From assembly GCA_040218145.1 (NCBI GenBank), contig JAVJQK010000082.1:1-64000 (forward strand): a stretch of DNA of 64,000 bases, written 5' to 3'. Shown here one piece after another: positions 1-64,000 of this stretch. Each line of letters begins with the position of its first letter. Positions within the stretch are counted from its first letter, which is position 1. The notes beneath the pieces were generated by a model. It ran no database searches. It worked only from the letters and a program-made list of their open reading frames with translations, and was not told the DNA's origin. Position numbers and translations under genes: made by a program. Origin of the DNA: Sandaracinaceae bacterium. GTDB taxonomy: Bacteria; Myxococcota_A; Polyangia; Polyangiales; Sandaracinaceae.

Positions 1-138
1 CCGAAGGATCTCGGAGCGCGACGGCCTGATTCTCGGTTCGGGGCGACGAGGGAATGCTTCAGCATTTTCGAGGAGCCACGGGCCGAGAGGCGGGCCGTCC
101 CGCCCGAGAGACGAGGAGCGAGGTTCTTCAACGGGCTC
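1..138. other. Left-edge non-coding stretch with short hairpins
   Basis: No convincing gene is visible in this stretch, which lies downstream of the stop of the minus-strand gene ending at 139. It holds two small perfect hairpins. One is AATGC-TTCA-GCATT at 53-66 followed by TTCG on the plus strand. The other is GGCGGG-CCGT-CCCGCC at 89-104. Neither has a proper T-run, so a terminator role is only possible. Confidence 0.4.
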
Positions 139-1242
139 CTAACTCTTCGGGGGCAGGGAATCGAGAAGGCGCCCGATTCCTCGCGCCACGGAGTCCATGC
201 TCCGTCGGCGCCCAGCGCCCACGAACTGAAGCAGATAGAGCTTCCAAACCGGGGGTTCTCCCGGCCGCACGGAGACCTTGAGATGGGACATCATGTGGCC
301 GAGCGAGTCTCCGCCCTCGAGATCGAGTGGCTCCCTCCGCGCACCGACATGATCCCAGATCGCGGCGCCGAGGTCCGGGATGGACCGGCAGCGCTGAAGG
401 AGCGGCACCGACGCGGCGCGCAGCTCAGGGTGCGTCTCGAGGTCGATCTCCAGCCCCATGCGCACGCAGCGACCCCCGCGCCAATCCTCGACGCGACTGG
501 CCTCGATCTCGGTGATGGCGGCGAGAAAGGTCTCCAGCTCTCGGGGGACGGCGGGGCCTCCGCCGAAGCTCGTCAGCTCTCGGAGGTGCTCCCGATGGGT
601 CCCCCGCACGTACGTCTTCAGGGTTCGTTGGTCGCCCTTCACCGACATCCCGACCTGGTTGATCCGCCCACCTCTCTGGGAGGCGCGCAGGGCGCTCAGG
701 GTGTCCTGGAGCTCGTCTGGAGCGGCTCCGCCGAAGAGCCATCGCCATTGGGCGTCATGAATCTCCTCGGTGTGGCGCCGCCCGTAGAAGATGATGTTGA
801 GGCCCACCACCTCGGGGCGAGGTTCCCCTGCCAGCGCGACGTACACGATACGAGGCCGGGGGAGCGCCGTCGACGGGTGAGTGCTGGCCCAGCCCGACTC
901 CTCGATGCGCGCCAGCAGGTCGTGGAGGGGCTCGGCGAGCGATGTGCTGTCCAGCGTCGCCTGGAGGAGATTCGACACTCTCGAGGGACCGGGGGTTCGC
1001 TGGGGCGCGTCGAACAGGAATGGGAAACCGACGCTGACACCGACGCGCCACGGATCGGTCAGCCCGACCTCGAGGCCGTGCGGGCAGACCGCGAGGTCTC
1101 GCGGGAGCGCTCGCAGCGTCGCCAGGGCCGCGTGCCAGCCCGCGGACTCACGCAGGTCGTCCCGAAAGTCTCCCGTCCATCGCCCGAGCAGCGCGTCCAG
1201 GCCCTGTGGCCTCCAGCTCTCGACCAGCCCATCTCGATCCAT
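139..1242 (-). CDS. Uncharacterised protein, last gene of the carrier-protein cluster; possible ABBA-fold prenyltransferase-like
   Basis: I do not recognise this 367-residue soluble protein with certainty. It has no signal peptide or membrane segment. The sequence contains several strand-turn-strand elements separated by helical stretches, at about residues 57-77, 130-154, 194-214, 258-268 and 319-341. Two of them end in Lys-x-Tyr (LKTYV at 208-212, WKLYL at 333-337). A series of such hairpins with Lys/Tyr ends is typical of ABBA-fold (DMATS/cyanobactin type) prenyltransferases, so that fold is a speculative suggestion. It lies 38 bp downstream of the adenylating ligase on the same strand, and a TAATCT hexamer 9 nt before its ATG may give it its own promoter. 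Confidence 0.62.
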   Translation of the reverse strand: MDRDGLVESWRPQGLDALLGRWTGDFRDDLRESAGWHAALATLRALPRDLAVCPHGLEVGLTDPWRVGVSVGFPFLFDAPQRTPGPSRVSNLLQATLDSTSLAEPLHDLLARIEESGWASTHPSTALPRPRIVYVALAGEPRPEVVGLNIIFYGRRHTEEIHDAQWRWLFGGAAPDELQDTLSALRASQRGGRINQVGMSVKGDQRTLKTYVRGTHREHLRELTSFGGGPAVPRELETFLAAITEIEASRVEDWRGGRCVRMGLEIDLETHPELRAASVPLLQRCRSIPDLGAAIWDHVGARREPLDLEGGDSLGHMMSHLKVSVRPGEPPVWKLYLLQFVGAGRRRSMDSVARGIGRLLDSLPPKS

Positions 1243-1251
1243 CGCTGGGCG

Positions 1252-1257
1252 AGATTA
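1252..1257 (-). promoter_or_regulatory. Candidate -10 element TAATCT
   Basis: A TANNNT hexamer on the minus strand ends 9 nt before the ATG at 1242, in the 38-bp gap after the ligase gene. No clear -35 is visible. It fits a spacing pattern seen at many genes here. Confidence 0.35.
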
Positions 1258-1280
1258 CTCGATCTCGGGGGCGCCTGACT

Positions 1281-2675
1281 TCATCCGCGAGCCCTTCCCG
1301 CGTTCCGCTCCGCCAACGCTGTCAGCGCCACTTTCCCCGTCTCGGTGCGCGGGAGCGCGTCGAGGCGGTGCAGCTCGGTCGGGATCATGTACGGGGGCAG
1401 GAGCGCCGCGCAATGGAGTCGGAGCGCGCGCGCGTCCGCGTCGCCCACGAAGTAGGCGGCCAGGCTCTCGCCCCGCGGGACGACCGCGCACTCGACGACG
1501 CCCGGGTGCTGGGCCAGCGCGTGCTCGACCTCGCCGAGCTCCACCCGGTGGCCCCGCACCTTCACCATGCGGTCCCGGCGCCCGTGGAAGCGCAGCACGC
1601 CGCCCTCCTCGGTGACGAGGTCGCCGGTCGCGTGTCGTCGCGGCGGCGCCGAGAGCGGCTCGCCCCAGTAGCCGCACATCACCGCCTCGCCCTCGATCAC
1701 GAGCTCGCCGCCGTCGAGGTGGCCGCGCAGGTGAGGCAGGACCTCGCCGATCGGGATGGGAGGGTCATCCGGCTCGAGTGACGTGACCCGATGCGCGGTG
1801 CACACGTTCGTCTCGGTCGGCCCGTAGAAGTTCTCGTAGCGCGCGCCCGGGTGCGCCTCCATCAGGGCGGCGAGCGCGGGCACGGGGAAGACCTCCCCGG
1901 CGAAGACGATCGCGCGGAGCGAGGTGAGGTCCGCGTGGTGCTCGAGGAGCCGCGTCCAGAGAGTGGGCACCGCGTACATCACCGTCGGGCGGTGCTCGGC
2001 GATCCAGGCCGCGAGGGTCGCGGGGAAGAGCGACGCCTCGTGCGGGGGATGGAGGACGTGCGCGCCGGCCTCCACCGCGGCGAAGAGATCGAAGGTCGCC
2101 AGATCGAAGGTGATCGGCGCCACTGCCGCCACGCGATCCTCCGGGGACAGCGCGAGCCGCTCCACGGCCCAGCGCGGGAAGGCGACGGCGCCGCGGTGAT
2201 CCCAGGTGACGCCCTTCGGCGCGCCCGTGCTGCCCGACGTGTAGAGGATGAAGGCGAGATCCTCGGGCGAGGGCGCGGCCTCGAGCGGCGCGTCCGGAAT
2301 CGACTCGAGCGCGACGCAGCGCATGCCCTCGCCAGCGGCGGCCTCGATGCGCGAGGCGAGGCGCGCGTGCGCCGCGTCGTGCAGGAGCAGCGCGGCGCCG
2401 GCGTGGGCGAGCGTCGCACGGGCGCGCGCGGGCGGCGCGCTGGCCGAGAGCGGGACGGCGACCGCGCCGGCGGCGAGCGCGCCGTGGAAGGCGGCGCTGA
2501 GGGGGGCGTCGCGCGCGGCGAGCAGGCCGACGCGTGATCCTGCCGCGCCCTGGAGGAGTCGCGCGACCCCTCCCGCGCGGGCCGCGAACGCCTCGTAGGT
2601 GAGCGCGCCCGCCGCGAGCCGCCTCGGGTGCGCGCGCGCGGCGCGGAGGAGGGCGGCGGTGAGCGTCTCGGTCAT
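1281..2675 (-). CDS. Amino-acid:carrier-protein adenylating ligase (NRPS-type A enzyme, prolyl-AMP-ligase-like)
   Basis: This 464-residue stand-alone adenylation enzyme would activate an acid as its AMP ester and load it onto a carrier protein. Visible core motifs are YTSGSTGAPKG (145-155), FDLATFDLF (190-198), FAGE (258-261), FYGPTETN (283-290), TGD (350-352), and the C-terminal RTETGK with the catalytic Lys448. The FYGPTETNVCT-type stretch is the kind seen in amino-acid:ACP ligases such as the L-prolyl ligases of pyrrole pathways. That substrate is an inference from memory of the family and from the context. The start chosen is the ATG at 2675, 8 nt after the dehydrogenase stop. An in-frame extension upstream encodes only Arg/Pro-rich sequence shadowing the previous gene. 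The carrier protein at 5220 is the obvious partner. Confidence 0.9.
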   Translation of the reverse strand: MTETLTAALLRAARAHPRRLAAGALTYEAFAARAGGVARLLQGAAGSRVGLLAARDAPLSAAFHGALAAGAVAVPLSASAPPARARATLAHAGAALLLHDAAHARLASRIEAAAGEGMRCVALESIPDAPLEAAPSPEDLAFILYTSGSTGAPKGVTWDHRGAVAFPRWAVERLALSPEDRVAAVAPITFDLATFDLFAAVEAGAHVLHPPHEASLFPATLAAWIAEHRPTVMYAVPTLWTRLLEHHADLTSLRAIVFAGEVFPVPALAALMEAHPGARYENFYGPTETNVCTAHRVTSLEPDDPPIPIGEVLPHLRGHLDGGELVIEGEAVMCGYWGEPLSAPPRRHATGDLVTEEGGVLRFHGRRDRMVKVRGHRVELGEVEHALAQHPGVVECAVVPRGESLAAYFVGDADARALRLHCAALLPPYMIPTELHRLDALPRTETGKVALTALAERNAGRARG

Positions 2676-2683
2676 CGTCCGCC

Positions 2684-3751
2684 TCAGAGGCCGAGGTGGG
2701 CGGCCAGGATCACCCGCTGCATGTCGCTGGTGCCGCTGTAGAGCACGCCGCCGATCGCGTCGCGGAGGTGCGCGGGGAGGCCGGTCTCCTCGAGGTAGCC
2801 CGTGCCGCCGTGGAGGCGGATGGCGTCGAGGTGCTGGGCGAGCGCCCACTCGCTGAGGCGCAGCTTGGTGAGGCACGCGAGCGGCGCGTCGAGCGTGCCG
2901 TCGACGAGCGCGGCGCAGGTCTTCTCGAGCAGCATTCGCGCGAGCACGTAGCGCTCGTACATCTCGACCACCCGCGCCGCGACGAGCTGGTTCTTGCCGA
3001 TGGGGCGGCCGAACTGGCGGCGGGTGCGCGCGTGCTTCAGGCCCGCCTCGAGCTGCGCGCGCATCACCCCGACGGCGGGCGCGAGGATGAGCGCCCGCTC
3101 GTGCAGCATCGCGGTGTGAAAGACGGCCGCGCCGCGACCCGGGCCCTCGAGCACGGCGTCCGCCGGCACCCGGCAGCCCTCGAGATAGAGGCTGGTGAGG
3201 CTCGCGCGCGCGAGGCCCATCTTGTCCATCGGCGCGCCGACGGTGAGCCCCGCCGCCCCGCGCTCGAGTACGAAGCCGGTCACGCCCTGCTCTGGGACGC
3301 GCGCGAAGACGACGAAGACGTCCGCCTCGGCGCCGTTCGTGACCCAGAGCTTGCTGCCGCTCAGGAGGTAGCCGTCGCCGTCGGGCTCGGCCCGCGCCGC
3401 CATCGCCATCGTGTCCGAGCCGGCCTCGGCCTCGCTCGCCGCGTGCGCGCCGATCTGCTCCCCGGATCGGAGCTTCGCCAGATGTTTTGCTTTGATGCGA
3501 TCGCTGCCGTGCGCCGCGATGGGGGCGAGCGCGGCGCAGGCGTGCGCGCCGAGGGCGAAGCAGAGGCCCGCGTCGGCGCTCTCGCCGAGCCCCTCCCAGG
3601 TGTGCGCCAGGGTGTCGGCGTCGAGGTCGGGGGCGAAGAGCCCGAAGGCGCCGACCTCCCGGAACGCGTCTGGCAGCGAGCGCTCGCGGAGGCTGGCCCC
3701 GAGCTTGATCGCCTCGCGCTGCACGTCGGAGCGCGCGGGGAGCGCGCGCAT
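2684..3751 (-). CDS. Acyl-CoA dehydrogenase-family flavoenzyme, probably acting on a carrier-bound acyl group
   Basis: This 355-residue protein has the acyl-CoA dehydrogenase architecture: the FAD/substrate region around SEAEAGSDT (106-114), the LWVTNG loop (135-140), RRQFGRPIG (244-252), the LHGGTGYLEE segment (313-322) and YSGTSDMQR (338-346). The usual catalytic Glu of medium-chain enzymes (YEGT) is replaced by Ser339. A Glu is present instead in LHERALIL (Glu218), the position used by isovaleryl-CoA dehydrogenase-like enzymes. Prolyl-carrier-protein oxidases (PltE/RedW type) belong to that branch, so oxidation of an aminoacyl group on the adjacent carrier protein is plausible but not proven. 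Its ATG overlaps the previous stop (TGATG at 3749-3753), so translation is coupled. Confidence 0.9.
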   Translation of the reverse strand: MRALPARSDVQREAIKLGASLRERSLPDAFREVGAFGLFAPDLDADTLAHTWEGLGESADAGLCFALGAHACAALAPIAAHGSDRIKAKHLAKLRSGEQIGAHAASEAEAGSDTMAMAARAEPDGDGYLLSGSKLWVTNGAEADVFVVFARVPEQGVTGFVLERGAAGLTVGAPMDKMGLARASLTSLYLEGCRVPADAVLEGPGRGAAVFHTAMLHERALILAPAVGVMRAQLEAGLKHARTRRQFGRPIGKNQLVAARVVEMYERYVLARMLLEKTCAALVDGTLDAPLACLTKLRLSEWALAQHLDAIRLHGGTGYLEETGLPAHLRDAIGGVLYSGTSDMQRVILAAHLGL

Positions 3752-5223
3752 CAGCCCTTCAACCTCGCGCGGTCCTCGGCCGCGAGCAGCATGTCGAGCC
3801 CGCCGTTGCCCTCGTCGAAGAGGAACGCGGCGCGGTAGCCCATCTCGCGCGCCTCTCCGAGCGCGGCGAGGCAGCCGTCGACGTCGCGCGCGGGCCGGGT
3901 CGCGAGCACCGTGTCGCGCACGAGTGAGATCTCGGCCGCCGCTCGCAGCGAGCCCGCGCCGTGCGCGGCGTAGATGTCGAGCCCGGCTCCGTCGCAGCGA
4001 CCGTCCACGATGGGGCCCAGGCCCTGGACCGACGCCGTCACCGGGACCTCGGAGCGACTCGCGTGCGCGCTTCGCGCCGCCTCGGTGAGCTGCGCGTGCG
4101 CCGACGACCACGTCACGCCCTCGCCGATCTCCGCGTCCCAGCCCGAGGCGAGATCGATCAGCCACGCGCCGTCGGGCGCCGCCACCGGGTGCATCTCCTC
4201 GGTGATCCAGCACGCCTTCAGCCCGCGCTCGTCGATCGCGGCCTGCGCCGCCTGCGCGCCCTCACGCACGCGGAGCCGCACGGCGTCGAGGCCGAGCTCC
4301 TGGACGCCGTCGAGCCTCCGCTGGAGCTTGCCGAGGTCGCCGTCGAAGGAGAGGTTCACGCCGCGCACGAAGCCGTCGCCGATGCGCGCGCGCCGCTTCG
4401 CGATCGCGTCGGCCGACTCCGGACCCTCGGCGGGCGGCTTGCGCAACGCGACCGCCATCGCCGCGAAGGTGTGCAGCTTGAACTCGCTCATGCGGTGGTG
4501 GAGCGTGTCCCAGTCGTCGCTCGTGTAGAGGGTGGTGCCCTCGATTTCGAGCCCGCTCGGGGCGATGGCGTTCCGTTGCAGGGCGAGCCGGTCGTAGACG
4601 ACGTCGTCCTCGCTCCGCCGCTCCACCTCGTCGTAGTCGACCGTGAGGTAGAGGATCCCGCCTGGCTTCAGCACGCGGTTCATCTCCCGCGCGACGGCGG
4701 GCTGGGCGTCGGGGTCGATGTGCTCGAGGACCGAGATGCAGTAGACGCGGTCGAAGGTCGCATCCGGGAACTTCAGCGCCGTCATGTCCATCTCGACGGG
4801 CACGACCGCCGCGCGGTGGAACTCCGCGGCGCGCGCGAGCATGGTCAGCCAGCGCAGGTCGTTGTCGATGGCGACGACGGTCGCGCCGAGCGAGGCGAGG
4901 CGGATCGGCAGCGCGGACACCCCGCAGCCCGCGTCCAGCACCAGCTCGCCCTCGGGCGCGGCGTGGCGGGTCAGCGCCCACGGGTACTCCCAGACCTTCG
5001 ACGGGTAGACGAAGGAGAGCTGCTGGCCGGCCTCTTCTTTCTCTCGCGCGATCTGCGCCGCGATGCCGCGGTTCGCCCCCGCCATCGGCTCGCGCCGGAT
5101 GTCGTCGGGCTCGAGGATGCGGTTCTGCGCCTGCTCGGGCGCGGGCTCGTCGCCGGTGGGGTGCACGACGGGCGGCTCGAGGGGAACCGGCCGCTCGGGC
5201 TTGACGAACTCCTCGTCGCTCAC
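3751..5223 (-). CDS. SAM-dependent methyltransferase fused to a barrel-like C-terminal domain
   Basis: This 490-residue protein starts with GTG at 5223, overlapping the carrier-protein stop by GTGA. After a Pro-rich leader, residues 70-265 form a class I methyltransferase: VLDAGCGVSALP (95-106) is the SAM-binding motif I, AIDND (118-122) the acidic loop, FDRVYCISVLEHI (157-169) motif IV and VLKPGGILYL (184-193). Residues about 285-490 form a second alpha/beta domain with repeated strand-helix units (NLSFDGDLGKL, LGLDAVRLRV, MGYRAAFLFDEGNGG). It resembles half of a TIM barrel and I cannot assign it. A methylation step on the pathway intermediate is the likely role. The fusion is uncommon in my experience. 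Confidence 0.85.
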   Translation of the reverse strand: MSDEEFVKPERPVPLEPPVVHPTGDEPAPEQAQNRILEPDDIRREPMAGANRGIAAQIAREKEEAGQQLSFVYPSKVWEYPWALTRHAAPEGELVLDAGCGVSALPIRLASLGATVVAIDNDLRWLTMLARAAEFHRAAVVPVEMDMTALKFPDATFDRVYCISVLEHIDPDAQPAVAREMNRVLKPGGILYLTVDYDEVERRSEDDVVYDRLALQRNAIAPSGLEIEGTTLYTSDDWDTLHHRMSEFKLHTFAAMAVALRKPPAEGPESADAIAKRRARIGDGFVRGVNLSFDGDLGKLQRRLDGVQELGLDAVRLRVREGAQAAQAAIDERGLKACWITEEMHPVAAPDGAWLIDLASGWDAEIGEGVTWSSAHAQLTEAARSAHASRSEVPVTASVQGLGPIVDGRCDGAGLDIYAAHGAGSLRAAAEISLVRDTVLATRPARDVDGCLAALGEAREMGYRAAFLFDEGNGGLDMLLAAEDRARLKG

Positions 5224-5453
5224 GCGTCCTTCTTTCGCTGCACGAACGCGCGGATGGCGGCGAGCGTCCGGAAGTTGGCCGGCACGATCTCGTCCTGCGC
5301 GACGGTGATGCCCTCGGCGTCCTCGAGGTTCGCGACCAGGCGGATGATGGCGAGCGAGTCGAGCATGCCCGGCGCGAGGAGATCCTCCTCGTCCGTCACG
5401 TCCTCGACCCCGGGGAGCTCGTCCTTCAGGAACTGGCGAAGCGGTTCGCTCAC
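5220..5453 (-). CDS. Acyl/peptidyl carrier protein
   Basis: This 77-residue acidic helical protein has the carrier-protein signature GMLDSLAII, with Ser33 as the expected 4'-phosphopantetheine attachment site. Its size matches stand-alone carrier proteins. The GTG start at 5453 overlaps the stop of the membrane gene (GTGA at 5450-5453), and its own stop overlaps the methyltransferase start (GTGA at 5220-5223), so it sits in the middle of a translationally coupled set. The ligase at 1281 and dehydrogenase at 2684 are the natural loading and modifying enzymes. No phosphopantetheinyl transferase gene is present in the window. Confidence 0.9.
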   Translation of the reverse strand: MSEPLRQFLKDELPGVEDVTDEEDLLAPGMLDSLAIIRLVANLEDAEGITVAQDEIVPANFRTLAAIRAFVQRKKDA

Positions 5454-6460
5454 GGCGCGGGATGGTAGCGCATGCCGGCCTCCGTAGAAGGCTCGCGCTT
5501 CCGTCGGTCCCAGACCATGTGCAGCATCGCGCCCGTGGCCCAGCCCCAGAGCCCCATCACGAAGAGGCCGAAGATGGTCAGCTCGCCCCACCACGGGATG
5601 GCCCAGACCTGCATCGCCACGCCCGCGGCGGCGCACGGGACCGTCCATCGGGAGGCGCGTCGGAAGTAGCCGAGCAGCACCCGAAGCTGCGCGTGGCTGA
5701 AGAAGCACGGGAAGTACGCGCTGGCGATCATCGGGTAGTCCGAGACGTTCATCGTCGAGACCATCGGGTAGTGGAACGCGAACAGGGTCAGCACCGCGGG
5801 GATGCGGAGCCGCGGGACCCGCCACGCGATCCACGGCACGCAGCACTCGACGAAGATCGTCCCGTAGATGGCGCAGTAGGCGGCCCACGTGGGCAGCTCG
5901 CTGCCGAGGTCGGCGTACACCCAGAACTGCCCCATGCCGTGCACGGCGGCGCTCGTCGGGATGGCGAAGAAGTTCTCGTTGATCTTGTGGAAGCCCGCGA
6001 AGAAATAGTTGACGCAGACGATCAGCGCGAGCCCGTCCGCGGCGTAGCGATCGACGACCCGCGCGCGCGGCCCACGGCCCCGGAAGTCGTGCGCCCCGAG
6101 CAGCCAGGCGACGATCCAGACCACGCCGAGCATCGTGAGCCCGCTGAACATGTGGCTCATGTGATTTCGGATGCGGTACGGGTACGTCAGGTAGTGCGCC
6201 CAGTAGATCAGGATCACCGCGAGCAGCCACTGCCGCCGCCGGTCGACGGCGAGGCCGATCACCGCCGCGGCGAGCATGAAGGCGAGCACGACCGGGACCC
6301 ACCCCGGCAGGTGCTGGTGCCATCCCGGCTGGAACGCCTCCCGCGCCCACGCGTGCGCCTCCCAGGGGCGGTCCTCGCCGAGCAGCTGCAGCGTGTGCCC
6401 GACGAAGGCGGGAATCAGCAGGATCCCGAACGCCTGCAGCCGCAGATCCTTGCTGATCAC
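5450..6460 (-). CDS. Polytopic membrane protein, HTTM-domain-like
   Basis: This 336-residue integral membrane protein has about eight hydrophobic segments. The stretch VNYFFAGFHKINENFF, a Phe/Lys/Asn-rich segment after a membrane helix, resembles the HTTM domain found in vitamin-K-carboxylase-like and SdpB-like bacterial membrane proteins. That assignment is moderate. The GTG at 6460 was chosen because it overlaps the upstream stop as GTGA (6457-6460). A longer in-frame start at 6520 would run deep into the upstream gene. Its place in a carrier-protein operon suggests a membrane step such as export, immunity or modification of the product. Confidence 0.8.
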   Translation of the reverse strand: MISKDLRLQAFGILLIPAFVGHTLQLLGEDRPWEAHAWAREAFQPGWHQHLPGWVPVVLAFMLAAAVIGLAVDRRRQWLLAVILIYWAHYLTYPYRIRNHMSHMFSGLTMLGVVWIVAWLLGAHDFRGRGPRARVVDRYAADGLALIVCVNYFFAGFHKINENFFAIPTSAAVHGMGQFWVYADLGSELPTWAAYCAIYGTIFVECCVPWIAWRVPRLRIPAVLTLFAFHYPMVSTMNVSDYPMIASAYFPCFFSHAQLRVLLGYFRRASRWTVPCAAAGVAMQVWAIPWWGELTIFGLFVMGLWGWATGAMLHMVWDRRKREPSTEAGMRYHPAP

Positions 6461-6984
6461 GGATCCTCCGGCGGCCACGGGTAGGGGTAGTGGCTGTCGT
6501 AGAGGCGGACCGGGATCCACGCGTGAGGCGCGCTGAAGCGCGGATCCGCGCAGGCGTCGTCGGTCCTCTGCACGGGTCCGCCGGCCGCCGGCCGACGCGC
6601 GACGGCCACCGCGTGGCCCGCGTCACAGAGCTGCCGGATCGCGACCCGCATCGCCTCGTCGTTGTGCTGGATCCCGTCGCGCCGGAGCCACTCCACGAGA
6701 TCGCCGAGGCGCCCCGCGCGCGGCTCTGGCGTCACGTCCACCTCGAGGTCGATGTAGAAGATCCAGAGCGAGCTCAGCATGCGCTGCGGCGCGATCAGGT
6801 GGTTGTTCCCGCCGTCCTCCCAGGAGAGCCCGGAGAACATGGTCTGACAGCTGTCGTCCCGGAGCCCCAGGTACGGGAGGCTGTTGTTCGTGACCTGCAG
6901 CGCGCCGACGATGGCCACCGCGGCGAAGAGCGCGCGGCGCAGCCGCCGGTCGGCGTCGGGGGTCGTCTCGCGCGGGCGGGGCAT
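6457..6984 (-). CDS. Single-pass membrane protein of unknown function, first gene of the cluster
   Basis: This 175-residue protein has an N-terminal membrane helix at about residues 16-33 after an Arg-rich start, then an extracytoplasmic domain with Cys residues near 46, 120 and 145. No family recognised. It opens the operon running to 1281 and overlaps the HTTM-like gene by four bases. HTTM proteins often have a small partner subunit, and this gene could be that partner, which is speculation. The ATG at 6984 is preceded by a TAGAGT hexamer 12 nt upstream. Confidence 0.75.
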   Translation of the reverse strand: MPRPRETTPDADRRLRRALFAAVAIVGALQVTNNSLPYLGLRDDSCQTMFSGLSWEDGGNNHLIAPQRMLSSLWIFYIDLEVDVTPEPRAGRLGDLVEWLRRDGIQHNDEAMRVAIRQLCDAGHAVAVARRPAAGGPVQRTDDACADPRFSAPHAWIPVRLYDSHYPYPWPPEDP

Positions 6985-6996
6985 GGCTCGCGCGCC

Positions 6997-7002
6997 ACTC
7001 TA
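6997..7002 (-). promoter_or_regulatory. Candidate -10 element TAGAGT for the carrier-protein operon
   Basis: TAGAGT on the minus strand lies 12 nt before the ATG at 6984, in the 144-bp divergent gap with the plus gene at 7129. No strong -35 was found. Confidence 0.35.
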
Positions 7003-7128
7003 CCGCGCCCGGCCGGGTTCGGTTGCGCAGACGCGCACGACCTGCGCGGCCGCAGCCCGTCTCGCGCCGGTGCGGCCCTCGGCACGAGACGTGCGGCATC
7101 GCAGCTGGGACCTCGAACGAGGGACGAG

Positions 7129-7494
7129 ATGGCACGAGCGAGCCCGAACCCGACATCCCCGTGGCCGAGCTCCGGGCAGCTGGACGAGGCGCTCCGTCGC
7201 GAGAGAGCGGGCAGGGCGAGCGCGGGGCACGTGGCGCTCACCGTGGCCAATCGCAGCGATCAGCCGCTGACCGCGCTGCACATCGTCGGGGCGCTGACGC
7301 CGGGGTGGGGCGAGGACTGGCTGTGCGGTGTGAGGCTCGCGCCAGGCGAGGAGATCCGGCTCGAGTGGCTCTGTCAGGAGCGCAGCTATCACCTGCGCGT
7401 GTCCGGCGCCGACGGGCTGCCCGTCGGCTACCGATCGCTCCGCCCGGAGCCCGGCCAGGCCTGGCGCTGGGTCTTCACCCTCGCGCGGCGCTGA
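7129..7494 (+). CDS. Small uncharacterised protein
   Basis: This 121-residue protein is preceded by a purine-rich site (gagggacgag) directly before the ATG. Residues 30-120 alternate hydrophobic and polar residues (VALTVANRSDQPL, IRLEWLCQE, WRWVFTL), suggesting a small beta-sandwich. No signal peptide and no family recognised. It ends 9 bp before the stop of the convergent aldehyde dehydrogenase gene. Confidence 0.65.
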   Translation: MARASPNPTSPWPSSGQLDEALRRERAGRASAGHVALTVANRSDQPLTALHIVGALTPGWGEDWLCGVRLAPGEEIRLEWLCQERSYHLRVSGADGLPVGYRSLRPEPGQAWRWVFTLARR

Positions 7495-7503
7495 GGCCGT
7501 CCT

Positions 7504-9075
7504 CTACTCGGAGAGCTTGCGGAGCTTGTTGAGCGCGAGCAGCGCCTTGGGGAGGTTCCCGCCGAGCAGGCCGTGGAAGGCCTGCGCCATCGGCGCGTAC
7601 TTCTGCCGGTAGGGGAACCAGAACGGCTCGAAATCCAGCTTGCCCTTGTCGACCATGATCGACTTCTGGTGCGTGAACGCGAGCAACCCTTCTGGCCCGT
7701 GGTAGCGGCCGAAGCCGCTGTTCTTCACGCCGCCGAAGGGCAGCGCCGGGTTGCCCGTGATGGCCACCACGTCGTTGACCATCACCTGGCCGCTCTCCAT
7801 GCGGGAGGCGAGCGCGAGGCCCTTGTCGACGTCGCGCGTCCAGACCGAGCCGTTCAGCCCGTACTGGTGATCGCTCGCGAGCCGCACCGCCTCGTCGGCG
7901 TCCTTCACGCGCACCACGGGCAGCACCGGGCCGAAGGTCTCCTCGCGGTAGATCTCCATGTCGGTGGTGACCTCGGTGATCAGCGTCGGCGCGAAGAACT
8001 GCCCGGGGCGGTCGAGCCGCTCGCCGCCGCGCAGCACCTTGGCGCCCGCCGCGATCGCGCCTCTCAGGTGTTGCTCGACCGTCTCGATCTGCCGCGGGAA
8101 GGTCATCGGGCCCATGTCGGCGTGCTCGTCCGGCCCACCGACGCGCACCTTGTCGACCTCGCGCTCGAGCAGCGCGACGAAGCGGTCGTGCACCGCGTCC
8201 TCGACGAAGATGCGCTCGACCGAGATGCACATCTGGCCGCAGTTGACGAGGCCGCCCCAGACGGCGGCCCGCGCCGCGCGCTCGAGGTTCGCGTCCGCGC
8301 AGACGATCATCGCGTCCTTGCCGCCCAGCTCGAGCTCCACCGGGATGGGCTTCTTCGCCGCCGCGGCCATGACCTTGCGGCCCGTCGCCACCGAGCCGGT
8401 GAAGAAGAGCTTGTCGACGTCGGCCTCACAGAGCGCGGCGCCCGTCGAGCCGTCGCCCTGGATCACCTCGACGACCCCGCGCGGCAGGCCGATGCGCCGG
8501 AAGATCTCGTCCATGATCTCGCCCGTGAGCGGCGTGACCTCGGAGGGCTTGAGCACGACCGTGTTGCCGGCGATGAGCGCGGAGACCGTCGGCACCATCG
8601 AGAGCTGGAACGGGAAGTTCCAGGGCGAGATGACCCCGATCACGCCCATCGGGAAGTGCTCGATGTAGCTCTTCTTGCCGGGGAAGATGATCGGCGTCCC
8701 GACCCGCTTGCGGGCGAGCGTCTTCGGAGCGGTCTTGCGGTAGTGATCGATGAAGAGCGGGATGCTCATCAGCTCGGTGAGCAGCGAGTCGACGAGGGGC
8801 TTGCCCGTGTCCTCGCTGATGCGGCGCGCGTACTCCTCGCCGTGCGTGCGGACGACGTCCTTGATGCGCGAGAGCATGCGCAGCCGGTCCTGCAGCGCCG
8901 TGTCGCGCCACGCGGGGAAGGCGGCGCGGGCGCGGCCGACCGCGGCGAAGACCTCGTCGCGTGAGGTGATCGGGAAGGTGCCGAGCGGCTCGCCCGACAC
9001 CGGGCTGCGCTTGTCGATCACCGGGCCTCGAGCTGCCTCCGAGCCGCTGCTTCCTACCGTCTGCGTCGTCTCCAT
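7504..9075 (-). CDS. NAD(P)-dependent aldehyde dehydrogenase
   Basis: This 523-residue enzyme of the aldehyde dehydrogenase superfamily would oxidise an aldehyde to its acid with NAD(P). Visible features are PWNFPF (151-156), LKPSE (175-179), FTGS (225-228), ELGG with the general base Glu249, and NCGQMC with the nucleophile Cys283. Length is normal for the family. The ATG at 9075 follows a strong GGAGGGG ribosome site. An upstream in-frame start at 9117 lacks one. The real substrate cannot be read from the sequence. Confidence 0.95.
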   Translation of the reverse strand: METTQTVGSSGSEAARGPVIDKRSPVSGEPLGTFPITSRDEVFAAVGRARAAFPAWRDTALQDRLRMLSRIKDVVRTHGEEYARRISEDTGKPLVDSLLTELMSIPLFIDHYRKTAPKTLARKRVGTPIIFPGKKSYIEHFPMGVIGVISPWNFPFQLSMVPTVSALIAGNTVVLKPSEVTPLTGEIMDEIFRRIGLPRGVVEVIQGDGSTGAALCEADVDKLFFTGSVATGRKVMAAAAKKPIPVELELGGKDAMIVCADANLERAARAAVWGGLVNCGQMCISVERIFVEDAVHDRFVALLEREVDKVRVGGPDEHADMGPMTFPRQIETVEQHLRGAIAAGAKVLRGGERLDRPGQFFAPTLITEVTTDMEIYREETFGPVLPVVRVKDADEAVRLASDHQYGLNGSVWTRDVDKGLALASRMESGQVMVNDVVAITGNPALPFGGVKNSGFGRYHGPEGLLAFTHQKSIMVDKGKLDFEPFWFPYRQKYAPMAQAFHGLLGGNLPKALLALNKLRKLSE

Positions 9076-9134
9076 CGCGTTCCCCTCCAGGTCGTCGAAG
9101 CATGCGCGGCGCTGCACGGCCGCGCCAGCCTGGC

Positions 9135-9140
9135 TATGGT
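9135..9140 (+). promoter_or_regulatory. Candidate -10 element TATGGT
   Basis: TATGGT lies 12 nt before the ATG at 9153, in the 77-bp divergent gap with the aldehyde dehydrogenase gene. Confidence 0.35.
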
Positions 9141-9152
9141 TCGTGGGGGATC

Positions 9153-9893
9153 ATGAGCGACGCCTACCGCGAGCCAGCGCGCGAGACCTCCGCGGAGCCT
9201 CCCCGCGTGGTGGGGACGTCCCTCGCGAGCGCCGCCATGCTCGGGACGGCGGCGATGGGCGGCGTGGCCGGCGCGGCCCTGCTCGGCAGCTTGGAGCTCG
9301 CCGCGCTCGCCGCCGCGGGGGCCTGCGCGGCGGTGACGCACCTGGCCCGCGCGCGCCGTCGTCGGCGCCTCGAGGGCGAGGTGGCGCGCTTCCTCGGCGA
9401 CTCCATCGTCGTCGAGCCCGGCGCGTGGACGAGCGCGGACGGCCGCCGGCGCGTGCGCGTCGCCCTGGGCGACGATCACGCGCGCTTCGAGCGGCTCGAC
9501 CCGGCGTCCGACGTGACCTTGACCAGTCACCGCGCGCGGGTCGACGTCGCCCTCGTGGCCGCCGAGCGGCGCGTGCTGGAGCGTCACGAGGCGCGCGCGT
9601 TCGGGCGCCCGCTCCGGCCTTGCTGCTTCGACGGCCTGGGCCCCTCGGCCACGCTGCGGGATCCGCGCACGGTGTCGGTCGAGTCGTGCGCGTCGGGGGT
9701 GCTGGTCCGCCGGCTGGACGCGCACGGCGAGCTCATCGGCGACACGTGGCACGCCTCGCCCGCGGCCGCGCGCCGACAGCTGGCCCGCGAGCTCGGCGCG
9801 CACCTGGGCGTGTCCTCTCCCCCGCGGCGGTCGTCGGCGCCGGTGCCCGCCGCGAGCTGGGAGCCCGGCGCGGACGCGCGCGTCGCCATCTGA
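9153..9893 (+). CDS. Membrane-anchored protein of unknown function
   Basis: This 246-residue protein has two adjacent hydrophobic segments at about residues 20-58 (AAMLGTAAMGG and LAALAAAGACAAV), then a basic RARRRRR stretch that should stay cytoplasmic, and a soluble domain of about 180 residues rich in Arg, Asp and Val. No domain recognised. The ATG at 9153 has a GGGGGA ribosome site. It is followed at 35 bp by another small membrane-protein gene on the same strand. Confidence 0.7.
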   Translation: MSDAYREPARETSAEPPRVVGTSLASAAMLGTAAMGGVAGAALLGSLELAALAAAGACAAVTHLARARRRRRLEGEVARFLGDSIVVEPGAWTSADGRRRVRVALGDDHARFERLDPASDVTLTSHRARVDVALVAAERRVLERHEARAFGRPLRPCCFDGLGPSATLRDPRTVSVESCASGVLVRRLDAHGELIGDTWHASPAAARRQLARELGAHLGVSSPPRRSSAPVPAASWEPGADARVAI

Positions 9894-9916
9894 GGGAGAC
9901 TCGGGCCGACGCCACG

Positions 9917-9922
9917 TAACCT
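9917..9922 (+). promoter_or_regulatory. Candidate -10 element TAACCT
   Basis: TAACCT ends 5 nt before the ATG at 9928. Transcription starting about 7 nt after it would begin at the start codon itself. Confidence 0.3.
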
Positions 9923-9927
9923 CCTCC

Positions 9928-10251
9928 ATGGGGACCGATCTCATCGTGGCGCTCGCCGGCTTCGTGCTCTGGTGGGCCGGGTACTACGCCGCGATGGCGG
10001 TCGCCTGGCGCTCGGGGGCCAGGGAGGTCGGCATCATGGTCGCCGCGGGCGCGGCCGGCGTCTGCGGCTGCTTCGGCTTGCCCATCCTGGCGTACTTCTG
10101 GACCAAGGTTCAGTCCCACACCCAGGCGACCGTCATGGACGGCGACGACGACGCGCCCATCCCACCGCACATGCGCCACTACCAGATCGCCGCCGCGATC
10201 GCGATCGTCGGGCTCGTGATCCAGCTCGTGGCCGGACGCATGATGGATTGA
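9928..10251 (+). CDS. Small polytopic membrane protein
   Basis: This 107-residue protein has three predicted membrane helices (about 6-28, 36-58 and 86-105), with a polar loop carrying an Asp cluster (DGDDD) at about 71-75. No family recognised. It ends 18 bp before the convergent PilZ gene. Confidence 0.7.
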   Translation: MGTDLIVALAGFVLWWAGYYAAMAVAWRSGAREVGIMVAAGAAGVCGCFGLPILAYFWTKVQSHTQATVMDGDDDAPIPPHMRHYQIAAAIAIVGLVIQLVAGRMMD

Positions 10252-10269
10252 CGCTGCCTCGTGTGAAGC

Positions 10270-10740
10270 TCAGGCGGCGAAGGCTTCGTTCGGCTGGTGG
10301 AACCGGAACGCGAGGCGAGCGCCCTCGTCGTCGACCCCGGCCACGCGGACCAGCGCGGCCCCGGCCCGGACCTCGGAGTCGCCCTCGCGCAGCACGAAGG
10401 TGATGTCCGTCGCCGTCATCACGTCGATCTCGGCGCCGTAGGGCACGCAGACCAGGACCCCCGTCGCCGAGACGTCGAGGGTGCGCACGTCGACCGCGCC
10501 GTCGCGCTCGGCGATCTCCAGCGTCGCCGTCGCGCCCACCGGGCGGCGCTGCGCGCGCGGCTGCCAGAAGTGGGCGAGCAGCGCCTCGAGCTCCGCGCGG
10601 ACCTGCGGCCCTCGCTCGGAGCGGAGCATCTCGGCCAGGATGGGGTACGTCTCGGCGTCGACCACGGCTTCCCAGCCACGGGCCCAGAGCGGGCGAGTCG
10701 ACGGGGTGCGGGGCGCGTTCGACGAGTGAGCAGGCTGCAC
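10270..10740 (-). CDS. PilZ-domain protein
   Basis: This 156-residue protein has a C-terminal PilZ-like domain (about 62-150). It has an Arg-rich entry (RAQRR, 62-66), the DVSATG signature (Asp89, Ser91, Gly94), and the later hydrophobic strands VRVAGVDDEGARLAFRF. PilZ domains bind cyclic di-GMP. The first 60 residues are helical and unassigned. The GTG start is supported by a strong AGGAGGA site 8 nt upstream. A role in surface behaviour is usual for such proteins in myxobacteria but is not shown here. Confidence 0.82.
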   Translation of the reverse strand: MQPAHSSNAPRTPSTRPLWARGWEAVVDAETYPILAEMLRSERGPQVRAELEALLAHFWQPRAQRRPVGATATLEIAERDGAVDVRTLDVSATGVLVCVPYGAEIDVMTATDITFVLREGDSEVRAGAALVRVAGVDDEGARLAFRFHQPNEAFAA

Positions 10741-10829
10741 GTTCGGTCCTCCTGCCGGACCTCAACGGCGGCTCCGACCCTCGCTGAAGCCCGCGGCGGG
10801 CGCGACTCGTCCGCGGGCCCCGCGCCCGC

Positions 10830-10835
10830 TACGAT
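10830..10835 (+). promoter_or_regulatory. Candidate -10 element TACGAT
   Basis: TACGAT ends 8 nt before the GTG at 10844. No Shine-Dalgarno site lies between them, so a near-leaderless transcript is possible. Confidence 0.35.
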
Positions 10836-10843
10836 CTCCCGGC

Positions 10844-12652
10844 GTGCTCGACTTCGACGTGCGATGGGCCCTGCTCGCCCTCTTCTTCTTCCCGGCTTGT
10901 GATTCGACGGTGGAGCCCGTCGACGCGGGGCTCGACGCGTTCGTGCCCGCGCCGGTCGACGCGCGCGTCGGGCTCGACGCCCGACCCGACGCGACCCCGC
11001 CCGAGGAGGACGCCGCTCCGCCGGACGACGACGCCGGCCCCTCGGACGCCGGCCCGCCGTTGCCCTCGCCCGTCTTCGTCGACGTCACCGTGGCGGCGGG
11101 CCTCTCGTCGCCCCACCGCAAGCCGGCGACCTGCGTCATGTCGCCCGACGACACCTGCGAGATCGACCACATGACCGGCGGCGCCGCGGTGGGCGACTTC
11201 GACGCGGACGGGTGGCCCGATCTCTTCGTGACCAACCTCGAGGGGCCCGACCATCTCTACCGCAACCTCGGCGACGGCACCTTCGTCGACGTCGCGGCGA
11301 GCACGGGGCTGGCCGCCTTCCCCCGGCACAGCAACGGCGCCGCCTTCGTCGACGTGGACGACGACGGAGACCTCGACCTCTACGTGACCTCGATCGCGGG
11401 GCCGGACGACGCGGAGAACGGCCGCGCGCACCTCTTCATCCAGGACGGCGGCGTCTTCACCGAGGACGCGGTCGCGCGCGGCGCGGCGCTGAACCAGGGC
11501 GGGCCGCTCTTCGGCGGCGAGAGCGTCGCGGTGGGCGACTACGACCGCGACGGCTACCCCGACCTCCACGTCACCGAGTGGCTGGCCATCCGCCAGCTCC
11601 AGCCGCGCACGCGCCTGCTCCGGAACCGCGGCGCGGGGCTGCCCGGCCACTACACCGACGTCACCGCCAGCGTCGGCGCGCTGACCTACTCCCAGGAGTG
11701 CTGGGAGAGCCGCGTGCGGTGCTCGAGCTACGCCTTCGCCTCGGCGTTCACGGACCTCGACGACGACGGCTGGCAGGACCTGATCGTGATCAGCGACTTC
11801 GGGACCAGCCGCGTCTTCTGGAACCAGCGCGACGGCACGTTCGAGTTCGGCTTCCGCACCTCCAACATCGGCGGGGACGAGAACGGCATGGGCTCCACCG
11901 TCGGCGACGTCGACGGGGACGGAGACCTCGACTGGTTCGTCAGCTCGATCTGGGATCCGATGTTCACGTGCGCGCGCGAGCCCTGCAGCTGGGGCGCGAG
12001 CGGCAACCGCCTCTTCCGGAACGAGGGCAGTCGTGAGCTGGTCGACGACACCGATCGCGCCGGCGTGCGAGAGAGCGGCTGGGGGTGGGGCGCCGCGCTC
12101 TTCGACTACGACAACGACGGCGACCTCGACCTCGTCGCGGTCAACGGCGTGGACTTCCCGCACCTCTCCCTCGAGGACGCGTTCGCGGTCGAGCCCATGC
12201 GCTTCTGGGTCAATGATGGCACGGGACGTTTTCAGGAGCGCAGCGCGGCGGTGGGGCTGACGGATACGGGCCGCGGCAAGGGCCTCGTCGTCTTCGACTA
12301 CGACCAGGACGGAGACCAGGATCTCTTCGTCGTGAACAACGGCGCCCTCCCGCGCCTCTACCGCAACGACGGCGGCGTCGGCGCCTGGCTGCGGCTCCGG
12401 CTGGTGGGCGTCGCGAGCAACACCGAGGCGCTCGGAGCGAGGGTCGAGGCCACCGTCGGCGCGCAGCGCATCACGCGCGAGGTCGGCAGCCCGAGCCACT
12501 TCCTCGGGCAGTCGGAGCGCGAGGTCCAGATCGGTCTCGGCCGCGCGAGTCAGGCCGACGAGATCATCGTGCGCTGGCCGAGCGGCGTGGTCACCCGGCT
12601 GACCGACGTCGCCGCGGGGCAGACGCTGGTCGTCACGGAGCCCGACGCCTGA
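10844..12652 (+). CDS. FG-GAP/VCBS-repeat lipoprotein with ASPIC/UnbV C-terminal domain
   Basis: This 602-residue lipoprotein starts at GTG. A hydrophobic leader ends in FFPAC, with Cys19 as the acylation site. A Pro/Asp/Ala-rich linker (20-75) precedes a beta-propeller of FG-GAP/VCBS repeats. Each repeat has a calcium-type loop such as DFDADGWPDL, DVDDDGDLDL, DVDGDGDLDW, DYDNDGDLDL and DYDQDGDQDL. Residues about 505-595 match the ASPIC/UnbV domain seen in CRTAC1-like proteins (LGARVEATVG, FLGQSEREVQIGLG, VRWPSG). A surface-exposed calcium-binding adhesive or enzymatic role is typical, but the specific function is unknown. Confidence 0.88.
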   Translation: MLDFDVRWALLALFFFPACDSTVEPVDAGLDAFVPAPVDARVGLDARPDATPPEEDAAPPDDDAGPSDAGPPLPSPVFVDVTVAAGLSSPHRKPATCVMSPDDTCEIDHMTGGAAVGDFDADGWPDLFVTNLEGPDHLYRNLGDGTFVDVAASTGLAAFPRHSNGAAFVDVDDDGDLDLYVTSIAGPDDAENGRAHLFIQDGGVFTEDAVARGAALNQGGPLFGGESVAVGDYDRDGYPDLHVTEWLAIRQLQPRTRLLRNRGAGLPGHYTDVTASVGALTYSQECWESRVRCSSYAFASAFTDLDDDGWQDLIVISDFGTSRVFWNQRDGTFEFGFRTSNIGGDENGMGSTVGDVDGDGDLDWFVSSIWDPMFTCAREPCSWGASGNRLFRNEGSRELVDDTDRAGVRESGWGWGAALFDYDNDGDLDLVAVNGVDFPHLSLEDAFAVEPMRFWVNDGTGRFQERSAAVGLTDTGRGKGLVVFDYDQDGDQDLFVVNNGALPRLYRNDGGVGAWLRLRLVGVASNTEALGARVEATVGAQRITREVGSPSHFLGQSEREVQIGLGRASQADEIIVRWPSGVVTRLTDVAAGQTLVVTEPDA

Positions 12653-12661
12653 CCGAGCAGT

Positions 12662-12904
12662 TCACTGCGGCTGCGCCGCCTCTTCGCGCAGCTCGCGGCG
12701 CGCGTCCCACTCGTCCACCGCGCGCTCGCCGAGCTCCACGCTCGCCTTCTCCACCTCGCGCCCCAGCTCCTGGGCGGGCTCCGTCGCGGCGATGCGCAGC
12801 GTGTGCTCGAAGAGCGTGAACCGCCCCACCGGCACGAAGAAGTAGACGACGGAGACGACGGCGAGGCCGACGAGCCAGAAGAAGCCGTTGATCAGGCGGC
12901 GCAT
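12662..12904 (-). CDS. Small single-pass membrane protein
   Basis: This 80-residue protein has one membrane helix (about 5-25, GFFWLVGLAVVSVVYFFVP) and a charged amphipathic tail rich in Glu and Arg (35-80) that may form a coiled coil. No family recognised. It ends 9 bp from the convergent FG-GAP lipoprotein gene. Confidence 0.65.
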   Translation of the reverse strand: MRRLINGFFWLVGLAVVSVVYFFVPVGRFTLFEHTLRIAATEPAQELGREVEKASVELGERAVDEWDARRELREEAAQPQ

Positions 12905-12950
12905 GGTCGACGCGGTCGGTGTAGCACGGCCGATCGCCGCGCGAGACCTT

Positions 12951-13361
12951 TCAGGCGCCTCGTCGGCGCGAGGCGTCCCGGACCCCGAGCGCGATGGCGA
13001 CCACGACGACGAGCGCCTCGCCGCCCGCGCAGGTCCAGAGCGCCCACTCGTCCGCGCCGCGCGAGGTGAGCATCGCGAAGACGAAGAAGACCAGCGGCGC
13101 GGTGACCGCGGCGACGATGAGCGAGGCGAGGTGCAGATAGAAGCCGGAGGGGCTCGGCGCCCACGTCCCCGTGCCGTACCAGTAGCCGCCGTAGCCCAGG
13201 CAGAGGCCGAAGAACGCGCCGAACGCGAACGCCGCCGCGTAGCCGAACGGCCCCGACAGCGCGGAGGGCGGCCACTTCACGACCCACAGGATCGCGGCAC
13301 AGAACGCGACGACGCCGAGGCCCATCACGACGCACCCGAGCCCGGAGACGAGGCGACTCAT
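12951..13361 (-). CDS. Four-helix membrane protein
   Basis: This 136-residue protein has four predicted membrane segments (about 5-27, 40-63, 78-100 and 110-128). The ATG at 13361 was chosen over a longer frame because the upstream part only shadows the hemerythrin-like gene. A TATCTT hexamer ends 7 nt before it. No family recognised. A short basic tail (RDASRRRGA) ends the protein. Confidence 0.7.
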   Translation of the reverse strand: MSRLVSGLGCVVMGLGVVAFCAAILWVVKWPPSALSGPFGYAAAFAFGAFFGLCLGYGGYWYGTGTWAPSPSGFYLHLASLIVAAVTAPLVFFVFAMLTSRGADEWALWTCAGGEALVVVVAIALGVRDASRRRGA

Positions 13362-13368
13362 GCGAGCG

Positions 13369-13374
13369 AAGATA
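13369..13374 (-). promoter_or_regulatory. Candidate -10 element TATCTT
   Basis: TATCTT (minus strand) lies 7 nt before the ATG at 13361, in the 20-bp gap after the hemerythrin-like gene. This is consistent with a leaderless internal promoter. Confidence 0.35.
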
Positions 13375-13381
13375 GCCGAGG

Positions 13382-13846
13382 TCAGGCGCCGCCGAAGTCG
13401 ACGCGGATGAACTCGCTCATGAGCTTCTCCGGGATGTGCGTGCGCTCCTCCTCCGCCATGTCCCGCTCGAGGGTGCGCGCGAGGTCCTCGACGCAGTCGA
13501 CCGCCTCGCACTCGCTGCACTGCTGGCGGAACAGCACCCGCTCGGTGTGCTCGAGCAGCCCCTTCTGCGCGCGGTGGGTCGCGAGCAGGCGGCGCGCCCG
13601 CTCCGGCCCCCACGCGTCGATGGTGCGCAGGGTGGGCACCAGCAGCCGCTGCTCGCGCTCGATGTGGTCGCGCACCGTGCCTATCAGGTCGCCCGTGGCC
13701 TCGGTGAGCTGGGGCAAGAGCGCGCCGTTGTTTCGCGCGAATGTCCCCATCCGGCGCACCTCCGCGATGCGCGCGCGGATGCGGTCGTGGCTCTCCAGGA
13801 TCTCCGCGCGGACGCGGCTCGGGATGAGATCGTCGGGATCGTTCAT
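13382..13846 (-). CDS. Hemerythrin-like HHE-domain protein
   Basis: This 154-residue helical protein has a His/Glu pattern expected of a hemerythrin-type di-iron four-helix bundle: His20 (LESHDRI), His61 with Glu65 (VRDHIEREQ), His91 (LLATHRAQ) and the terminal EEERTHIP containing His137. A Cys cluster (Cys110, Cys113, Cys118) lies between helices 3 and 4 and is an unusual addition that could bind metal or sense redox state. The ATG is supported by GGAGGGGA upstream. Oxygen, NO or iron sensing or storage is the family-level expectation. Confidence 0.8.
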   Translation of the reverse strand: MNDPDDLIPSRVRAEILESHDRIRARIAEVRRMGTFARNNGALLPQLTEATGDLIGTVRDHIEREQRLLVPTLRTIDAWGPERARRLLATHRAQKGLLEHTERVLFRQQCSECEAVDCVEDLARTLERDMAEEERTHIPEKLMSEFIRVDFGGA

Positions 13847-13991
13847 GACAGTCCCCTCCGATCAGATCTCGCAGCATGCCGCATACCACCCGTGTAGGTG
13901 GGGGTAAGTGCCGTACCGTCATGTGTCACGCGTGCAGCCGCTGCCGCTCCGCGCATCACGTTCGTCCAATGACCGGCGTCTCGGGCTGGTG

Positions 13992-13997
13992 TACGAT
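13992..13997 (+). promoter_or_regulatory. Candidate -10 element TACGAT for the Cys-rich lipoprotein
   Basis: TACGAT lies 25 nt before the ATG at 14023, and a GGGAG ribosome site sits in between. This is a leadered arrangement, unlike most other units here. Confidence 0.35.
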
Positions 13998-14022
13998 CGC
14001 TGCGCGGTGAGGGAGCAGGCAC

Positions 14023-17010
14023 ATGGGGAGATTGGCTTGGATCGCGTCGGCCCTCGCGCTGACGCTGGGCTTTGGGTGCGCGGCGGGTGACGCGCCTCCG
14101 GGGCGGGCCGACGCCGGCGACGGCGCGGTCACCGTCACGGACAGCGGCTTCGACGCGGGGCGCGCGGACTCGGGCGTCGACGGTGGCCCCGTCGAGGAGG
14201 TCGGGCTCTGCGAGGCTTGCGTGGTGCACCCGCAGTGCGGCTCGCTCGGGCGCTGCGTCCCGCTGACCGATGGTGAGTTCGCGTGCGCCGCGATCTGCAA
14301 CCCCGACATCCCGAGCTGCCCGCGCGGCTTCGAGTGCGTCGTGCGGCCGGCGAGCCCCGACTTCCCGGTCTGCGTCCCCGTCGGTGAGCGCTGCTGCGTC
14401 GACCAGGACGCGGACGGCTACGGCCGCGGCGTCGGCTGCGACGGCGCGGACTGCGACGACGAGGACATCGACGTCAACCCGGGCGCGCTCGAGCTCTGCA
14501 ACGGCGGCGACGACGACTGCGACGGGGCCATCGACGAGGAGGCCAGCGACTGCGGCGGGCAGCTCTGCCGCGCGACGGGCATGGGCTACGAGGAGGTCAC
14601 CCCGGGGAGCTGCGTCGACGGCGCGTGCGTCGACGGCGCGGCCACGAGCTGCGGCCGCTTCAGCTGCGACATGGGCGCCGACGAGGGCGAGCGCTGCGCC
14701 ACCACGTGCACCAACGCGGGCGTGGACGACGACACGCTCTGCATCGCCAGCGCGCACTGCGACCTCGGCGTCTGCGATCCCGACCAGCCCAACGGCGGCA
14801 CGTGCGACGAGGACACCGACTGCGCGAGCGCCCACTGCGACAACGGCTTCTGCTGCGACGACGGCGCCTGCTGCGCGACCGCGACCGACTGCCCGGGCAG
14901 CGGGAGCGTCGGAACCACCTGCGACGACAGCGCGGGCTGCCAGGGCACCCGCGGCGAGATCATCTGCGAGATGAACCGCTGCGCCACCCGCTCCGGCGTC
15001 CCGGACGACAGCGCCTGCGACAGCTCCGTCGAGGCGAACACCTGCGGCTTCTTCACCTCGGTGTTCTGCACCGGCGCCGCCAACCAGACGACGCCCGGCT
15101 GCGCGACCACCTGCACCGCCGACACCGACTGCGACGCCAACGCGCACTGCGACTTCAGCGTGTGCGTCCCCGACCTGCCCGACGGTCAGCGCTGCGACGA
15201 GACCTCCGACTGCATCAGCGGGCACTGCCAGAACGGGTTCTGCTGCGCGTCCGGAGACTGCTGCGGCGACGCCACGAACTGCCCGGCGTCCTACTCCACG
15301 CCCGCGGTGTGCGAGACGCCCACCAGCTGTCAGGGTGATCGAGACGTGGCGACCTGCGTCGCGTTCCAGTGTGGAACGATGATGGGCGTCGCGGACGACT
15401 CGGCCTGCGACTCCGCCGTGCTCGCCAACGACTGTGGGCTCTACCCGAGTCGATTCTGCACCGGCGCGACGAATCAGACGCCCCCGTCGTGCCCCTCGAG
15501 CTGCACCGCGGACTCGGAGTGCGATGGGAACGCGCACTGCGACCTCGGCATGTGCACGGTGGACCTCCCCGATGGGTCGGCTTGCGACGAGGCCTCGGAT
15601 TGTGTCACCGGACACTGTCAGAACGGCTTCTGCTGCGCATCGGGGGACTGCTGCGCGGCCGGAACCGACTGCCCTGCGGCGACCTACGGGGAGCCCTCCG
15701 TCTGTTCGTCCGCGGCCACCTGTCAGGGCCAACGTCGGGATCCGATGTGCAACTCCACGAACCAGTGTCAGCTCGGAGGGCTCGTCGACGACGACTCCGG
15801 CTGCGCGGGGCTTCAGTCCAACGCGTGCGGACTGTATCCGGCGGTCGCGTGCACTTCCGCGATGAGCCAGTCGCCGGACCAGATGTCACGCTGCGCGATG
15901 GCGTGCGCGAGCAGCGGTGACTGCGACTCGGGCGCGTTCTGCAACGCGATGGGGCAGTGCGAGGCGCGAGGCATGCTCGGAGACGCTTGCACCGCGACCG
16001 CGCAGTGCGAGTCCGGGCTCTCTTGCGTCGACGGCGTATGTTGCTCGAGCGCATGCACGGGCACTTGCATGGCGTGCAACGTCCCGAGCAGCCTCGGCAC
16101 CTGCACCTTCGTCCCATCGGGGACGGACCCGGCGGGAGAGTGCGGCGGTCTCAGCTGTGCCACCTACTACCATGGCTGGGTCGGTGACATGTGCTACCGG
16201 CGCGCCGACGCGCCCGCCTCTGCTGTGTCCTGCAACGGCGCTGGCACGTGCGAGACGGGGGCGGACGTCTGCCCCAGCCAGGGCCGCGGCGCACTCCAGA
16301 CCGATTGCAACGATCTCTGTCAGTCGCCCACGTCGGGGACGTGCACGGGGACCTCGGCCGGCGCGTGCGGAAACACGACGCCCTCCCCCGCGACACAGAG
16401 CTGCGGCACGGGCGAGTGTCGAGTGACGGCGAACCGGTGCAACTCGGGCACCCCCGTCACCTGCGTTCCGGATTCTCCGGTGTCCGAGACATGCAACGGT
16501 CTCGACGACGACTGCGACTCGCGCTTCGACGAGGGGCTCCCCGGCGACGCCTGGGAGAGCAACAACACCTGCGGCACCGCGCGAAACCTCGGGACGATCT
16601 ACACGGCTCCGAGCAGCGGCCGGCCGGCCACCATCACGCTCACGCCGACCCTGTATGCGAGCGGGGACGCCGACTACTACACGCTCGTGGTCGCGGAGAA
16701 CGACAGCACCTGCCACTTCTGCGACATCTTCGGTGACGAGGACGTCGGCCTCACGGGTGAGATCACCGTGCCGTCGGGTGCGGGCAGCTACGAGATCTGC
16801 GTCCACGAAGCGGGCAGCTGCCCCAGCTTCAGCGGCAAGTGTCGCACCGTCGTCGCCGGCTCGAGCGGCACGCGGATCGACTGGGGCGACGGGCAGTGTG
16901 GTAGCGATGACTCCCGCCGCTTCTACGTCAGGGTTCGTGGCATCGGCGCGCCGGCGTTCAGCTGTCAGCCGTACACGCTCACGCTCACCGGCATGGGCGG
17001 CTGCGAGTGA
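14023..17010 (+). CDS. Large Cys-rich lipoprotein with MopE-like motif and tandem modules
   Basis: This 995-residue exported lipoprotein has a signal peptide ending in LGFGC (Cys19) and an Asp/Ala/Gly-rich linker to residue 60. Residues about 140-175 hold the DCDDEDIDVNPGA...ELCNGGDDDCDG motif typical of MopE-like putative metal-binding regions, and a second short LDDDCDSRFDEG copy lies near 830. Between them, three modules of about 130 residues repeat, with signatures AHCDLGVC, NGFCC and DSACD (about 244-375, 376-504 and 505-630). The last 150 residues look like a beta-sandwich (ADYYTLVVAENDS, GSYEICVHEAGSC) and may be a binding domain. Surface adhesion or metal binding is plausible but no function is shown. 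Later modules use TGT more freely than the first. Confidence 0.88.
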   Translation: MGRLAWIASALALTLGFGCAAGDAPPGRADAGDGAVTVTDSGFDAGRADSGVDGGPVEEVGLCEACVVHPQCGSLGRCVPLTDGEFACAAICNPDIPSCPRGFECVVRPASPDFPVCVPVGERCCVDQDADGYGRGVGCDGADCDDEDIDVNPGALELCNGGDDDCDGAIDEEASDCGGQLCRATGMGYEEVTPGSCVDGACVDGAATSCGRFSCDMGADEGERCATTCTNAGVDDDTLCIASAHCDLGVCDPDQPNGGTCDEDTDCASAHCDNGFCCDDGACCATATDCPGSGSVGTTCDDSAGCQGTRGEIICEMNRCATRSGVPDDSACDSSVEANTCGFFTSVFCTGAANQTTPGCATTCTADTDCDANAHCDFSVCVPDLPDGQRCDETSDCISGHCQNGFCCASGDCCGDATNCPASYSTPAVCETPTSCQGDRDVATCVAFQCGTMMGVADDSACDSAVLANDCGLYPSRFCTGATNQTPPSCPSSCTADSECDGNAHCDLGMCTVDLPDGSACDEASDCVTGHCQNGFCCASGDCCAAGTDCPAATYGEPSVCSSAATCQGQRRDPMCNSTNQCQLGGLVDDDSGCAGLQSNACGLYPAVACTSAMSQSPDQMSRCAMACASSGDCDSGAFCNAMGQCEARGMLGDACTATAQCESGLSCVDGVCCSSACTGTCMACNVPSSLGTCTFVPSGTDPAGECGGLSCATYYHGWVGDMCYRRADAPASAVSCNGAGTCETGADVCPSQGRGALQTDCNDLCQSPTSGTCTGTSAGACGNTTPSPATQSCGTGECRVTANRCNSGTPVTCVPDSPVSETCNGLDDDCDSRFDEGLPGDAWESNNTCGTARNLGTIYTAPSSGRPATITLTPTLYASGDADYYTLVVAENDSTCHFCDIFGDEDVGLTGEITVPSGAGSYEICVHEAGSCPSFSGKCRTVVAGSSGTRIDWGDGQCGSDDSRRFYVRVRGIGAPAFSCQPYTLTLTGMGGCE
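14752..15930 (+). repeat. Three tandem ~390-bp Cys-module repeats
   Basis: The coding repeats start at about 14752, 15148 and 15535. Each encodes AHCD..(V/M)C, then a CD(E)..(D/S)DC segment, (D/Q)NGFCC, a CQG turn and a DSACD/DDDSGC end. Cys spacing is conserved while the rest diverges, indicating old internal duplication. Confidence 0.75.
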
Positions 17011-17042
17011 GACGACTACAGATCGAAGCGCGCCCGTGACCG

Positions 17043-17855
17043 TCAGCTTCCCGTGAACTCGAGGACGTGGTCTCGGGTGGCGTGGGGGCGCTCGGTGGGG
17101 AAGTCGTGCCCCGCGCCCTCGAGCCAGCGGAGGGTGGAGCCGGGGATGCGACCGTTCAGGCGGCGGCTGTTATCGGGGTGGATGAGACGGTCGGCGTCGC
17201 CGTGGAGGAGCAATGTGTCGTGCTCGATGTGGTGGAGCATGGACCAGGCCTCGTGGCGGGCGGCGGCGTAGAGCTGCCCGAGCACTCCGCGCCGGTCGCG
17301 GGGCTCGCTCGCGGCGATGGCGATCCAGCGCTCGACGGTGTCGGGCTTGCGCTTCAGGTGGTCGGCGCTGAGGACCCAGGGCGCGCTGTGGCGGATGGCG
17401 CGGTCGAAGGGCATCGCGGCGCTGCGCGCGAGGGCGAGCGCGGCGCGCGTCTCGATGCGCTTCGCGCCGCGGCCGCCGGGCGTGGTGCACGCGAGCACGA
17501 GCTTGCGGACGCGGTGGGGGTGCCGGAGCGCGAGGTGCTGCGCGATCATCCCGCCGAGGCTGATCCCGAAGACGTCGGCTCGCTCGACGCCGCTGTCGCG
17601 CAGCACGTCCGCGACGTCGTCGGCCATGTCCTCGGTGCCCCACGGGAGGCGAGGGGTGCTGCTGCGGCCGACGCCGCGGTTGTCGAGCACGAGCACCCGG
17701 CGCTGCTGCTCGAGGAGATCGCGGAAGTCGAACCAGTACGCGCTCGAGCGGGAGAGGCCGCGGATGAGCACGAGGGGCTCGCCGCGCCCGCCGATCTCGT
17801 AGTAGAGGCGGCTCCCGTCGGGGCGCTCGAGGTGGTGCTTCTCTCGCCCAATCAT
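17043..17855 (-). CDS. Alpha/beta-hydrolase
   Basis: This 270-residue alpha/beta-hydrolase fold protein carries the nucleophile elbow GISLGG (Ser99), an oxyanion HG-like start (LIRGLS, 30-35), the acid in LLLHGDADRLIHP and the catalytic His in GAGHDFP. It has no signal peptide. The ATG at 17855 is 10 nt after the stop of the SGNH-like gene, so the two are probably cotranscribed. Esterase, lipase or haloperoxidase-like activity cannot be distinguished from the sequence. Confidence 0.88.
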   Translation of the reverse strand: MIGREKHHLERPDGSRLYYEIGGRGEPLVLIRGLSRSSAYWFDFRDLLEQQRRVLVLDNRGVGRSSTPRLPWGTEDMADDVADVLRDSGVERADVFGISLGGMIAQHLALRHPHRVRKLVLACTTPGGRGAKRIETRAALALARSAAMPFDRAIRHSAPWVLSADHLKRKPDTVERWIAIAASEPRDRRGVLGQLYAAARHEAWSMLHHIEHDTLLLHGDADRLIHPDNSRRLNGRIPGSTLRWLEGAGHDFPTERPHATRDHVLEFTGS

Positions 17856-17865
17856 CGGAGCTCGG

Positions 17866-18816
17866 TCACGGGCACTGACAGCCCCAGCTCTCGGGGAGCC
17901 GCGGGCAGATCGTCTCGGCGATGACCTGGTGGCCGGCCGGGTTCGGGTGGATGTGGTCGAACCCGCGGTACTCGCGGCGCAAGAACCAGCGGGGCGCGCT
18001 CGACATGAGGCGCGCGTCTTCCGCGAGCCGCGCCTCCCGCTCCTCGTCGGACAGCTCCGCCACGCTCGCGCGCCACCGGGCGTCGCGCTGGATCTTCTCG
18101 CGCACGTCGTCGAGCGGCCACGGCTCCGCGTCACGGTCGCGCAGCCGAGAGTCGTAGAGGTCGACGACGATGTCGGGCCGCTCGCGCTCGGTCCACGGCG
18201 CGTCCCCGCGCTCGCGCACGAAGGGCCCCAGCGCCTCGCTCGGGGCGAGCCGGCCGAGCTGGAAGCCCACCACGTTCCGCGTGGCCTTCAGCGCGTGCAG
18301 CGCCCGGCCGCCGTCCCAGCGCTCGTCGTCCGAGCCGTCGTCTCCCCAGGGCGTCAGCGACAGGGAGACGACCCGGACCCCGCGCCGATGGGCCAGCTCG
18401 AAGGTGCGGCGGATGGCGCGGTTGGTCCGGTGCGGCGCGCCGACGCTGTTCATCCCGCCGCCGAACATCAGCCACACCTCGGTCCCGGGCGCGCCGACCG
18501 GCACGTTGGGGTTCTCGAGCACCTCGCTCCGGAAACGCGCGCCGAGCTGCGGCGCGCCGTGGCCGACCTGCGAGAGGTTGCGGACCTCGACGTTCTCGCA
18601 CCACTCGTGCAGCAGCCGCGGGTAGGGCCGGTTCGGGAACGCGCCGATGGAGCCGGCCAGGAGCACCACCTTGATCGGCCGGTCGTGGTGCATGAAGCGC
18701 CAGTCCGGGTCGACCCACGCGTACCCCGCGGTCTGACGCTGCGCGAACGCGAGGCCCGCCACGCACGAAAGCGCGAGGACCACCGCCACCAGGCCGAGCT
18801 TTCGGGACCGCCCCAT
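17866..18816 (-). CDS. Exported SGNH/GDSL-type hydrolase-like protein
   Basis: This 316-residue protein has a signal peptide (hydrophobic residues 7-22, cleavage near AFA-Q at 25-26). VVLLAGSIGAF carries the putative nucleophile Ser56. FGGGMNSVG corresponds to the Gly/Asn block, and FDHIHPNPAGHQ near the C-terminus carries the Asp/His block. This order matches SGNH hydrolases, which de-esterify lipids, glycans or peptidoglycan. The chosen ATG (18816) gives a clean signal peptide, and the longer frame upstream does not. It is followed by the alpha/beta-hydrolase gene at 10 nt spacing. Confidence 0.78.
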   Translation of the reverse strand: MGRSRKLGLVAVVLALSCVAGLAFAQRQTAGYAWVDPDWRFMHHDRPIKVVLLAGSIGAFPNRPYPRLLHEWCENVEVRNLSQVGHGAPQLGARFRSEVLENPNVPVGAPGTEVWLMFGGGMNSVGAPHRTNRAIRRTFELAHRRGVRVVSLSLTPWGDDGSDDERWDGGRALHALKATRNVVGFQLGRLAPSEALGPFVRERGDAPWTERERPDIVVDLYDSRLRDRDAEPWPLDDVREKIQRDARWRASVAELSDEEREARLAEDARLMSSAPRWFLRREYRGFDHIHPNPAGHQVIAETICPRLPESWGCQCP

Positions 18817-18955
18817 GAGGCCGAGAAGGTGAATCCCTCGGAGGCAACTGGCAAGGCCGGTCACCGCGTCTGGCGTCCGGGCCTCTCGCCCCGCCCAGGC
18901 CGGCGGGCTCGCGCGGCCCCGGTCCAGCGCACCTGCAACTCGGGAGGGGTGGCGC

Positions 18956-19399
18956 TCAGGGCCGGCAGTGACGGGCCACGGCTTCACAAGGGCAGTCCAC
19001 ATCCTCGCGCGGGCCTCCCGCCGTGCACCATCGCAGCCGGGGGAGGTCGCACTCGACGACGAGGCCGAACGGCGGAGAGCAGATGGGGGCTCCCGCGATC
19101 GAGCGCAGATACTCGTAGCAGCCCTCCGCCGCCTCTGCGGTGAGGCGACCGTTGGGGCACACCGGCTCGTCCTCTCCGGCCAGGGCTCGCTTCCAGTCGC
19201 AGAAGGCGCGGGCTTCGGACTCGGAGAGGCCCGTCATCGGCGTTTCGGGCTCGACCTCGGGGAAGAGAGCCCTGGCGACACCGAAGCCGGCGTCGGGAGC
19301 GCAGGTCGGTCCGGCGTCTCCGAGGCTCCCATGAGACTCCGAGCACGCCATGACCGCGACCAGCGTCACTCCGACCGTGAGGAGCGGCGGCATCCTCAT
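18956..19399 (-). CDS. Small Cys-rich lipoprotein, paralog 1
   Basis: This 147-residue lipoprotein has a leader ending in AVMAC followed by SESHGSLGDAG. The mature part holds a helical ETPMTGLSESEARAFCDWKRALAGED segment followed by eight spaced Cys residues (PVCPNG, GCYEYLRS, ICSPPFG, ECDLPRLRWC, DCPC, HCRP). No family recognised. It is about 80 percent identical by eye over its last 105 residues to paralog 2 (19550). Its first 12 mature residues instead match paralog 3 (20054). The start was chosen at the ATG (19399) with GGAGGACC upstream. Confidence 0.75.
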   Translation of the reverse strand: MRMPPLLTVGVTLVAVMACSESHGSLGDAGPTCAPDAGFGVARALFPEVEPETPMTGLSESEARAFCDWKRALAGEDEPVCPNGRLTAEAAEGCYEYLRSIAGAPICSPPFGLVVECDLPRLRWCTAGGPREDVDCPCEAVARHCRP

Positions 19400-19549
19400 C
19401 CTCGGTCCTCCGGGTTCCGACATGGGTCGCCCGCGCCAACACCCACTCGCCCGAGATCCTCTGGCTCCGCTCGCGATCGATGGCGCGGGCGAGTCTCGCG
19501 AGCCGCTCGCGCATCCGCGCCTCGATCGGGGGAGCGCCACAAGTGGGAT

Positions 19550-20041
19550 TCAGGGCCGGCAGTGGAGATTGACGGCCGCGCAGGGGCATTCCACGTCATC
19601 TCGCGGGCCTCCTGCGGTGCACCACCGCAGCCGGGGGAGGTCGCACTGGACGACGAGGCCGAACGGTGGTGAGCAGAGGGGAGCTCCGGCGATCGACCGT
19701 AGGTGCTCGTAGCAACCCTCCGCGGGCTGTGCGGTGATGCGACCGTCCGGGCACACCGATTCATCCTCCCCGGCCAGCGCTCGCTTCCACTCGCAATAGG
19801 CGCGGGCTTCGGTCTCGGAGAGCCGATTCATCGGTGTCTCCGGGTCGATGTCGGGGAACAACGCTCGGGCGACGAGCGTGGAGCCGCCATCTCGCGTGCA
19901 GGAGTCCGGGGCAGGCTCCACACGAGCGTGCGCGTCTGTGCACGACGCGAGCGTCAGCAGGGAGGTGAGCATCACGACTCGCGGGGACGGTGGTCGAGGT
20001 GCCGCAGCGCGCGACTGGAGCATCGGTGTGGAGCAAATCAT
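19550..20041 (-). CDS. Small Cys-rich lipoprotein, paralog 2
   Basis: This 163-residue lipoprotein-like protein has a hydrophobic stretch VVMLTSLLTLASC ending in a lipobox Cys (Cys34 from the first ATG). The start is ambiguous among ATGs at 20041, 20023 and 19972, none with a strong ribosome site. The mature domain is nearly the same as paralog 1 (RALFP..(D/E)PETPM, AGEDE..C, LRSIAGAP.CSPPFG, DLPRLRWCTAGGPR). Function unknown. Confidence 0.68.
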   Translation of the reverse strand: MICSTPMLQSRAAAPRPPSPRVVMLTSLLTLASCTDAHARVEPAPDSCTRDGGSTLVARALFPDIDPETPMNRLSETEARAYCEWKRALAGEDESVCPDGRITAQPAEGCYEHLRSIAGAPLCSPPFGLVVQCDLPRLRWCTAGGPRDDVECPCAAVNLHCRP

Positions 20042-20053
20042 CAGGGCGGGACG

Positions 20054-20497
20054 TCAGTCCCCGCAGAAACTGTTGATGCGGTCGCAGGCGCAGTAGGCCA
20101 GGGACCGATCTGCGCCGTGTACGCACCAGTCGAGGCGGACCTTGGTGCACTCGATGAGGAGGCCGGCTGGCATCTGGCATTCGCCCATGATCGGCTCTCT
20201 GCTGAGGCTGGCCACGCAGTCCTCGTAGCGCTCGACGCTCGGGGTTCCGTCCGGACACATCGGGTAGTCGGAGCCGGCGTGGGCACGCTTCCACGCACAG
20301 TAGGCTTCGACGTCGCTTTCCGAGAGGTCCCATATCGAGGTCGTCGGGTCGACGCTGGGGAGCAACTCCCGAGAGAGCGAATAGTCGGTCTCCGCAGGGC
20401 ATGCGGGACTGCCCGCGTCGGTGAGGGAGCCGTGAGACTCGGAGCAGCCAAACGAGGCGCACGCGAGGACTCCTGCCAGGAGCGAAACCGGCCTCAT
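20054..20497 (-). CDS. Small Cys-rich lipoprotein, paralog 3
   Basis: This 147-residue lipoprotein has a leader ending in ASFGC, again followed by SESHGSL. The mature domain is a more diverged copy of the same Cys pattern (EAYCAWKRAHAGSDYPMCPDG, DCVASLS, ECQMPAGLLIEC, WCVHG, YCACD). Its ATG overlaps the stop of the upstream Cys-rich gene as ATGA (20494-20497), so translation is coupled. The leader DNA around the start resembles that of paralog 1, which suggests the duplicated unit included the region just before the start codon. Confidence 0.75.
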   Translation of the reverse strand: MRPVSLLAGVLACASFGCSESHGSLTDAGSPACPAETDYSLSRELLPSVDPTTSIWDLSESDVEAYCAWKRAHAGSDYPMCPDGTPSVERYEDCVASLSREPIMGECQMPAGLLIECTKVRLDWCVHGADRSLAYCACDRINSFCGD

Positions 20498-22023
20498 CCC
20501 CGGTCCTCTGGGTTCCAGCACAGGTTACTCCCCGTACGGTCCAAGCGACAGCAGGGCACATGATGCCATCCCATGGCGCTCGAGTACTTCTCGCAACACC
20601 CCTCGATAGCGGGGCCGCACGTGCTGCCAGCAGGGCCACAGAGCTCGCCGGGCGAACAGTCGCTCGGCCCGGTGCAGCCGCCGGCAGGCACCGTGTGACC
20701 CACGAGACAATCGCCGGGTCCGAGGAAGAGGCCCGCGATCCGGCTGCAATGAGTCTGGCGGTGCGTACCGGTGCCGTAGTGGCACTCGACGTTGTCGGGG
20801 GAGGCGCAGACCTCGCGGCCCGGCGTGCTGGCCACGAAGCCTGGCTGACAACCGGCGGGACGGGGCTCGGTGCAGGTCCCGAGGTCGTCGTCGTCGGGGA
20901 CACCGTCGCAGTCGTCGTCGATACCGTCGCAATTGTTGTCGGGCGAGACACTGATCGGGTTGCACTCGGCGCCCGCGGGCGTGCAGAGAATCTTCCCCTG
21001 GCAGCTGGGATCCGCGGTGCGAGGAGTGCAGTCATCGCCGTCGTTTGCAGGGGTGCCCTGCCAGACGCACTCGCGCGAGCAGAGGTTGTCGCCGTCGGGG
21101 GTGAGGCTGCCGCAACATCCCGCTTCGGTCGGCATCTCGCCCACTCCGCCGCACGGAGTGCACTTGCTGTCGAAGCAGAGGTTGGTGCCGCAGCAGTCTG
21201 CGTCGGTCTCGCACTCCGCCTCCTCGGGGAGGCAGCAGAGGCCGCGCTCGTTGCCCGGGACGGTGTCGGCGGCGTCGTCGCACGTGGCGGCGCCGCAGCA
21301 GGGCGGAGCGTCCTCGCCGAAGTCGCACTCCTGTCCAAGGCGGGCGCAGGTGCTGCAGGTGGGGGCGGAGCTGCCCTCGCCGATGCACTGCGGCTCGTAG
21401 CCGTCCGACGCACAGGCGCAGTCGTCGACCGACTCGCAGGGGCGGGCGCAGCGCCAGCTACCGGCGGCCGTGGGCCGGCAGTATGTGCCGGGCTCGCACT
21501 CGATCGCCCTGGGATCCCCGGCCTCGAGGCAGAGCGCGCCTTCACGAATCCAGGGCATGCACATGCCTTCCGCGCTCGGATCGATGAAGCCCGGCCTCGC
21601 GAACACGGACGTGAAGAGGCGACAGAACGTACCGGTCGGGCACGGCGGGCTGCCGTCTTTCTCGCAGGCGGTGAGGACGGTTCGTTGAATGCATGTGCCG
21701 GTTCGACTGCTGGGCGCGTCGGGGACGCACGCGAACTCATCAGGGCACAGTATGACTCCGCCCTCGTCGATGCGCTGGGCGTCGCACGGATCGACGACAC
21801 ACGCTGCCCCGTCCGCCTCCTCCTGCGTCACCGTCGGGAAGCAGAAGTTGATACAGGTGGGAAGCTCCTCCTCCGTGCAGTCGATGGGCGTCGCGCCCGC
21901 GCCGTTCCGACAAGCCTGATGGGTCGGATTGCCGTTTGGCCATCGCATCGATCGACTACTTGCTGCATCGAAGGCTCCCCAGTCGTCGAGTGACAGCCTC
22001 GCGTGCTGACGTCTGCGTGTCAA
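20494..22023 (-). CDS. Cys-rich repeat protein lacking an export signal, probably 5'-truncated
   Basis: The 509-residue frame opens with TTG and encodes a Cys-rich extracellular-type protein (about 50 Cys) with MopE-like CDGIDDDCDGVPDDDD near 380 and many C-x(5-8)-C knots such as PCCGAATCDD and DCCGTNLC. Proteins of this type need a signal peptide, but the first 30 residues are polar (MTRRRQHARLSLDDW) and the frame seems to start inside a domain (GNPTHQACRN). I infer loss of the 5' end. Whether it is still translated is unknown, though its stop is coupled to paralog 3. An inverted repeat sits at the apparent break. Confidence 0.6.
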   Translation of the reverse strand: MTRRRQHARLSLDDWGAFDAASSRSMRWPNGNPTHQACRNGAGATPIDCTEEELPTCINFCFPTVTQEEADGAACVVDPCDAQRIDEGGVILCPDEFACVPDAPSSRTGTCIQRTVLTACEKDGSPPCPTGTFCRLFTSVFARPGFIDPSAEGMCMPWIREGALCLEAGDPRAIECEPGTYCRPTAAGSWRCARPCESVDDCACASDGYEPQCIGEGSSAPTCSTCARLGQECDFGEDAPPCCGAATCDDAADTVPGNERGLCCLPEEAECETDADCCGTNLCFDSKCTPCGGVGEMPTEAGCCGSLTPDGDNLCSRECVWQGTPANDGDDCTPRTADPSCQGKILCTPAGAECNPISVSPDNNCDGIDDDCDGVPDDDDLGTCTEPRPAGCQPGFVASTPGREVCASPDNVECHYGTGTHRQTHCSRIAGLFLGPGDCLVGHTVPAGGCTGPSDCSPGELCGPAGSTCGPAIEGCCEKYSSAMGWHHVPCCRLDRTGSNLCWNPEDRG

Positions 22024-22068
22024 CGCTTGCGCAAGTTGGTTTTGTCTGGTGGTCGGGAGTTGACACGC
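22015..22068. repeat. 10-bp inverted repeat bordering the truncated gene
   Basis: GCGTGTCAAC at 22015-22024 and its exact complement GTTGACACGC at 22059-22068 flank 34 bp, which include a second palindrome CTTGCGCAAG at 22026-22035. It could be an operator, or scar ends of a lost element. Confidence 0.55.
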
Positions 22069-22116
22069 GTCTCCGTTCGAGCCTTGCGTCCATCACGGAG
22101 CTTCCGCCCCAGACGC

Positions 22117-22154
22117 AAGAACGCCCCGGTGGCCGTTGCGGAGCCGCCGGGGCG
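22117..22154 (-). terminator. Intrinsic terminator after atpG
   Basis: On the minus strand, CGCCCCGG (22154-22147) and CCGGGGCG (22129-22122) form an 8-bp stem with a 17-nt loop, followed by TTCTT. It lies 24 nt past the atpG stop and should end the ATP synthase transcript. The T-run is weak. Confidence 0.6.
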
Positions 22155-22177
22155 TCGTCGGGGAGAAGCGTGGAGCG

Positions 22178-23227
22178 TCAGCCCTTGAGGGCCTCCGCGC
22201 CGCCGATGATCTCCATCAGCTCCGTCGTGATCGCGGCCTGGCGGGCGCGGTTGTAGACGAGCGTGAGGCGGTCGATCATGTCCGACGCGTTCTTCGTCGC
22301 CGAGTCCATCGCCGTCATGCGGGCGCCGTGCTCGGAGGCCACCGACTCGAGGAGCGAACGGAAGACCTCGGTCTCGAGGTACATCGGGAGGATGCGGTCG
22401 AGCAGCGCGCGCTTGTTCGGCTCGTAGATGAAGTCGACCTGCTGATCGGCCAGCTCGCCTTCGCCCGCGCCCTCGATCTCCTCGGGCACGATGGGCAGGA
22501 GCGGCTCGACGACCACGTTCTGGGTCATCGCGCTCTTGAACTCGTTGTAGATGAGGAAGACGGCGTCGAGGTTCGGCTCGGCGTCCTCGAACGAGTCGGT
22601 GGGGGTGAAGGTCTCGGCCCCCTCGTCGACCTCGGCCAGGCCGTGCGGCTTGCCCTCGAGGCTGTCCATGTCGACCGACGGGCCCGGAGCGAGCTTGCGA
22701 CCCTCGCGCTCGGCGGCCGCGAGGCGCGCCTGGCCGCCCGCGATGTACTCGCCGACGATGTAGCGGCCGATCTCGCCCGCGCTCTCGACGGTGAGGTTCT
22801 CGAAGACGCCCGTGAAGTCGCGGCGAATGTTCGCGCCGCGGCGGCGGAAGAAGTCGCGCCCCTTGCGGCCGACGACCGCGAAGCTGACCTCCACGCCGTC
22901 GTCCTCGAGCGCCTTCCACTTGAGATAGGCGGCCTTGTTCACGTTCGCGTTGAACGCGCCCGCGAGGCCACGGTCGCTCGTGAGGACCACGAGCATCACG
23001 CGCTTCGGGTCACGGCGCGCGAGGAGGGGGTGTACGTCCTCCTCGCCCGCGCGAGCCGCCACGGAGCTGAGGACCTCGAGGGTCTTGAGCGCGTAGGGCC
23101 TGAGCTCGGTGATGGCCTGCTGCGCCTTCGCGAGGCGCGCAGCCGCCACCATCTTCATCGCCCGGGTGATCTTCTGCGTGCTCTTGACGCTTCCGATGCG
23201 CTTCCGGATCAGCTTGAGGTTCGCCAT
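22178..23227 (-). CDS. atpG: F1-ATP synthase gamma subunit
   Basis: This 349-residue subunit forms the central rotating stalk. The N-terminal MANLKLIRKRIGSVKSTQKITRAMKMVAA and the C-terminal DSATKNASDMIDRLTLVYNRARQAAITTEL are hallmark coiled-coil helices of gamma. The protein is about 60 residues longer than usual. The excess is a charged, Pro/Glu/Asp-rich insertion at about residues 165-219, between the Rossmann-like domain strands. It is the last gene of the operon. atpD and atpC, which normally follow, are absent from this window. Confidence 0.96.
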   Translation of the reverse strand: MANLKLIRKRIGSVKSTQKITRAMKMVAAARLAKAQQAITELRPYALKTLEVLSSVAARAGEEDVHPLLARRDPKRVMLVVLTSDRGLAGAFNANVNKAAYLKWKALEDDGVEVSFAVVGRKGRDFFRRRGANIRRDFTGVFENLTVESAGEIGRYIVGEYIAGGQARLAAAEREGRKLAPGPSVDMDSLEGKPHGLAEVDEGAETFTPTDSFEDAEPNLDAVFLIYNEFKSAMTQNVVVEPLLPIVPEEIEGAGEGELADQQVDFIYEPNKRALLDRILPMYLETEVFRSLLESVASEHGARMTAMDSATKNASDMIDRLTLVYNRARQAAITTELMEIIGGAEALKG

Positions 23228-23271
23228 GGGTGCTCCGTTGGAGAGGGAAGGTCAGCGGGACCGAGGGAGGA

Positions 23272-25026
<1,755 letters not shown>

Positions 25027-25114
25027 GTCGTCCCTCTTGGCTCTCGGGTGGCCTGAGCCGCACACCCTGGTGGGTGTGCCTGAAAATTGTTTCTAGCGGT
25101 GGTTCGCTCGAGTC

Positions 25115-25681
25115 CTACTGCTCGAGCGCGGAAGTGTTCGCGTTACCGAGCAGCTGCGAGCGGAGCTCGCGGAGTCGGTTCTTGAGGCTGCCGTCGAAGA
25201 CGCGGCCGCCCACGGTGGTGACCACGCCGCCGATGAGCGACGGATCCTCGCGGCGCACCAGGACGACATCCTTGCCCGTCGCCTGCTTCAGCGCCGTCTG
25301 GAGCTGCTGGTAGTAGGCGTCGGAGAGCTTCGTCGCGGTGACGATCTCGGCGCGGATGCGGCCCGAGCGACGCTCGGCGATGCGCGCGAAGGCCTCGGCG
25401 ATCTCCGGCAGGTGCGTCAGCCGACGCCGGTCGGCGAGGATGAGCAGCGTGTTCTTCAGGAGCGGGTGCACGCCCGCCTTGGCCGCGATCGCCTCGATGA
25501 CGCCGCGCTTCTGGTCGACGCCGAACTGCGGGTTCTCGAAGACGGTGCGCAGGTCCTCGCTGCTCTCCCAGGAGGCGGCGAGCTCGGAGAGATCCTTGCC
25601 GATCTTCTCGACGGCCTGCTGCTCGTGCGCGAGCTCGTAGAGGGCGGTCGCGTACCGCTTACCGACGGCGGAGCCGATCAT
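25115..25681 (-). CDS. atpH: F1-ATP synthase delta subunit
   Basis: This 188-residue subunit links the peripheral stalk to F1. The N-terminal helical domain (GSAVGKRYATALYELA) and the C-terminal segment around VVTTVGGRVFDGSLKNRLRELRSQL are characteristic. The ATG overlaps the atpF stop as ATGA (25678-25681). Length is normal. Confidence 0.95.
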   Translation of the reverse strand: MIGSAVGKRYATALYELAHEQQAVEKIGKDLSELAASWESSEDLRTVFENPQFGVDQKRGVIEAIAAKAGVHPLLKNTLLILADRRRLTHLPEIAEAFARIAERRSGRIRAEIVTATKLSDAYYQQLQTALKQATGKDVVLVRREDPSLIGGVVTTVGGRVFDGSLKNRLRELRSQLLGNANTSALEQ

Positions 25682-26757
25682 GCCCGGACCTCCTCGTCCT
25701 CGATCACCTGCTGAATGGTCGTCATGTACTCGTCGGCGAGGCGCTGCTGATCCGGCGCCCCGATCTGCGCGACCATCACCTTCTCGGCGGCGCCGATGGC
25801 GGCCTCGATGGCCTCCTTGGTGAGGTCGGTCTTGAGCTGCTTCATCTGCTGGTCGATGAGGAACTGCGCGTCCTTGCGCATGCGCGCGGAGCGGGCGCTG
25901 GCCTCGGCGAGGATGCGGTCACGCTCGGACTCGGCCGCGTGGACCATCTCCTCGCGGAGCTTGGCCAGCTCCTCGTCGAGCCGCTCGAGGCGCTCGGAGT
26001 ACTCCTCGTACTTCGCCTCGGCCGCCTCCTTCAGGCGCTTGGCCTCGACGAGGCCCTCTTCGACCGAGCGGCGCCGGTTGGCGAGGTACTCGGTGAGCGG
26101 CTTGCGCAGCAGGAAGACGAGGATGACGGCCCAGAGGATGAAGTTGGTGACGGGCGCGGCGAGCGAGACGATGCTCGCGGGCTCGTGCTCCTCGCCGTGG
26201 GCCGCGTGCTCGTCGCCGTGCGCGTGCTCGTGGCCCGCGTGCTCGTGTCCCTCTTCGCCGTGATCGAGGACCGCGCCCTCGAGGTGTCCGTCGTCGACGT
26301 CGACCGGCTCGCCGGCCGTCTCCTCGACGAGCTCTTCGACCGCGGTGTGGGCGTGGTCGGGGGCCTCGTCTCCGAAGAGGACGGCGTCCATCTCTTCGTC
26401 GGTGACCTCTTCGAACTCGGGCGCGTCTTCGATCGCCTGCTCGAGGACTTCTTCTTCTTCGGCCGGCTGGGCCGCGGGCTGCGGCGCCTGCTGACGTGCC
26501 TGGGCGGCCGGCGGCGCGACGAGGCGCGGCTGCGGCTGCACGCGCTGGTTCGGCGCGGGCTGCGCGGGACGCCGGGGCTCCGCCTGCTGGGGCTCCGCCT
26601 GCTGCGGGGCCGGCTGCTGCGGGGCCGCCTGCTGCGGGGCCGGCTGCGGGCGCGGCGCGGCGGTGGCCTCTTCGGAGGCGGGCTGCTGGGCCGGCTCCTG
26701 GGCCGCCGCGGGAGCGGCGAACGCCAGGAGGACCACGATGAGGAGGCTGCGCTTCAT
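25678..26757 (-). CDS. atpF: ATP synthase b subunit with long signal-bearing N-terminal extension
   Basis: This 359-residue protein is about twice the usual length. Residues 1-20 look like a cleavable signal peptide (KRSLLIVVLLAFAAPAAAQ). Residues 21-100 are a Pro/Gln/Ala repeat region, 100-165 are strongly acidic, and 166-192 are His-rich (HEHAGHEHAHGDEH). The normal b-subunit part follows: membrane helix 199-217 (FILWAVILVFLL) and a 140-residue amphipathic stalk helix ending near delta-binding sequence. Both ends overlap neighbours by ATGA, so the extension belongs to the operon-encoded gene and is not a start error. The added region should lie on the periplasmic side, possibly as a linker or metal-binding segment. 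Confidence 0.9.
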   Translation of the reverse strand: MKRSLLIVVLLAFAAPAAAQEPAQQPASEEATAAPRPQPAPQQAAPQQPAPQQAEPQQAEPRRPAQPAPNQRVQPQPRLVAPPAAQARQQAPQPAAQPAEEEEVLEQAIEDAPEFEEVTDEEMDAVLFGDEAPDHAHTAVEELVEETAGEPVDVDDGHLEGAVLDHGEEGHEHAGHEHAHGDEHAAHGEEHEPASIVSLAAPVTNFILWAVILVFLLRKPLTEYLANRRRSVEEGLVEAKRLKEAAEAKYEEYSERLERLDEELAKLREEMVHAAESERDRILAEASARSARMRKDAQFLIDQQMKQLKTDLTKEAIEAAIGAAEKVMVAQIGAPDQQRLADEYMTTIQQVIEDEEVRA

Positions 26758-27215
26758 GCCTGCACCTCTCGGCCGAGGAGCTTCTCGGCGATCTGTCGCG
26801 CGAGCAGCGGGGAGCTCTTCGCGATCTCCGCGCGAATCTCGGCCGCCTGCTTCGCCATCTCGGCCTCCGCCTCCGCGACGATCTTGTCCGTCTCGGCGCG
26901 CACCTTCTCGATCTCGGCGCGCTCCTGGACGATCGCCTCGGCGCGCATCTTGTCGCGCTCGGCGCCGACCTCGGCGCGGACCTTGGCCATCTCGCCTTCG
27001 AACGCCTCGAGCTTGCCCTCGGCGGTCTTCTCGAGCTTCTTGGCCTCGGCCTTGGCGCCGTCGATCGCCTTCTCGCGCTCGTCGAACAGCTCCATCGTGG
27101 GCCGGAAGACGAGGCTGCGGAGCATGAAGAAGAGGAGCCAGAAGACGCCGAAGTAGATGAAGAACGTCGCGTCGACGTCGAGGATCGGGCTTCCGGAGAG
27201 GAGCGCGGTGGGCAT
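26754..27215 (-). CDS. atpF': ATP synthase b' subunit
   Basis: This 153-residue protein has one N-terminal membrane helix (about 17-37, FFIYFGVFWLLFFMLRSLVF) and a continuous charged coiled-coil stalk. It is the second peripheral-stalk subunit of the kind found in bacteria with paired b/b' genes. It is the first gene of the operon in this window, and its stop overlaps the atpF start (ATGA, 26754-26757). The Fo genes atpB and atpE are not upstream. Confidence 0.92.
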   Translation of the reverse strand: MPTALLSGSPILDVDATFFIYFGVFWLLFFMLRSLVFRPTMELFDEREKAIDGAKAEAKKLEKTAEGKLEAFEGEMAKVRAEVGAERDKMRAEAIVQERAEIEKVRAETDKIVAEAEAEMAKQAAEIRAEIAKSSPLLARQIAEKLLGREVQA

Positions 27216-27387
27216 GTTGGGCCTCTGTTTGGCGCGAAGACTGGTGGCGCGAAGGCTTGCGGCGCGTGGGACACGCCAGGCTCGGTACCGTGGGCTCGAG
27301 CGACACCATGGCGGCGCCGAACGAGGGGTCCCCCGCGTACGAGGAGCAGGAAACCCGAGAAGGGGGTCGGAACGGCGAAAACGTCCG

Positions 27388-27411
27388 AAAAACAGGGGCT
27401 GAAGTGCCCTG
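27388..27411 (-). promoter_or_regulatory. Hairpin with T5 just after the predicted atp transcription start
   Basis: On the minus strand, CAGGG (27411-27407) and CCCTG (27397-27393) form a 5-bp stem with a 9-nt loop, directly followed by TTTTT. It starts only about 4 nt after the expected transcription start near 27415. It might be an attenuator or a 5'-end stabilising hairpin, and could be chance. Confidence 0.35.
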
Positions 27412-27421
27412 GGGCGCGCGC

Positions 27422-27450
27422 TATCTAGCAGTGGGGTAGGGGGGAGTCAA
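27422..27450 (-). promoter_or_regulatory. Sigma70-type promoter of the ATP synthase operon
   Basis: On the minus strand, TTGACT (27450-27445) is followed after exactly 17 bp by TAGATA (27427-27422). This is the best classical promoter in the window. It predicts a start near 27415 and an untranslated leader of about 200 nt before atpF'. Confidence 0.75.
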
Positions 27451-27729
27451 GCGCGCGGGAGCGCCCCCTTTTCGACCGTCGTCCACCGCCCTCGGTGGCT
27501 CTGTTCGGCGGGTAGGGTCCTGCAGGGTCGGTGGCAAGACCTGACCCAGAACGGGGACTCTCAGGGCTCTTCGAAAATACTTCCGCGCCAGCTGAGAGCC
27601 CGACGCCACCGCGATCACCGCGCCTCCGATGCCCATGATCCACCCGCATCTCCGCCGTCGTCCGGCCATGCCCAGACCTCGGTCCATCCGGGTGGGGCGG
27701 CAACGCTCGACCGGCCAGAGGTCGGCGGC
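27451..27729. other. Upstream part of the atp / barrel-protein divergent gap, no gene accepted
   Basis: Only weak features are visible. A CTCTCAG/CTGAGAG inverted repeat with a 29-nt spacer lies near 27558-27600. A minus-strand frame of 88 codons across 27421-27687 has one hydrophobic stretch but ends inside the atp promoter and has no ribosome site, so I do not call it. Confidence 0.4.
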
Positions 27730-27735
27730 TATGGT
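27730..27735 (+). promoter_or_regulatory. Candidate promoter, -10 TATGGT
   Basis: TATGGT ends 8 nt before the ATG at 27744. A partial -35 (TCGACC) lies 17 bp further upstream at 27707-27712. Near-leaderless arrangement. Confidence 0.4.
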
Positions 27736-27743
27736 GGCGCGCC

Positions 27744-29009
27744 ATGTCTCGGGTCCTGCTCGCCGCGTTCTCCTTCTTCTTCGTGCTCGAGGCCGCCGCC
27801 GCGAGCGCCCAGACGGTCGCGGTCGCGCCGTTCGAGGGGCGCCGATCCGCCGCGGTCGAGCGGCTCGTCGGCCGCGCGCTCTCCGATCGGGCCGAGGTCG
27901 TCTCCCGCTCCGACGTCCGCGCCGCCGCGCGCCGCGCAGGCGTCAGCGGGACCGACGCCGCCGGCGTGGAGGCGCTGGCCAGCGATGTGGGGGCTCAGAT
28001 CGTCGTGCAGGGCAGCGTCTCCGGGCCCCGCCGCCGGCCCCGGGTGGAGCTGGTCTTCCGCGCGGCCGACGGCTTCGAGCTGGCGCGCGGACAGTCGCAG
28101 GTCTCCCGCGGTCGGCGCGGCCAGCGCGCCTTCGCGCGCGACGTGGAGCAGCTCTTCGAGCGCGCCTCCACGGAGCTCGAGGCGATGCAGGCGCAGCCCG
28201 AGCCGGAGCCCGAGCCCGTCTACGAGGCCGCGGCGACCGACGACACCGCCCCGGTCGAGGCGCCCGCCGAGCCGGGCGAGAACGACGGCCTCGCGATCGT
28301 CGCGGTGACGGCCGGGGTCATCGTGCGCACCCGCAGCGCGGACGTCGCGCTCGCCTCGGGCGGCAACCGCGGCTACGAGCTCGCGTCCGGCGTCTACCCC
28401 GAGATCACCGTCGCGGCCGAGGCGCGCCCCTTCGCGGCCGAGTCCCACCTCGGCCGGGGGCTCTTCCTCGACGCCAGCTTCGCCCACTCGGTGGGCCTGG
28501 CTTCGGAGACCGCGTCCGGCGGCACGATGGTCGAGACGACGAACTTCGTGCGCTTCTCGGCCGGCGCCGGCTTCCTCTTCCCCATCGACAGCGTCGTCGA
28601 GCTCGGCGTCGCCTTCGGCGGCGGCTACGACGGCTACCACCTCGGCACCAACGTGGTCTTGCCCACCGCCGAGTACGGGTGGCTGCGCCCGGGGGCGCGC
28701 GCGCGCTTCCGCTTCCTCAACGACGAGACCCTCGTGCTCGACGCCGGCGTGGGCTACCGCGCGGTGCTCGGCGTGGGCGAGCTCGCCACGAGCTTCGGTG
28801 AGCAGGTCGACGCGCACGGGTTCGACATCGGCGTCGGGCTCGGAGGGAACCTGATCACCGCGCTCGACCTCGGCCTGACGTGGGGCGTCCGCTTCGACTA
28901 CGTCGGCTACTGGATGAGCTTCGCCGGCGCCGCCGCGGACGAGGCCGCCACGAGCGGCGTCGAGTCCTCGGTCCGCTTCACGTTCGTCGCGGGCTGGTCC
29001 TTCAGGTGA
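27744..29009 (+). CDS. Outer-membrane beta-barrel protein with N-terminal LpoB/TolB-N-like domain
   Basis: This 421-residue exported protein has a signal peptide cleaved near ASAQ (residue 22). Residues 23-130 form an alpha/beta domain ([43 protein letters not shown]), of the kind seen in LpoB/TolB-N-like proteins that bind periplasmic partners. A Glu/Pro linker (about 148-180) leads to a C-terminal barrel of alternating strands (about 190-421) ending in FVAGWSFR, a typical outer-membrane barrel ending in an aromatic-x-Arg. Its stop overlaps the next gene by GTGA (29006-29009), so the two form an operon. Confidence 0.78.
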
Positions 29010-30745
29010 CCCGCGGGCTCCGCGTCTCGGCGCTCCTCGTCGCGATCGCCGGGCTCTTTGCCGTCGCCCTCGCCTGGTACTTCCCCCTCACCCTCGGGGG
29101 CCCCGACAGCCTCGACGCGCTCGAGGCGCAGCGCTTCGCGTCGCTGCTCGCCCACGGCACGAACGTCCTGACGTGGCTCGTGCATGCCGGGGTCGCGGCG
29201 TGGGTCGCGGCCCGACTCACGTCGACGCCTCGCCGCTACGCGTACGGGGCGGCGGTGGTCTTCGCGCTCGCGGCGGCGGGCGAGGTGCTCCTGCCGGGCA
29301 CGTTCGAGCCGGGCGCGCTCGAGGCGCTCGGCTACGTCGGCATGACCGTCGCCCGCCCGCTCGGCGCCCTCGCGCTCCTCGAGGGGTTGAGGCGCGCGGG
29401 GTGGGGGGCGCGCCTCGGGGCGTGGATGTGGGCGCTCGCGCTCGTCTGGGTCGTCACCGCGGCCCTGCCGATGGACCTGCCCGCCATCGCGAGCTTGCTG
29501 CTCTGGAAGGCCGACGTCCTCGTGCTCGCGGGAGCGCTCGCGCACACCGCGTCGCGCGAGCGGCCGCGCGGGGCCCCGGCCGACACCGCACCGTCCACGT
29601 TGCGCCTCGCCTTGCTGGGCTGGATCGCGTGGCTGGTCGCCCCGTGGCCCCTCGTGCTGGTGCGCGGCCTCGAGGGCCTCGACCCGCTCCCGATCGAGCG
29701 GGCCCCGGTGTCGGTCTTCGCCGCGCTCTGTGTCCTCGCGCTCCTCCTACGGCTCGCGCGCAACACCGACGCCCACGTCGATCCGCGCGCCGCGCAGGCG
29801 GCGGCGCTCGCGATGGGCGTGAGCGCGACCTTCGACGTGTTCGAGGCGATGTTTCCCGACGGGTCCTCCTGGTGGCGCTTCGCGTCTCTCTGTCTGGGCG
29901 GCGCGGCGCTCTGCGCGCTGGTGTTCCATGTCCGAGACACAGCCAAGGCGCTCGACGCGCGCCGCCTCGTCTCGCGCGCGGGAGGCGCCCTCGCCCTCGC
30001 GGCGGTGTTCGCGTGGATCACATTCGCGCGCCTGGCCCTCGGCGCCGACGCCGGCTCGATCGGTCCCCTCCTGGCGCTCGTCGGAAGCGTACTCGCGCTC
30101 GGCGCCGTGCTCCTCTCCCTCTGGACCGGCTTCGCCGTCGCGCGCCTCGCGTCCCGCACGGAGCCCCTGGCCTCGACCGCTCCAGAACGCGCACACCGGG
30201 ACGCGGACTCGGACGCGGAATCGGAGTCGGACTCGGATTCGGACGCGGACGCGGACGCGGACGCGAAGTCGGACGCGGACTCGGATTCGGACGCTGAGTC
30301 GGACTCGGATGCGGACGCGGACTCGGACTCGGAGGCGGACTCGGACGCGGACGCTGAGTCGGACTCGGACGCGAACTCGGACGCGGACTCGGACTCGGAC
30401 GCGGACGCGGACTCGGACTCGGATGCGGAGTCGGACTCGGATGCGGAGTCGGACTCGGACTCGGACGCGGATGCGGATGCGGATGCGGATGCGGACGCGG
30501 AGTCGGACTCGGACTCGGACGCTGAGTCGGACGCGGACGCGGAGTCGGACGCGGACTCGGACGCGGACGACGACGGCGCAGACCACGAAGACGCAGACCA
30601 CGAAGACGAAGAAGACGACGCAGCCCCGCCCTTCGAGAACGTCCCCGGCCTCCAGCGCGGCGTCCGTCTCTCCAGCCGCACGGTCTTGCTCGTCACCCTC
30701 GGCGGCGTGATCTTCGCCGCCCTCGTGCTCGCCGGCGCCCGCTGA
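29006..30745 (+). CDS. Polytopic membrane protein with a long Ser-Asp/Ala-Asp repeat
   Basis: This 579-residue protein starts at GTG overlapping the previous stop. Residues 5-380 contain about ten membrane helices. Residues 399-540 are a repeat made almost entirely of Ser, Asp and Ala, with some Glu, followed by an acidic DHED stretch. Residues 556-576 form a last membrane helix ([24 protein letters not shown]). The acidic arm is therefore tethered at both ends to the membrane. No family recognised. SD repeats in other bacteria occur in surface proteins and bind calcium; whether that applies here is unknown. It abuts the bactofilin gene with no spacer. Confidence 0.8.
30200..30571 (+). repeat. 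Imperfect 6-bp GA(C/T)(T/G)CG-type low-complexity coding repeat
   Basis: About 370 bp built from GACTCG, GACGCG and GAGTCG units encode the Ser-Asp/Ala-Asp arm. Ser is nearly always TCG and Asp mostly GAC, indicating recent slippage expansion. The opposite strand is also open (Arg/Val-rich), which is a by-product of the repeat. Confidence 0.9.
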
Positions 30746-31177
30746 CTATTCGGCCTTCGGCGGCGGGAACGAGGACGGCGCGAGCGCGTCCATCTCCTGC
30801 GAGCCCGTGCTGGTGGGCTCCTCGGGCTCGAGGCCGGTCATGTGGATCTGGCCCTCGAAGACGCAGCCCTTGTCGATGTCGAGCGTGGGCGCGGTGACGT
30901 CGCCGTGGACCGCGCCCTCGGCGTGGATCTCGACCAGCTGCCGCGCGACCACGTTCCCCCGGAGCGTGCCGCCCCGCACGATGAGCGTGCCGACCTCGAT
31001 CTGGGCCTCGACCTCGGCGCCGTCGCCCAGGATGAGGATGCCGTCGCTGTGCACCTTGCCGACGAAGCGGCCCTCGATGCGCACGCGGCCCTCGAACGCG
31101 AGCACGCCCTCGAACTCGGTGCCGCGACCGAGCAGCGCGTGAATTTCTCCGAGTCCGGTGAGGTCCTTCTGCGCCAT
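30746..31177 (-). CDS. Bactofilin-family cytoskeletal protein
   Basis: This 143-residue protein has a central right-handed beta-helix region (about 15-115) of short repeated strands typical of bactofilins: RGTEFEGVLAFEGRVRIEGRFVGKV, GILILGDGAEVEAQI, GTLRGNVVARQLVEIHAEGAVHGDV. Flanking N- and C-terminal tails are short and disordered. Bactofilins polymerise and scaffold polar or cell-wall machinery in myxobacteria. The ATG at 31177 was chosen because upstream sequence shadows the opposite-strand leader. Confidence 0.9.
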   Translation of the reverse strand: MAQKDLTGLGEIHALLGRGTEFEGVLAFEGRVRIEGRFVGKVHSDGILILGDGAEVEAQIEVGTLIVRGGTLRGNVVARQLVEIHAEGAVHGDVTAPTLDIDKGCVFEGQIHMTGLEPEEPTSTGSQEMDALAPSSFPPPKAE

Positions 31178-31226
31178 GCGGCCGGGAGCATTCTCGCGCG
31201 GGCCCACTTCGTCAAATCGGTGGCCG

Positions 31227-33098
31227 ATGATAAAGAGAAGCGCCGTGCGCCAACACCTCCTCCTCGCGCTCCCCTCCGCGCTCCTGGCGACCCTCGCGCT
31301 CGCCTGCGATCCCCCTGCCCCTGACGTCTCCCAGCTCGACGTGCCCATCGTCGACGGGACCTTCGAGGAGGGCGAAGACGCGGTCGTGACCGTGCTGCCC
31401 TTCGGCGGCGTCGGGCTCTGCACGGGCACGCTCATCGCGCCGAACGTCGTCTTGACGGCCAAGCACTGCGTGCAGGCGGCCGACGCCGACGCGCCGTACC
31501 CGGTCACCGCGTTCACGGTCGGCGTGGGCAGCGACGTGCGGAGCGTGCGGGGATACCGCGCGCGCTACGTCGAGACGACCCCGGGCGCCTACTCGAGCAA
31601 CCCGCGCACGGGGCTCTCGGGCGCGATCATCGGCGTGGACGTCGGCGTGCTCATCCTGCGCGACGACGTCGAGGGCGTCACGCCGATCCCGATCCGTCGG
31701 GACGAGCCGCGCGACATGATCGGGCAGACCTTCACCGCGGTCGGCTTCGGCCAGCGCCCCGACGGGCCGGCCGGGCTCAAGTACAAGGGCGACGGCGTGG
31801 TCTCGAACCTCACGGGCGGCGTCCTCTACACCGAGCAGACCATCTGCCAGGGCGACTCCGGCGGGCCGATGATCCAGGAGGCGCCCGAGCGCCGCGTCAT
31901 CGGCGTCGCGTCCTTCGGACAGGCGGGCTCGTGCCCCAGCGCGGCGGACGGATACAACTCGGTCTACCAGCACCTCGACCTCATCGACCGAGCGCTGGTG
32001 CTCGCCGGTCAGTGTCTCGGCGGCGAGGAGGTCTGCAACGGCCTCGACGACGACTGCGACGACGCCACCGACGAGGGCTGCGCCGACTTCGGCGAGGCCT
32101 GCGAGGCCGACACCGACTGCGCCTACGCGCAGCTGCCCGACTTCCTCCCGCCGGCCTTTGACGCGGCGCAGTGTCTCGAGGGCGTGTGCGCGCGGCCCTG
32201 CAACCCGCTCGCGCCGAGCTGTGACGCCATCGAGCGCGCGGGCGTGACCATCCCGACCCCCGGCCTCTACTGCCAGCGCACCTCGGGCTGCGAGGGCCGC
32301 TGTGTGGCGGGCAGCGCGGGCTCCGCGGTCGACGGAACGGACTGCGCCAGCGACGGCGAGTGCGCGTCGGGTCACTGCGTCGATCCGGGTGACGGACGGC
32401 GCCGCTGCTTGCCGCTCTGCGTGGGAGACGCCGGGCACTGCCCGGTCGGCGAGGCGTGCGCCGCGACCCCGGAGGCGTGCGGCGCGTGCGTCGACGCGGG
32501 CCTGGTAGTGGGCGGCCGCGGCATCGGTGAGCCCTGCGCGAGCCACGACGACTGCCACGGCGAAGGTGTGTGTGAGGACGGCGCCTGCACCCGCGCTTGC
32601 ACGACCGACACCGGCTGTCCGGACGGCTTTCACTGTGCGGCCTCCCTCTGCGCGCGCGGCGGCCGCGGACGCATCGGCGATCCGTGCGAGGAGAACGACG
32701 ACTGCGGCAGCGGCTTCTGCGCGTCCGCGGGCGATCGGAGCTGGTGCTCGCGCTTCTGCGACGCGGCCGAGGACTGCGCCGACGGGTTCGCCTGCACGAC
32801 GGCGGGCGCGGCGCAGGTGTGCGCTCCGGAGGGAGCGCTCTTCGGCGAGAGCTGCAGCGCGGACGTCGACTGCGGTGAGGGCGGGATCTGCTCCGGCGGC
32901 GCCTGCACCCGCAGCTGCGGCGCGGGCGCGTCCTGCCCGCTCGAGCACGCCTGCACCCGCGACGACGAAGGCCGCGCGGTCTGCGGCCGTCCGAGCGGGG
33001 GCGGCTGCGCGGCGTCGCCGGGCCCGAGCTCCAGCGGCGCGGCGCTCGCGCTGCTGCTCGGGTTGCTCGCGTTCGTCCGTCGTCGTCCCGCGGGATGA
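31227..33098 (+). CDS. Secreted trypsin-like serine protease with Cys-rich region and MYXO-CTERM
   Basis: This 623-residue protein has a lipobox-type leader LALAC (Cys27) and an S1-family protease domain (about 40-275) with His80 in LTAKHC, Asp138 in GVDVGVLIL and Ser211 in CQGDSGGP. The domain begins after IVDGT at 41-45, the usual zymogen cleavage site. A MopE-like CNGLDDDCDDATDEG near 285 and a long Cys-rich region follow. The C-terminus (GGCAASPGPSS, hydrophobic helix, FVRRRPAG) is a MYXO-CTERM-type sorting signal. An alternative GTG start at 31245 has a better ribosome site (AAAGAGAAG). Confidence 0.92.
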   Translation: MIKRSAVRQHLLLALPSALLATLALACDPPAPDVSQLDVPIVDGTFEEGEDAVVTVLPFGGVGLCTGTLIAPNVVLTAKHCVQAADADAPYPVTAFTVGVGSDVRSVRGYRARYVETTPGAYSSNPRTGLSGAIIGVDVGVLILRDDVEGVTPIPIRRDEPRDMIGQTFTAVGFGQRPDGPAGLKYKGDGVVSNLTGGVLYTEQTICQGDSGGPMIQEAPERRVIGVASFGQAGSCPSAADGYNSVYQHLDLIDRALVLAGQCLGGEEVCNGLDDDCDDATDEGCADFGEACEADTDCAYAQLPDFLPPAFDAAQCLEGVCARPCNPLAPSCDAIERAGVTIPTPGLYCQRTSGCEGRCVAGSAGSAVDGTDCASDGECASGHCVDPGDGRRRCLPLCVGDAGHCPVGEACAATPEACGACVDAGLVVGGRGIGEPCASHDDCHGEGVCEDGACTRACTTDTGCPDGFHCAASLCARGGRGRIGDPCEENDDCGSGFCASAGDRSWCSRFCDAAEDCADGFACTTAGAAQVCAPEGALFGESCSADVDCGEGGICSGGACTRSCGAGASCPLEHACTRDDEGRAVCGRPSGGGCAASPGPSSSGAALALLLGLLAFVRRRPAG

Positions 33099-33115
33099 CC
33101 TCGCGCTCTGACCCG

Positions 33116-33190
33116 CTGCTGGAAGTTCCACTGCTGGAAGTTCCACTGCTGGAAGTTCCACTGCTGGAAGTTCCACTGCTGGAAGTTCGT
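33116..33190. repeat. Five tandem 15-bp repeats containing the palindrome TGGAAGTTCCA
   Basis: The unit CTGCTGGAAGTTCCA occurs four times exactly (33116-33175). The fifth copy (33176-33190) ends in GT instead of CA. Each full unit contains TGGAA-G-TTCCA, a palindrome with one central base. The 15-bp period is about 1.4 helix turns. The array ends directly before the start of the downstream ATPase gene, suggesting an iterated operator. Confidence 0.9.
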
Positions 33191-33192
33191 GC

Positions 33193-33198
33193 TATCTT
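33193..33198 (+). promoter_or_regulatory. Candidate -10 element TATCTT for the ATPase gene
   Basis: TATCTT lies immediately downstream of the repeat array and 5 nt before the GTG at 33204. The -35 region would fall inside the last repeats, so a protein bound to the repeats would directly affect this promoter. Confidence 0.4.
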
Positions 33199-33203
33199 CG
33201 GGC

Positions 33204-34613
33204 GTGCCCCGAAAGCCCCGCGACGTGCTCGACCGAGACGCCGAGTGGCGCGCGCTCTCGGACGCCTGGGAGAGCTCTGGGCCCGAGCTGCTCTTCGTGC
33301 TCGGGCGTCGGCGCATCGGAAAGAGCTTCCTGCTCTCGCGCTTCGCCAAGCGCGTGAAGGGGGTCTACTACCAGGCGACCCGACGCACCGAGGCCGAGCA
33401 GCTCGCCAGCGTCTCCCTCGCCGTGGGGGAGCGCTTCGGGGACGCGGCTCTCAGCCGAGGCGCCTCGATGCCCTCGTGGGAGGCGCTCCTCGCCTACATC
33501 ACGGAGCGGGGCGGGGACGAGCCGTTTCTCCTCGTCCTGGACGAGTTCCCGTACCTGGCCTCGGCCGCTCCCGCGCTCCCGTCGATCGTGCAGAAGCTCT
33601 GGGATCACGACTGGTCGCGCACTCGCATCCGGCTCGTCCTGGCGGGATCGTACGTCACGGCGATGCACCGGCTCGAGGCCGGCGATCAGCCCCTCTTCGG
33701 GCGTCGAACCCGCCGGATCTCGTTCGACCCGTTCACGGCCGCGGACCTCGCGGGGTTCGTGCCCGACTGGACGCCTCGGGACCGCCTGCGCCTCCATGGC
33801 GTCGCCGGGCACCTCCCGGGACACCTCGCGCTGATCGATCCGGACGCGTCGCTGGAGGCCAACCTCGCCCGCCTCTTCTTCGACCCGGCCGGTCGGCTCG
33901 TCGACGAGGCGCAGCACATGCTGGACGCCTTCCTGGGGGAGGCCGACGTGCACTACTCCATCCTGGAGGCCATCGCGGGCGGAGACCGCACCTGGAGCGG
34001 GATCACGAGCCGCGTCGGGAAGTCGGGGGGCGCGGTCTCCCGCCCGCTTCAGTGGCTGGAGGCGATGGACGTGATCGAGCGCGTCGTCCCCATCACGGAG
34101 AAGACCCCGAAGCGCTCCAAGCGCGCCGTGTATCGCGTCGCCGATCCGTACGTGGAGTTCTGGCACACGTTCGTGGCGCCCGCGCTCCGCTCCGGGAGCA
34201 TCGGGCTCGCGAAGCCGGAGCTGCTGGTGAAGCGGCTCGTGTCCCCACGGCTCGACGACTACATGGGGGGCGTCTTCGAGCGGGTGTGCCGCGAGCACGC
34301 GCGCCGGACGTCGACGCCCTTCGAGCCGCTCCGCGTCGGCTCGTGGTGGGACGCCCGCTCACGCAACGAGGTCGACGTGGTGAGCTTGTCCGGCGACGGT
34401 GAGGTGTACGTCGCGGAGTGCAAGTGGGGCCCGGTGACGCGGCGCCACTTCGAGACCCTCCGCGAGCGTGCGCGGATCCTGACGGCGGAGCTCCCACGGG
34501 TCACGCGCGTCCACTACGGGCTCTACAGCGGGCGAGGGGAGTTCGACGACGCGCTGCGCGAGCTGGCCTCCCGGGGCGAGGTCTCGCTCTACGGTCCCGA
34601 CGACGTGACCTGA
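33204..34613 (+). CDS. AAA-type ATPase with C-terminal PD-(D/E)XK-like (DUF234-type) domain
   Basis: This 469-residue protein resembles the archaeal-ATPase/DUF234 family. Residues 30-210 form a P-loop ATPase with Walker A GRRRIGKS (34-41), Walker B-like FLLVLDEFPYL and a sensor-like RLVLAGSYV. A winged-helix-like section (about 260-330) follows. The last 150 residues contain NEVDVVSL...VYVAECKWG, the D-x(n)-E-x-K pattern of restriction-endonuclease-like folds. Such proteins are patchily distributed, with unclear roles (defence, mobile-element or toxin-like). The start is placed at GTG 33204, because an earlier GTG (33189) lies inside the repeat array. Confidence 0.82.
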   Translation: MPRKPRDVLDRDAEWRALSDAWESSGPELLFVLGRRRIGKSFLLSRFAKRVKGVYYQATRRTEAEQLASVSLAVGERFGDAALSRGASMPSWEALLAYITERGGDEPFLLVLDEFPYLASAAPALPSIVQKLWDHDWSRTRIRLVLAGSYVTAMHRLEAGDQPLFGRRTRRISFDPFTAADLAGFVPDWTPRDRLRLHGVAGHLPGHLALIDPDASLEANLARLFFDPAGRLVDEAQHMLDAFLGEADVHYSILEAIAGGDRTWSGITSRVGKSGGAVSRPLQWLEAMDVIERVVPITEKTPKRSKRAVYRVADPYVEFWHTFVAPALRSGSIGLAKPELLVKRLVSPRLDDYMGGVFERVCREHARRTSTPFEPLRVGSWWDARSRNEVDVVSLSGDGEVYVAECKWGPVTRRHFETLRERARILTAELPRVTRVHYGLYSGRGEFDDALRELASRGEVSLYGPDDVT

Positions 34614-34674
34614 TCGGGCGGTGGGGCAATCCCCGATGGGCGGGTCGCGGCGGTGGGCGGAGTCTGAACGGACC

Positions 34675-34926
34675 ATGCGCACTCACAACCCGCCTCGCAC
34701 GCCCGCGTTCCTCGGTGAAGCCAACACCCGTCGGGTCAAACGCACGCTGCTCGAGGGCATGGCGTCGCGAAGGCCCGACCAGGTGGTGACCATGGTGACG
34801 CGCGCGCGCCGACGGGGAACCCCGTATCACACCATCGCCGAGTGGCTGGGGCCGCGCGCGAGCTGCCCGCCGCAGCTCCTGGCGGTCTACGACCGGGTGC
34901 AGCTGCTGGCATCCGTCGAGCCCTGA
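34675..34926 (+). CDS. Small basic protein of unknown function
   Basis: This 83-residue Arg-rich protein (ANTRRVKRTLLEGMASRR, VTRARRRGTPYHTIAEWLG) has a helix-turn-helix-like stretch at about 45-60. It lacks a good ribosome site. It lies 61 bp after the ATPase gene on the same strand and could be a DNA-binding partner. That is inference from position and charge only. Confidence 0.5.
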   Translation: MRTHNPPRTPAFLGEANTRRVKRTLLEGMASRRPDQVVTMVTRARRRGTPYHTIAEWLGPRASCPPQLLAVYDRVQLLASVEP

Positions 34927-34961
34927 CTTCCCCCCGCCCCGTGGACGCGGCACCATGAGGC

Positions 34962-35939
34962 ATGGCCTCGCTTCGCCTCCCGCTCGCTTGCCTCCTGGTG
35001 CTGGCCGCATGCGGAGGCGGCGAAGGGGAGAGGGATGCGGCGATGGATGCGCGGGTCCCGATGGACGCGCGCCCGGTCGACCTGGACGCAGCGCACGACG
35101 CCAGCGCCGACGCCGCCTGGCTCGACGCCGGCCCGACGGACTCGGGCGTGATCGACGCGAGCTTCGACGCGGGGCCCGAGTGCGTGACCGGGGACGACTG
35201 CGGCCCGACCACCTGCGCGATGGCGGCCGAGGGCTGCGTCCAGAGCACGCCCACCTGCGCGGACGGCGCGTGCGCGAGCGACTCCGCTTCGTACCCTCGG
35301 CGGGTGTGCGATCCCGGCCTCGGCGTGTGCCGCGCGCCAGATGGCGATCCCTCGGACGCGGGCGCGGGCGACGCCGGTCCGTCGTGCACGAGGGACGACG
35401 AGTGCGGGCGGCCCACGTGCCGACAGCTCGGCGCCTCGTGCGCCCAGAGCCTCCCGCGTTGCGCGATGGGCGCCTGTCGCTTCGAGATGAGCACGCTCAG
35501 CGGGTCCAGCTGCGACTCGGCGACGGGCCTCTGCGGCGCCCCGATGGATGGAGGCGGCCCGATCGATGGCGGCTTCGGCTGCTTCAGCGACGCGGACTGC
35601 GCGCGGCCGACCTGCCGACAGATGGGCCGCGATTGCACGCAGAGCACCAGCCGGTGCCTCGGTGGCACGTGCATGCCCACGCTGCGCACGATCTCCGGCT
35701 CCACCTGCGACACGAGCCGCGGCCTCTGCGGCGGCTCGGGGATCGACGGCGGCCCGCCGCCTCCTCCCGACGGCGGGGTCGGCTGCAGCCGCGACTCCGA
35801 CTGCGGCACGCCGTCCTGCCGTCAGCTCGGCGCCGACTGCGTGCGCTCGCTCCCGAAGTGCGAGATGAACCGCTGCGGCGCCCGCATCGAGAGCATGCCG
35901 GGCCGGACGTGTGACCCCGTCGCGGGCGACTGCCGCTGA
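34962..35939 (+). CDS. Lipoprotein with four Cys-rich repeats
   Basis: This 325-residue lipoprotein has a leader ending in VLAAC (Cys17) followed by a repeated Asp-Ala linker to residue 70. Four repeats of about 60 residues follow, each with DC(G/A)RPTCRQ(L/M)G..C.QS..RC..G.C and a closing C(D)...G.CR. Gly/Pro/Asp linkers separate them. No known domain recognised. It is convergent with hom at 12 bp. Confidence 0.78.
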   Translation: MASLRLPLACLLVLAACGGGEGERDAAMDARVPMDARPVDLDAAHDASADAAWLDAGPTDSGVIDASFDAGPECVTGDDCGPTTCAMAAEGCVQSTPTCADGACASDSASYPRRVCDPGLGVCRAPDGDPSDAGAGDAGPSCTRDDECGRPTCRQLGASCAQSLPRCAMGACRFEMSTLSGSSCDSATGLCGAPMDGGGPIDGGFGCFSDADCARPTCRQMGRDCTQSTSRCLGGTCMPTLRTISGSTCDTSRGLCGGSGIDGGPPPPPDGGVGCSRDSDCGTPSCRQLGADCVRSLPKCEMNRCGARIESMPGRTCDPVAGDCR

Positions 35940-35951
35940 GCGCTCGCGGGC

Positions 35952-37280
35952 CTACTCTTCGATGCGCAGGGCGCGGGGCGGCTCGACGATGCCGCTGAGC
36001 ATCTCGGTCTCCCGGAGCGCCGAGCGGATGTTCGCGCCGTGGGCTTCGTGGGTGAGCATCACCACGTGCACCGGGTCGTCGCCCTCCGAGCGGCCGGTCT
36101 GGATCATCTGCTCGATGGAGATGTCGAACGCGCCGAGCACGCCCGCGATGCGCGCGAGGACGCCCGGACGGTCGAGCACGCTGAAGCGCAGGTACCAGCG
36201 GCCCTCGTAGCGGCCGGCGTCGACGACCGTGCGCTGCTCGAGGTGCTCACCCCGCCACGCGCGCTGGGGCACGCGCCCGCTGGCGCCGCGCGCGATGTTG
36301 CGGCCGACGTCGACGATGTCGCTCACCACGCTCATCGCGGTCGGGAGCGCGCCCGCGCCGTAGCCGCTGAGCATGCAGGGGCCGAGCATCGCGCCGTCGA
36401 GCACGACGACGTTGAGCGCCCCGCCGATGCTTGCGAGCACGCCACCCTCCGGGACGAGCGCGGGGTGCACGCGGAGATCGAGCGCCCTGCCTTCGAGGGT
36501 CCCGTCCTCGAGCGCGCGGCCGACCGCGAGCGGCTTGATCACGTAGCCGAAGCGGCCCGCCATCTCCATGTCGATGGCGGCCACGCTGTCTATCCCCTCC
36601 ATCGAGACCTGCGAGGGGTGCACCTTCGCGCCGAACGCGAGGGTCGCGAGGATGGTCAGCTTGTGCGCCGCGTCGCCGCCGTTGACGTCGAGGGTCGGGT
36701 CCGCCTCCGCGTAGCCCTTCTCCTGCGCCTCCTTCAGCGCCGCGCCGAAGTCCAGGCCCTCCTCCTCGCGCATGCGGCTGAGGATGTAGTTGCTCGTGCC
36801 GTTGACGATCCCACGCAGCGAGGTGACGGTGTCCGACGCGAGCGCCTCGCGCAGCACGCGGATCACGGGGATGCCGCCCGCGACCGCGGCCTCGAAGTAG
36901 AGGTCGGCGCCCTTCTCCTCGGCCAGCTCGATCAGCGTGTGGCCCTGCTCGGCGAGGAGCGCCTTGTTCGCGGTCACCACCGACTTGCCCGCCTCGAGCG
37001 CGCGCCGCACGTAGGTGCCCGCCGGCTCTATGCCTCCGACGACCTCGACGACGATGTCGATCTCGGGGTCGTCGAGCACCTCGTCGGGGTCGAACCCGAG
37101 CAGGGCCTCGGGCAGGAACGGCGAGCGCGTCTTGCCCTTGGTGCGGCCCACCACGCGGCGCACCTCGATGGACGTGCCGAGGCGGCGCTCGATGGACCGC
37201 GCGTTGTCGTGCAGCAGCTCGAGGATGCCCTGGCCCACGACGCCGGCGCCGAGGAGACCGATGCGAATGGGACGGCTCAC
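35952..37280 (-). CDS. hom: Homoserine dehydrogenase
   Basis: This 442-residue enzyme reduces aspartate semialdehyde to homoserine in the threonine/methionine branch. The N-terminal NAD(P) fold has GLLGAGVVGQG (8-18). The catalytic core has KSVVTANKALLAE, AAVAGGIPVI, GIVNGTSNYIL and the EAQEKGYAEADPTLDVNGGDAAHKL signature. A C-terminal ACT domain (about 365-435, LRFSVLDRPGVLARIAGVLG) implies allosteric control, commonly by threonine. It starts at GTG 37280, with a TATGTA hexamer 7 nt upstream. Confidence 0.97.
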   Translation of the reverse strand: MSRPIRIGLLGAGVVGQGILELLHDNARSIERRLGTSIEVRRVVGRTKGKTRSPFLPEALLGFDPDEVLDDPEIDIVVEVVGGIEPAGTYVRRALEAGKSVVTANKALLAEQGHTLIELAEEKGADLYFEAAVAGGIPVIRVLREALASDTVTSLRGIVNGTSNYILSRMREEEGLDFGAALKEAQEKGYAEADPTLDVNGGDAAHKLTILATLAFGAKVHPSQVSMEGIDSVAAIDMEMAGRFGYVIKPLAVGRALEDGTLEGRALDLRVHPALVPEGGVLASIGGALNVVVLDGAMLGPCMLSGYGAGALPTAMSVVSDIVDVGRNIARGASGRVPQRAWRGEHLEQRTVVDAGRYEGRWYLRFSVLDRPGVLARIAGVLGAFDISIEQMIQTGRSEGDDPVHVVMLTHEAHGANIRSALRETEMLSGIVEPPRALRIEE

Positions 37281-37287
37281 GCGGCGC

Positions 37288-37293
37288 TACATA
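37288..37293 (-). promoter_or_regulatory. Candidate -10 element TATGTA for hom
   Basis: TATGTA on the minus strand ends 7 nt before the hom start codon, with no ribosome site in between. Consistent with leaderless expression, though the last base departs from TANNNT. Confidence 0.3.
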
Positions 37294-37340
37294 CCGCGGA
37301 CCGACCCCCGCGCGCTAACACCTGTGCTAACAGACGGCTC

Positions 37341-37577
37341 GTGACCTCCGGCACGTGGCTGCTGCTCAGCTGGATCCTGGTCGGCGCGGCCACCCTGGTC
37401 GTGCACGCGCTCGTCCTCTGGCAGGTGCTCTGGGCCGAGAAGCCGGCCGGCAAGTGGCGCTGGCTCGCGCTGATCCCGCCCGCCGCGCCGGTGATCGGCT
37501 GGCTGGGCGGCCGCCGGGTGGCGCCGATTCTGTGGGGAGTGCTCGCCCTTACCTATCTCGTCCTGCGCCTCGTCTGA
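37341..37577 (+). CDS. Small membrane protein
   Basis: This 78-residue protein, starting with GTG, is almost entirely hydrophobic. It has two to three helices (about 4-27, 37-53 and 59-77) joined by a short basic loop (WAEKPAGKWRW). No family recognised. It is divergent from hom, with 60 bp between starts, and 13 bp upstream of the TPR-type gene. Confidence 0.6.
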   Translation: MTSGTWLLLSWILVGAATLVVHALVLWQVLWAEKPAGKWRWLALIPPAAPVIGWLGGRRVAPILWGVLALTYLVLRLV

Positions 37578-37583
37578 TATCGT
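37578..37583 (+). promoter_or_regulatory. Candidate -10 element TATCGT
   Basis: TATCGT ends 7 nt before the ATG at 37591, directly after the stop of the small membrane-protein gene. Leaderless-type spacing. Confidence 0.35.
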
Positions 37584-37590
37584 CGGCGCC

Positions 37591-38427
37591 ATGTCGCGCA
37601 CGCTCAGCCTCGTCGCCTTGGCGCTGGCCTTCTCGCTCTTCGCCGCCCCGCTGCGCGCACAGACGAACCCGCTCATCGAGCGCGGGCAGTCGGAGTACGA
37701 CGAGCTGCGCTACGAGGAGGCCCTGCAGACGCTCTCGGCCGCCCTCGTGCGCTCGGGCAACTCCCGCAGCGATCTCGCGCAGATCTACCGCCTGCTCGCC
37801 TTCACCTACCTGGCGCTCGGTCGGGAAGAGGAGGCCGCGGGCGCCTACCGCGGCATGCTCCCGCTCGACCCCGAGTATCAGCCCGATCAGTCGATCGCGC
37901 CGCGGATGCGCGCGTTCTTCGAAGAGGTGCAGCAGCAGTGGGAGTCGGAGGGGAGGCCGGGCAGCGGGCCGCCGCCGCCGGTGGAGATCCAGCACCGCTC
38001 CCCCGCGGAGTGGGAGCGCGAGCAGCCGGTCCCGCTCGCGGCGCAGATCGACGATCCGGCCCGGCGCGTCGCGCAGCTCGTGCTGGCCTACCGGCAGGGC
38101 ACCGACGCGGTCTTCACCCGGCTGGACACCCAGCTCGCGGACGGGGAGTACACCGCGACCATCCCCGGAACCGACGTCGCGCCGCCGCTCGTCGAGTACT
38201 ACTTCGAGGCGCTCGACGCGAACGGCCTGCCCATCGCGGCCCGCGGAGACGTCGCGGCGCCGCTGCGCATCGCGGTCCCCGAGCCGGGCGGCAACGTGGC
38301 CGAGGAGTGGTGGTTCTGGACCCTCATCGGCGGTCTGGTGGCGGGCGGCGTGGTGGCGGCGATCGTGATCGCCGACCAGGTGAGCACCGGCCCGCAGACC
38401 GGCACGTTCGTGATCACGATCGACTGA
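37591..38427 (+). CDS. Exported TPR-like protein with C-terminal membrane helix
   Basis: This 278-residue protein has a signal peptide (cleavage near LRAQ, 23-24). Helical TPR-like repeats at about 28-105 include GQSEYDELRYEEALQTLSAAL and AFTYLALGREEEAAGAYRGML. A Pro-rich hinge follows, then a beta domain (about 145-225), a membrane helix (about 241-262, WTLIGGLVAGGVVAAIVIA) and a short tail. It may be a periplasmic scaffold. It is followed by prmA at 14 bp. Confidence 0.75.
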   Translation: MSRTLSLVALALAFSLFAAPLRAQTNPLIERGQSEYDELRYEEALQTLSAALVRSGNSRSDLAQIYRLLAFTYLALGREEEAAGAYRGMLPLDPEYQPDQSIAPRMRAFFEEVQQQWESEGRPGSGPPPPVEIQHRSPAEWEREQPVPLAAQIDDPARRVAQLVLAYRQGTDAVFTRLDTQLADGEYTATIPGTDVAPPLVEYYFEALDANGLPIAARGDVAAPLRIAVPEPGGNVAEEWWFWTLIGGLVAGGVVAAIVIADQVSTGPQTGTFVITID

Positions 38428-38441
38428 GAGCCCGAGGACCC

Positions 38442-39302
38442 ATGAGCGAGCCGCGTTACCCCTGCGTGCACGTCGCGGTGCCGGTCACCGAGAGCGACGT
38501 GGTCTCCTCCGTGCTCTGGGACGCGGGCGCGACCGGGCTCGAGGAGCGCGACGCGACCACCATGGACGCCGCGGCCGGAGACGGCGTGACCCTCGTCGCG
38601 CACTTCGACGAGGAGGCCGACGCGCTCGAGGCGGTCGGGCTCGTCACCGCGCGCTTCGACGGCCGGTTCGTGCCCACGGTGGAGCACATCGTGGGCGACG
38701 ACTGGAGAGAGCGCTGGAAGGCGTTCTTCCACACGACGCGGGTGGGGGAGCGGCTCGTCGTCCGCCCGAGCTGGGAGACGCACGACGCGCGGGAGGGCGA
38801 CCTGGTCATCGTGCTCGACCCGGGGCAGGCCTTCGGGACGGGCACCCACGAGACGACGCGGCTGGTCATGCGGGAGCTCGAGGCGCGCGTGTCGGGCGGC
38901 GAGCACGTGCTCGACGTCGGCTGCGGCAGCGGCATCCTCGGCATCGCGGCCCTGAAGCTCGGCGCGGCGCGCGTGGTCGCGGTCGACGTGGACCCCATCG
39001 CGGTGCGCGTCACGGACGAGAACGCGGAGATCAACGGCGTCGCGGTCGAGGCCTCGACCACGCCCGTCGAAGACGTGCCCGGGCGCTACCCCATCGTGCT
39101 CGCGAACATCCGCAGCCCCATCCTCATCCCGATGACCGAGTCGCTCGTCGCTCACCTGACGCCCGGCGGCGTGCTCGTGCTCAGCGGCCTCCTCGCGGAG
39201 GAGGAGTCGGAGATCCGCGCCGTGTACGACGCGCACCTCCGCTTCGACGGCGTGCGCCGCGACGGCGACTGGATCGCGCTCGCCTACCGGAGCGAGGAAT
39301 GA
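38442..39302 (+). CDS. prmA: Ribosomal protein L11 methyltransferase
   Basis: This 286-residue SAM-dependent methyltransferase should methylate ribosomal protein L11. The N-terminal L11-recognition domain is followed by LDPGQAFGTGTHETTRL, the VLDVGCGSGILGIAALKLGA SAM-binding motif, VDVDPIAV and VLANI (Asn/Ile motif IV). Length and layout match PrmA. Its stop overlaps the rsmE start as ATGA (39299-39302), a common gene pair. Confidence 0.92.
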   Translation: MSEPRYPCVHVAVPVTESDVVSSVLWDAGATGLEERDATTMDAAAGDGVTLVAHFDEEADALEAVGLVTARFDGRFVPTVEHIVGDDWRERWKAFFHTTRVGERLVVRPSWETHDAREGDLVIVLDPGQAFGTGTHETTRLVMRELEARVSGGEHVLDVGCGSGILGIAALKLGAARVVAVDVDPIAVRVTDENAEINGVAVEASTTPVEDVPGRYPIVLANIRSPILIPMTESLVAHLTPGGVLVLSGLLAEEESEIRAVYDAHLRFDGVRRDGDWIALAYRSEE

Positions 39303-40021
39303 GCACGCCGCGCCGGCTGCACTGCCACCCGCTGCCGGCCGCGGGAGAGGTGACGGAGCTCGACGCGGCGGCGACCAAGCACGCGGCGGTGTTGCGGCTC
39401 GGCGTCGGAGACGCGGTGATCCTGTTCGATGGAGAGGGCGGCGAGGCGGACGCCGTGATCGAGGCGACGGACGAGCGCCTCGTCTGCCGCGTGGGGGCCC
39501 GACGTGAGGTGCCGCCCCGCCCGCGCGTCGTGCTCGTCCAGTGCATGCCGAAGGGCGCCAAGCTCGACGACATCGTGCGCGCGACGACCGAGATCGGCGT
39601 CAGCGAGATCCGCCTCGCGCACGCGGCCCGCGCGGTGGCGAGGCCGGACGAGGCCCGGGCGCAGAAGCGCATGGAGCGGCTCTCGAAGATCGCGCGCGAG
39701 GCGGCGCGCCAGAGCCTGCGCGCGGACGTGCCCTCGGTGACTCGTCCCGCCCCGCTGCTGGACGTCGCGGCGCAGGCGCCCGACGGCGCTGTCAAGCTCG
39801 CGTTCGTGATAGGGGGGCGCGGCTCGGTCGAGGCGTGCGTCGACCCGACGCGTGAGACCTGGCTGGTCGTAGGCCCGGAGGGCGGCCTCTCGCCCGACGA
39901 GGTCGACGCGCTGGTCGGCCTCGGGTACCGCGGCGTAGGGCTCGCGGGGCCCGTGCTCCGCGTGGAGACCGCGGCGCCGGTCGTCGTGGCCCTCGTCGCC
40001 CACCGCCTCGGAGCGCTCTGA
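39299..40021 (+). CDS. rsmE: 16S rRNA m3U1498 methyltransferase
   Basis: This 240-residue SPOUT-family protein has a PUA-like N-terminus (KHAAVLRLGVGDAVILFDGEG) and the trefoil-knot motifs VVGPEGGLSPDEV and LAGPVLRVETAAPVVVALV, typical of RsmE. CMPKGAKLDDIVRATTEIGVSEI is also characteristic. Translationally coupled to prmA. Confidence 0.95.
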   Translation: MSTPRRLHCHPLPAAGEVTELDAAATKHAAVLRLGVGDAVILFDGEGGEADAVIEATDERLVCRVGARREVPPRPRVVLVQCMPKGAKLDDIVRATTEIGVSEIRLAHAARAVARPDEARAQKRMERLSKIAREAARQSLRADVPSVTRPAPLLDVAAQAPDGAVKLAFVIGGRGSVEACVDPTRETWLVVGPEGGLSPDEVDALVGLGYRGVGLAGPVLRVETAAPVVVALVAHRLGAL

Positions 40022-40065
40022 GCATCAGGCCCAGACCTGCGCGAGTCGTTCGCGCAGCCGAGGCC

Positions 40066-40578
40066 ATGTCGCTCGTCCTCGCGGTCCTGGCGCTCGGGTG
40101 CGGTCGGGCAGATCCGGACGCCCCGCCTCCGGTACAGCCGCTGCCACCCCCCGCGCCGATCGCCGCGCCGCCGCCTCCCACGCCAGCGGCGCCGGTCGCC
40201 CAGCCCACCTCGCCGGAGCCCTCCGGCGCGCCGGCCGCGACGCCCGAGACCCTCGAGCGCGCGCGGGTGCGCTTCGGGCGCATCGACGTCCGAGGGGGCA
40301 CGTCGGCCTCCACCGTCAGGCGGGTCGTCCGAAGGCACGAGGGGGAGATCGAGGGCTGCTACCGCCGAGGCCTGGAGGTCGACGGTCGGGTGGTCGGGCG
40401 GCTCGAGGCGCGCTTCGACGTCGAGCCCGGAGGCGCGGTGCGGGCGGTCGAGGTCCCCCCCGGGCCGCTCGGGCGCGTGGTCGAAGGCTGCGTCGCGGAG
40501 GCGATCCAGCGCTGGACGTTCCCGGGCTCGGGAGCGACCGATCACGTGATCTTGCCGCTCGTGTTCTCCACCCGGTGA
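40066..40578 (+). CDS. AgmX/PglI-type C-terminal domain lipoprotein
   Basis: This 170-residue protein has a short leader ending in LALGC (Cys12) and a Pro/Ala-rich linker (13-55). Its C-terminal domain of about 100 residues resembles the AgmX/PglI C-terminal domain common in myxobacteria: VRRVVRRHEGEIEGCYRRGLEV, GRLEARFDVEPGGAVRAVEV, VEGCVAEAIQRWTFPGSG. These domains resemble TonB C-termini and occur in gliding-motility proteins. The role here is unknown. An in-frame earlier start is possible. Confidence 0.75.
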   Translation: MSLVLAVLALGCGRADPDAPPPVQPLPPPAPIAAPPPPTPAAPVAQPTSPEPSGAPAATPETLERARVRFGRIDVRGGTSASTVRRVVRRHEGEIEGCYRRGLEVDGRVVGRLEARFDVEPGGAVRAVEVPPGPLGRVVEGCVAEAIQRWTFPGSGATDHVILPLVFSTR

Positions 40579-40625
40579 TCGGCGCTCGCGTGAGGCCTTC
40601 GTGGCGCTTGGCGCCTTTCGCGGCC

Positions 40626-40631
40626 TATCGT
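40626..40631 (+). promoter_or_regulatory. Candidate -10 element TATCGT
   Basis: TATCGT ends 14 nt before the ATG at 40646 of the histidine kinase gene. Confidence 0.35.
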
Positions 40632-40645
40632 GTTATCCGGTTGAG

Positions 40646-42247
40646 ATGGACGAGGGGATGGACGAAGCGAAACGATCGCCCGTCGACCGCGAGGGGAACG
40701 CACCCGGAACGGTCCCGCCGCTGACTCCGTCCACGGAGGAGGTCGGGGGCTGGGTCCATGATCTGAAGGCCGGCGCCACCTACTGGTCGACCACGCTGCA
40801 CGAGCTGCTCGGGCTCGAGCCGGGGGAGACCTCCATCGAGCGAATCTTGCAGGTCGTGCCCGAGCCCGAGCGCGAGCGGGTGAGGCAGCACATGCTCGGC
40901 GAGGGGGGAGTGCGGCGCACGCTCACGCGACGGACCCTCGGGCACCGGATCAAGCCTCCCGGCGGGCGCGTCAGGGTCGTCCAGCACACGGTCAGCTTCG
41001 ACGTCGGGGCGCAGAAGATCGAAGGGTCGCTGCACGATGTCACGGCGCGCGTCGAGATGGAGCAGGCGATGGCGCTCCTGGCCGAGATGCCTTCGACCGG
41101 TCGACATGGAGGCTTCTACGAGGCGTGCGCGCGTCACCTCGCCCGCCTCTACGACGTCCAGTACGCGTTCGTCGCCGTGCTGAGCGCGGACCGTCGCACC
41201 GCGCGGACCGTCGCGGTCTGGGGCGGGGACCGCCACCTCGAGAACTTCGAGTACGAGCTCCGAGGGACGCCCTGCGAGGACATCCTCTCGCTGCGGAAAG
41301 AGCTCATCCCCTGCGACGTGGCGCGTCTCTATCCTCGGGACGAGATGCTGGTGGCCATGGGTGTGGAGAGCTACTTCGGCGCGCCTCTCTACGACTCGAA
41401 CCGCACGACCATCGGGCTCGTCTCCGTCATGGACGTCCGCCCGCTGGAGGTCTCCGCGTGGACCGCGCCCGTGCTGGGCGTGTTCGCGACGCGCGTCGCC
41501 GTGGAGCTCGTCCGCGAGCGCGAGGAGCGGGAGGCCCGCGAGAGGTCCGCCGCCATGGCCGAGGAGCTCGAGCACGCGCGGCGGCTGGAGTCGATCGGGC
41601 GCCTGGCGGGCGGCGTCGCGCACGACTTCAACAACCTCCTCACGATCATCATGGGGAACGCGGAGATGCTGAGGGACGGCCCGAGCTCCGCCGAGGAGGA
41701 GCGGGCGCTGCTCGAAGAGGTGCTGCACGCGGGTCAGAACGCGCGTGCCCTCACCGAGCGCCTCCTGGCGTGCGGTCGGAAGGAGCTGGTGGAGGCGCAG
41801 ATCGTGGACCTCGACGAGGTCCTGGAGGGGCAGCGGCACGTGCTCCAGCGTCTGCTCGGTCCGGACGTCACGCTGCGCACGACCTCCTCCGGGGGGGCGG
41901 CGCGCTCCGCGTTGGAGCCGGGGCAGGCCGAGCAGATCCTGCTCAACCTGGCCGTCAACGCGCGTGACGCGATGCCCGACGGAGGGGCGTTCTCGATCGA
42001 GATCCGGGTCCGGGCCGAAGCGGGGCAGGTCGAGCTGACCTTCATCGACACGGGGACGGGCATGACCGCCGAGACGCGCTCGAAGATGTTCGAGCCCTTC
42101 TTCACCACGAAGGCGGACGGAGAGGGCACGGGCCTCGGGTTGGCCACCGTCTACGGCATCGTGCACTCCGCCGGCGGGACGATCGGGGTGGAGAGCCAGC
42201 TCGGGCACGGCACGACGCTCCGGGTGGTCCTGCCGCTGGCCGGCTGA
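40646..42247 (+). CDS. PAS/GAF hybrid-less sensor histidine kinase
   Basis: This 533-residue soluble kinase has a PAS-like domain (about 30-135, GWVHDLKAGATYWSTTLHELLG), a GAF domain (about 150-295, FVAVLSADRRTARTVAVWGG, SYFGAPLYDSNRTTIGLVSVMD), and a coiled linker. A HisKA box follows, GRLAGGVAHDFNNLL with phosphoacceptor His326, then the HATPase_c domain (ILLNLAVNARDAMPDGG, DTGTGMTAETRSKMFEPFFTTK, GTGLGLATVYGIV). No membrane segments and no receiver domain. No response regulator is adjacent. The ATG at 40646 was preferred to an upstream GTG at 40601, which lies in the inter-gene region. Confidence 0.9.
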   Translation: MDEGMDEAKRSPVDREGNAPGTVPPLTPSTEEVGGWVHDLKAGATYWSTTLHELLGLEPGETSIERILQVVPEPERERVRQHMLGEGGVRRTLTRRTLGHRIKPPGGRVRVVQHTVSFDVGAQKIEGSLHDVTARVEMEQAMALLAEMPSTGRHGGFYEACARHLARLYDVQYAFVAVLSADRRTARTVAVWGGDRHLENFEYELRGTPCEDILSLRKELIPCDVARLYPRDEMLVAMGVESYFGAPLYDSNRTTIGLVSVMDVRPLEVSAWTAPVLGVFATRVAVELVREREEREARERSAAMAEELEHARRLESIGRLAGGVAHDFNNLLTIIMGNAEMLRDGPSSAEEERALLEEVLHAGQNARALTERLLACGRKELVEAQIVDLDEVLEGQRHVLQRLLGPDVTLRTTSSGGAARSALEPGQAEQILLNLAVNARDAMPDGGAFSIEIRVRAEAGQVELTFIDTGTGMTAETRSKMFEPFFTTKADGEGTGLGLATVYGIVHSAGGTIGVESQLGHGTTLRVVLPLAG

Positions 42248-42249
42248 GC

Positions 42250-43248
42250 CTATCCCGTTTGCTCTCCGCTGGGCGAGCGCATCGTGCCTGCGGTCGGCGT
42301 GTGGGAGGCGGGCTGCTCGATGTCGTCCGGGATCCGCTGCGCCTCGATGAAGATGCGGCGGACGCGCGCGTCGCAGCTTCGGATGTCGGCTTCGATCTCG
42401 TCGACCGCGAGCGCCAGCTGGTCCGCGCTGAGCTCGCGCCGGAAGGTGACGTCCAGCGCGACGAGGATGCGCTCCGGGCCGAAGTGCAGGGTGAAGGGCC
42501 GGCCCGCCTCCACCACGTCGTCGCGGCGCGAGGTCACGCCCTCGATGGCCTCGATGACCTCGGGGTCGGTCGACTCACCGACCAGGAGGCGGCGGGACTG
42601 CGCGACGAGATACAAGGCGGCCGCGCCGAGGATGAGGCCGATGAGGACGGACGCGATCGCGTCGGGGTAGGGCGAGCCCGTCAGCTGACTGAGCCCGAGG
42701 CCCGCGGCCGCGATGAGCACGCCCGCGAGCGCCGCGGTGTCCTCACCCACCACGATGAAGCGGCTGGGGTCCTTGCTCCGGAAGAGCTTCTGGAGGAAGC
42801 CGTCGCCGGTCTCCTCGCGCTCGACCGCGCGCACGGCGATGAGCCAGCTGCTGCCCTCGGCGACGAGCGCGACGCCGAGCACGACGTAGCTCCAGAGGTA
42901 GCTCTCGGGGACCTCGCCGCGCCCGGAGAGGAGGCGCGAGAGGCCCTCATAGATCGACACCCCGCCGCCGATGCCGAAGAGCAGGACGGCGTAGATCAAG
43001 GCCCAGAAGTAGACCTCCTTGCCGTAGCCGAAGGGGTGCTCCTCGTCGGCCGGCTTCTTCGAGCGCCGGACGCCGAAGAGGATGATGCCCTGGTTCGCGG
43101 TGTCGACCGCGGAGTGCACCCCCTCGGCGAACATGGCCGCGCTGCCCGAGAACGCCGCGGCCACGAACTTCGCCACCATGATGACCAGGTTCGCCGCCAT
43201 CGCCGCCAGGACGGTGACGGGATGACTCTCGCGTTCTCCTTCGCTCAT
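42250..43248 (-). CDS. Cation diffusion facilitator (CDF) transporter
   Basis: This 332-residue inner-membrane divalent-metal/proton antiporter-like protein has six membrane helices. Helix 2 contains HSAVD (His45, Asp49), the metal site of CDF proteins. It is followed by RRSKKPADEEHPFGYGKEVYFWAL, a loop typical of the family. Helix 5 has GEDTAALAG. The C-terminal cytoplasmic domain (about 225-305) has the ferredoxin-like pattern (LVALDVTFRRELSADQLALAVDEIE). The metal (zinc, iron or manganese) cannot be assigned. It abuts the histidine kinase gene with 2 bp between stops. Confidence 0.93.
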   Translation of the reverse strand: MSEGERESHPVTVLAAMAANLVIMVAKFVAAAFSGSAAMFAEGVHSAVDTANQGIILFGVRRSKKPADEEHPFGYGKEVYFWALIYAVLLFGIGGGVSIYEGLSRLLSGRGEVPESYLWSYVVLGVALVAEGSSWLIAVRAVEREETGDGFLQKLFRSKDPSRFIVVGEDTAALAGVLIAAAGLGLSQLTGSPYPDAIASVLIGLILGAAALYLVAQSRRLLVGESTDPEVIEAIEGVTSRRDDVVEAGRPFTLHFGPERILVALDVTFRRELSADQLALAVDEIEADIRSCDARVRRIFIEAQRIPDDIEQPASHTPTAGTMRSPSGEQTG

Positions 43249-43260
43249 CGCTGGTCCAGG

Positions 43261-43266
43261 ACACTA
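43261..43266 (-). promoter_or_regulatory. Candidate -10 element TAGTGT
   Basis: TAGTGT on the minus strand ends 12 nt before the CDF start at 43248, within the 42-bp divergent gap to the gene at 43291. Confidence 0.35.
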
Positions 43267-43290
43267 GGCCCCGACCCCGAACTGACAGCT

Positions 43291-46200
43291 ATGCCCCCGA
43301 GCAGGGACGTGGTGCTGGAAAAGTGCGACGAGATCGGCCGTCGCGCGCGCGGTCGTGCGTCGTCGTTGACACCGGGGGTTTCGGACGGCGAACATTCGAC
43401 GCTCGCGATGTCCGCCCTCACCTCGCTGTTGGTCCGGGACGGCGTCGTCCCCGTACGCAAGATCGAGGAGGCGCTTCAGCGCCAAGTCATCTCGGGCGGG
43501 GACATGGAGACGCTCCTCCTCGAGATGAACGCCGTCCCGGAGAACACTCTGGCGGCGTACAAGGCGGCGCTGTTGGGTGCGGAGGCCGCCACGCGCGAGC
43601 AGGTGATGAGCGTGCCCCTGGAGATCCTCGGGCTCGTGCCCGCGGACGTCGCCGTGCAGCTGAGGCTCGTGCCGCTCGCGGTGGAGGGCTCGACGCTCCA
43701 CGTCGCCGTCGCCGACGCGCTGACCCCGGAGCAGGAGGAGCGGGTCGGGTTCCTGCTGGGCTACGAGCTGTCCCCGCGGGTCGTCTGCGACGTGCGGCTC
43801 GCGGCGGCCCTGTCCCTCCACTACGAGGCCGATCTGGCCCCCCGCATGGTGCGCCTGGTCGACAAGGTGCGGAGTCGGGCGAGCGGAGAGCTCCCGGCGA
43901 TCGGGAGCAAGGTCTCCGACCAACTCGCCGGTCACGAGGCGGAGATCCCGCAGAAGCGTGGAGAGCCGACGTTCCAGCGGCGCACCAAGAGCTTCGGCTC
44001 GATGATCCTCGAGCCCGCGCCTCCGGAGTCGGAGCCCCCGCCCGAGCCGGCCCCCGAGGAGCGCGGTCGCGATCAGGACGACGGCTCGGTGACCTCGACG
44101 CTGCGGCACGAGCCGCCGTCGAGCCTGAAGCGCATCCGCGGACCGATGACGCTGGCCGCCGGGGAGCGGCGCCTGAAGCAGGCCGCCGATCGTGACCAGA
44201 TCCTCGAGGTCCTCTTCGGCTTCGCGCAGCAGTTCTTCGACTACACGGCGCTCTTCGTGGTGCACGACGAGCAGGCGGACGGGCGCGCCGCCTACGGGCC
44301 GGGCGCGCCGACGGCCGAGGTGCAGGCGCTGAGCTTCCCGCTCGACCGGCCCAGCATCTTCTCCGAGGCCCGACGGACCCTCGCGCCCCAGGTGCGGCGC
44401 CTCGATCAGTCCGAGGGCGATCGCGACATCGCCCTGGGGCTCCGTCGCCCGCAGGCGCCCCACTGCTTCGTCATGCCGGTGGCGATCCGCCAGCGCGTGG
44501 TCGTCTTGCTCTACGGCGATCGCGACGGAGAGACGTTCGACATCGGCGCGGCGATGGACCTCGTGCGCTTCGGTCCACGCGTGGTCGAGGCGTTCGAGCA
44601 GCTCATCCTGCGCAACAAGCGCGGCTACCGGCCCGCGCAGACCGAGGCGCCGTCGCCCCCCCGCGAGAACCGGAACCGCGTCGAGCTCAAGGAGGCGGCG
44701 CGCAGCGTCGCCCAGACCGCCGGCACCGCGCGCCCGGCCACCGAGGCGCGCAAGACCCGGGCGCGGACGTCGTGGCACCCGGGGAGGAAGAGCTCGCCGG
44801 GCTTCGCGCCCCCCGCGGCCACGAGCTCGCACGACAGCTGGGACGCGGTCGCGCGTGCGCCACAGCCGGCGCCCCCCATCGGCAAGAAGGCCCCCACGCC
44901 GCCGCCCGGCGCCCTCGTGGACCCGGGGTCGGAGCGTGAGGCCTCGGCTCCGCCGGAGCCGAGAAGCCGGGAGCGCAAGCCGCTGCTCATCGACGCGGCC
45001 CCCTCCACCGTGCTCGGCATCCCTCGCGCCGCGCCGCCGCCCCCGCCGTCGGCGGAGCTCGACCTGGCCGGGACCGCGCTCGCCGGGCTCGCCGATGACG
45101 AGGAGCCCGAGCTGTCGTTCGAGACCGGCGACGAGGACGAGCCCGACGTCGTGATCGACATGAACGACGACGACGACGTCGACTACGACGACGACCAGTT
45201 CGAGGCGGACGACGAGGACTGGGGGGAGGATCCGAACGAGCCGGACGCCGCTCCCGCCTCCTCTCGGGAGCGGAGCGCCGGGACCTACCAGGTGCGCGAC
45301 GCGCCCGTCGACGTCGTCCGCACGGAGCGAAGCTCCGATCGCCCCCGTCCTCGCTCCGTGCGCCCGCCGAAGGATCCGCGCCGGGACGACGACGACGACG
45401 ACCCACGACCCGAGGTCGTCCGGGTCCCCGACAACATCCGCTCGGAGCCCCCGCGCGGGCTCGACGCCGAGACGCGCTCGGTGATCGTCGACATGGGCGA
45501 GCAGGTCCACGCGCAGGTGGCCGACCTCGCCCAGGCCGAGGACAGGCGGAGCTGGGACGGGCTGGTCGACGGCCTCCTCGCCCTCGGCGACGCGGCGCTC
45601 CCGGTGCTGGTCCAGGCGTTCCCCGGGAAGCTGGCGTGGACGCGCCGCAAGGGCGGCAAGCTGCCCGCGGGGCGTGACCTGTCCCCGGTCGCCCGCGCGC
45701 TCGTCGCCTTCGGAGAGAGGGCCGCCTCCTACACCGCGTCGCTCCTCGGCTCCGCGCATCCCGACGTGCGCTTCTACGCGATCCTGATGGCGGCCGAGCT
45801 GGTGCACCCCGACCTCACCGACGCGGTGGCCGAGCGCATCCACGACGAAGACGAGGGCGTGCGCCGGCTCGCGGTGCAGCTCTTGCCTCGCTTCGCGTCG
45901 TTCCGCGGCTTCGACGAGGTGCGCACGGTCGTGCGCCGGACGGCGCGGCTGCGCGGAAAGGACCCCTCACGTCGCCTTCAGGCGATCGACGCCGTGGCCG
46001 CGCTCCACGACGTCGAGATGATCCCGAAGCTCATCGAGCACCTCAAGGACCACGACGACGACCTCGTCGAGCACGCCCACCGCGCGCTGGTGGCGATCAC
46101 CGGCAACGACGTCGGCGCGACCCACCGCAAGTGGTCCTCGTGGTGGGAGAAGAACCGCGCCCGGCACCGCATCGAGTGGCTCATCGACGGGCTCGGGCAC

Positions 46201-46359
46201 ACGGACGAGAAGGTGCGCCGCCACGCGGGCGAGGAGCTCCAGCGCGCGACGCAGCAGTACTACGGCTACCACCCCGGCAGCCCCAAGCGAGACCGCGATC
46301 TGGTGGCCAAGCGCTACCGGCAGTGGTGGGACCGCGAAGGCCAGCGCCGCTTCGCGTAG
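43291..46359 (+). CDS. GspE/PilB N-terminal-domain protein fused to GAF-like and HEAT-repeat regions
   Basis: This 1022-residue soluble protein has no secretion ATPase core. Residues about 40-190 resemble the MshEN/GspE N-terminal domain: ALTSLLVRDGVVPVRKIEEAL, SVPLEILGLVPADVAVQLRLVPLAVEGSTLHVAVADALTPE. This domain binds cyclic di-GMP in some proteins. Residues 290-450 look GAF-like. Residues 450-720 are disordered and include an acidic tract (DMNDDDDVDYDDDQFEADDEDW). Residues 745-1022 are HEAT-type helical repeats (AALPVLVQAF, DVRFYAILMAAELV, GVRRLAVQLLPRF, DDDLVEHAHRALVAI). The start is the ATG at 43291, because the long upstream frame only shadows the CDF gene. Signal integration or scaffolding is inferred. 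Confidence 0.85.
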   Translation: MPPSRDVVLEKCDEIGRRARGRASSLTPGVSDGEHSTLAMSALTSLLVRDGVVPVRKIEEALQRQVISGGDMETLLLEMNAVPENTLAAYKAALLGAEAATREQVMSVPLEILGLVPADVAVQLRLVPLAVEGSTLHVAVADALTPEQEERVGFLLGYELSPRVVCDVRLAAALSLHYEADLAPRMVRLVDKVRSRASGELPAIGSKVSDQLAGHEAEIPQKRGEPTFQRRTKSFGSMILEPAPPESEPPPEPAPEERGRDQDDGSVTSTLRHEPPSSLKRIRGPMTLAAGERRLKQAADRDQILEVLFGFAQQFFDYTALFVVHDEQADGRAAYGPGAPTAEVQALSFPLDRPSIFSEARRTLAPQVRRLDQSEGDRDIALGLRRPQAPHCFVMPVAIRQRVVVLLYGDRDGETFDIGAAMDLVRFGPRVVEAFEQLILRNKRGYRPAQTEAPSPPRENRNRVELKEAARSVAQTAGTARPATEARKTRARTSWHPGRKSSPGFAPPAATSSHDSWDAVARAPQPAPPIGKKAPTPPPGALVDPGSEREASAPPEPRSRERKPLLIDAAPSTVLGIPRAAPPPPPSAELDLAGTALAGLADDEEPELSFETGDEDEPDVVIDMNDDDDVDYDDDQFEADDEDWGEDPNEPDAAPASSRERSAGTYQVRDAPVDVVRTERSSDRPRPRSVRPPKDPRRDDDDDDPRPEVVRVPDNIRSEPPRGLDAETRSVIVDMGEQVHAQVADLAQAEDRRSWDGLVDGLLALGDAALPVLVQAFPGKLAWTRRKGGKLPAGRDLSPVARALVAFGERAASYTASLLGSAHPDVRFYAILMAAELVHPDLTDAVAERIHDEDEGVRRLAVQLLPRFASFRGFDEVRTVVRRTARLRGKDPSRRLQAIDAVAALHDVEMIPKLIEHLKDHDDDLVEHAHRALVAITGNDVGATHRKWSSWWEKNRARHRIEWLIDGLGHTDEKVRRHAGEELQRATQQYYGYHPGSPKRDRDLVAKRYRQWWDREGQRRFA

Positions 46360-46373
46360 CGCACGTCGAGCAG

Positions 46374-46892
46374 CTACATCGGCTGCGGGTTCGGCTCCTC
46401 GGAGTCGATCAGCGTGTGCATGGGCTGCGGGTTGGGCTCCTCGCCGAGGACGCCGAGCTGGAGCATCGGCTGAGGGTTGGGCTCCTCTCCCTTCGTCGTC
46501 GGCCGCGTCATCGGCTGAGGGTTGGGCTCCTCTCCGTGGCGCCTCGACATCGGCTGGGGGTTGGGCTCCTCGGCGTCGCCGAGAGACGTCGGCACGGGGT
46601 CGAGGTCGCGGAAGCGAGCCAGGACGTCGACGCAGAGCACCGCTCCGGAGCGCCCGACGAGCGCTCCGAGGCCGGTCTCGCCAGCGACGGCGTGCACCCG
46701 GCCGGAGGGGAGCGACTCCCCGCACGCGTCGGCGAGACGCCACGCCCGTTCTGGCACCACGGCGGCGTCGAGGCGCACGTCGGCCTGGAGTCCTTCATCA
46801 TCGAGGGCGGCGCTGCGCCCGTCCACGTCCTCCTGTCCGACACAGCCGCCGAGGGCGGCGAGGAAGAACACGCTGATGAGAGCTCGCTTCAT
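46374..46892 (-). CDS. Small lipoprotein with five EEPNPQPM repeats
   Basis: This 172-residue protein has a lipoprotein leader ([17 protein letters not shown], Cys17). A domain of about 90 residues with two Cys ([17 protein letters not shown]) follows. The C-terminal tail contains the octapeptide EEPNPQPM five times at 13-15-residue spacing, the last copy forming the exact C-terminus. I know no family with this motif. Its ATG overlaps the stop of the sigma54-type activator as ATGA (46889-46892), so it is the third gene of a coupled kinase/activator operon and probably a surface output or sensed component of that system. Confidence 0.85.
46377..46571 (-). repeat. Five 24-bp coding repeats (EEPNPQPM)
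   Basis: Copies lie at 46548-46571, 46509-46532, 46464-46487, 46419-46442 and 46377-46400. The encoded octapeptide is invariant. Variable spacers of five to seven residues separate the copies. DNA differs at synonymous positions, so selection on the peptide, not only recent duplication, is suggested. Confidence 0.95.
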
Positions 46893-49800
46893 GATTCCTC
46901 GTTCTTCTTCTTCTTCAGTCCGTACTCGCTCGCCAGCTGCGACAAGCGCGGTCGTTTCATGCCGAGCAGCGCCGCCGCGCGCGAGATGTTCCCGCCCGTC
47001 TCGTCGAGCGCCCGCTCGACGGCTTCGCGCTCGAGGTCCTTGCGCATCTCGTAGATCGAGCCGCGCTTCTGCAGCGCCCGATAGTAGAGGTCTTCGAGCT
47101 GGCCCACCGCTCCCGGCGACCCGCCCGATCCAGCCCGACCGAGCGTCGGCGCGTGGCGCTCGAAGTCTTCGCGAGACAGCAGCTGCTTGTGCGCCAGGAC
47201 GGCCACGGCGCGCAACACGTTCTCCAGCTCGCGCACGTTGCCGGGCCACGCGTGCTGCTCGAGGAGCTCGATGGCCGCGCGGTCGAGCGTCACCGTCGGG
47301 CCCTGCATCCGCTCGAGGAGCGCGCGCGCGATCTCCGCCACGTCGCCGGGTCGCTCGCGAAGAGGGGGCATCCGGAGGTGCAGCGCGCGGAGACGGTAGA
47401 ACAGATCCGCGCGGAACGTGCCCGCCTCCACCATCGCCTCGAGGTCCCGGTTGGTCGCCGCGACGACGCGCACGTCCACATCGATCCGCTCGGTCCCGCC
47501 CACGCGCTCGAAGCGGCGCTCCTGGAGGACCCTCAACAGCGCCGTCTGCGTGCTGGCCGACATCTCCCCGACCTCGTCGAGGAAGAGCGTGCCGCCGTCC
47601 GCCAGCTCGAAGCGCCCGCGCCGTCGGCGGTCGGCGCCGGTGAACGCGCCGCGCTCGTGGCCGAACAGCTCGGAGAGGAGCAGCGTGTCCATGAGGGCGC
47701 CGCAGTTGACGGTGATGAAGGGCCCCTCGCTGCGCGCCGAGAGGTCGTGAACGGCGGCCGCGGCGAGCTCCTTGCCGGTCCCGCTCTCGCCCGTCAGCAG
47801 GACCGTGGTGTCCGTCGGGCCCACCCGCTCGATCCACGCCCTCACGCGGCGCGCCGCGTCCGACGAGCCGACGATGCGTCTCAGCGCCGACGCGTCAGCC
47901 GGGCGCTCGACGACCCCATCCGATCTCGCGACGGCGGCACGGGTGCGCGACAGCTCGAGCATCAGCGGCAGCGTGCGGAAGCCCTCGCGCAACGACTCGG
48001 GGACCTCCATCTCGAGCTCCCTCGCGGCCTGGCTCGCGTCATCGAGGCGCAGCTCGGACTCCGCTCTGACACCCGCTCGCGCCAGCAGGCTCGCCAGGGT
48101 GGAGAGGGCGCGCAGGACCAGCATGCGGTCGCCACCCGCGCGGGCGAGAGAGAGCGCGTGGCGCGCGCAGCGGGTCGCCACGTCGGGGTCGGGGCTCAGG
48201 GTGGCCTGCACGATGGCCAGGCGGCAGCGGTTGCGGTCGGTGTCGGGAGCGAGGTCCGCGACGAGCGCGGCGGCGTCTTCGCGACGCTCTTCGCCGATCG
48301 CGCGGTCGGCCATCAGCAAGGTCGCGACCTCTTCGACGCGCTGGTAGCCGCACTCGAGCGCGAGCGCGCGGGCCTCCTCGAGCAGATCCTTCGTCTGGCG
48401 GGCGTCTCCGGCGAGCGCCGCTGCCTCCGCCTCGACCAGGAGGCGCTCTGCGCGCATCTCTGGCCGGTCGTCGTCGGCTCGGAGGCTGCTCGCGAGGTCG
48501 AGGAGCGCCCGCGCCCGTCGTCCGTCTCCGAGCACCACGTGAACCTCCGCGAGGTTCGTGGCGACGCGCACCAGCATGGCGCGATCCTCCAGCGGCTTGA
48601 GCAGCCGGACCGCCGACTGGTACGCCGCGATCGCGCGCCCATAGCGCCCGGCGAGTCGGTCGAGAACGCCCAGGTTCTCGAGCGCGATGGCGCGGTGAAA
48701 GGACGCGCCGTGCCGGTTGGCCAGCTGAACGACCCGGGTGAGCAGGCCACGCGCGTCGTCGAGGCGACCCCTCGCCATACGAATCAGCGCGAGGTTGTTG
48801 AGCGAGCGCATCCGGTAGGTCGGGCGCTCGGTGCGCGCGGCCTCGGCTTCGTTGTCGAGGAAGCAGCGCTCGGCGAAGTCCAGGTCGCCGCTGGACCACG
48901 CCGCGCGACCGCGGGTGTTGCGGGCCTCGAGCTGGGTGTCGAGACCGACGTCCTCGCTCGACAAGACCTCGTCGCTCAGCGCGATCGCGCTCGCGTAGTC
49001 GGCCCGCTCCAGCTGAACCAGCGCCAGCTCCACCGCGGCCTCGCAGCGCGCCTCGGCGTCGTCGAGCTGGCGGACCTCGCGCAGCGCCTCCGCGGCCAGG
49101 CTCAGCTTGCCGGCCGCGCGCGCCAGACGCCCCACGCGCGTGAGCGCCTTCGGATCGTCGGGGCGCAGCTCTCGCAGTCGCTCCGCCGCAGCGAGCGCCT
49201 CCCCGATCGCGCCGCGCGTCGCGTGGAGCTCGCTCGCGCGCTCCAGCAGCGCGGCCGGAGGGCTCTTCAGCCTCGCGCAGGCGTGATCCACGAGCGCGGT
49301 GGCCTCCTCCAGGCAATGTCGCTGGGCGAGCTCGGCTGACGCCCGGAGCGCCTGCTCGGCCAGCGCGGGCCCTGCCTCCATCGCCCGCAACACGTCGAGG
49401 GGGCGCGGCTGGACGGCTCGGATGACGGCGCTCGAGCGCACCTCTCGCCCGAACAGGATCCCGTCGAGGCGGTCGGGGAGCCCCTCCGAGCGCTCGAGCA
49501 GCGCGCGGATCACGCGGGGCTCGGAGAGGTAGGCTCGCAGCCCGTCGTAGTCGAGCGGGGCCACCGTGATGCGCTGACACGCGGGATGGGCCAGCAGCCG
49601 CTCCACCGCCGCCGTGCGCTTCTCGACGGGCGGCAGCGCACCGATCCACAGACTGCCGCGCGTCTCTCCGAGGTCCGCCTCGTCGAGGAGGTACTCCAGC
49701 AGCGCGCCGGTCTCGAGATCCAGCTGCTCCAGATCGTCCAGCCAGATCAGGGGCGTCTCGCGCCGGGAGAGATCGAAGGTGAGTCGCGCCACGCCTTCGA

Positions 49801-50314
49801 AGAACGCGGCGCGGCGCTCGGCGAGCGTCCGCCACGGAGGCATCGGCTTCGCGGTCGTGTGCTGATACCAGAGCGCACAGCAGCCGAACGCACATCGGAA
49901 CGCCTCGCGGGAGTCCGCGCTCCTCCCCGGAAACCTGTCGGCTCGATCCAGAAGGGCCGGGATGACCGTCTCGAGCGCGCCGAACGCCCGGCCTCCGGCG
50001 GTGCTGCCCTCGATGAGCGGCACGGGCGCGCGCTCGGCGAGGCGCTCGGCGATGCGGGGGATGCCCACGCCGTCGGGGCCGTCGAGGAAGACGAAGCGCG
50101 TGGCGCGCGAGGCGCCGCGGTGCAGCTCCAGCAGCTCGTCGATCACCGCCCCGAAGGGCTCGCCCTCCTGCGCCGCTTCCAAACGTCGCGCCGCCTCCAT
50201 GGGCGTGGGCTCTGCAATTGGGTGGCCATCGGCCGGATCGACGTCGCGGGCGTCGCCCCCGGCCGCGGGCGTAATCTGGCTGACGGTCTGGGCGTCGCGT
50301 GACTTACGGCTCAC
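46889..50314 (-). CDS. STAND/TPR-type sigma54 transcription activator
   Basis: This 1141-residue regulator has an N-terminal P-loop-like ATPase region (about 45-330, [35 protein letters not shown]) similar to MalT/STAND sensors. TPR-type repeats follow (about 340-760). A complete sigma54-interaction AAA+ domain has Walker A GESGTGKE (842-849), GAFTGA (889-894), [11 protein letters not shown] and the arginine-finger segment. A Fis-type helix-turn-helix is at the end (about 1105-1135, [24 protein letters not shown]). It should activate sigma54 promoters in response to a signal read by the N-terminus or the partner kinase. The GTG start overlaps the kinase stop (GTGA, 50311-50314). Confidence 0.93.
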
Positions 50315-52281
50315 GCGAACCAGCTCATGTCGATGAGCGTCTGGGGATCCCCGAGCGCGCGCGCGCTCAGCAGGTTGACCTCGACGTCGTCGGCGCCGAA
50401 GCGCTCGAGGCTGCGGGCCAGGAACCCGATGAGGCCCACCGCCAGCGTCAGGCTCGGCTCGTCGCGCTCCACCAGCTCGAGACGCCCGTACCCGCGGCCC
50501 ACGCGGCGCACCTCCAGCTCGACGCCTCGCACGACCTTCTTCAGGATCGACGGCATCTCGGCCACGAGGAGCTCGGGCGGCGGCGCCGGAGGTCGCAGCG
50601 CGCGCATCTCGTCGAAGGCCCCCTCCGCCGCGGCGCGCCCCGCCTCCAGGACGAGGTGGAGATCGTCGTCGCCGAGGCGACTGTCGATGGTCTCGACGAG
50701 CCGCCGCACCGCGAACAGGGCGACCCAGCTGTCCGCGTCGATGCCGTGCACGAAGGGCGCGCGCGCGTGCTCGGGCATCGCGTCCAGGACGTCCTTGAGC
50801 GCGCGCTCGCCGAACTTTCGCGCCACGAAGCGCAGGATCGCGAGGACCACCGCGCCGGAGTAGGAGCCGCCTGGTGTCTTCTCGTCGGGCGGCGCAGGCG
50901 AGAGGGCGCGCTTCGCCACCGCCGGCGCGTCGCCCACGCGGCTCTGCTCGCTCGTCGTGGTCTCGTCCGAGACGTGGACGGGCGCCTCCACGTCGACCGG
51001 GATGTCGCCGTCGAACTGCGGCTCCGGAGCCACGGCGGTCTCGCTGGACCGGCGCGCGGCCTCCGCGTCGAGCTGACGGATCATCGCGAGCGCTTCCTCC
51101 GCGCTCATCCGCTGCGTCATGTCCGCGTCGCTCGTCGGCTCCCGCTGGGCCTTCGGAGCGGGCCGGCGCACCGGCTGGCGCGCGGGGGGACGGGACGTCG
51201 GGCGCGGCGGCAGGGCCGAGGGCGGCAGCGTCGAGGGCTTCGGGACCGGCCCCGTGCTCGAGCGGTGGCGCGTCTCCCGCGCCTTGATCCGCATCATCTC
51301 CATCGTGAAGGAGTCGCTGGGCTGGTCGTCGCGGAACGGGACCTTCAGCCCCCCGAACGGGAAGAGCGCCTCCGCGAACGCCTCCGCGTCGGGCCAGCGA
51401 TCCTCGCGGTCCTTGGCCAGCGCGCGCATCACGATCTGCTCGAGCGCGGGGTCGAGGTCCGCGCGCCGCTCGCGCAGAGGCGGCGGCGGCTCCTTGCGCA
51501 CCTTGCGGGCCAGCTCACGGAAGGTGGGCGCGTCGAACGGGCGCCGGCCCGCGAGCATCTCGTAGAGCACCACGCCGACCGAGTAGACGTCGAGGCGGGG
51601 ATCGCGCCGGTCGTCGCCGCGGAGGCGCTCGGGCGCGGCGTAGGCGGGCGTGCCCACCAGGGTGCGCTCGGGGGTCAGCGACTTCGTGTCCTTCTTGCCG
51701 ACGAGCAGCGCCGCGAAGCCGAAGTCGCACACCTTCACGAAGTTCCGGTCGCCGAAGCGCACCACGAGCATCAGGTTCGCGGGCTTCAGGTCCCGGTGGA
51801 GGATGCCGCGGTCGTGCGCGCCCTGGAGGCCGGCGAGGGTGTGGATGGCGATGGTCGCCGCGCGCCGCACCGGGAGCGGCCCGTCCATCGCGATCACCTG
51901 CGAGAGCGATCGGCCGCGCAGGTACTCCATGACCATGTACGGGCGCGCGCCCTCGGTGCCGAAGTCGAGGATGTCGATGATGTTCGGGTGCCCGATGGCC
52001 GCCGCCGCCCGCGCCTCACGCTGGAAGCGCTCCACCGAGGAGGGGTTCTCCGCGACGGCCGGGTGCAGCAGCTTGATCGCCACGAACCGGCGCAAGACCT
52101 GGTCGGCCGCCTTGTAGACCGCGCCCATGCCGCCGTCGCCCAGGAGCCGCACGAGGTGGTAGCGGTTGGCCACCAGCCTCCCGACCATCTCGGGATCGCC
52201 CGCGATCGGCCGTCCGGTGGCGGTGCATCGCAGCGTCCCCTTCGGATGACGCGCGCCGCAGTGCGGACATTTGCGGACCAC
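50311..52281 (-). CDS. Cytoplasmic Ser/Thr protein kinase with zinc-ribbon start and C-terminal domain
   Basis: This 656-residue Hanks-type kinase begins with a ribbon-like CPHCG...C (Cys5, Cys8, Cys19). The kinase domain (about 41-320) has the glycine loop [10 protein letters not shown] (48-57), Lys70, HRDLKPAN (162-169) and DFGFA (186-190). A Pro/Arg-rich linker (about 335-390) leads to a C-terminal domain (about 470-650) of the type that accompanies kinases in myxobacteria (possibly DUF2378/TIGR02265-like, low confidence). No membrane helix. Start GTG 52281, with TATGCT 6 nt upstream. It heads the operon with the sigma54 activator and the EEPNPQPM lipoprotein, so phosphorylation of that activator is an obvious hypothesis. 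Confidence 0.93.
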
Positions 52282-52287
52282 GGGGCG

Positions 52288-52293
52288 AGCATA
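52288..52293 (-). promoter_or_regulatory. Candidate -10 element TATGCT for the kinase operon
   Basis: TATGCT (minus strand) ends 6 nt before the GTG at 52281, within the 59-bp divergent gap to the gene at 52341. Leaderless-type spacing. Confidence 0.4.
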
Positions 52294-52340
52294 CCGCGTC
52301 CCGGGGCGCTCCGGTGGCCCCGCGGGCCTCGACTGATAAG

Positions 52341-54953
52341 ATGGCCGGTCCGGGCGCGGGCCGACGGCTGCCGCCTCCGCTCCTCGAATCGACAGTCGTT
52401 CCCAGGGTTTTCGTGAGTCAGGGCCGCATCTTCCCGTTGGTGGGACCGCTCCTCGTCCTCTACCTCATCGCCGAGGTGGCGGCGTCGGGGGAGGCGCTCG
52501 ACCTGGGCGCGATGGGGCTCTGCGTGCTCGCGCTGATCGTGTCGGCCGCCCCCGCCTGGATGCTGCGCGGCGCGCCACGCCCCGGCGTGCGGCGGGTGAC
52601 GACGCTGGGCGTGGCCTGCGGCGTCGTGCTCGTGCGCGCGGCGATGCCCTCGCTCTCGTCGCTCTACCTGGACCTCGGCGCCTCCATCGGGCTGCCGCTG
52701 GCGGGGGCGCTCGCGCTTCACCTCGCGCTCGACACGCCGGACCGCCCCCGAGCGCTCGGCCACCGCTGGCTCCGCTGGCTCGCCTGGGGCGGCGCGGTCG
52801 TGGCCAGCGTGGGCGCGCTGCTCGCCGAGGCGCCCGCCATGCCGGTGGGCGGTGACGTGCTGATCGTGCCCCAGCGCTGGACCTGGGCCGCGCCGCTCTA
52901 CGCGGGGCTGGCCGTGGCGGTGGCCGCGGTCCTCCGGGTGGCCAGGCGGCGCATGGGCTCCGCGCCGGAGGCGCTCGCCAGCAACGGCTGGGCCACGCTG
53001 GGCTCGACCGTCGCCGTCGCAGCGGGGCTCAGCGGGCTCGGGCTGGTGCGCGCCGACGCGCTGGCGCCCGAGGTCGCGCGCGGGCTCTGGGCGGCGTCCC
53101 TCGTGTCGCTCCTCGCGGGGCACGTGGCCATGCTCGGCGCGCGTCGGCAGGTGCACGCCGGCCGGAGCACCCGGCGGCTGATCGCGGGCGCGCTCGCGGT
53201 GGGCGTCGTGTCGGTCCTCGCCGCGCTCCTCGTGGAGCGGCTGCCCTCCGATCCGGTCGCCATCGGCGTCGGCGTCGCCTTCTGCGCGGTGGCGAGCGCC
53301 GCGCTCTACCGGCTCACCTTCGTGGCGGTGCGCCGCCTCCTCGCGCCCTTCGGTGGGCGGCTGATCGAGGGCACGAACGAGGCGCTGCGGCGCGCGGTCG
53401 GCGCGACCGATCTCGAGCAGCTCGGGGCCGCCATCCTCCCGCCGCTCCGGCGCGCGTCGGGGGCGCTCGACGCCGACCCGTACCTGCTCCTCGTCGATCC
53501 CTCCCGCGAGGTCAGGGTCGACGCGGCGAGCATCGCGCACGTGGAGCCGCGCGAGCTGTCGCCGGCCCTCCTCGCGCGGCTCGCCGAGAAGCCGGGCGAG
53601 GTCGTCGTCGCCGCGCCCATCGCCGAGCAGGTCGTGCGGCGCGCCGATCTGCGCCCCCTGGCGGACGCCCTCGAGCGTCTGGACGCGCTCTGCGTGGTGC
53701 CCCTCGCCGTCGACTTCGAGGTCGAGGGCGCGCTGGTGGTCCCGCGAGGCCGCCGCCGCGCCGCGCTCACGCTCGAGGAGATCGACCGGCTGGAGACCCT
53801 CGGCCGTCACCTCGGCGGGCAGGTCGCGATGCTCGCCCAGTCCGAGCGGGGCCGCCGCCGCACGCGCGACGCCGTGGTGGCGCGCGAGAAGCTCGCCGAG
53901 CAGCTCGAGCACGCGCAGGAGGAGCTCGACAAGCTCCGCGCCGACACGCGCATCCTCAAGGCGGGCGGCGCGGCGGAGCGCTTCACCGAGCCGGCCATCG
54001 CCTACAGCCGCCCGATGCGGCAGCTGACCCAGCGCGTCCAGGAGGTGGGCCCGGTCGACGCGCCGGTGCTCCTCTGCGGCGAGGAGGGCACCCCGCTCGA
54101 TCGCGTCGGGCACCTCATTCACCAGGCCGGCGGTCGGCGCGCGGGCCCCTTCGTGGTCGCGGAGTGCGCGGCCGTGCGGCCGGAGCGCACCGAGGCGGCG
54201 CTCTTCGGCGAGGCGAAGGTCGAGAGCCCGGGCTGGCTGCGCCTGGCGGCGGGCGGCACCTGCCTCCTGCTCGACGTGCCCGCGCTCTCGCTCGAAGCGC
54301 AGGCGAAGCTCGCCGAGGCGCTCGCCACCCACCGCGCGCCGCTCGCGGACGGGACGGGGAGCTATTTGATGGAGGCGCGCATCGTCGCCACGAGCCGCGT
54401 GCCGCTCGGCCCGCTCGTCGCGGCGGGGGCGTTCGACGCGGAGCTGCACCGTCGGCTCGAGCCGCTCGCGCTCGAGGTGCCGCCGCTCCGGGAGCGCAAG
54501 GAGGACCTGCCGTCGCTCCTCCTGCTCGCGCTCGACCGCACCTGTCGGGTGACGGGCCGCCCCGTGCTCGGCATCGACGCCGCGGCGCAGGAGGCGCTCG
54601 TCGAGCACGCCTGGCCCGGCAACCTGCGCGAGCTGGCGAGCGTCGTCGATCGCGCGGTCGCCGCGGCGCAGGGCGAGAAGATCACGCTCGAGGACCTGCC
54701 GCCCCTGGCGCCCACCGAGGCCGCCGACCCGTGGAGCGGGACCTACGCCGAGATCGAGGCGCGCGCGCTCGAGGCGGCCATGGCGCGGGCCGACGGCAAC
54801 AAGTCCGAGGCGGCGCGGCTGCTGGGGCTGAAGCGCACGACCTTCCTCGACAAGCTCAAGCGGCACGACATGGGGACGCCGTCGCGGCCGCCGCCGCCGA
54901 AGACGCGCCGCTCCAAGCATCCGCCCGAGAAGGGCGCCGACTCCGCCGCGTGA
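52341..54953 (+). CDS. Membrane-anchored, catalytically degenerate sigma54-activator-like protein
   Basis: This 870-residue protein has six to eight membrane helices (about 25-330), a GAF-like region (about 340-495, LRRASGALDADPYLLLVD; LCVVPLAVDFEVEGALVV) and a coiled coil (about 505-545). An AAA+ activator-like domain (about 555-790) and a Fis-type helix-turn-helix (about 820-850, NKSEAARLLGLKRTTFLDKL) follow. The ATPase is destroyed: Walker A is GEEGTPLD (580-587), the GAFTGA loop is absent after LFGEAK (621-626), and Walker B is LLLDVP (642-647) without Glu. The helix-turn-helix is intact, so it may bind DNA as a repressor or antagonist. Divergent from the kinase operon. Confidence 0.88.
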   Translation: MAGPGAGRRLPPPLLESTVVPRVFVSQGRIFPLVGPLLVLYLIAEVAASGEALDLGAMGLCVLALIVSAAPAWMLRGAPRPGVRRVTTLGVACGVVLVRAAMPSLSSLYLDLGASIGLPLAGALALHLALDTPDRPRALGHRWLRWLAWGGAVVASVGALLAEAPAMPVGGDVLIVPQRWTWAAPLYAGLAVAVAAVLRVARRRMGSAPEALASNGWATLGSTVAVAAGLSGLGLVRADALAPEVARGLWAASLVSLLAGHVAMLGARRQVHAGRSTRRLIAGALAVGVVSVLAALLVERLPSDPVAIGVGVAFCAVASAALYRLTFVAVRRLLAPFGGRLIEGTNEALRRAVGATDLEQLGAAILPPLRRASGALDADPYLLLVDPSREVRVDAASIAHVEPRELSPALLARLAEKPGEVVVAAPIAEQVVRRADLRPLADALERLDALCVVPLAVDFEVEGALVVPRGRRRAALTLEEIDRLETLGRHLGGQVAMLAQSERGRRRTRDAVVAREKLAEQLEHAQEELDKLRADTRILKAGGAAERFTEPAIAYSRPMRQLTQRVQEVGPVDAPVLLCGEEGTPLDRVGHLIHQAGGRRAGPFVVAECAAVRPERTEAALFGEAKVESPGWLRLAAGGTCLLLDVPALSLEAQAKLAEALATHRAPLADGTGSYLMEARIVATSRVPLGPLVAAGAFDAELHRRLEPLALEVPPLRERKEDLPSLLLLALDRTCRVTGRPVLGIDAAAQEALVEHAWPGNLRELASVVDRAVAAAQGEKITLEDLPPLAPTEAADPWSGTYAEIEARALEAAMARADGNKSEAARLLGLKRTTFLDKLKRHDMGTPSRPPPPKTRRSKHPPEKGADSAA

Positions 54954-55287
54954 TCCTCGCGCGCCAACGCCGTTGACCCGCGGTCCCGGCGGAGGAGTAG
55001 GCTGTCCCCGGAGGCGCGATGGGGAGACGATCGACATCGTTGGAAGGAGGCCTGCGTGGCCGTACGAGGCCGCTGGGCGCGCTTCGGCGACGGCCCCGTG
55101 GACGCCCTCGCCGGCGTGCCCACCGAGCGAACGGAGACCGAGATCCCCTTCGCCGAGCGTCCGTTTCAGCGGAGACGGCTGAGCGCGATCTCACGCCCAT
55201 CCGGGGGCCGTCGGCTTGACAGGCGCCCCCATATGGGGTGTCTAGGCGTGCAACGGTCGGCCTCTCCATGGTCACAGAGCGGGAACG
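54954..55287. other. Intergenic region upstream of the FkbM gene
   Basis: No gene is accepted here. Overlapping plus-strand frames are Arg-rich shadows. The main features are the TTGACA and the CCCCATATGGGG palindrome at 55216-55244. The ATG at 55288 is preceded by a weak purine-rich GGGAACG. Confidence 0.45.
55216..55244 (+). promoter_or_regulatory. TTGACA with palindrome CCCCATATGGGG (putative regulated promoter)
   Basis: A perfect TTGACA (55216-55221) is followed by a perfect 12-bp palindrome CCCCATATGGGG (55227-55238) that occupies the spacer. The expected -10 position reads TGTCTA, a poor match. It looks like a promoter overlapped by an operator, roughly 45-70 bp upstream of the FkbM start. 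Confidence 0.5.
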
Positions 55288-56181
55288 ATGAAGAATCTTG
55301 TTTGGGAAGAAGTAGCTCCGTACGGGATGATGAGCGTTCCGAAGCGTTCGCGGTGGGACCTGCCGGATCTGATGGGCGAAGTCGGCGAGTACTTCGACTG
55401 CGGCGCCACCGTGGGCGCGGGCGACACCGTCTTCGACGTGGGCGCCAACGTCGGCGCGTTCGCCATCGAGGCCGCCCGTCGGGCGGAGAGCGACGTCTCG
55501 CTCTTCTGCTTCGAGCCCGTCCCGCCGATCTTCAGCGCCCTGAGCGCCAACGCGCGCGAGAACGCCTGGCTCGGCGGCGCCCGGACGCATCTCTTCGAGA
55601 AGGCCGTCGTCTCGCAGGGCGACCCGGATCACACCGACCTGGCCTTCTTCCGTCGCTTCCCGACCGACTCCACCTGTGACATCGACGAGAAGCGCCGCGA
55701 CTTCGAGATGTTCTTCGCCCAGAAGGGCACCGCCTTCCGCGCCGCCCTGACCCCGCGCGTCGGCAAGACCGTCGCCGCGGCGGTGGGGCACATCGTCACG
55801 ACGATGCCGCAGGGTGGCCTCGGCCGCGCGGTGAGCGATCTCGTCACCGGTCACGTGCGCCTGCGCGCGCCCACCACGACGCTCTCGGCGGTGGTGCTGG
55901 AGCGTGGCGTGACCTCCATCGATCTGCTGAAGATCGACGTCGAGGGGGCCGAGCTCCGCGTGCTCCAGGGCATCTCCGACGCCCACTGGCCGCTCATCCG
56001 GCAGATCGTGCTCGAGGGTCACGACCGCGACGGTCGCCTCGACGTGATCGGCGGCATGCTGACCGAGAAGGGCTTCGACATCGCCCACCTCACCCAGCCC
56101 GAGGGCGCGGACGAGAAGGGGCTCGACAGCTTCCTGCTCTACGCCCGCCGCGCCAAGACCAACGGCAACGGTCGCGCCTGA
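55288..56181 (+). CDS. FkbM-family methyltransferase
   Basis: This 297-residue SAM-dependent methyltransferase has VFDVGANVGAFAIEAARR (about 49-66, motif I), LFCFEPVPPIFSALSANARENAW (72-94, typical FkbM acidic-loop segment) and DLLKIDVEGAELRVLQGI (212-229, hallmark FkbM motif), followed by IRQIVLEGHD. FkbM enzymes O-methylate sugars, polyketides or other small molecules. It is isolated from the left-edge cluster and abuts the next gene's stop with no gap. Confidence 0.9.
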   Translation: MKNLVWEEVAPYGMMSVPKRSRWDLPDLMGEVGEYFDCGATVGAGDTVFDVGANVGAFAIEAARRAESDVSLFCFEPVPPIFSALSANARENAWLGGARTHLFEKAVVSQGDPDHTDLAFFRRFPTDSTCDIDEKRRDFEMFFAQKGTAFRAALTPRVGKTVAAAVGHIVTTMPQGGLGRAVSDLVTGHVRLRAPTTTLSAVVLERGVTSIDLLKIDVEGAELRVLQGISDAHWPLIRQIVLEGHDRDGRLDVIGGMLTEKGFDIAHLTQPEGADEKGLDSFLLYARRAKTNGNGRA

Positions 56182-56660
56182 TCAGAGGGCCGCGAGCGCC
56201 TGGGGAAGCCGTCGGAGCGCGGCTCGGATCGCGCCGTTCGCGGCCGCGATCCGCGGCGTCTCGTGCGCGTGCACGGTGGCGGCGCCCTCGAGGATCGCCC
56301 GGGTCCGCTCGGGCGGGCCGACGGTGCTGACCGTGATCAGGCAGCGCGCGCGCGTGCCGCCTCCGCGCGGGCCCAGCGAGGCCAGGTTGATGTCGAGGCG
56401 CAGCGACTCCACCTGCGCGACGGACAGCGCGTCCACGCTCGCCGCCACCTCCTGCACGGTCTGCTGACGCACCTCGGCCGCGGCGCCCGGATCGAGCGCC
56501 ACCCCGCGCTCGATGCTCAGCGTGCGGATGACCGTCTGCTCGACCCGCGTCGCGTGCCTCCACACCCGCGCGCTCTCGGCCGTGGGAGGCGGCGCGGCGC
56601 CGCCACACGCCGCGAGGAGGAGGGACAGCGCGGTCGCCCGCCACTTCATCGCGCCCGAGA

Positions 56661-56664
<4 letters not shown>
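56182..56664 (-). CDS. Small lipoprotein
   Basis: This 160-residue protein has a leader ending in LLLAAC (Cys20) followed by GGAAPPPT. The mature part is a mixed alpha/beta domain without Cys pairs (VIRTLSIERGVALDP, VQEVAASVDALS, ARCLITVSTVGPP). No family recognised. The ATG at 56664 overlaps the ABC-F stop as ATGA (56661-56664). An internal ATG at 56649 gives a shorter leader. Confidence 0.72.
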
Positions 56665-58691
<2,027 letters not shown>

Positions 58692-58742
58692 GCGGGCTGG
58701 GCTAGCACGCGTTGGGTGGCTGTCACAGGGGCAGGCCGATGG

Positions 58743-58748
58743 TAGCGT
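58743..58748 (+). promoter_or_regulatory. Candidate -10 element TAGCGT
   Basis: TAGCGT ends 6 nt before the ATG at 58755. Leaderless-type spacing. Confidence 0.3.
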
Positions 58749-58754
58749 GGCGAA

Positions 58755-61700
58755 ATGCGCACTTATCGTACGGCTTGGATCGCGGCTCTCCTGGCCCTCG
58801 CGGCGCCCGCCTCGGCGGACTGGCCGATGCATCGTCAGAACCCCTCCCGGACCGCGACGGCGCCCGGCTCGTCCGAGCTCGGCACGCCCGCCATCCGGTG
58901 GCGCACCTACCTCGGCGGCTCGGTGGGCGTCCGCGAGCTGGCGGCGACCGACGTCGACGGCGATGGCCAGGTGGAGATCTTGTACGTCTCGGGCGGTCGC
59001 ATCGTCGCCAAGCGCCCCGACGACCGGCTCGTGTGGGAGACGCGGCCGCTGACCCTGCGCGCGATTCACGCCATCCGCGACATGGACGGCGACGGGATCC
59101 TGGACGTCGTGGCGAGCGGCACGCCGGGGCGCATCGCGATCTTCCGCGGCACCGACGGCGCGCTCGAGTGGCGGACCGCCCCGGGCACGATCGGGCCGAG
59201 CATCGGCGCGGTGCGCCTCGCCGACCTGAACGGCGACTCCCGGCTCGATCTCTACGTCGCCGACGCGGCGTGCGGCAGCACCGACAGCCTGCTCGACGTG
59301 GCCTTCGCGTTCAGCTTCGGCGGCGGCTACGGCTCCGGCATCGACGACGGCAGCCAGCGGCTCTGGCAGCTCGAGCGCGGCCGCCGCTACGTCTGCGGCG
59401 TCAACGACGTGGTGCTCGACGTCGACGGGGACGGTGACCTCGAGATCATCGCCTGGGCGTCGAACGAGATGTACCTCTTCGACGCGGCGACCGGAGCCAA
59501 GATCGACAGCGGCGACGCGGCTCTCCAGGGCGGCTTCCCGACCGGCTTCTCCATCCCCTACGGCACCAACCGAACCTGGGTGACCGACGTCGACGGAGAC
59601 GGCGCGATGGAGGTCGTGGGCTACACGAACAACTCCTACACGCCGTCGATCAACTCCCGCGCGGTGTTCGTGGTGGGCTGGGACGACGCGCGCCCCGCGG
59701 GCACGCAGCTCCACGTCCGCTGGGTCACGCAGGTCTCGGACATCACCGCGGACACCCACACGTGGGTCGACGAGAGCGCGATGGATCTGGACGGTGACGG
59801 AATCGTCGAGGTCACGAGCACCTTCACCGAGGGCGGCGTGGCCACGACCCACGTGCGCGACGGCCGCGACGGCACGGTGCGCGCCTCCATCCCTGGAGAG
59901 CTGCAAGGGATCGTGCAGCTGTCCGAGACCGGGCCTCCGACGCTGCTCGTGCAGGACGGGCTGGACCTGAACGGCTACCGCTTCTCCGACTTCAGCGCCG
60001 TGCCGCCGCCTGCGTTCACGCTGCCCGCCTCGTCGCTGCTCGACCGCTTCGATCGCGGCGCCTACGCGCAGCAGAGCCTCGCGAACGTGCCGCTGACGGT
60101 GCCGCTCCCTGGCAGCACGCGAGGGCTGGTGGTGCTCGAGGGGGACACGCTGAAGCTCTGGGACCTCTCCGGGAGCACCCCCGTCATGGCGGGGAGCTAC
60201 GCCCTGCCGCCCAACGTCACCGCGGTGGCCGTGGCCTCGCAGGTCGACGCCTCGCGCCCTGGCCCTGGCGCGCTGCTCGTGCGCTCGGATGGCTTCCTCG
60301 TGGTGCTCGATCGCACGCTCGCCGCCATCAACTTCGGGGGCGCGGAGATCCCGCTGCCCGGGATCCGGACAGGCGGCTACTACTCGGGCGATCACGGGCT
60401 CGGGCCGGTCCCCGTGGCCGCGTCCTTCGGGCGGGCCGCGGAGGAGGTCGTGGTGCTCGACTCCCGCGGCGGGCTCATCCGGCTCGCCACCGCGGACGCC
60501 ACCATCACGCAGCCTCCCGAGCAGGTCTTCCGCTGGCAGGGGGTGAGCTTCCCGCTGCTGACGGACGTGGACGGCGACGGGATCACCGACGTGGTGGCGG
60601 TGGACGACACCCGCATGCACGCGCGCGAGGCGGACGGCACGTCGGTGCTCTTCACCACGCCGGTGGCGATGGGGCAGCAGAACACGCACGGGGACGTCGT
60701 CCCGATCGGGTCGGGGGCGTCCCGACGGTTCGTGACCGGCATCTTCGATCGCGGCGACGGGAACGGCTCGCTCGCGGCGGTCAGCGTGGCCGGCGCGTCG
60801 AGCTGGCGCACGACCCCGGTCCGCGTCGCCGGCAGCGGCTTCGGCTACCCGACGGTGGACGACGTGCAGGGCGACGGCGGCGACGATCTGCTCGTCAACA
60901 TGGCCAGCCCGCTGCGCGCCATCGACGGAGCGGACGGGACCATCCTCGGCACCACGCGCGGCGGCCACAGCAACATGCCCATCAACGTGCGCGGCCGCGC
61001 GGGGAGCACGACGACCTTGTGGGCCGGATCGCACACGCCGCCGGGCGGGATCTCGATCGCGCAGCCGTTCTCGGGCAGCAGCGACGTCTGGGAGCTGGAC
61101 TACCGCGCGACCCGTCACTTCGGCGCGGTCGTCGAATGTCCGGACGGCCTCCAGCTCGCGATCAGCCGCTTCGGCAGCGCGCAGCTCACCGTCGCGCGGG
61201 CCGAGGACGGCGCCAACCGGCGCGACGTCTACGCGGCCGACGGCAACCTGTTCCTCAGCGCGGAGGCCGCCGCGGCGTCGGGCGCCATCGCCGGGCTGCT
61301 CGGAAACGCGACCGCCACCCAGGACCTCGGCGGGGGCCAGCCCGCGGTGCTCTTCGGCAGCACCGACGGCTACCTCTACGCCATCGATCCGTGCAGTGAG
61401 CCGCTGCGGAAGATCTGGTCCCTCAGCTTCCGGGCGCCGGTGGGCGAGGCGATCTTCGCCGACACCGACGGTGACGGGCTCGAGGAGCTCGTCGTGTCCG
61501 CCGCGGACGGCTTCCTGTATGGCGTCGACACCGAGGCGCTGCCCGCGCCCGAGTCGGTCCTGGACACGGACCCCGGCCTGGGGCTGACGACGGAGGACGT
61601 CGACGAGACCCGCGGCGCGGCGCTCGGGGCGCGCTGGGACGCGGTGCCGGAGGCGGAGAGCTACGAGTACGCGGTCTTCACCATCGGCGGCAGCCCCGTC

Positions 61701-62081
61701 ACGCGGAACCCCATGGACGAGACGAACCCGTTCATCCCGACCACGTCGACGTCCGTCGAGCATCGGCTGGGGCTCGAGGCGGGCACCACGTACTTCTTCG
61801 CGGTGCGCGCGATCGGGGCGGAGGGCACGAGCAGCGAGGCGCTCAGCGATGGGACCCTCTACGCCTACGATCCGAGCTCGGTGGACGGCGGCGTGACCCT
61901 GGACGCCGGCGCGCCGGTGGACGCCTCGGGCGGCGGCGACGCGAGCGTCGGGCGCGACGGAGGCGGCGGCAGCGGCGGTGAGGGCGGCTGCGGCTGTCGG
62001 GCCGCGGGGACCGGGCGCGCGCCGCTCTGGGCGCTGCTCGCGCTGGGCGCGTTCGCGTGGTGGCGCCGGCGATCGGCCTGA
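58755..62081 (+). CDS. Secreted FG-GAP/VCBS-type repeat protein with FN3-like domain and MYXO-CTERM
   Basis: This 1108-residue exported protein has a signal peptide (cleaved near ASA-D, residue 22). A long propeller-like region has recurring calcium loops (DVDGDGQVEIL, DMDGDGILDVV, DVDGDGDLEII, DVDGDGAMEVV, DLDGDGIVEVT, DVDGDGITDVV, DTDGDGLEELV). A fibronectin-III-like domain follows (about 950-1035, GARWDAVPEAESYEYAVF; GTTYFFAVRAIG). The end is CGCRAAGTG, a hydrophobic helix, then WRRRSA, a MYXO-CTERM sorting tail. A surface-anchored protein; ligand unknown. Confidence 0.88.
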   Translation: MRTYRTAWIAALLALAAPASADWPMHRQNPSRTATAPGSSELGTPAIRWRTYLGGSVGVRELAATDVDGDGQVEILYVSGGRIVAKRPDDRLVWETRPLTLRAIHAIRDMDGDGILDVVASGTPGRIAIFRGTDGALEWRTAPGTIGPSIGAVRLADLNGDSRLDLYVADAACGSTDSLLDVAFAFSFGGGYGSGIDDGSQRLWQLERGRRYVCGVNDVVLDVDGDGDLEIIAWASNEMYLFDAATGAKIDSGDAALQGGFPTGFSIPYGTNRTWVTDVDGDGAMEVVGYTNNSYTPSINSRAVFVVGWDDARPAGTQLHVRWVTQVSDITADTHTWVDESAMDLDGDGIVEVTSTFTEGGVATTHVRDGRDGTVRASIPGELQGIVQLSETGPPTLLVQDGLDLNGYRFSDFSAVPPPAFTLPASSLLDRFDRGAYAQQSLANVPLTVPLPGSTRGLVVLEGDTLKLWDLSGSTPVMAGSYALPPNVTAVAVASQVDASRPGPGALLVRSDGFLVVLDRTLAAINFGGAEIPLPGIRTGGYYSGDHGLGPVPVAASFGRAAEEVVVLDSRGGLIRLATADATITQPPEQVFRWQGVSFPLLTDVDGDGITDVVAVDDTRMHAREADGTSVLFTTPVAMGQQNTHGDVVPIGSGASRRFVTGIFDRGDGNGSLAAVSVAGASSWRTTPVRVAGSGFGYPTVDDVQGDGGDDLLVNMASPLRAIDGADGTILGTTRGGHSNMPINVRGRAGSTTTLWAGSHTPPGGISIAQPFSGSSDVWELDYRATRHFGAVVECPDGLQLAISRFGSAQLTVARAEDGANRRDVYAADGNLFLSAEAAAASGAIAGLLGNATATQDLGGGQPAVLFGSTDGYLYAIDPCSEPLRKIWSLSFRAPVGEAIFADTDGDGLEELVVSAADGFLYGVDTEALPAPESVLDTDPGLGLTTEDVDETRGAALGARWDAVPEAESYEYAVFTIGGSPVTRNPMDETNPFIPTTSTSVEHRLGLEAGTTYFFAVRAIGAEGTSSEALSDGTLYAYDPSSVDGGVTLDAGAPVDASGGGDASVGRDGGGGSGGEGGCGCRAAGTGRAPLWALLALGAFAWWRRRSA

Positions 62082-62107
62082 AAGGGGCAATCTCCGGCGT
62101 CTCCCAC

Positions 62108-62113
62108 TATTCT
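62108..62113 (+). promoter_or_regulatory. Candidate -10 element TATTCT
   Basis: TATTCT ends 14 nt before the GTG at 62128. A GGGAG site follows at 62121-62125. Confidence 0.35.
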
Positions 62114-62127
62114 GTCCGACGGGAGAC

Positions 62128-64000
62128 GTGGCCGACGTGCAATCACGGGTCGCGCCGAAGGCGGTCTTGCTCGCTGGGAGCGGGGAGCGACTGACGGACG
62201 CGCTGGTCGAGGCGCTCGAGAGGCGTCGCGTGGGCGTGGACCGCGCGGGGCGCGACGAGCTCGTCGGACAGGCCTATGTGCTCGCGCCCGATCTGGTCGT
62301 GCTCCTGGGGGACGCCGCCGCCGATGGGGGGCGAGAGGCCGCGGCCGCCCTGGCCGGCAAGCGCGCGACGGCGTCCATCCCGGTCGCCGTCGTGCGGGAG
62401 GCGGGCGCGCTCGAGGACCGGCTCGACACCTTCCGCCACGGGGTGGTCGCCATCGTTCCGCGCAGCGCGAGCGCGGACGAGATGGCGGAGCGGATCGCCA
62501 GCATCGCGCGCGAGGTGCCGGACCGCTCGGGCGAGGTGACCCGCGGCGGGACCGAGGCGAGCGTCGACGAGCTGGTGGCGCTCTTCGCCGAGCAGCTTCG
62601 CACCGGCATCCTCAGCGTCGCGGCGGGGGGCGACGACGTCAGCGCCCAGGTCGTGCTGCGCGCGGACAAGCCCGTCGAGGAGATGGTCGGCGAGCTCGTC
62701 GATCGCCTGCGTCCGCTCATGAAGCGCGCCCAGGGGCCGCTCCGCTACGAGTTCTTCGAGAGCGCCGCGCCCCACCTCGCCGCGCTCGACCTCGACCTCG
62801 AGCCCGAGGAGGGCATCGAAGCGCTCTCGGGCGTCCGCATCGTGCTCGTCGAGCAGCGCGCGCACCGCGCCGACAGCCTCGCGCAGGATCTCCGCGCGGC
62901 GGGCGCCCAGGTGGTGGTCGCGGATGGCGCCGGGGTGGGGCTCGAGCGGGCGAAGCGCCTCGAACCGCAGGTCGTGGTCATCGACGGGGCGGGCGACGAC
63001 GGCTGGGCGCTGGGCGCGCTCCGCAAGCTCCGCCGCGACGTCCACCTGCGTTGGGCGTCGCTGCTCGTCGTGCGCGAGGAGCAGCTCTGGCGGCGCGCCG
63101 ACGGGCGCCCGGACCTCGCCGCGCTCGCGGGGGCCCTCGGCCCGCTCGTGCAGGGCGAAGCGGAGATCGCGGCCCGCGCCGCGCGCGAGGAGACCTTCGG
63201 CGTCCGCATGGAGCTGGTCGGGCCCGTGCGGCTCCTGCGCGCGCTGGCGGGGACGGGCGGCGGGCTGCGGCTCACCGTGTCGCACCCGAGCGTGCAGGTG
63301 CAGCTCGACCTCGCCGACGGCCTCGTGGCCGGGGCGCTCGCGAAGGATCCGGGCAGCGCCAACCCGCGCGCCCAGGGCCCCGCCGCCCTCGCGACGTTCT
63401 GCGCGCTGAGCTCCGGGCGCGTCACCGTCGAGCGCAAGGAGGCGCCCGCGTCCACCAACATCATGGCGCCCGTGGGCGACGCGCTCGCGCAGGCCGACGC
63501 GGAAGAGGCGCTGATCCGACCGTCGCTGCCGCCGAGCTTCCCGCCCGGGCCGGCGGTGCAGATCCCGAAGGCGCCGGCCGTGCCCCGCACGGACTCGGGC
63601 GACGAGCGCGTGGCGGAGAAGCTCGAGACGCTCCTCGCACGATTGCAGAAGATCTTGCCCGAGGCCGAGGCGATGGTCTCGCGCGCGCCGCCGCCCGCCG
63701 CCTCCGCCCCGCCCAGGCCGTCCTCGCCCCGCGCGCAGGCTCGGGTCCCGGCGCCGCCGAGCGCGGCGTCTCCGCCCAGCGAGCCGCGGCGATCGGGCCA
63801 GGCGCTCCCCGCGGCCGCTTCGAATCCGCCGAGCGCTTCGATGCCACCCGGCGCGGAGCTCCCGAGCGCGCCTCTGGGCGCTGCGCCTTCGGGTGCGGCG
63901 CCTTCGGGCACGGCGACTTCGGGCGCTGGGTCTTCGGGTGCTGCGCCTTCGGGTGCTGGGTCTTCGGGTGCTGGGACTTCGGGGGCTGGGACTTCGGGCG
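62128..64000 (+). CDS. Receiver-like/DUF4388-like regulatory protein, right end cut by the window
   Basis: The frame is open to the window edge (624 codons so far) and no stop is visible. Residues about 10-125 look like a receiver-type alpha/beta domain lacking a clear phospho-acceptor. Residues about 230-350 form a second receiver-like domain with VVVIDGAG where the acceptor Asp is expected. Residues about 360-440 resemble a DUF4388/PATAN effector (VRLLRALAGTGGGLRLTVSHPSVQVQLDLADGLVAGAL). A Pro/Ala/Ser region and 15-bp repeats follow. The start may be GTG 62128, or GTG 62137, which has better spacing to GGGAG. Role: probable signalling adaptor. Confidence 0.8.
   Translation, partial: MADVQSRVAPKAVLLAGSGERLTDALVEALERRRVGVDRAGRDELVGQAYVLAPDLVVLLGDAAADGGREAAAALAGKRATASIPVAVVREAGALEDRLDTFRHGVVAIVPRSASADEMAERIASIAREVPDRSGEVTRGGTEASVDELVALFAEQLRTGILSVAAGGDDVSAQVVLRADKPVEEMVGELVDRLRPLMKRAQGPLRYEFFESAAPHLAALDLDLEPEEGIEALSGVRIVLVEQRAHRADSLAQDLRAAGAQVVVADGAGVGLERAKRLEPQVVVIDGAGDDGWALGALRKLRRDVHLRWASLLVVREEQLWRRADGRPDLAALAGALGPLVQGEAEIAARAAREETFGVRMELVGPVRLLRALAGTGGGLRLTVSHPSVQVQLDLADGLVAGALAKDPGSANPRAQGPAALATFCALSSGRVTVERKEAPASTNIMAPVGDALAQADAEEALIRPSLPPSFPPGPAVQIPKAPAVPRTDSGDERVAEKLETLLARLQKILPEAEAMVSRAPPPAASAPPRPSSPRAQARVPAPPSAASPPSEPRRSGQALPAAASNPPSASMPPGAELPSAPLGAAPSGAAPSGTATSGAGSSGAAPSGAGSSGAGTSGAGTSG
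63886..64000 (+). repeat. 15-bp tandem coding repeat (TTCGGG core)
   Basis: Seven full copies and a partial one encode x-Ser-Gly-Ala/Thr-x pentapeptides (PSGAA, TSGAG, SSGAG). They run off the window, so the array length is unknown. Confidence 0.85.

Follow-up and report, generated by a model that had tools for sequence, protein, structure and literature searches.

A question raised by this locus is what a compact operon combining a ligase, a carrier protein and an acyl-CoA-dehydrogenase-like oxidase might make, and which pathway it might serve. Pyrrole cassettes supply polyketide, prodiginine, and aminocoumarin pathways with starter or acyl-donor units. An earlier note on this DNA had suggested that the operon may make a pyrrole-type or other oxidised aminoacyl unit and had regarded it as a small, orphan pathway with neither PKS nor NRPS modules. 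In this work, we analyzed the window, i.e., the whole stretch of 64,000 nucleotides from a Sandaracinaceae bacterium, a marine myxobacterium (contig JAVJQK010000082.1, C82 hereinafter). On balance, and with some reserve, we favor the idea that the operon embeds a thiotemplated proline-to-pyrrole cassette serving a prenylated, hydroxylated ribosomal-peptide (RiPP-like) pathway.

Structure and Gene Content of the Operon

The ORF reading of the window revealed a minus-strand operon of six co-directional genes spanning positions 6984-1281. P0006 (6457..6984) codes for a protein of 175 aa whose N-terminal part contains a hydrophobic segment, and it is followed by P0005 (5450..6460, with a GTG start), coding for an HTTM-like multi-span membrane protein; by P0004 (5220..5453), coding for a stand-alone carrier protein of 77 aa; by P0003 (3751..5223), coding for a class I SAM methyltransferase of 490 aa; by P0002 (2684..3751), coding for a flavin-dependent prolyl-carrier-protein dehydrogenase-like protein of 355 aa; and by P0001 (1281..2675), coding for a stand-alone prolyl-type adenylating ligase of 464 aa. 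The genes are joined by GTGA overlaps at 6460-6457 (P0006/P0005), 5453-5450 (P0005/P0004), and 5223-5220 (P0004/P0003) and by a TGATG overlap at 3753-3749 (P0003/P0002), exactly as first stated, while 8 nt separate the oxidase stop from the ligase ATG. The six genes previously assigned to the operon are also right, but its end at the ligase is not, since the operon runs past it: P0007 (139..1242), on the same minus strand, follows the ligase stop after 38 bp. The third-position GC of the operon genes (0.93-0.96) matches the expectation for real genes, and promoter and terminator scans found none.

The combination of ligase, carrier, and acyl-CoA-dehydrogenase-like oxidase with a methyltransferase is borne out by the Pfam domains, that is, AMP-binding in P0001 (4.6e-61), Acyl-CoA_dh_1 in P0002 (6.7e-29), PP-binding in P0004 (3.9e-5), and Methyltransf_11 in P0003 (2.8e-19). 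Neither an acyltransferase nor a thioesterase was recognised among the operon genes. In the genomes searched, the whole operon was found in the same species only.

The HTTM label is an indirect one: P0005 itself matches no Pfam family, and it is the related L012 that exceeds the HTTM cut-off (31.6 vs. 27.7 bits). By eye, P0006 resembles the C-terminal part of the 420-500-aa HTTM-like proteins L011, L013, and L017, each of which carries the HTTM-like part and the 175-aa-like part in one chain; moreover, in genome G206 (locus L026), the P0006/P0005 pair is adjacent and the rest of the operon is absent. Because of these fused relatives and of the pair occurring on its own, P0006 and P0005 probably represent one split machine. 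As for the methyltransferase, P0003 carries an extra, unique C-terminal region of ~200 aa, for which no relative beyond chance was found outside the species in 183 genomes of the order; the structure predicted from the single sequence of P0003 (pLDDT 41) was unusable.

Probable Activation and Oxidation of a Prolyl Unit

The best solved match of the ligase is PltF (6o6e, 1e-72), and NRPS adenylation domains are also among its best solved relatives. Read against PltF, its ten-residue code is DLFYVAFVCK, which is identical at seven of ten positions to that of PltF (DLLYLALVCK) and retains the NRPS-type Asp. Thus, the specificity-code check called for by the earlier note returned a code that is proline-type by its likeness to that of PltF. 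The same code (10/10) occurs in the ligase of L048, where ligase, oxidase, and carrier are grouped together, and a DLxYxAxVCK code is present in 13 of 17 such ligases from the order, the DLFN type occurring in 4 of the 17. In the phylogenetic tree, a 100/100 branch separates P0001 from the acyl-CoA ligases encoded in the same genome and leaves it among PltF-like ligases and adenylation domains of NRPSs. In a second tree, it was separated from the NRPS domains (100/100), and AU tests rejected none of three placements; on the sequences at hand, they fixed neither the exact place of P0001 within the adenylation-domain clade nor a grouping with PltF and the other ligases of matching code.

The best solved relatives of the oxidase are AnaB (7e-66), Bmp3 (6cxt), and PltE, the structure 6CXT being that of Bmp3 (PMC10849742). 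The catalytic Glu is kept in P0002: the Glu of its FHTAMLHER stretch aligns with the Glu mutated in 6af6. In the oxidase tree, P0002, on a long branch, groups with PltE and Bmp3 (99/99) and not with AnaB or the beta-oxidation enzymes of its own genome. Of all NCBIfam models, RedW (NF045652, 262.1 of 650 bits) and PigA (NF053553, 262.4 of 500 bits) scored best; since both scores are far below the curated cut-offs, P0002 was rejected as a RedW or PigA equivalog. The carrier P0004, in turn, has its phosphopantetheine Ser33 in the motif GMLDSLAII, and the best 7 of its 22 solved matches comprise proteins annotated as peptidyl carriers, together with PigG, PltL, and the carrier chain present in the Bmp3 structure 6cxt.

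Because the three proteins reach one chemistry by separate routes, the pyrrole reading is the strongest part of our proposal, and the formation of a pyrrole (or of an oxidised prolyl unit), as read from sequence, appears very likely. The oxidised aminoacyl unit of the earlier note has withstood the tests that the note had set for it: the ligase does not group with the acyl-CoA ligases of the genome, nor the oxidase with the genome's own beta-oxidation enzymes.

From the Operon to a Putative Peptide Cluster

The window begins at the end of contig C82, and its first 120 bases (1..120) match exactly the end of contig C24 of the same genome (G000), opposite strands being considered. The same 120-mer occurs once in L065, at the junction, and this contig from the other assembly of the species spans the oxidase, the ligase, and P0007 and continues onward. 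Because of the exact 120-bp overlap and of the same-species contig running across the junction, the operon is, as far as can be read from the assembled sequences, joined to the peptide cluster of C24.

The gene next to the ligase, P0007, matched no Pfam profile at E values up to 10 and no NCBIfam model, and its paralog P0014 (33% identity), lying on the peptide side, matched none of the Pfam profiles up to 0.01. The model of P0007 has a low pLDDT (53.6) and a pTM of 0.55, and shows an alpha-beta-beta-alpha order of elements; the 50 matches that the structural aligner listed are, without exception, aromatic prenyltransferases (Z 10.0-13.3), and Foldseek retrieved IptA (9.2e-6), with PagF and PatF also among the matches. 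Hence, the predicted fold of P0007 matches an ABBA/DMATS-type aromatic prenyltransferase; this evidence concerns the model of P0007, and P0014 comes in through its sequence. Indeed, K209/Y211, K334/Y336, and K322 are invariant in P0007, P0014, and a relative in L103 (see below), and Lys-x-Tyr pairs on the barrel strands presumably bind diphosphate in ABBA prenyltransferases. A search of 183 genomes of the order found this prenyltransferase family only in the two assemblies of this species. Weak prenyltransferase matches in G216, G530, G560, and G485 look like chance.

The gene following P0007 after a gap of 282 bp, on the same strand, is P0009 (G000:C24:95335-95652), coding for a peptide of 105 aa. 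Its leader has an ELSxE-type stretch followed by a GG end, ELSAEEMEAAKGG, and the product ends in ELSAEEMEAAKGG-VGDDMYNATAGADWDGQ, so that the putative core is VGDDMYNATAGADWDGQ; a C39 exporter is encoded in the neighbourhood. Since P0009 matches no Nif11, NHLP, or other profile of Pfam and NCBIfam at E values up to 10, we named it a GG-leader and not a Nif11 peptide; no relatives above chance were found among 38 genomes. Past P0009, the order of genes is JmjC_2 (1.7e-25) and Cupin_8 (1.8e-40), both read as JmjC oxygenases, then DUF6445, an M16 peptidase, P0014, and a methyltransferase; further along there are a Peptidase_C39 ABC exporter (2.8e-30), HlyD, another ABC protein of C39-like type, and another methyltransferase. 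This layout looks like that of a GG-leader ribosomal-peptide pathway, a putative one whose peptide is identified by its motif and its neighbours. The idea of a small orphan pathway is thus in part superseded: PKS and NRPS modules are indeed lacking, but the operon is not an orphan, as it runs into a prenyltransferase and adjoins a putative peptide cluster with exporters.

A comparable arrangement is present in G476, a distant myxobacterium from another family of the class (locus L103), where a distant relative of the prenyltransferase (E 7.5e-4) adjoins a 63-aa GG-leader peptide that ends in NKPRKVVVVSNPHDWPS and has ELSKEQLESVAGG as the leader stretch before GG; its neighbours are two JmjC/cupin proteins that score above the cut-off of JmjC_2, HlyD, and a Peptidase_C39 ABC exporter (3.2e-32), and the proline cassette is absent. 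This recurrence makes the putative peptide family searchable. A further prenyltransferase relative lies in G487; by eye, its neighbours are glycosyltransferases and a GNAT-like protein. Ligase-oxidase pairs lacking the peptide cluster are present in other genomes of the order, as in L064, where a protein of the halogenase family and one with a KS motif accompany the pair.

A Possible Pathway and Its Alternatives

On these grounds, one might envisage the following order of steps. P0001 would adenylate L-proline, the presumed substrate, and load it onto the carrier P0004; P0002 would then oxidise the bound prolyl group to pyrrolyl-2-carboxyl (a four-electron oxidation, possibly stopping at two), and P0003 would perhaps add a methyl group to the bound ring. 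From the carrier, the acyl unit would pass to an acceptor, the simplest being the P0009 core or a prenylated intermediate. P0007 and P0014 would prenylate the core at Trp or Tyr (or else the pyrrole), hydroxylation would fall to the two JmjC proteins, and the C39-peptidase ABC exporter would cleave after GG and export the product. The parts of this scheme do not deserve the same confidence. That the cassette and the peptide half belong to the same pathway seems probable. The attachment of the pyrrole to the peptide, in turn, is a tentative idea that we deem rather doubtful, and the same caution applies to the complete RiPP hybrid, in which a carrier-built pyrrole acyl unit, two ABBA-type prenyltransferases, and two JmjC hydroxylations would be combined, with the transfer catalyzed by the HTTM-like pair or by the tail of P0003.

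Several observations count against such a pathway. The peptide cluster is found again without the cassette (in L103), and ligase-oxidase pairs turn up where no peptide cluster is present, so that the link between cassette and peptide rests on one species. In addition, P0009 lacks profile matches and relatives and is separated from P0007 by the 282-bp gap, the model of P0007 has a low pLDDT, neither an acyltransferase nor a thioesterase could be recognised in the operon, and the place of the ligase within its clade was not fixed by the AU tests.

Some of these points would fit a different scenario, in which the cassette and P0007 make a free (methylated, prenylated) pyrrole-2-carboxylate independently of the neighbouring peptide cluster. 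Such independence would agree with the position of P0007, which lies 38 bp past the ligase and is followed by the larger gap, and with the lack of an acyltransferase; ABBA prenyltransferases often act on small aromatics, and the carrier operon has diverged between the two assemblies of the species more than P0007 and the peptide half (31 of 465 codons in the ligase and 11 of 323 in the ACAD part). However, the paralog of P0007 sits on the peptide side, and the relative in L103 adjoins a GG-leader peptide and an exporter; we consider a free pyrrole-2-carboxylate unlikely, albeit worth keeping in mind.

A different doubt concerns the cassette itself, which might stop at a two-electron oxidised proline (pyrroline) or take a proline analogue. 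AnaB, which we take to yield pyrroline, is the top single-sequence match of P0002 (225.6 bits), the ligase code differs from that of PltF at three positions, and the branch of P0002 is long; yet P0002 clusters with the pyrrole-forming PltE and Bmp3 rather than with AnaB, and the best matches of the carrier include pyrrolyl carriers, which makes this outcome improbable. Still less credit can be given to an ordinary activation and dehydrogenation of the fatty-acid/beta-oxidation type, or to a D-alanine-type loading. The family-level Pfam matches alone would permit such a reading, but the ligase is placed outside the acyl-CoA ligases of the genome and keeps the NRPS-type Asp, the DltA model scores 149 bits against a cut-off of 476, and the oxidase is placed outside the beta-oxidation enzymes, so that we regard this explanation as extremely improbable. 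The proline-to-pyrrole cassette serving a peptide pathway remains the reading that we prefer. A link between sandacrabins and such a cluster was also considered and rejected, as sandacrabins are farnesylated dimethylbenzimidazoles and not pyrroles.

Comparison with Known Systems

A stand-alone prolyl-type ligase, a flavin dehydrogenase with the catalytic Glu, and a stand-alone carrier within one operon are shared with PltF/PltE/PltL (pyoluteorin), PigI/PigA/PigG and RedM/RedW/RedO (prodiginines), Bmp4/Bmp3/Bmp1, and CloN4/CloN3/CloN5. Unlike those cassettes, the one described here is accompanied by no PKS, NRPS, halogenase, or aminocoumarin genes, and has instead a prenyltransferase and a ribosomal-peptide-like cluster, together with a tailed methyltransferase and an HTTM-like pair in the operon. 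In the literature searched, we found no description of a pyrrole cassette joined to a prenylated ribosomal-peptide cluster and recognised no pyrrole-bearing RiPP.

On the peptide side, a leader peptide and a prenyltransferase are shared with the MppC/MppE lanthipeptides, where MppC prenylates a Nif11-leader peptide (PMC12715784), and with the cyanobactins (PagF/PatF). The cluster analyzed here differs from both in its two JmjC proteins, in prenyltransferases invisible to Pfam, and in the additional proline cassette; no lanthipeptide synthetase was seen among its annotated genes. In the biphenomycin cluster, a ribosomal peptide is hydroxylated by the JmjC enzyme BipG (PMC12707348); the listed genes of that cluster include neither a prenyltransferase nor a carrier protein, and no MNIO was found among the annotated genes of the cluster analyzed here.

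The pathway that comes closest as a precedent is that of nosiheptide: an indolic acid is loaded by NosI onto NosJ, a cryptic carrier protein, is methylated on it by NosN, and is then released by NosK in the direction of the peptide (PMC5585349). The two systems share a ligase and a cryptic carrier, which here would likewise prepare an aromatic, methylated acyl group destined for a ribosomal peptide; they differ in that the indolic acid comes from a radical SAM enzyme, that no counterpart of the hydrolase-like NosK was recognised here, and that nosiheptide involves no carrier-bound oxidation. If our proposal is true, a testable new peptide family would exist in myxobacteria, with two prenyltransferases missed by Pfam; two biosynthetic logics, that of the pyrrole cassette and that of the prenylated ribosomal peptide, would be joined, and the nosiheptide precedent of carrier-built acyl units would be extended to an amino-acid-derived heterocycle.

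Divergence Between Assemblies and Related Loci

The comparison of the carrier operon (window positions 1281-6984) with the loci L065 and L027, embracing two assemblies of one species, revealed that the operon is clearly divergent between them (31 of 465 codons in the ligase), whereas the ABBA/DMATS-type prenyltransferase P0007 and the peptide half are near-identical (1/368 in P0007 and 1/400 in the JmjC protein JmjC1). It is possible that this contrast marks a recombination boundary.

A second member of the peptide cluster type of this species is represented by L103 (G476:C62:38000-52925), belonging to another family of the class. At 2-9559 it encodes a GG-leader peptide, whose core is NKPRKVVVVSNPHDWPS. 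Two JmjC/cupin proteins are encoded beside it, as are HlyD, a C39 exporter, and a distantly related prenyltransferase of the ABBA type; the proline cassette is absent from this cluster. A third distant prenyltransferase relative (L113, G487:C117, 9717-10748) lies in a neighborhood of glycosyltransferases, together with a GNAT-like protein and a small protein of 106 aa that contains Trp.

The ligases of the ligase-oxidase loci L053, L055, L059, and L052, some of which are adjoined by GNAT-like genes, carry DLFN-type codes (DLFNxSVSSK in three of the four), from which a different substrate is predicted. The HTTM-like protein and its small partner also occur without any carrier genes (L010/L026, 16136-17870), next to a sugar-epimerase-like gene, and hence these two proteins serve a separate function.

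Concerning the methyltransferases, the C-terminal region of the window enzyme (about 218 aa; 3751-4407, minus strand) has relatives above chance within the order only in the same species. The peptide half contains two mutually related CMAS-like methyltransferases (L070, 9603-10340 and 3275-4060) that, compared by eye, seem to resemble prenyl-diphosphate C-methyltransferases, an activity that would suit the prenyltransferases. Lastly, an oxidase, a ligase, a methyltransferase, and a carrier are combined in L064 (8199-17999) with one protein of the Trp_halogenase family and another bearing a KS motif; this locus appears to be a halogenated-pyrrole polyketide cluster.
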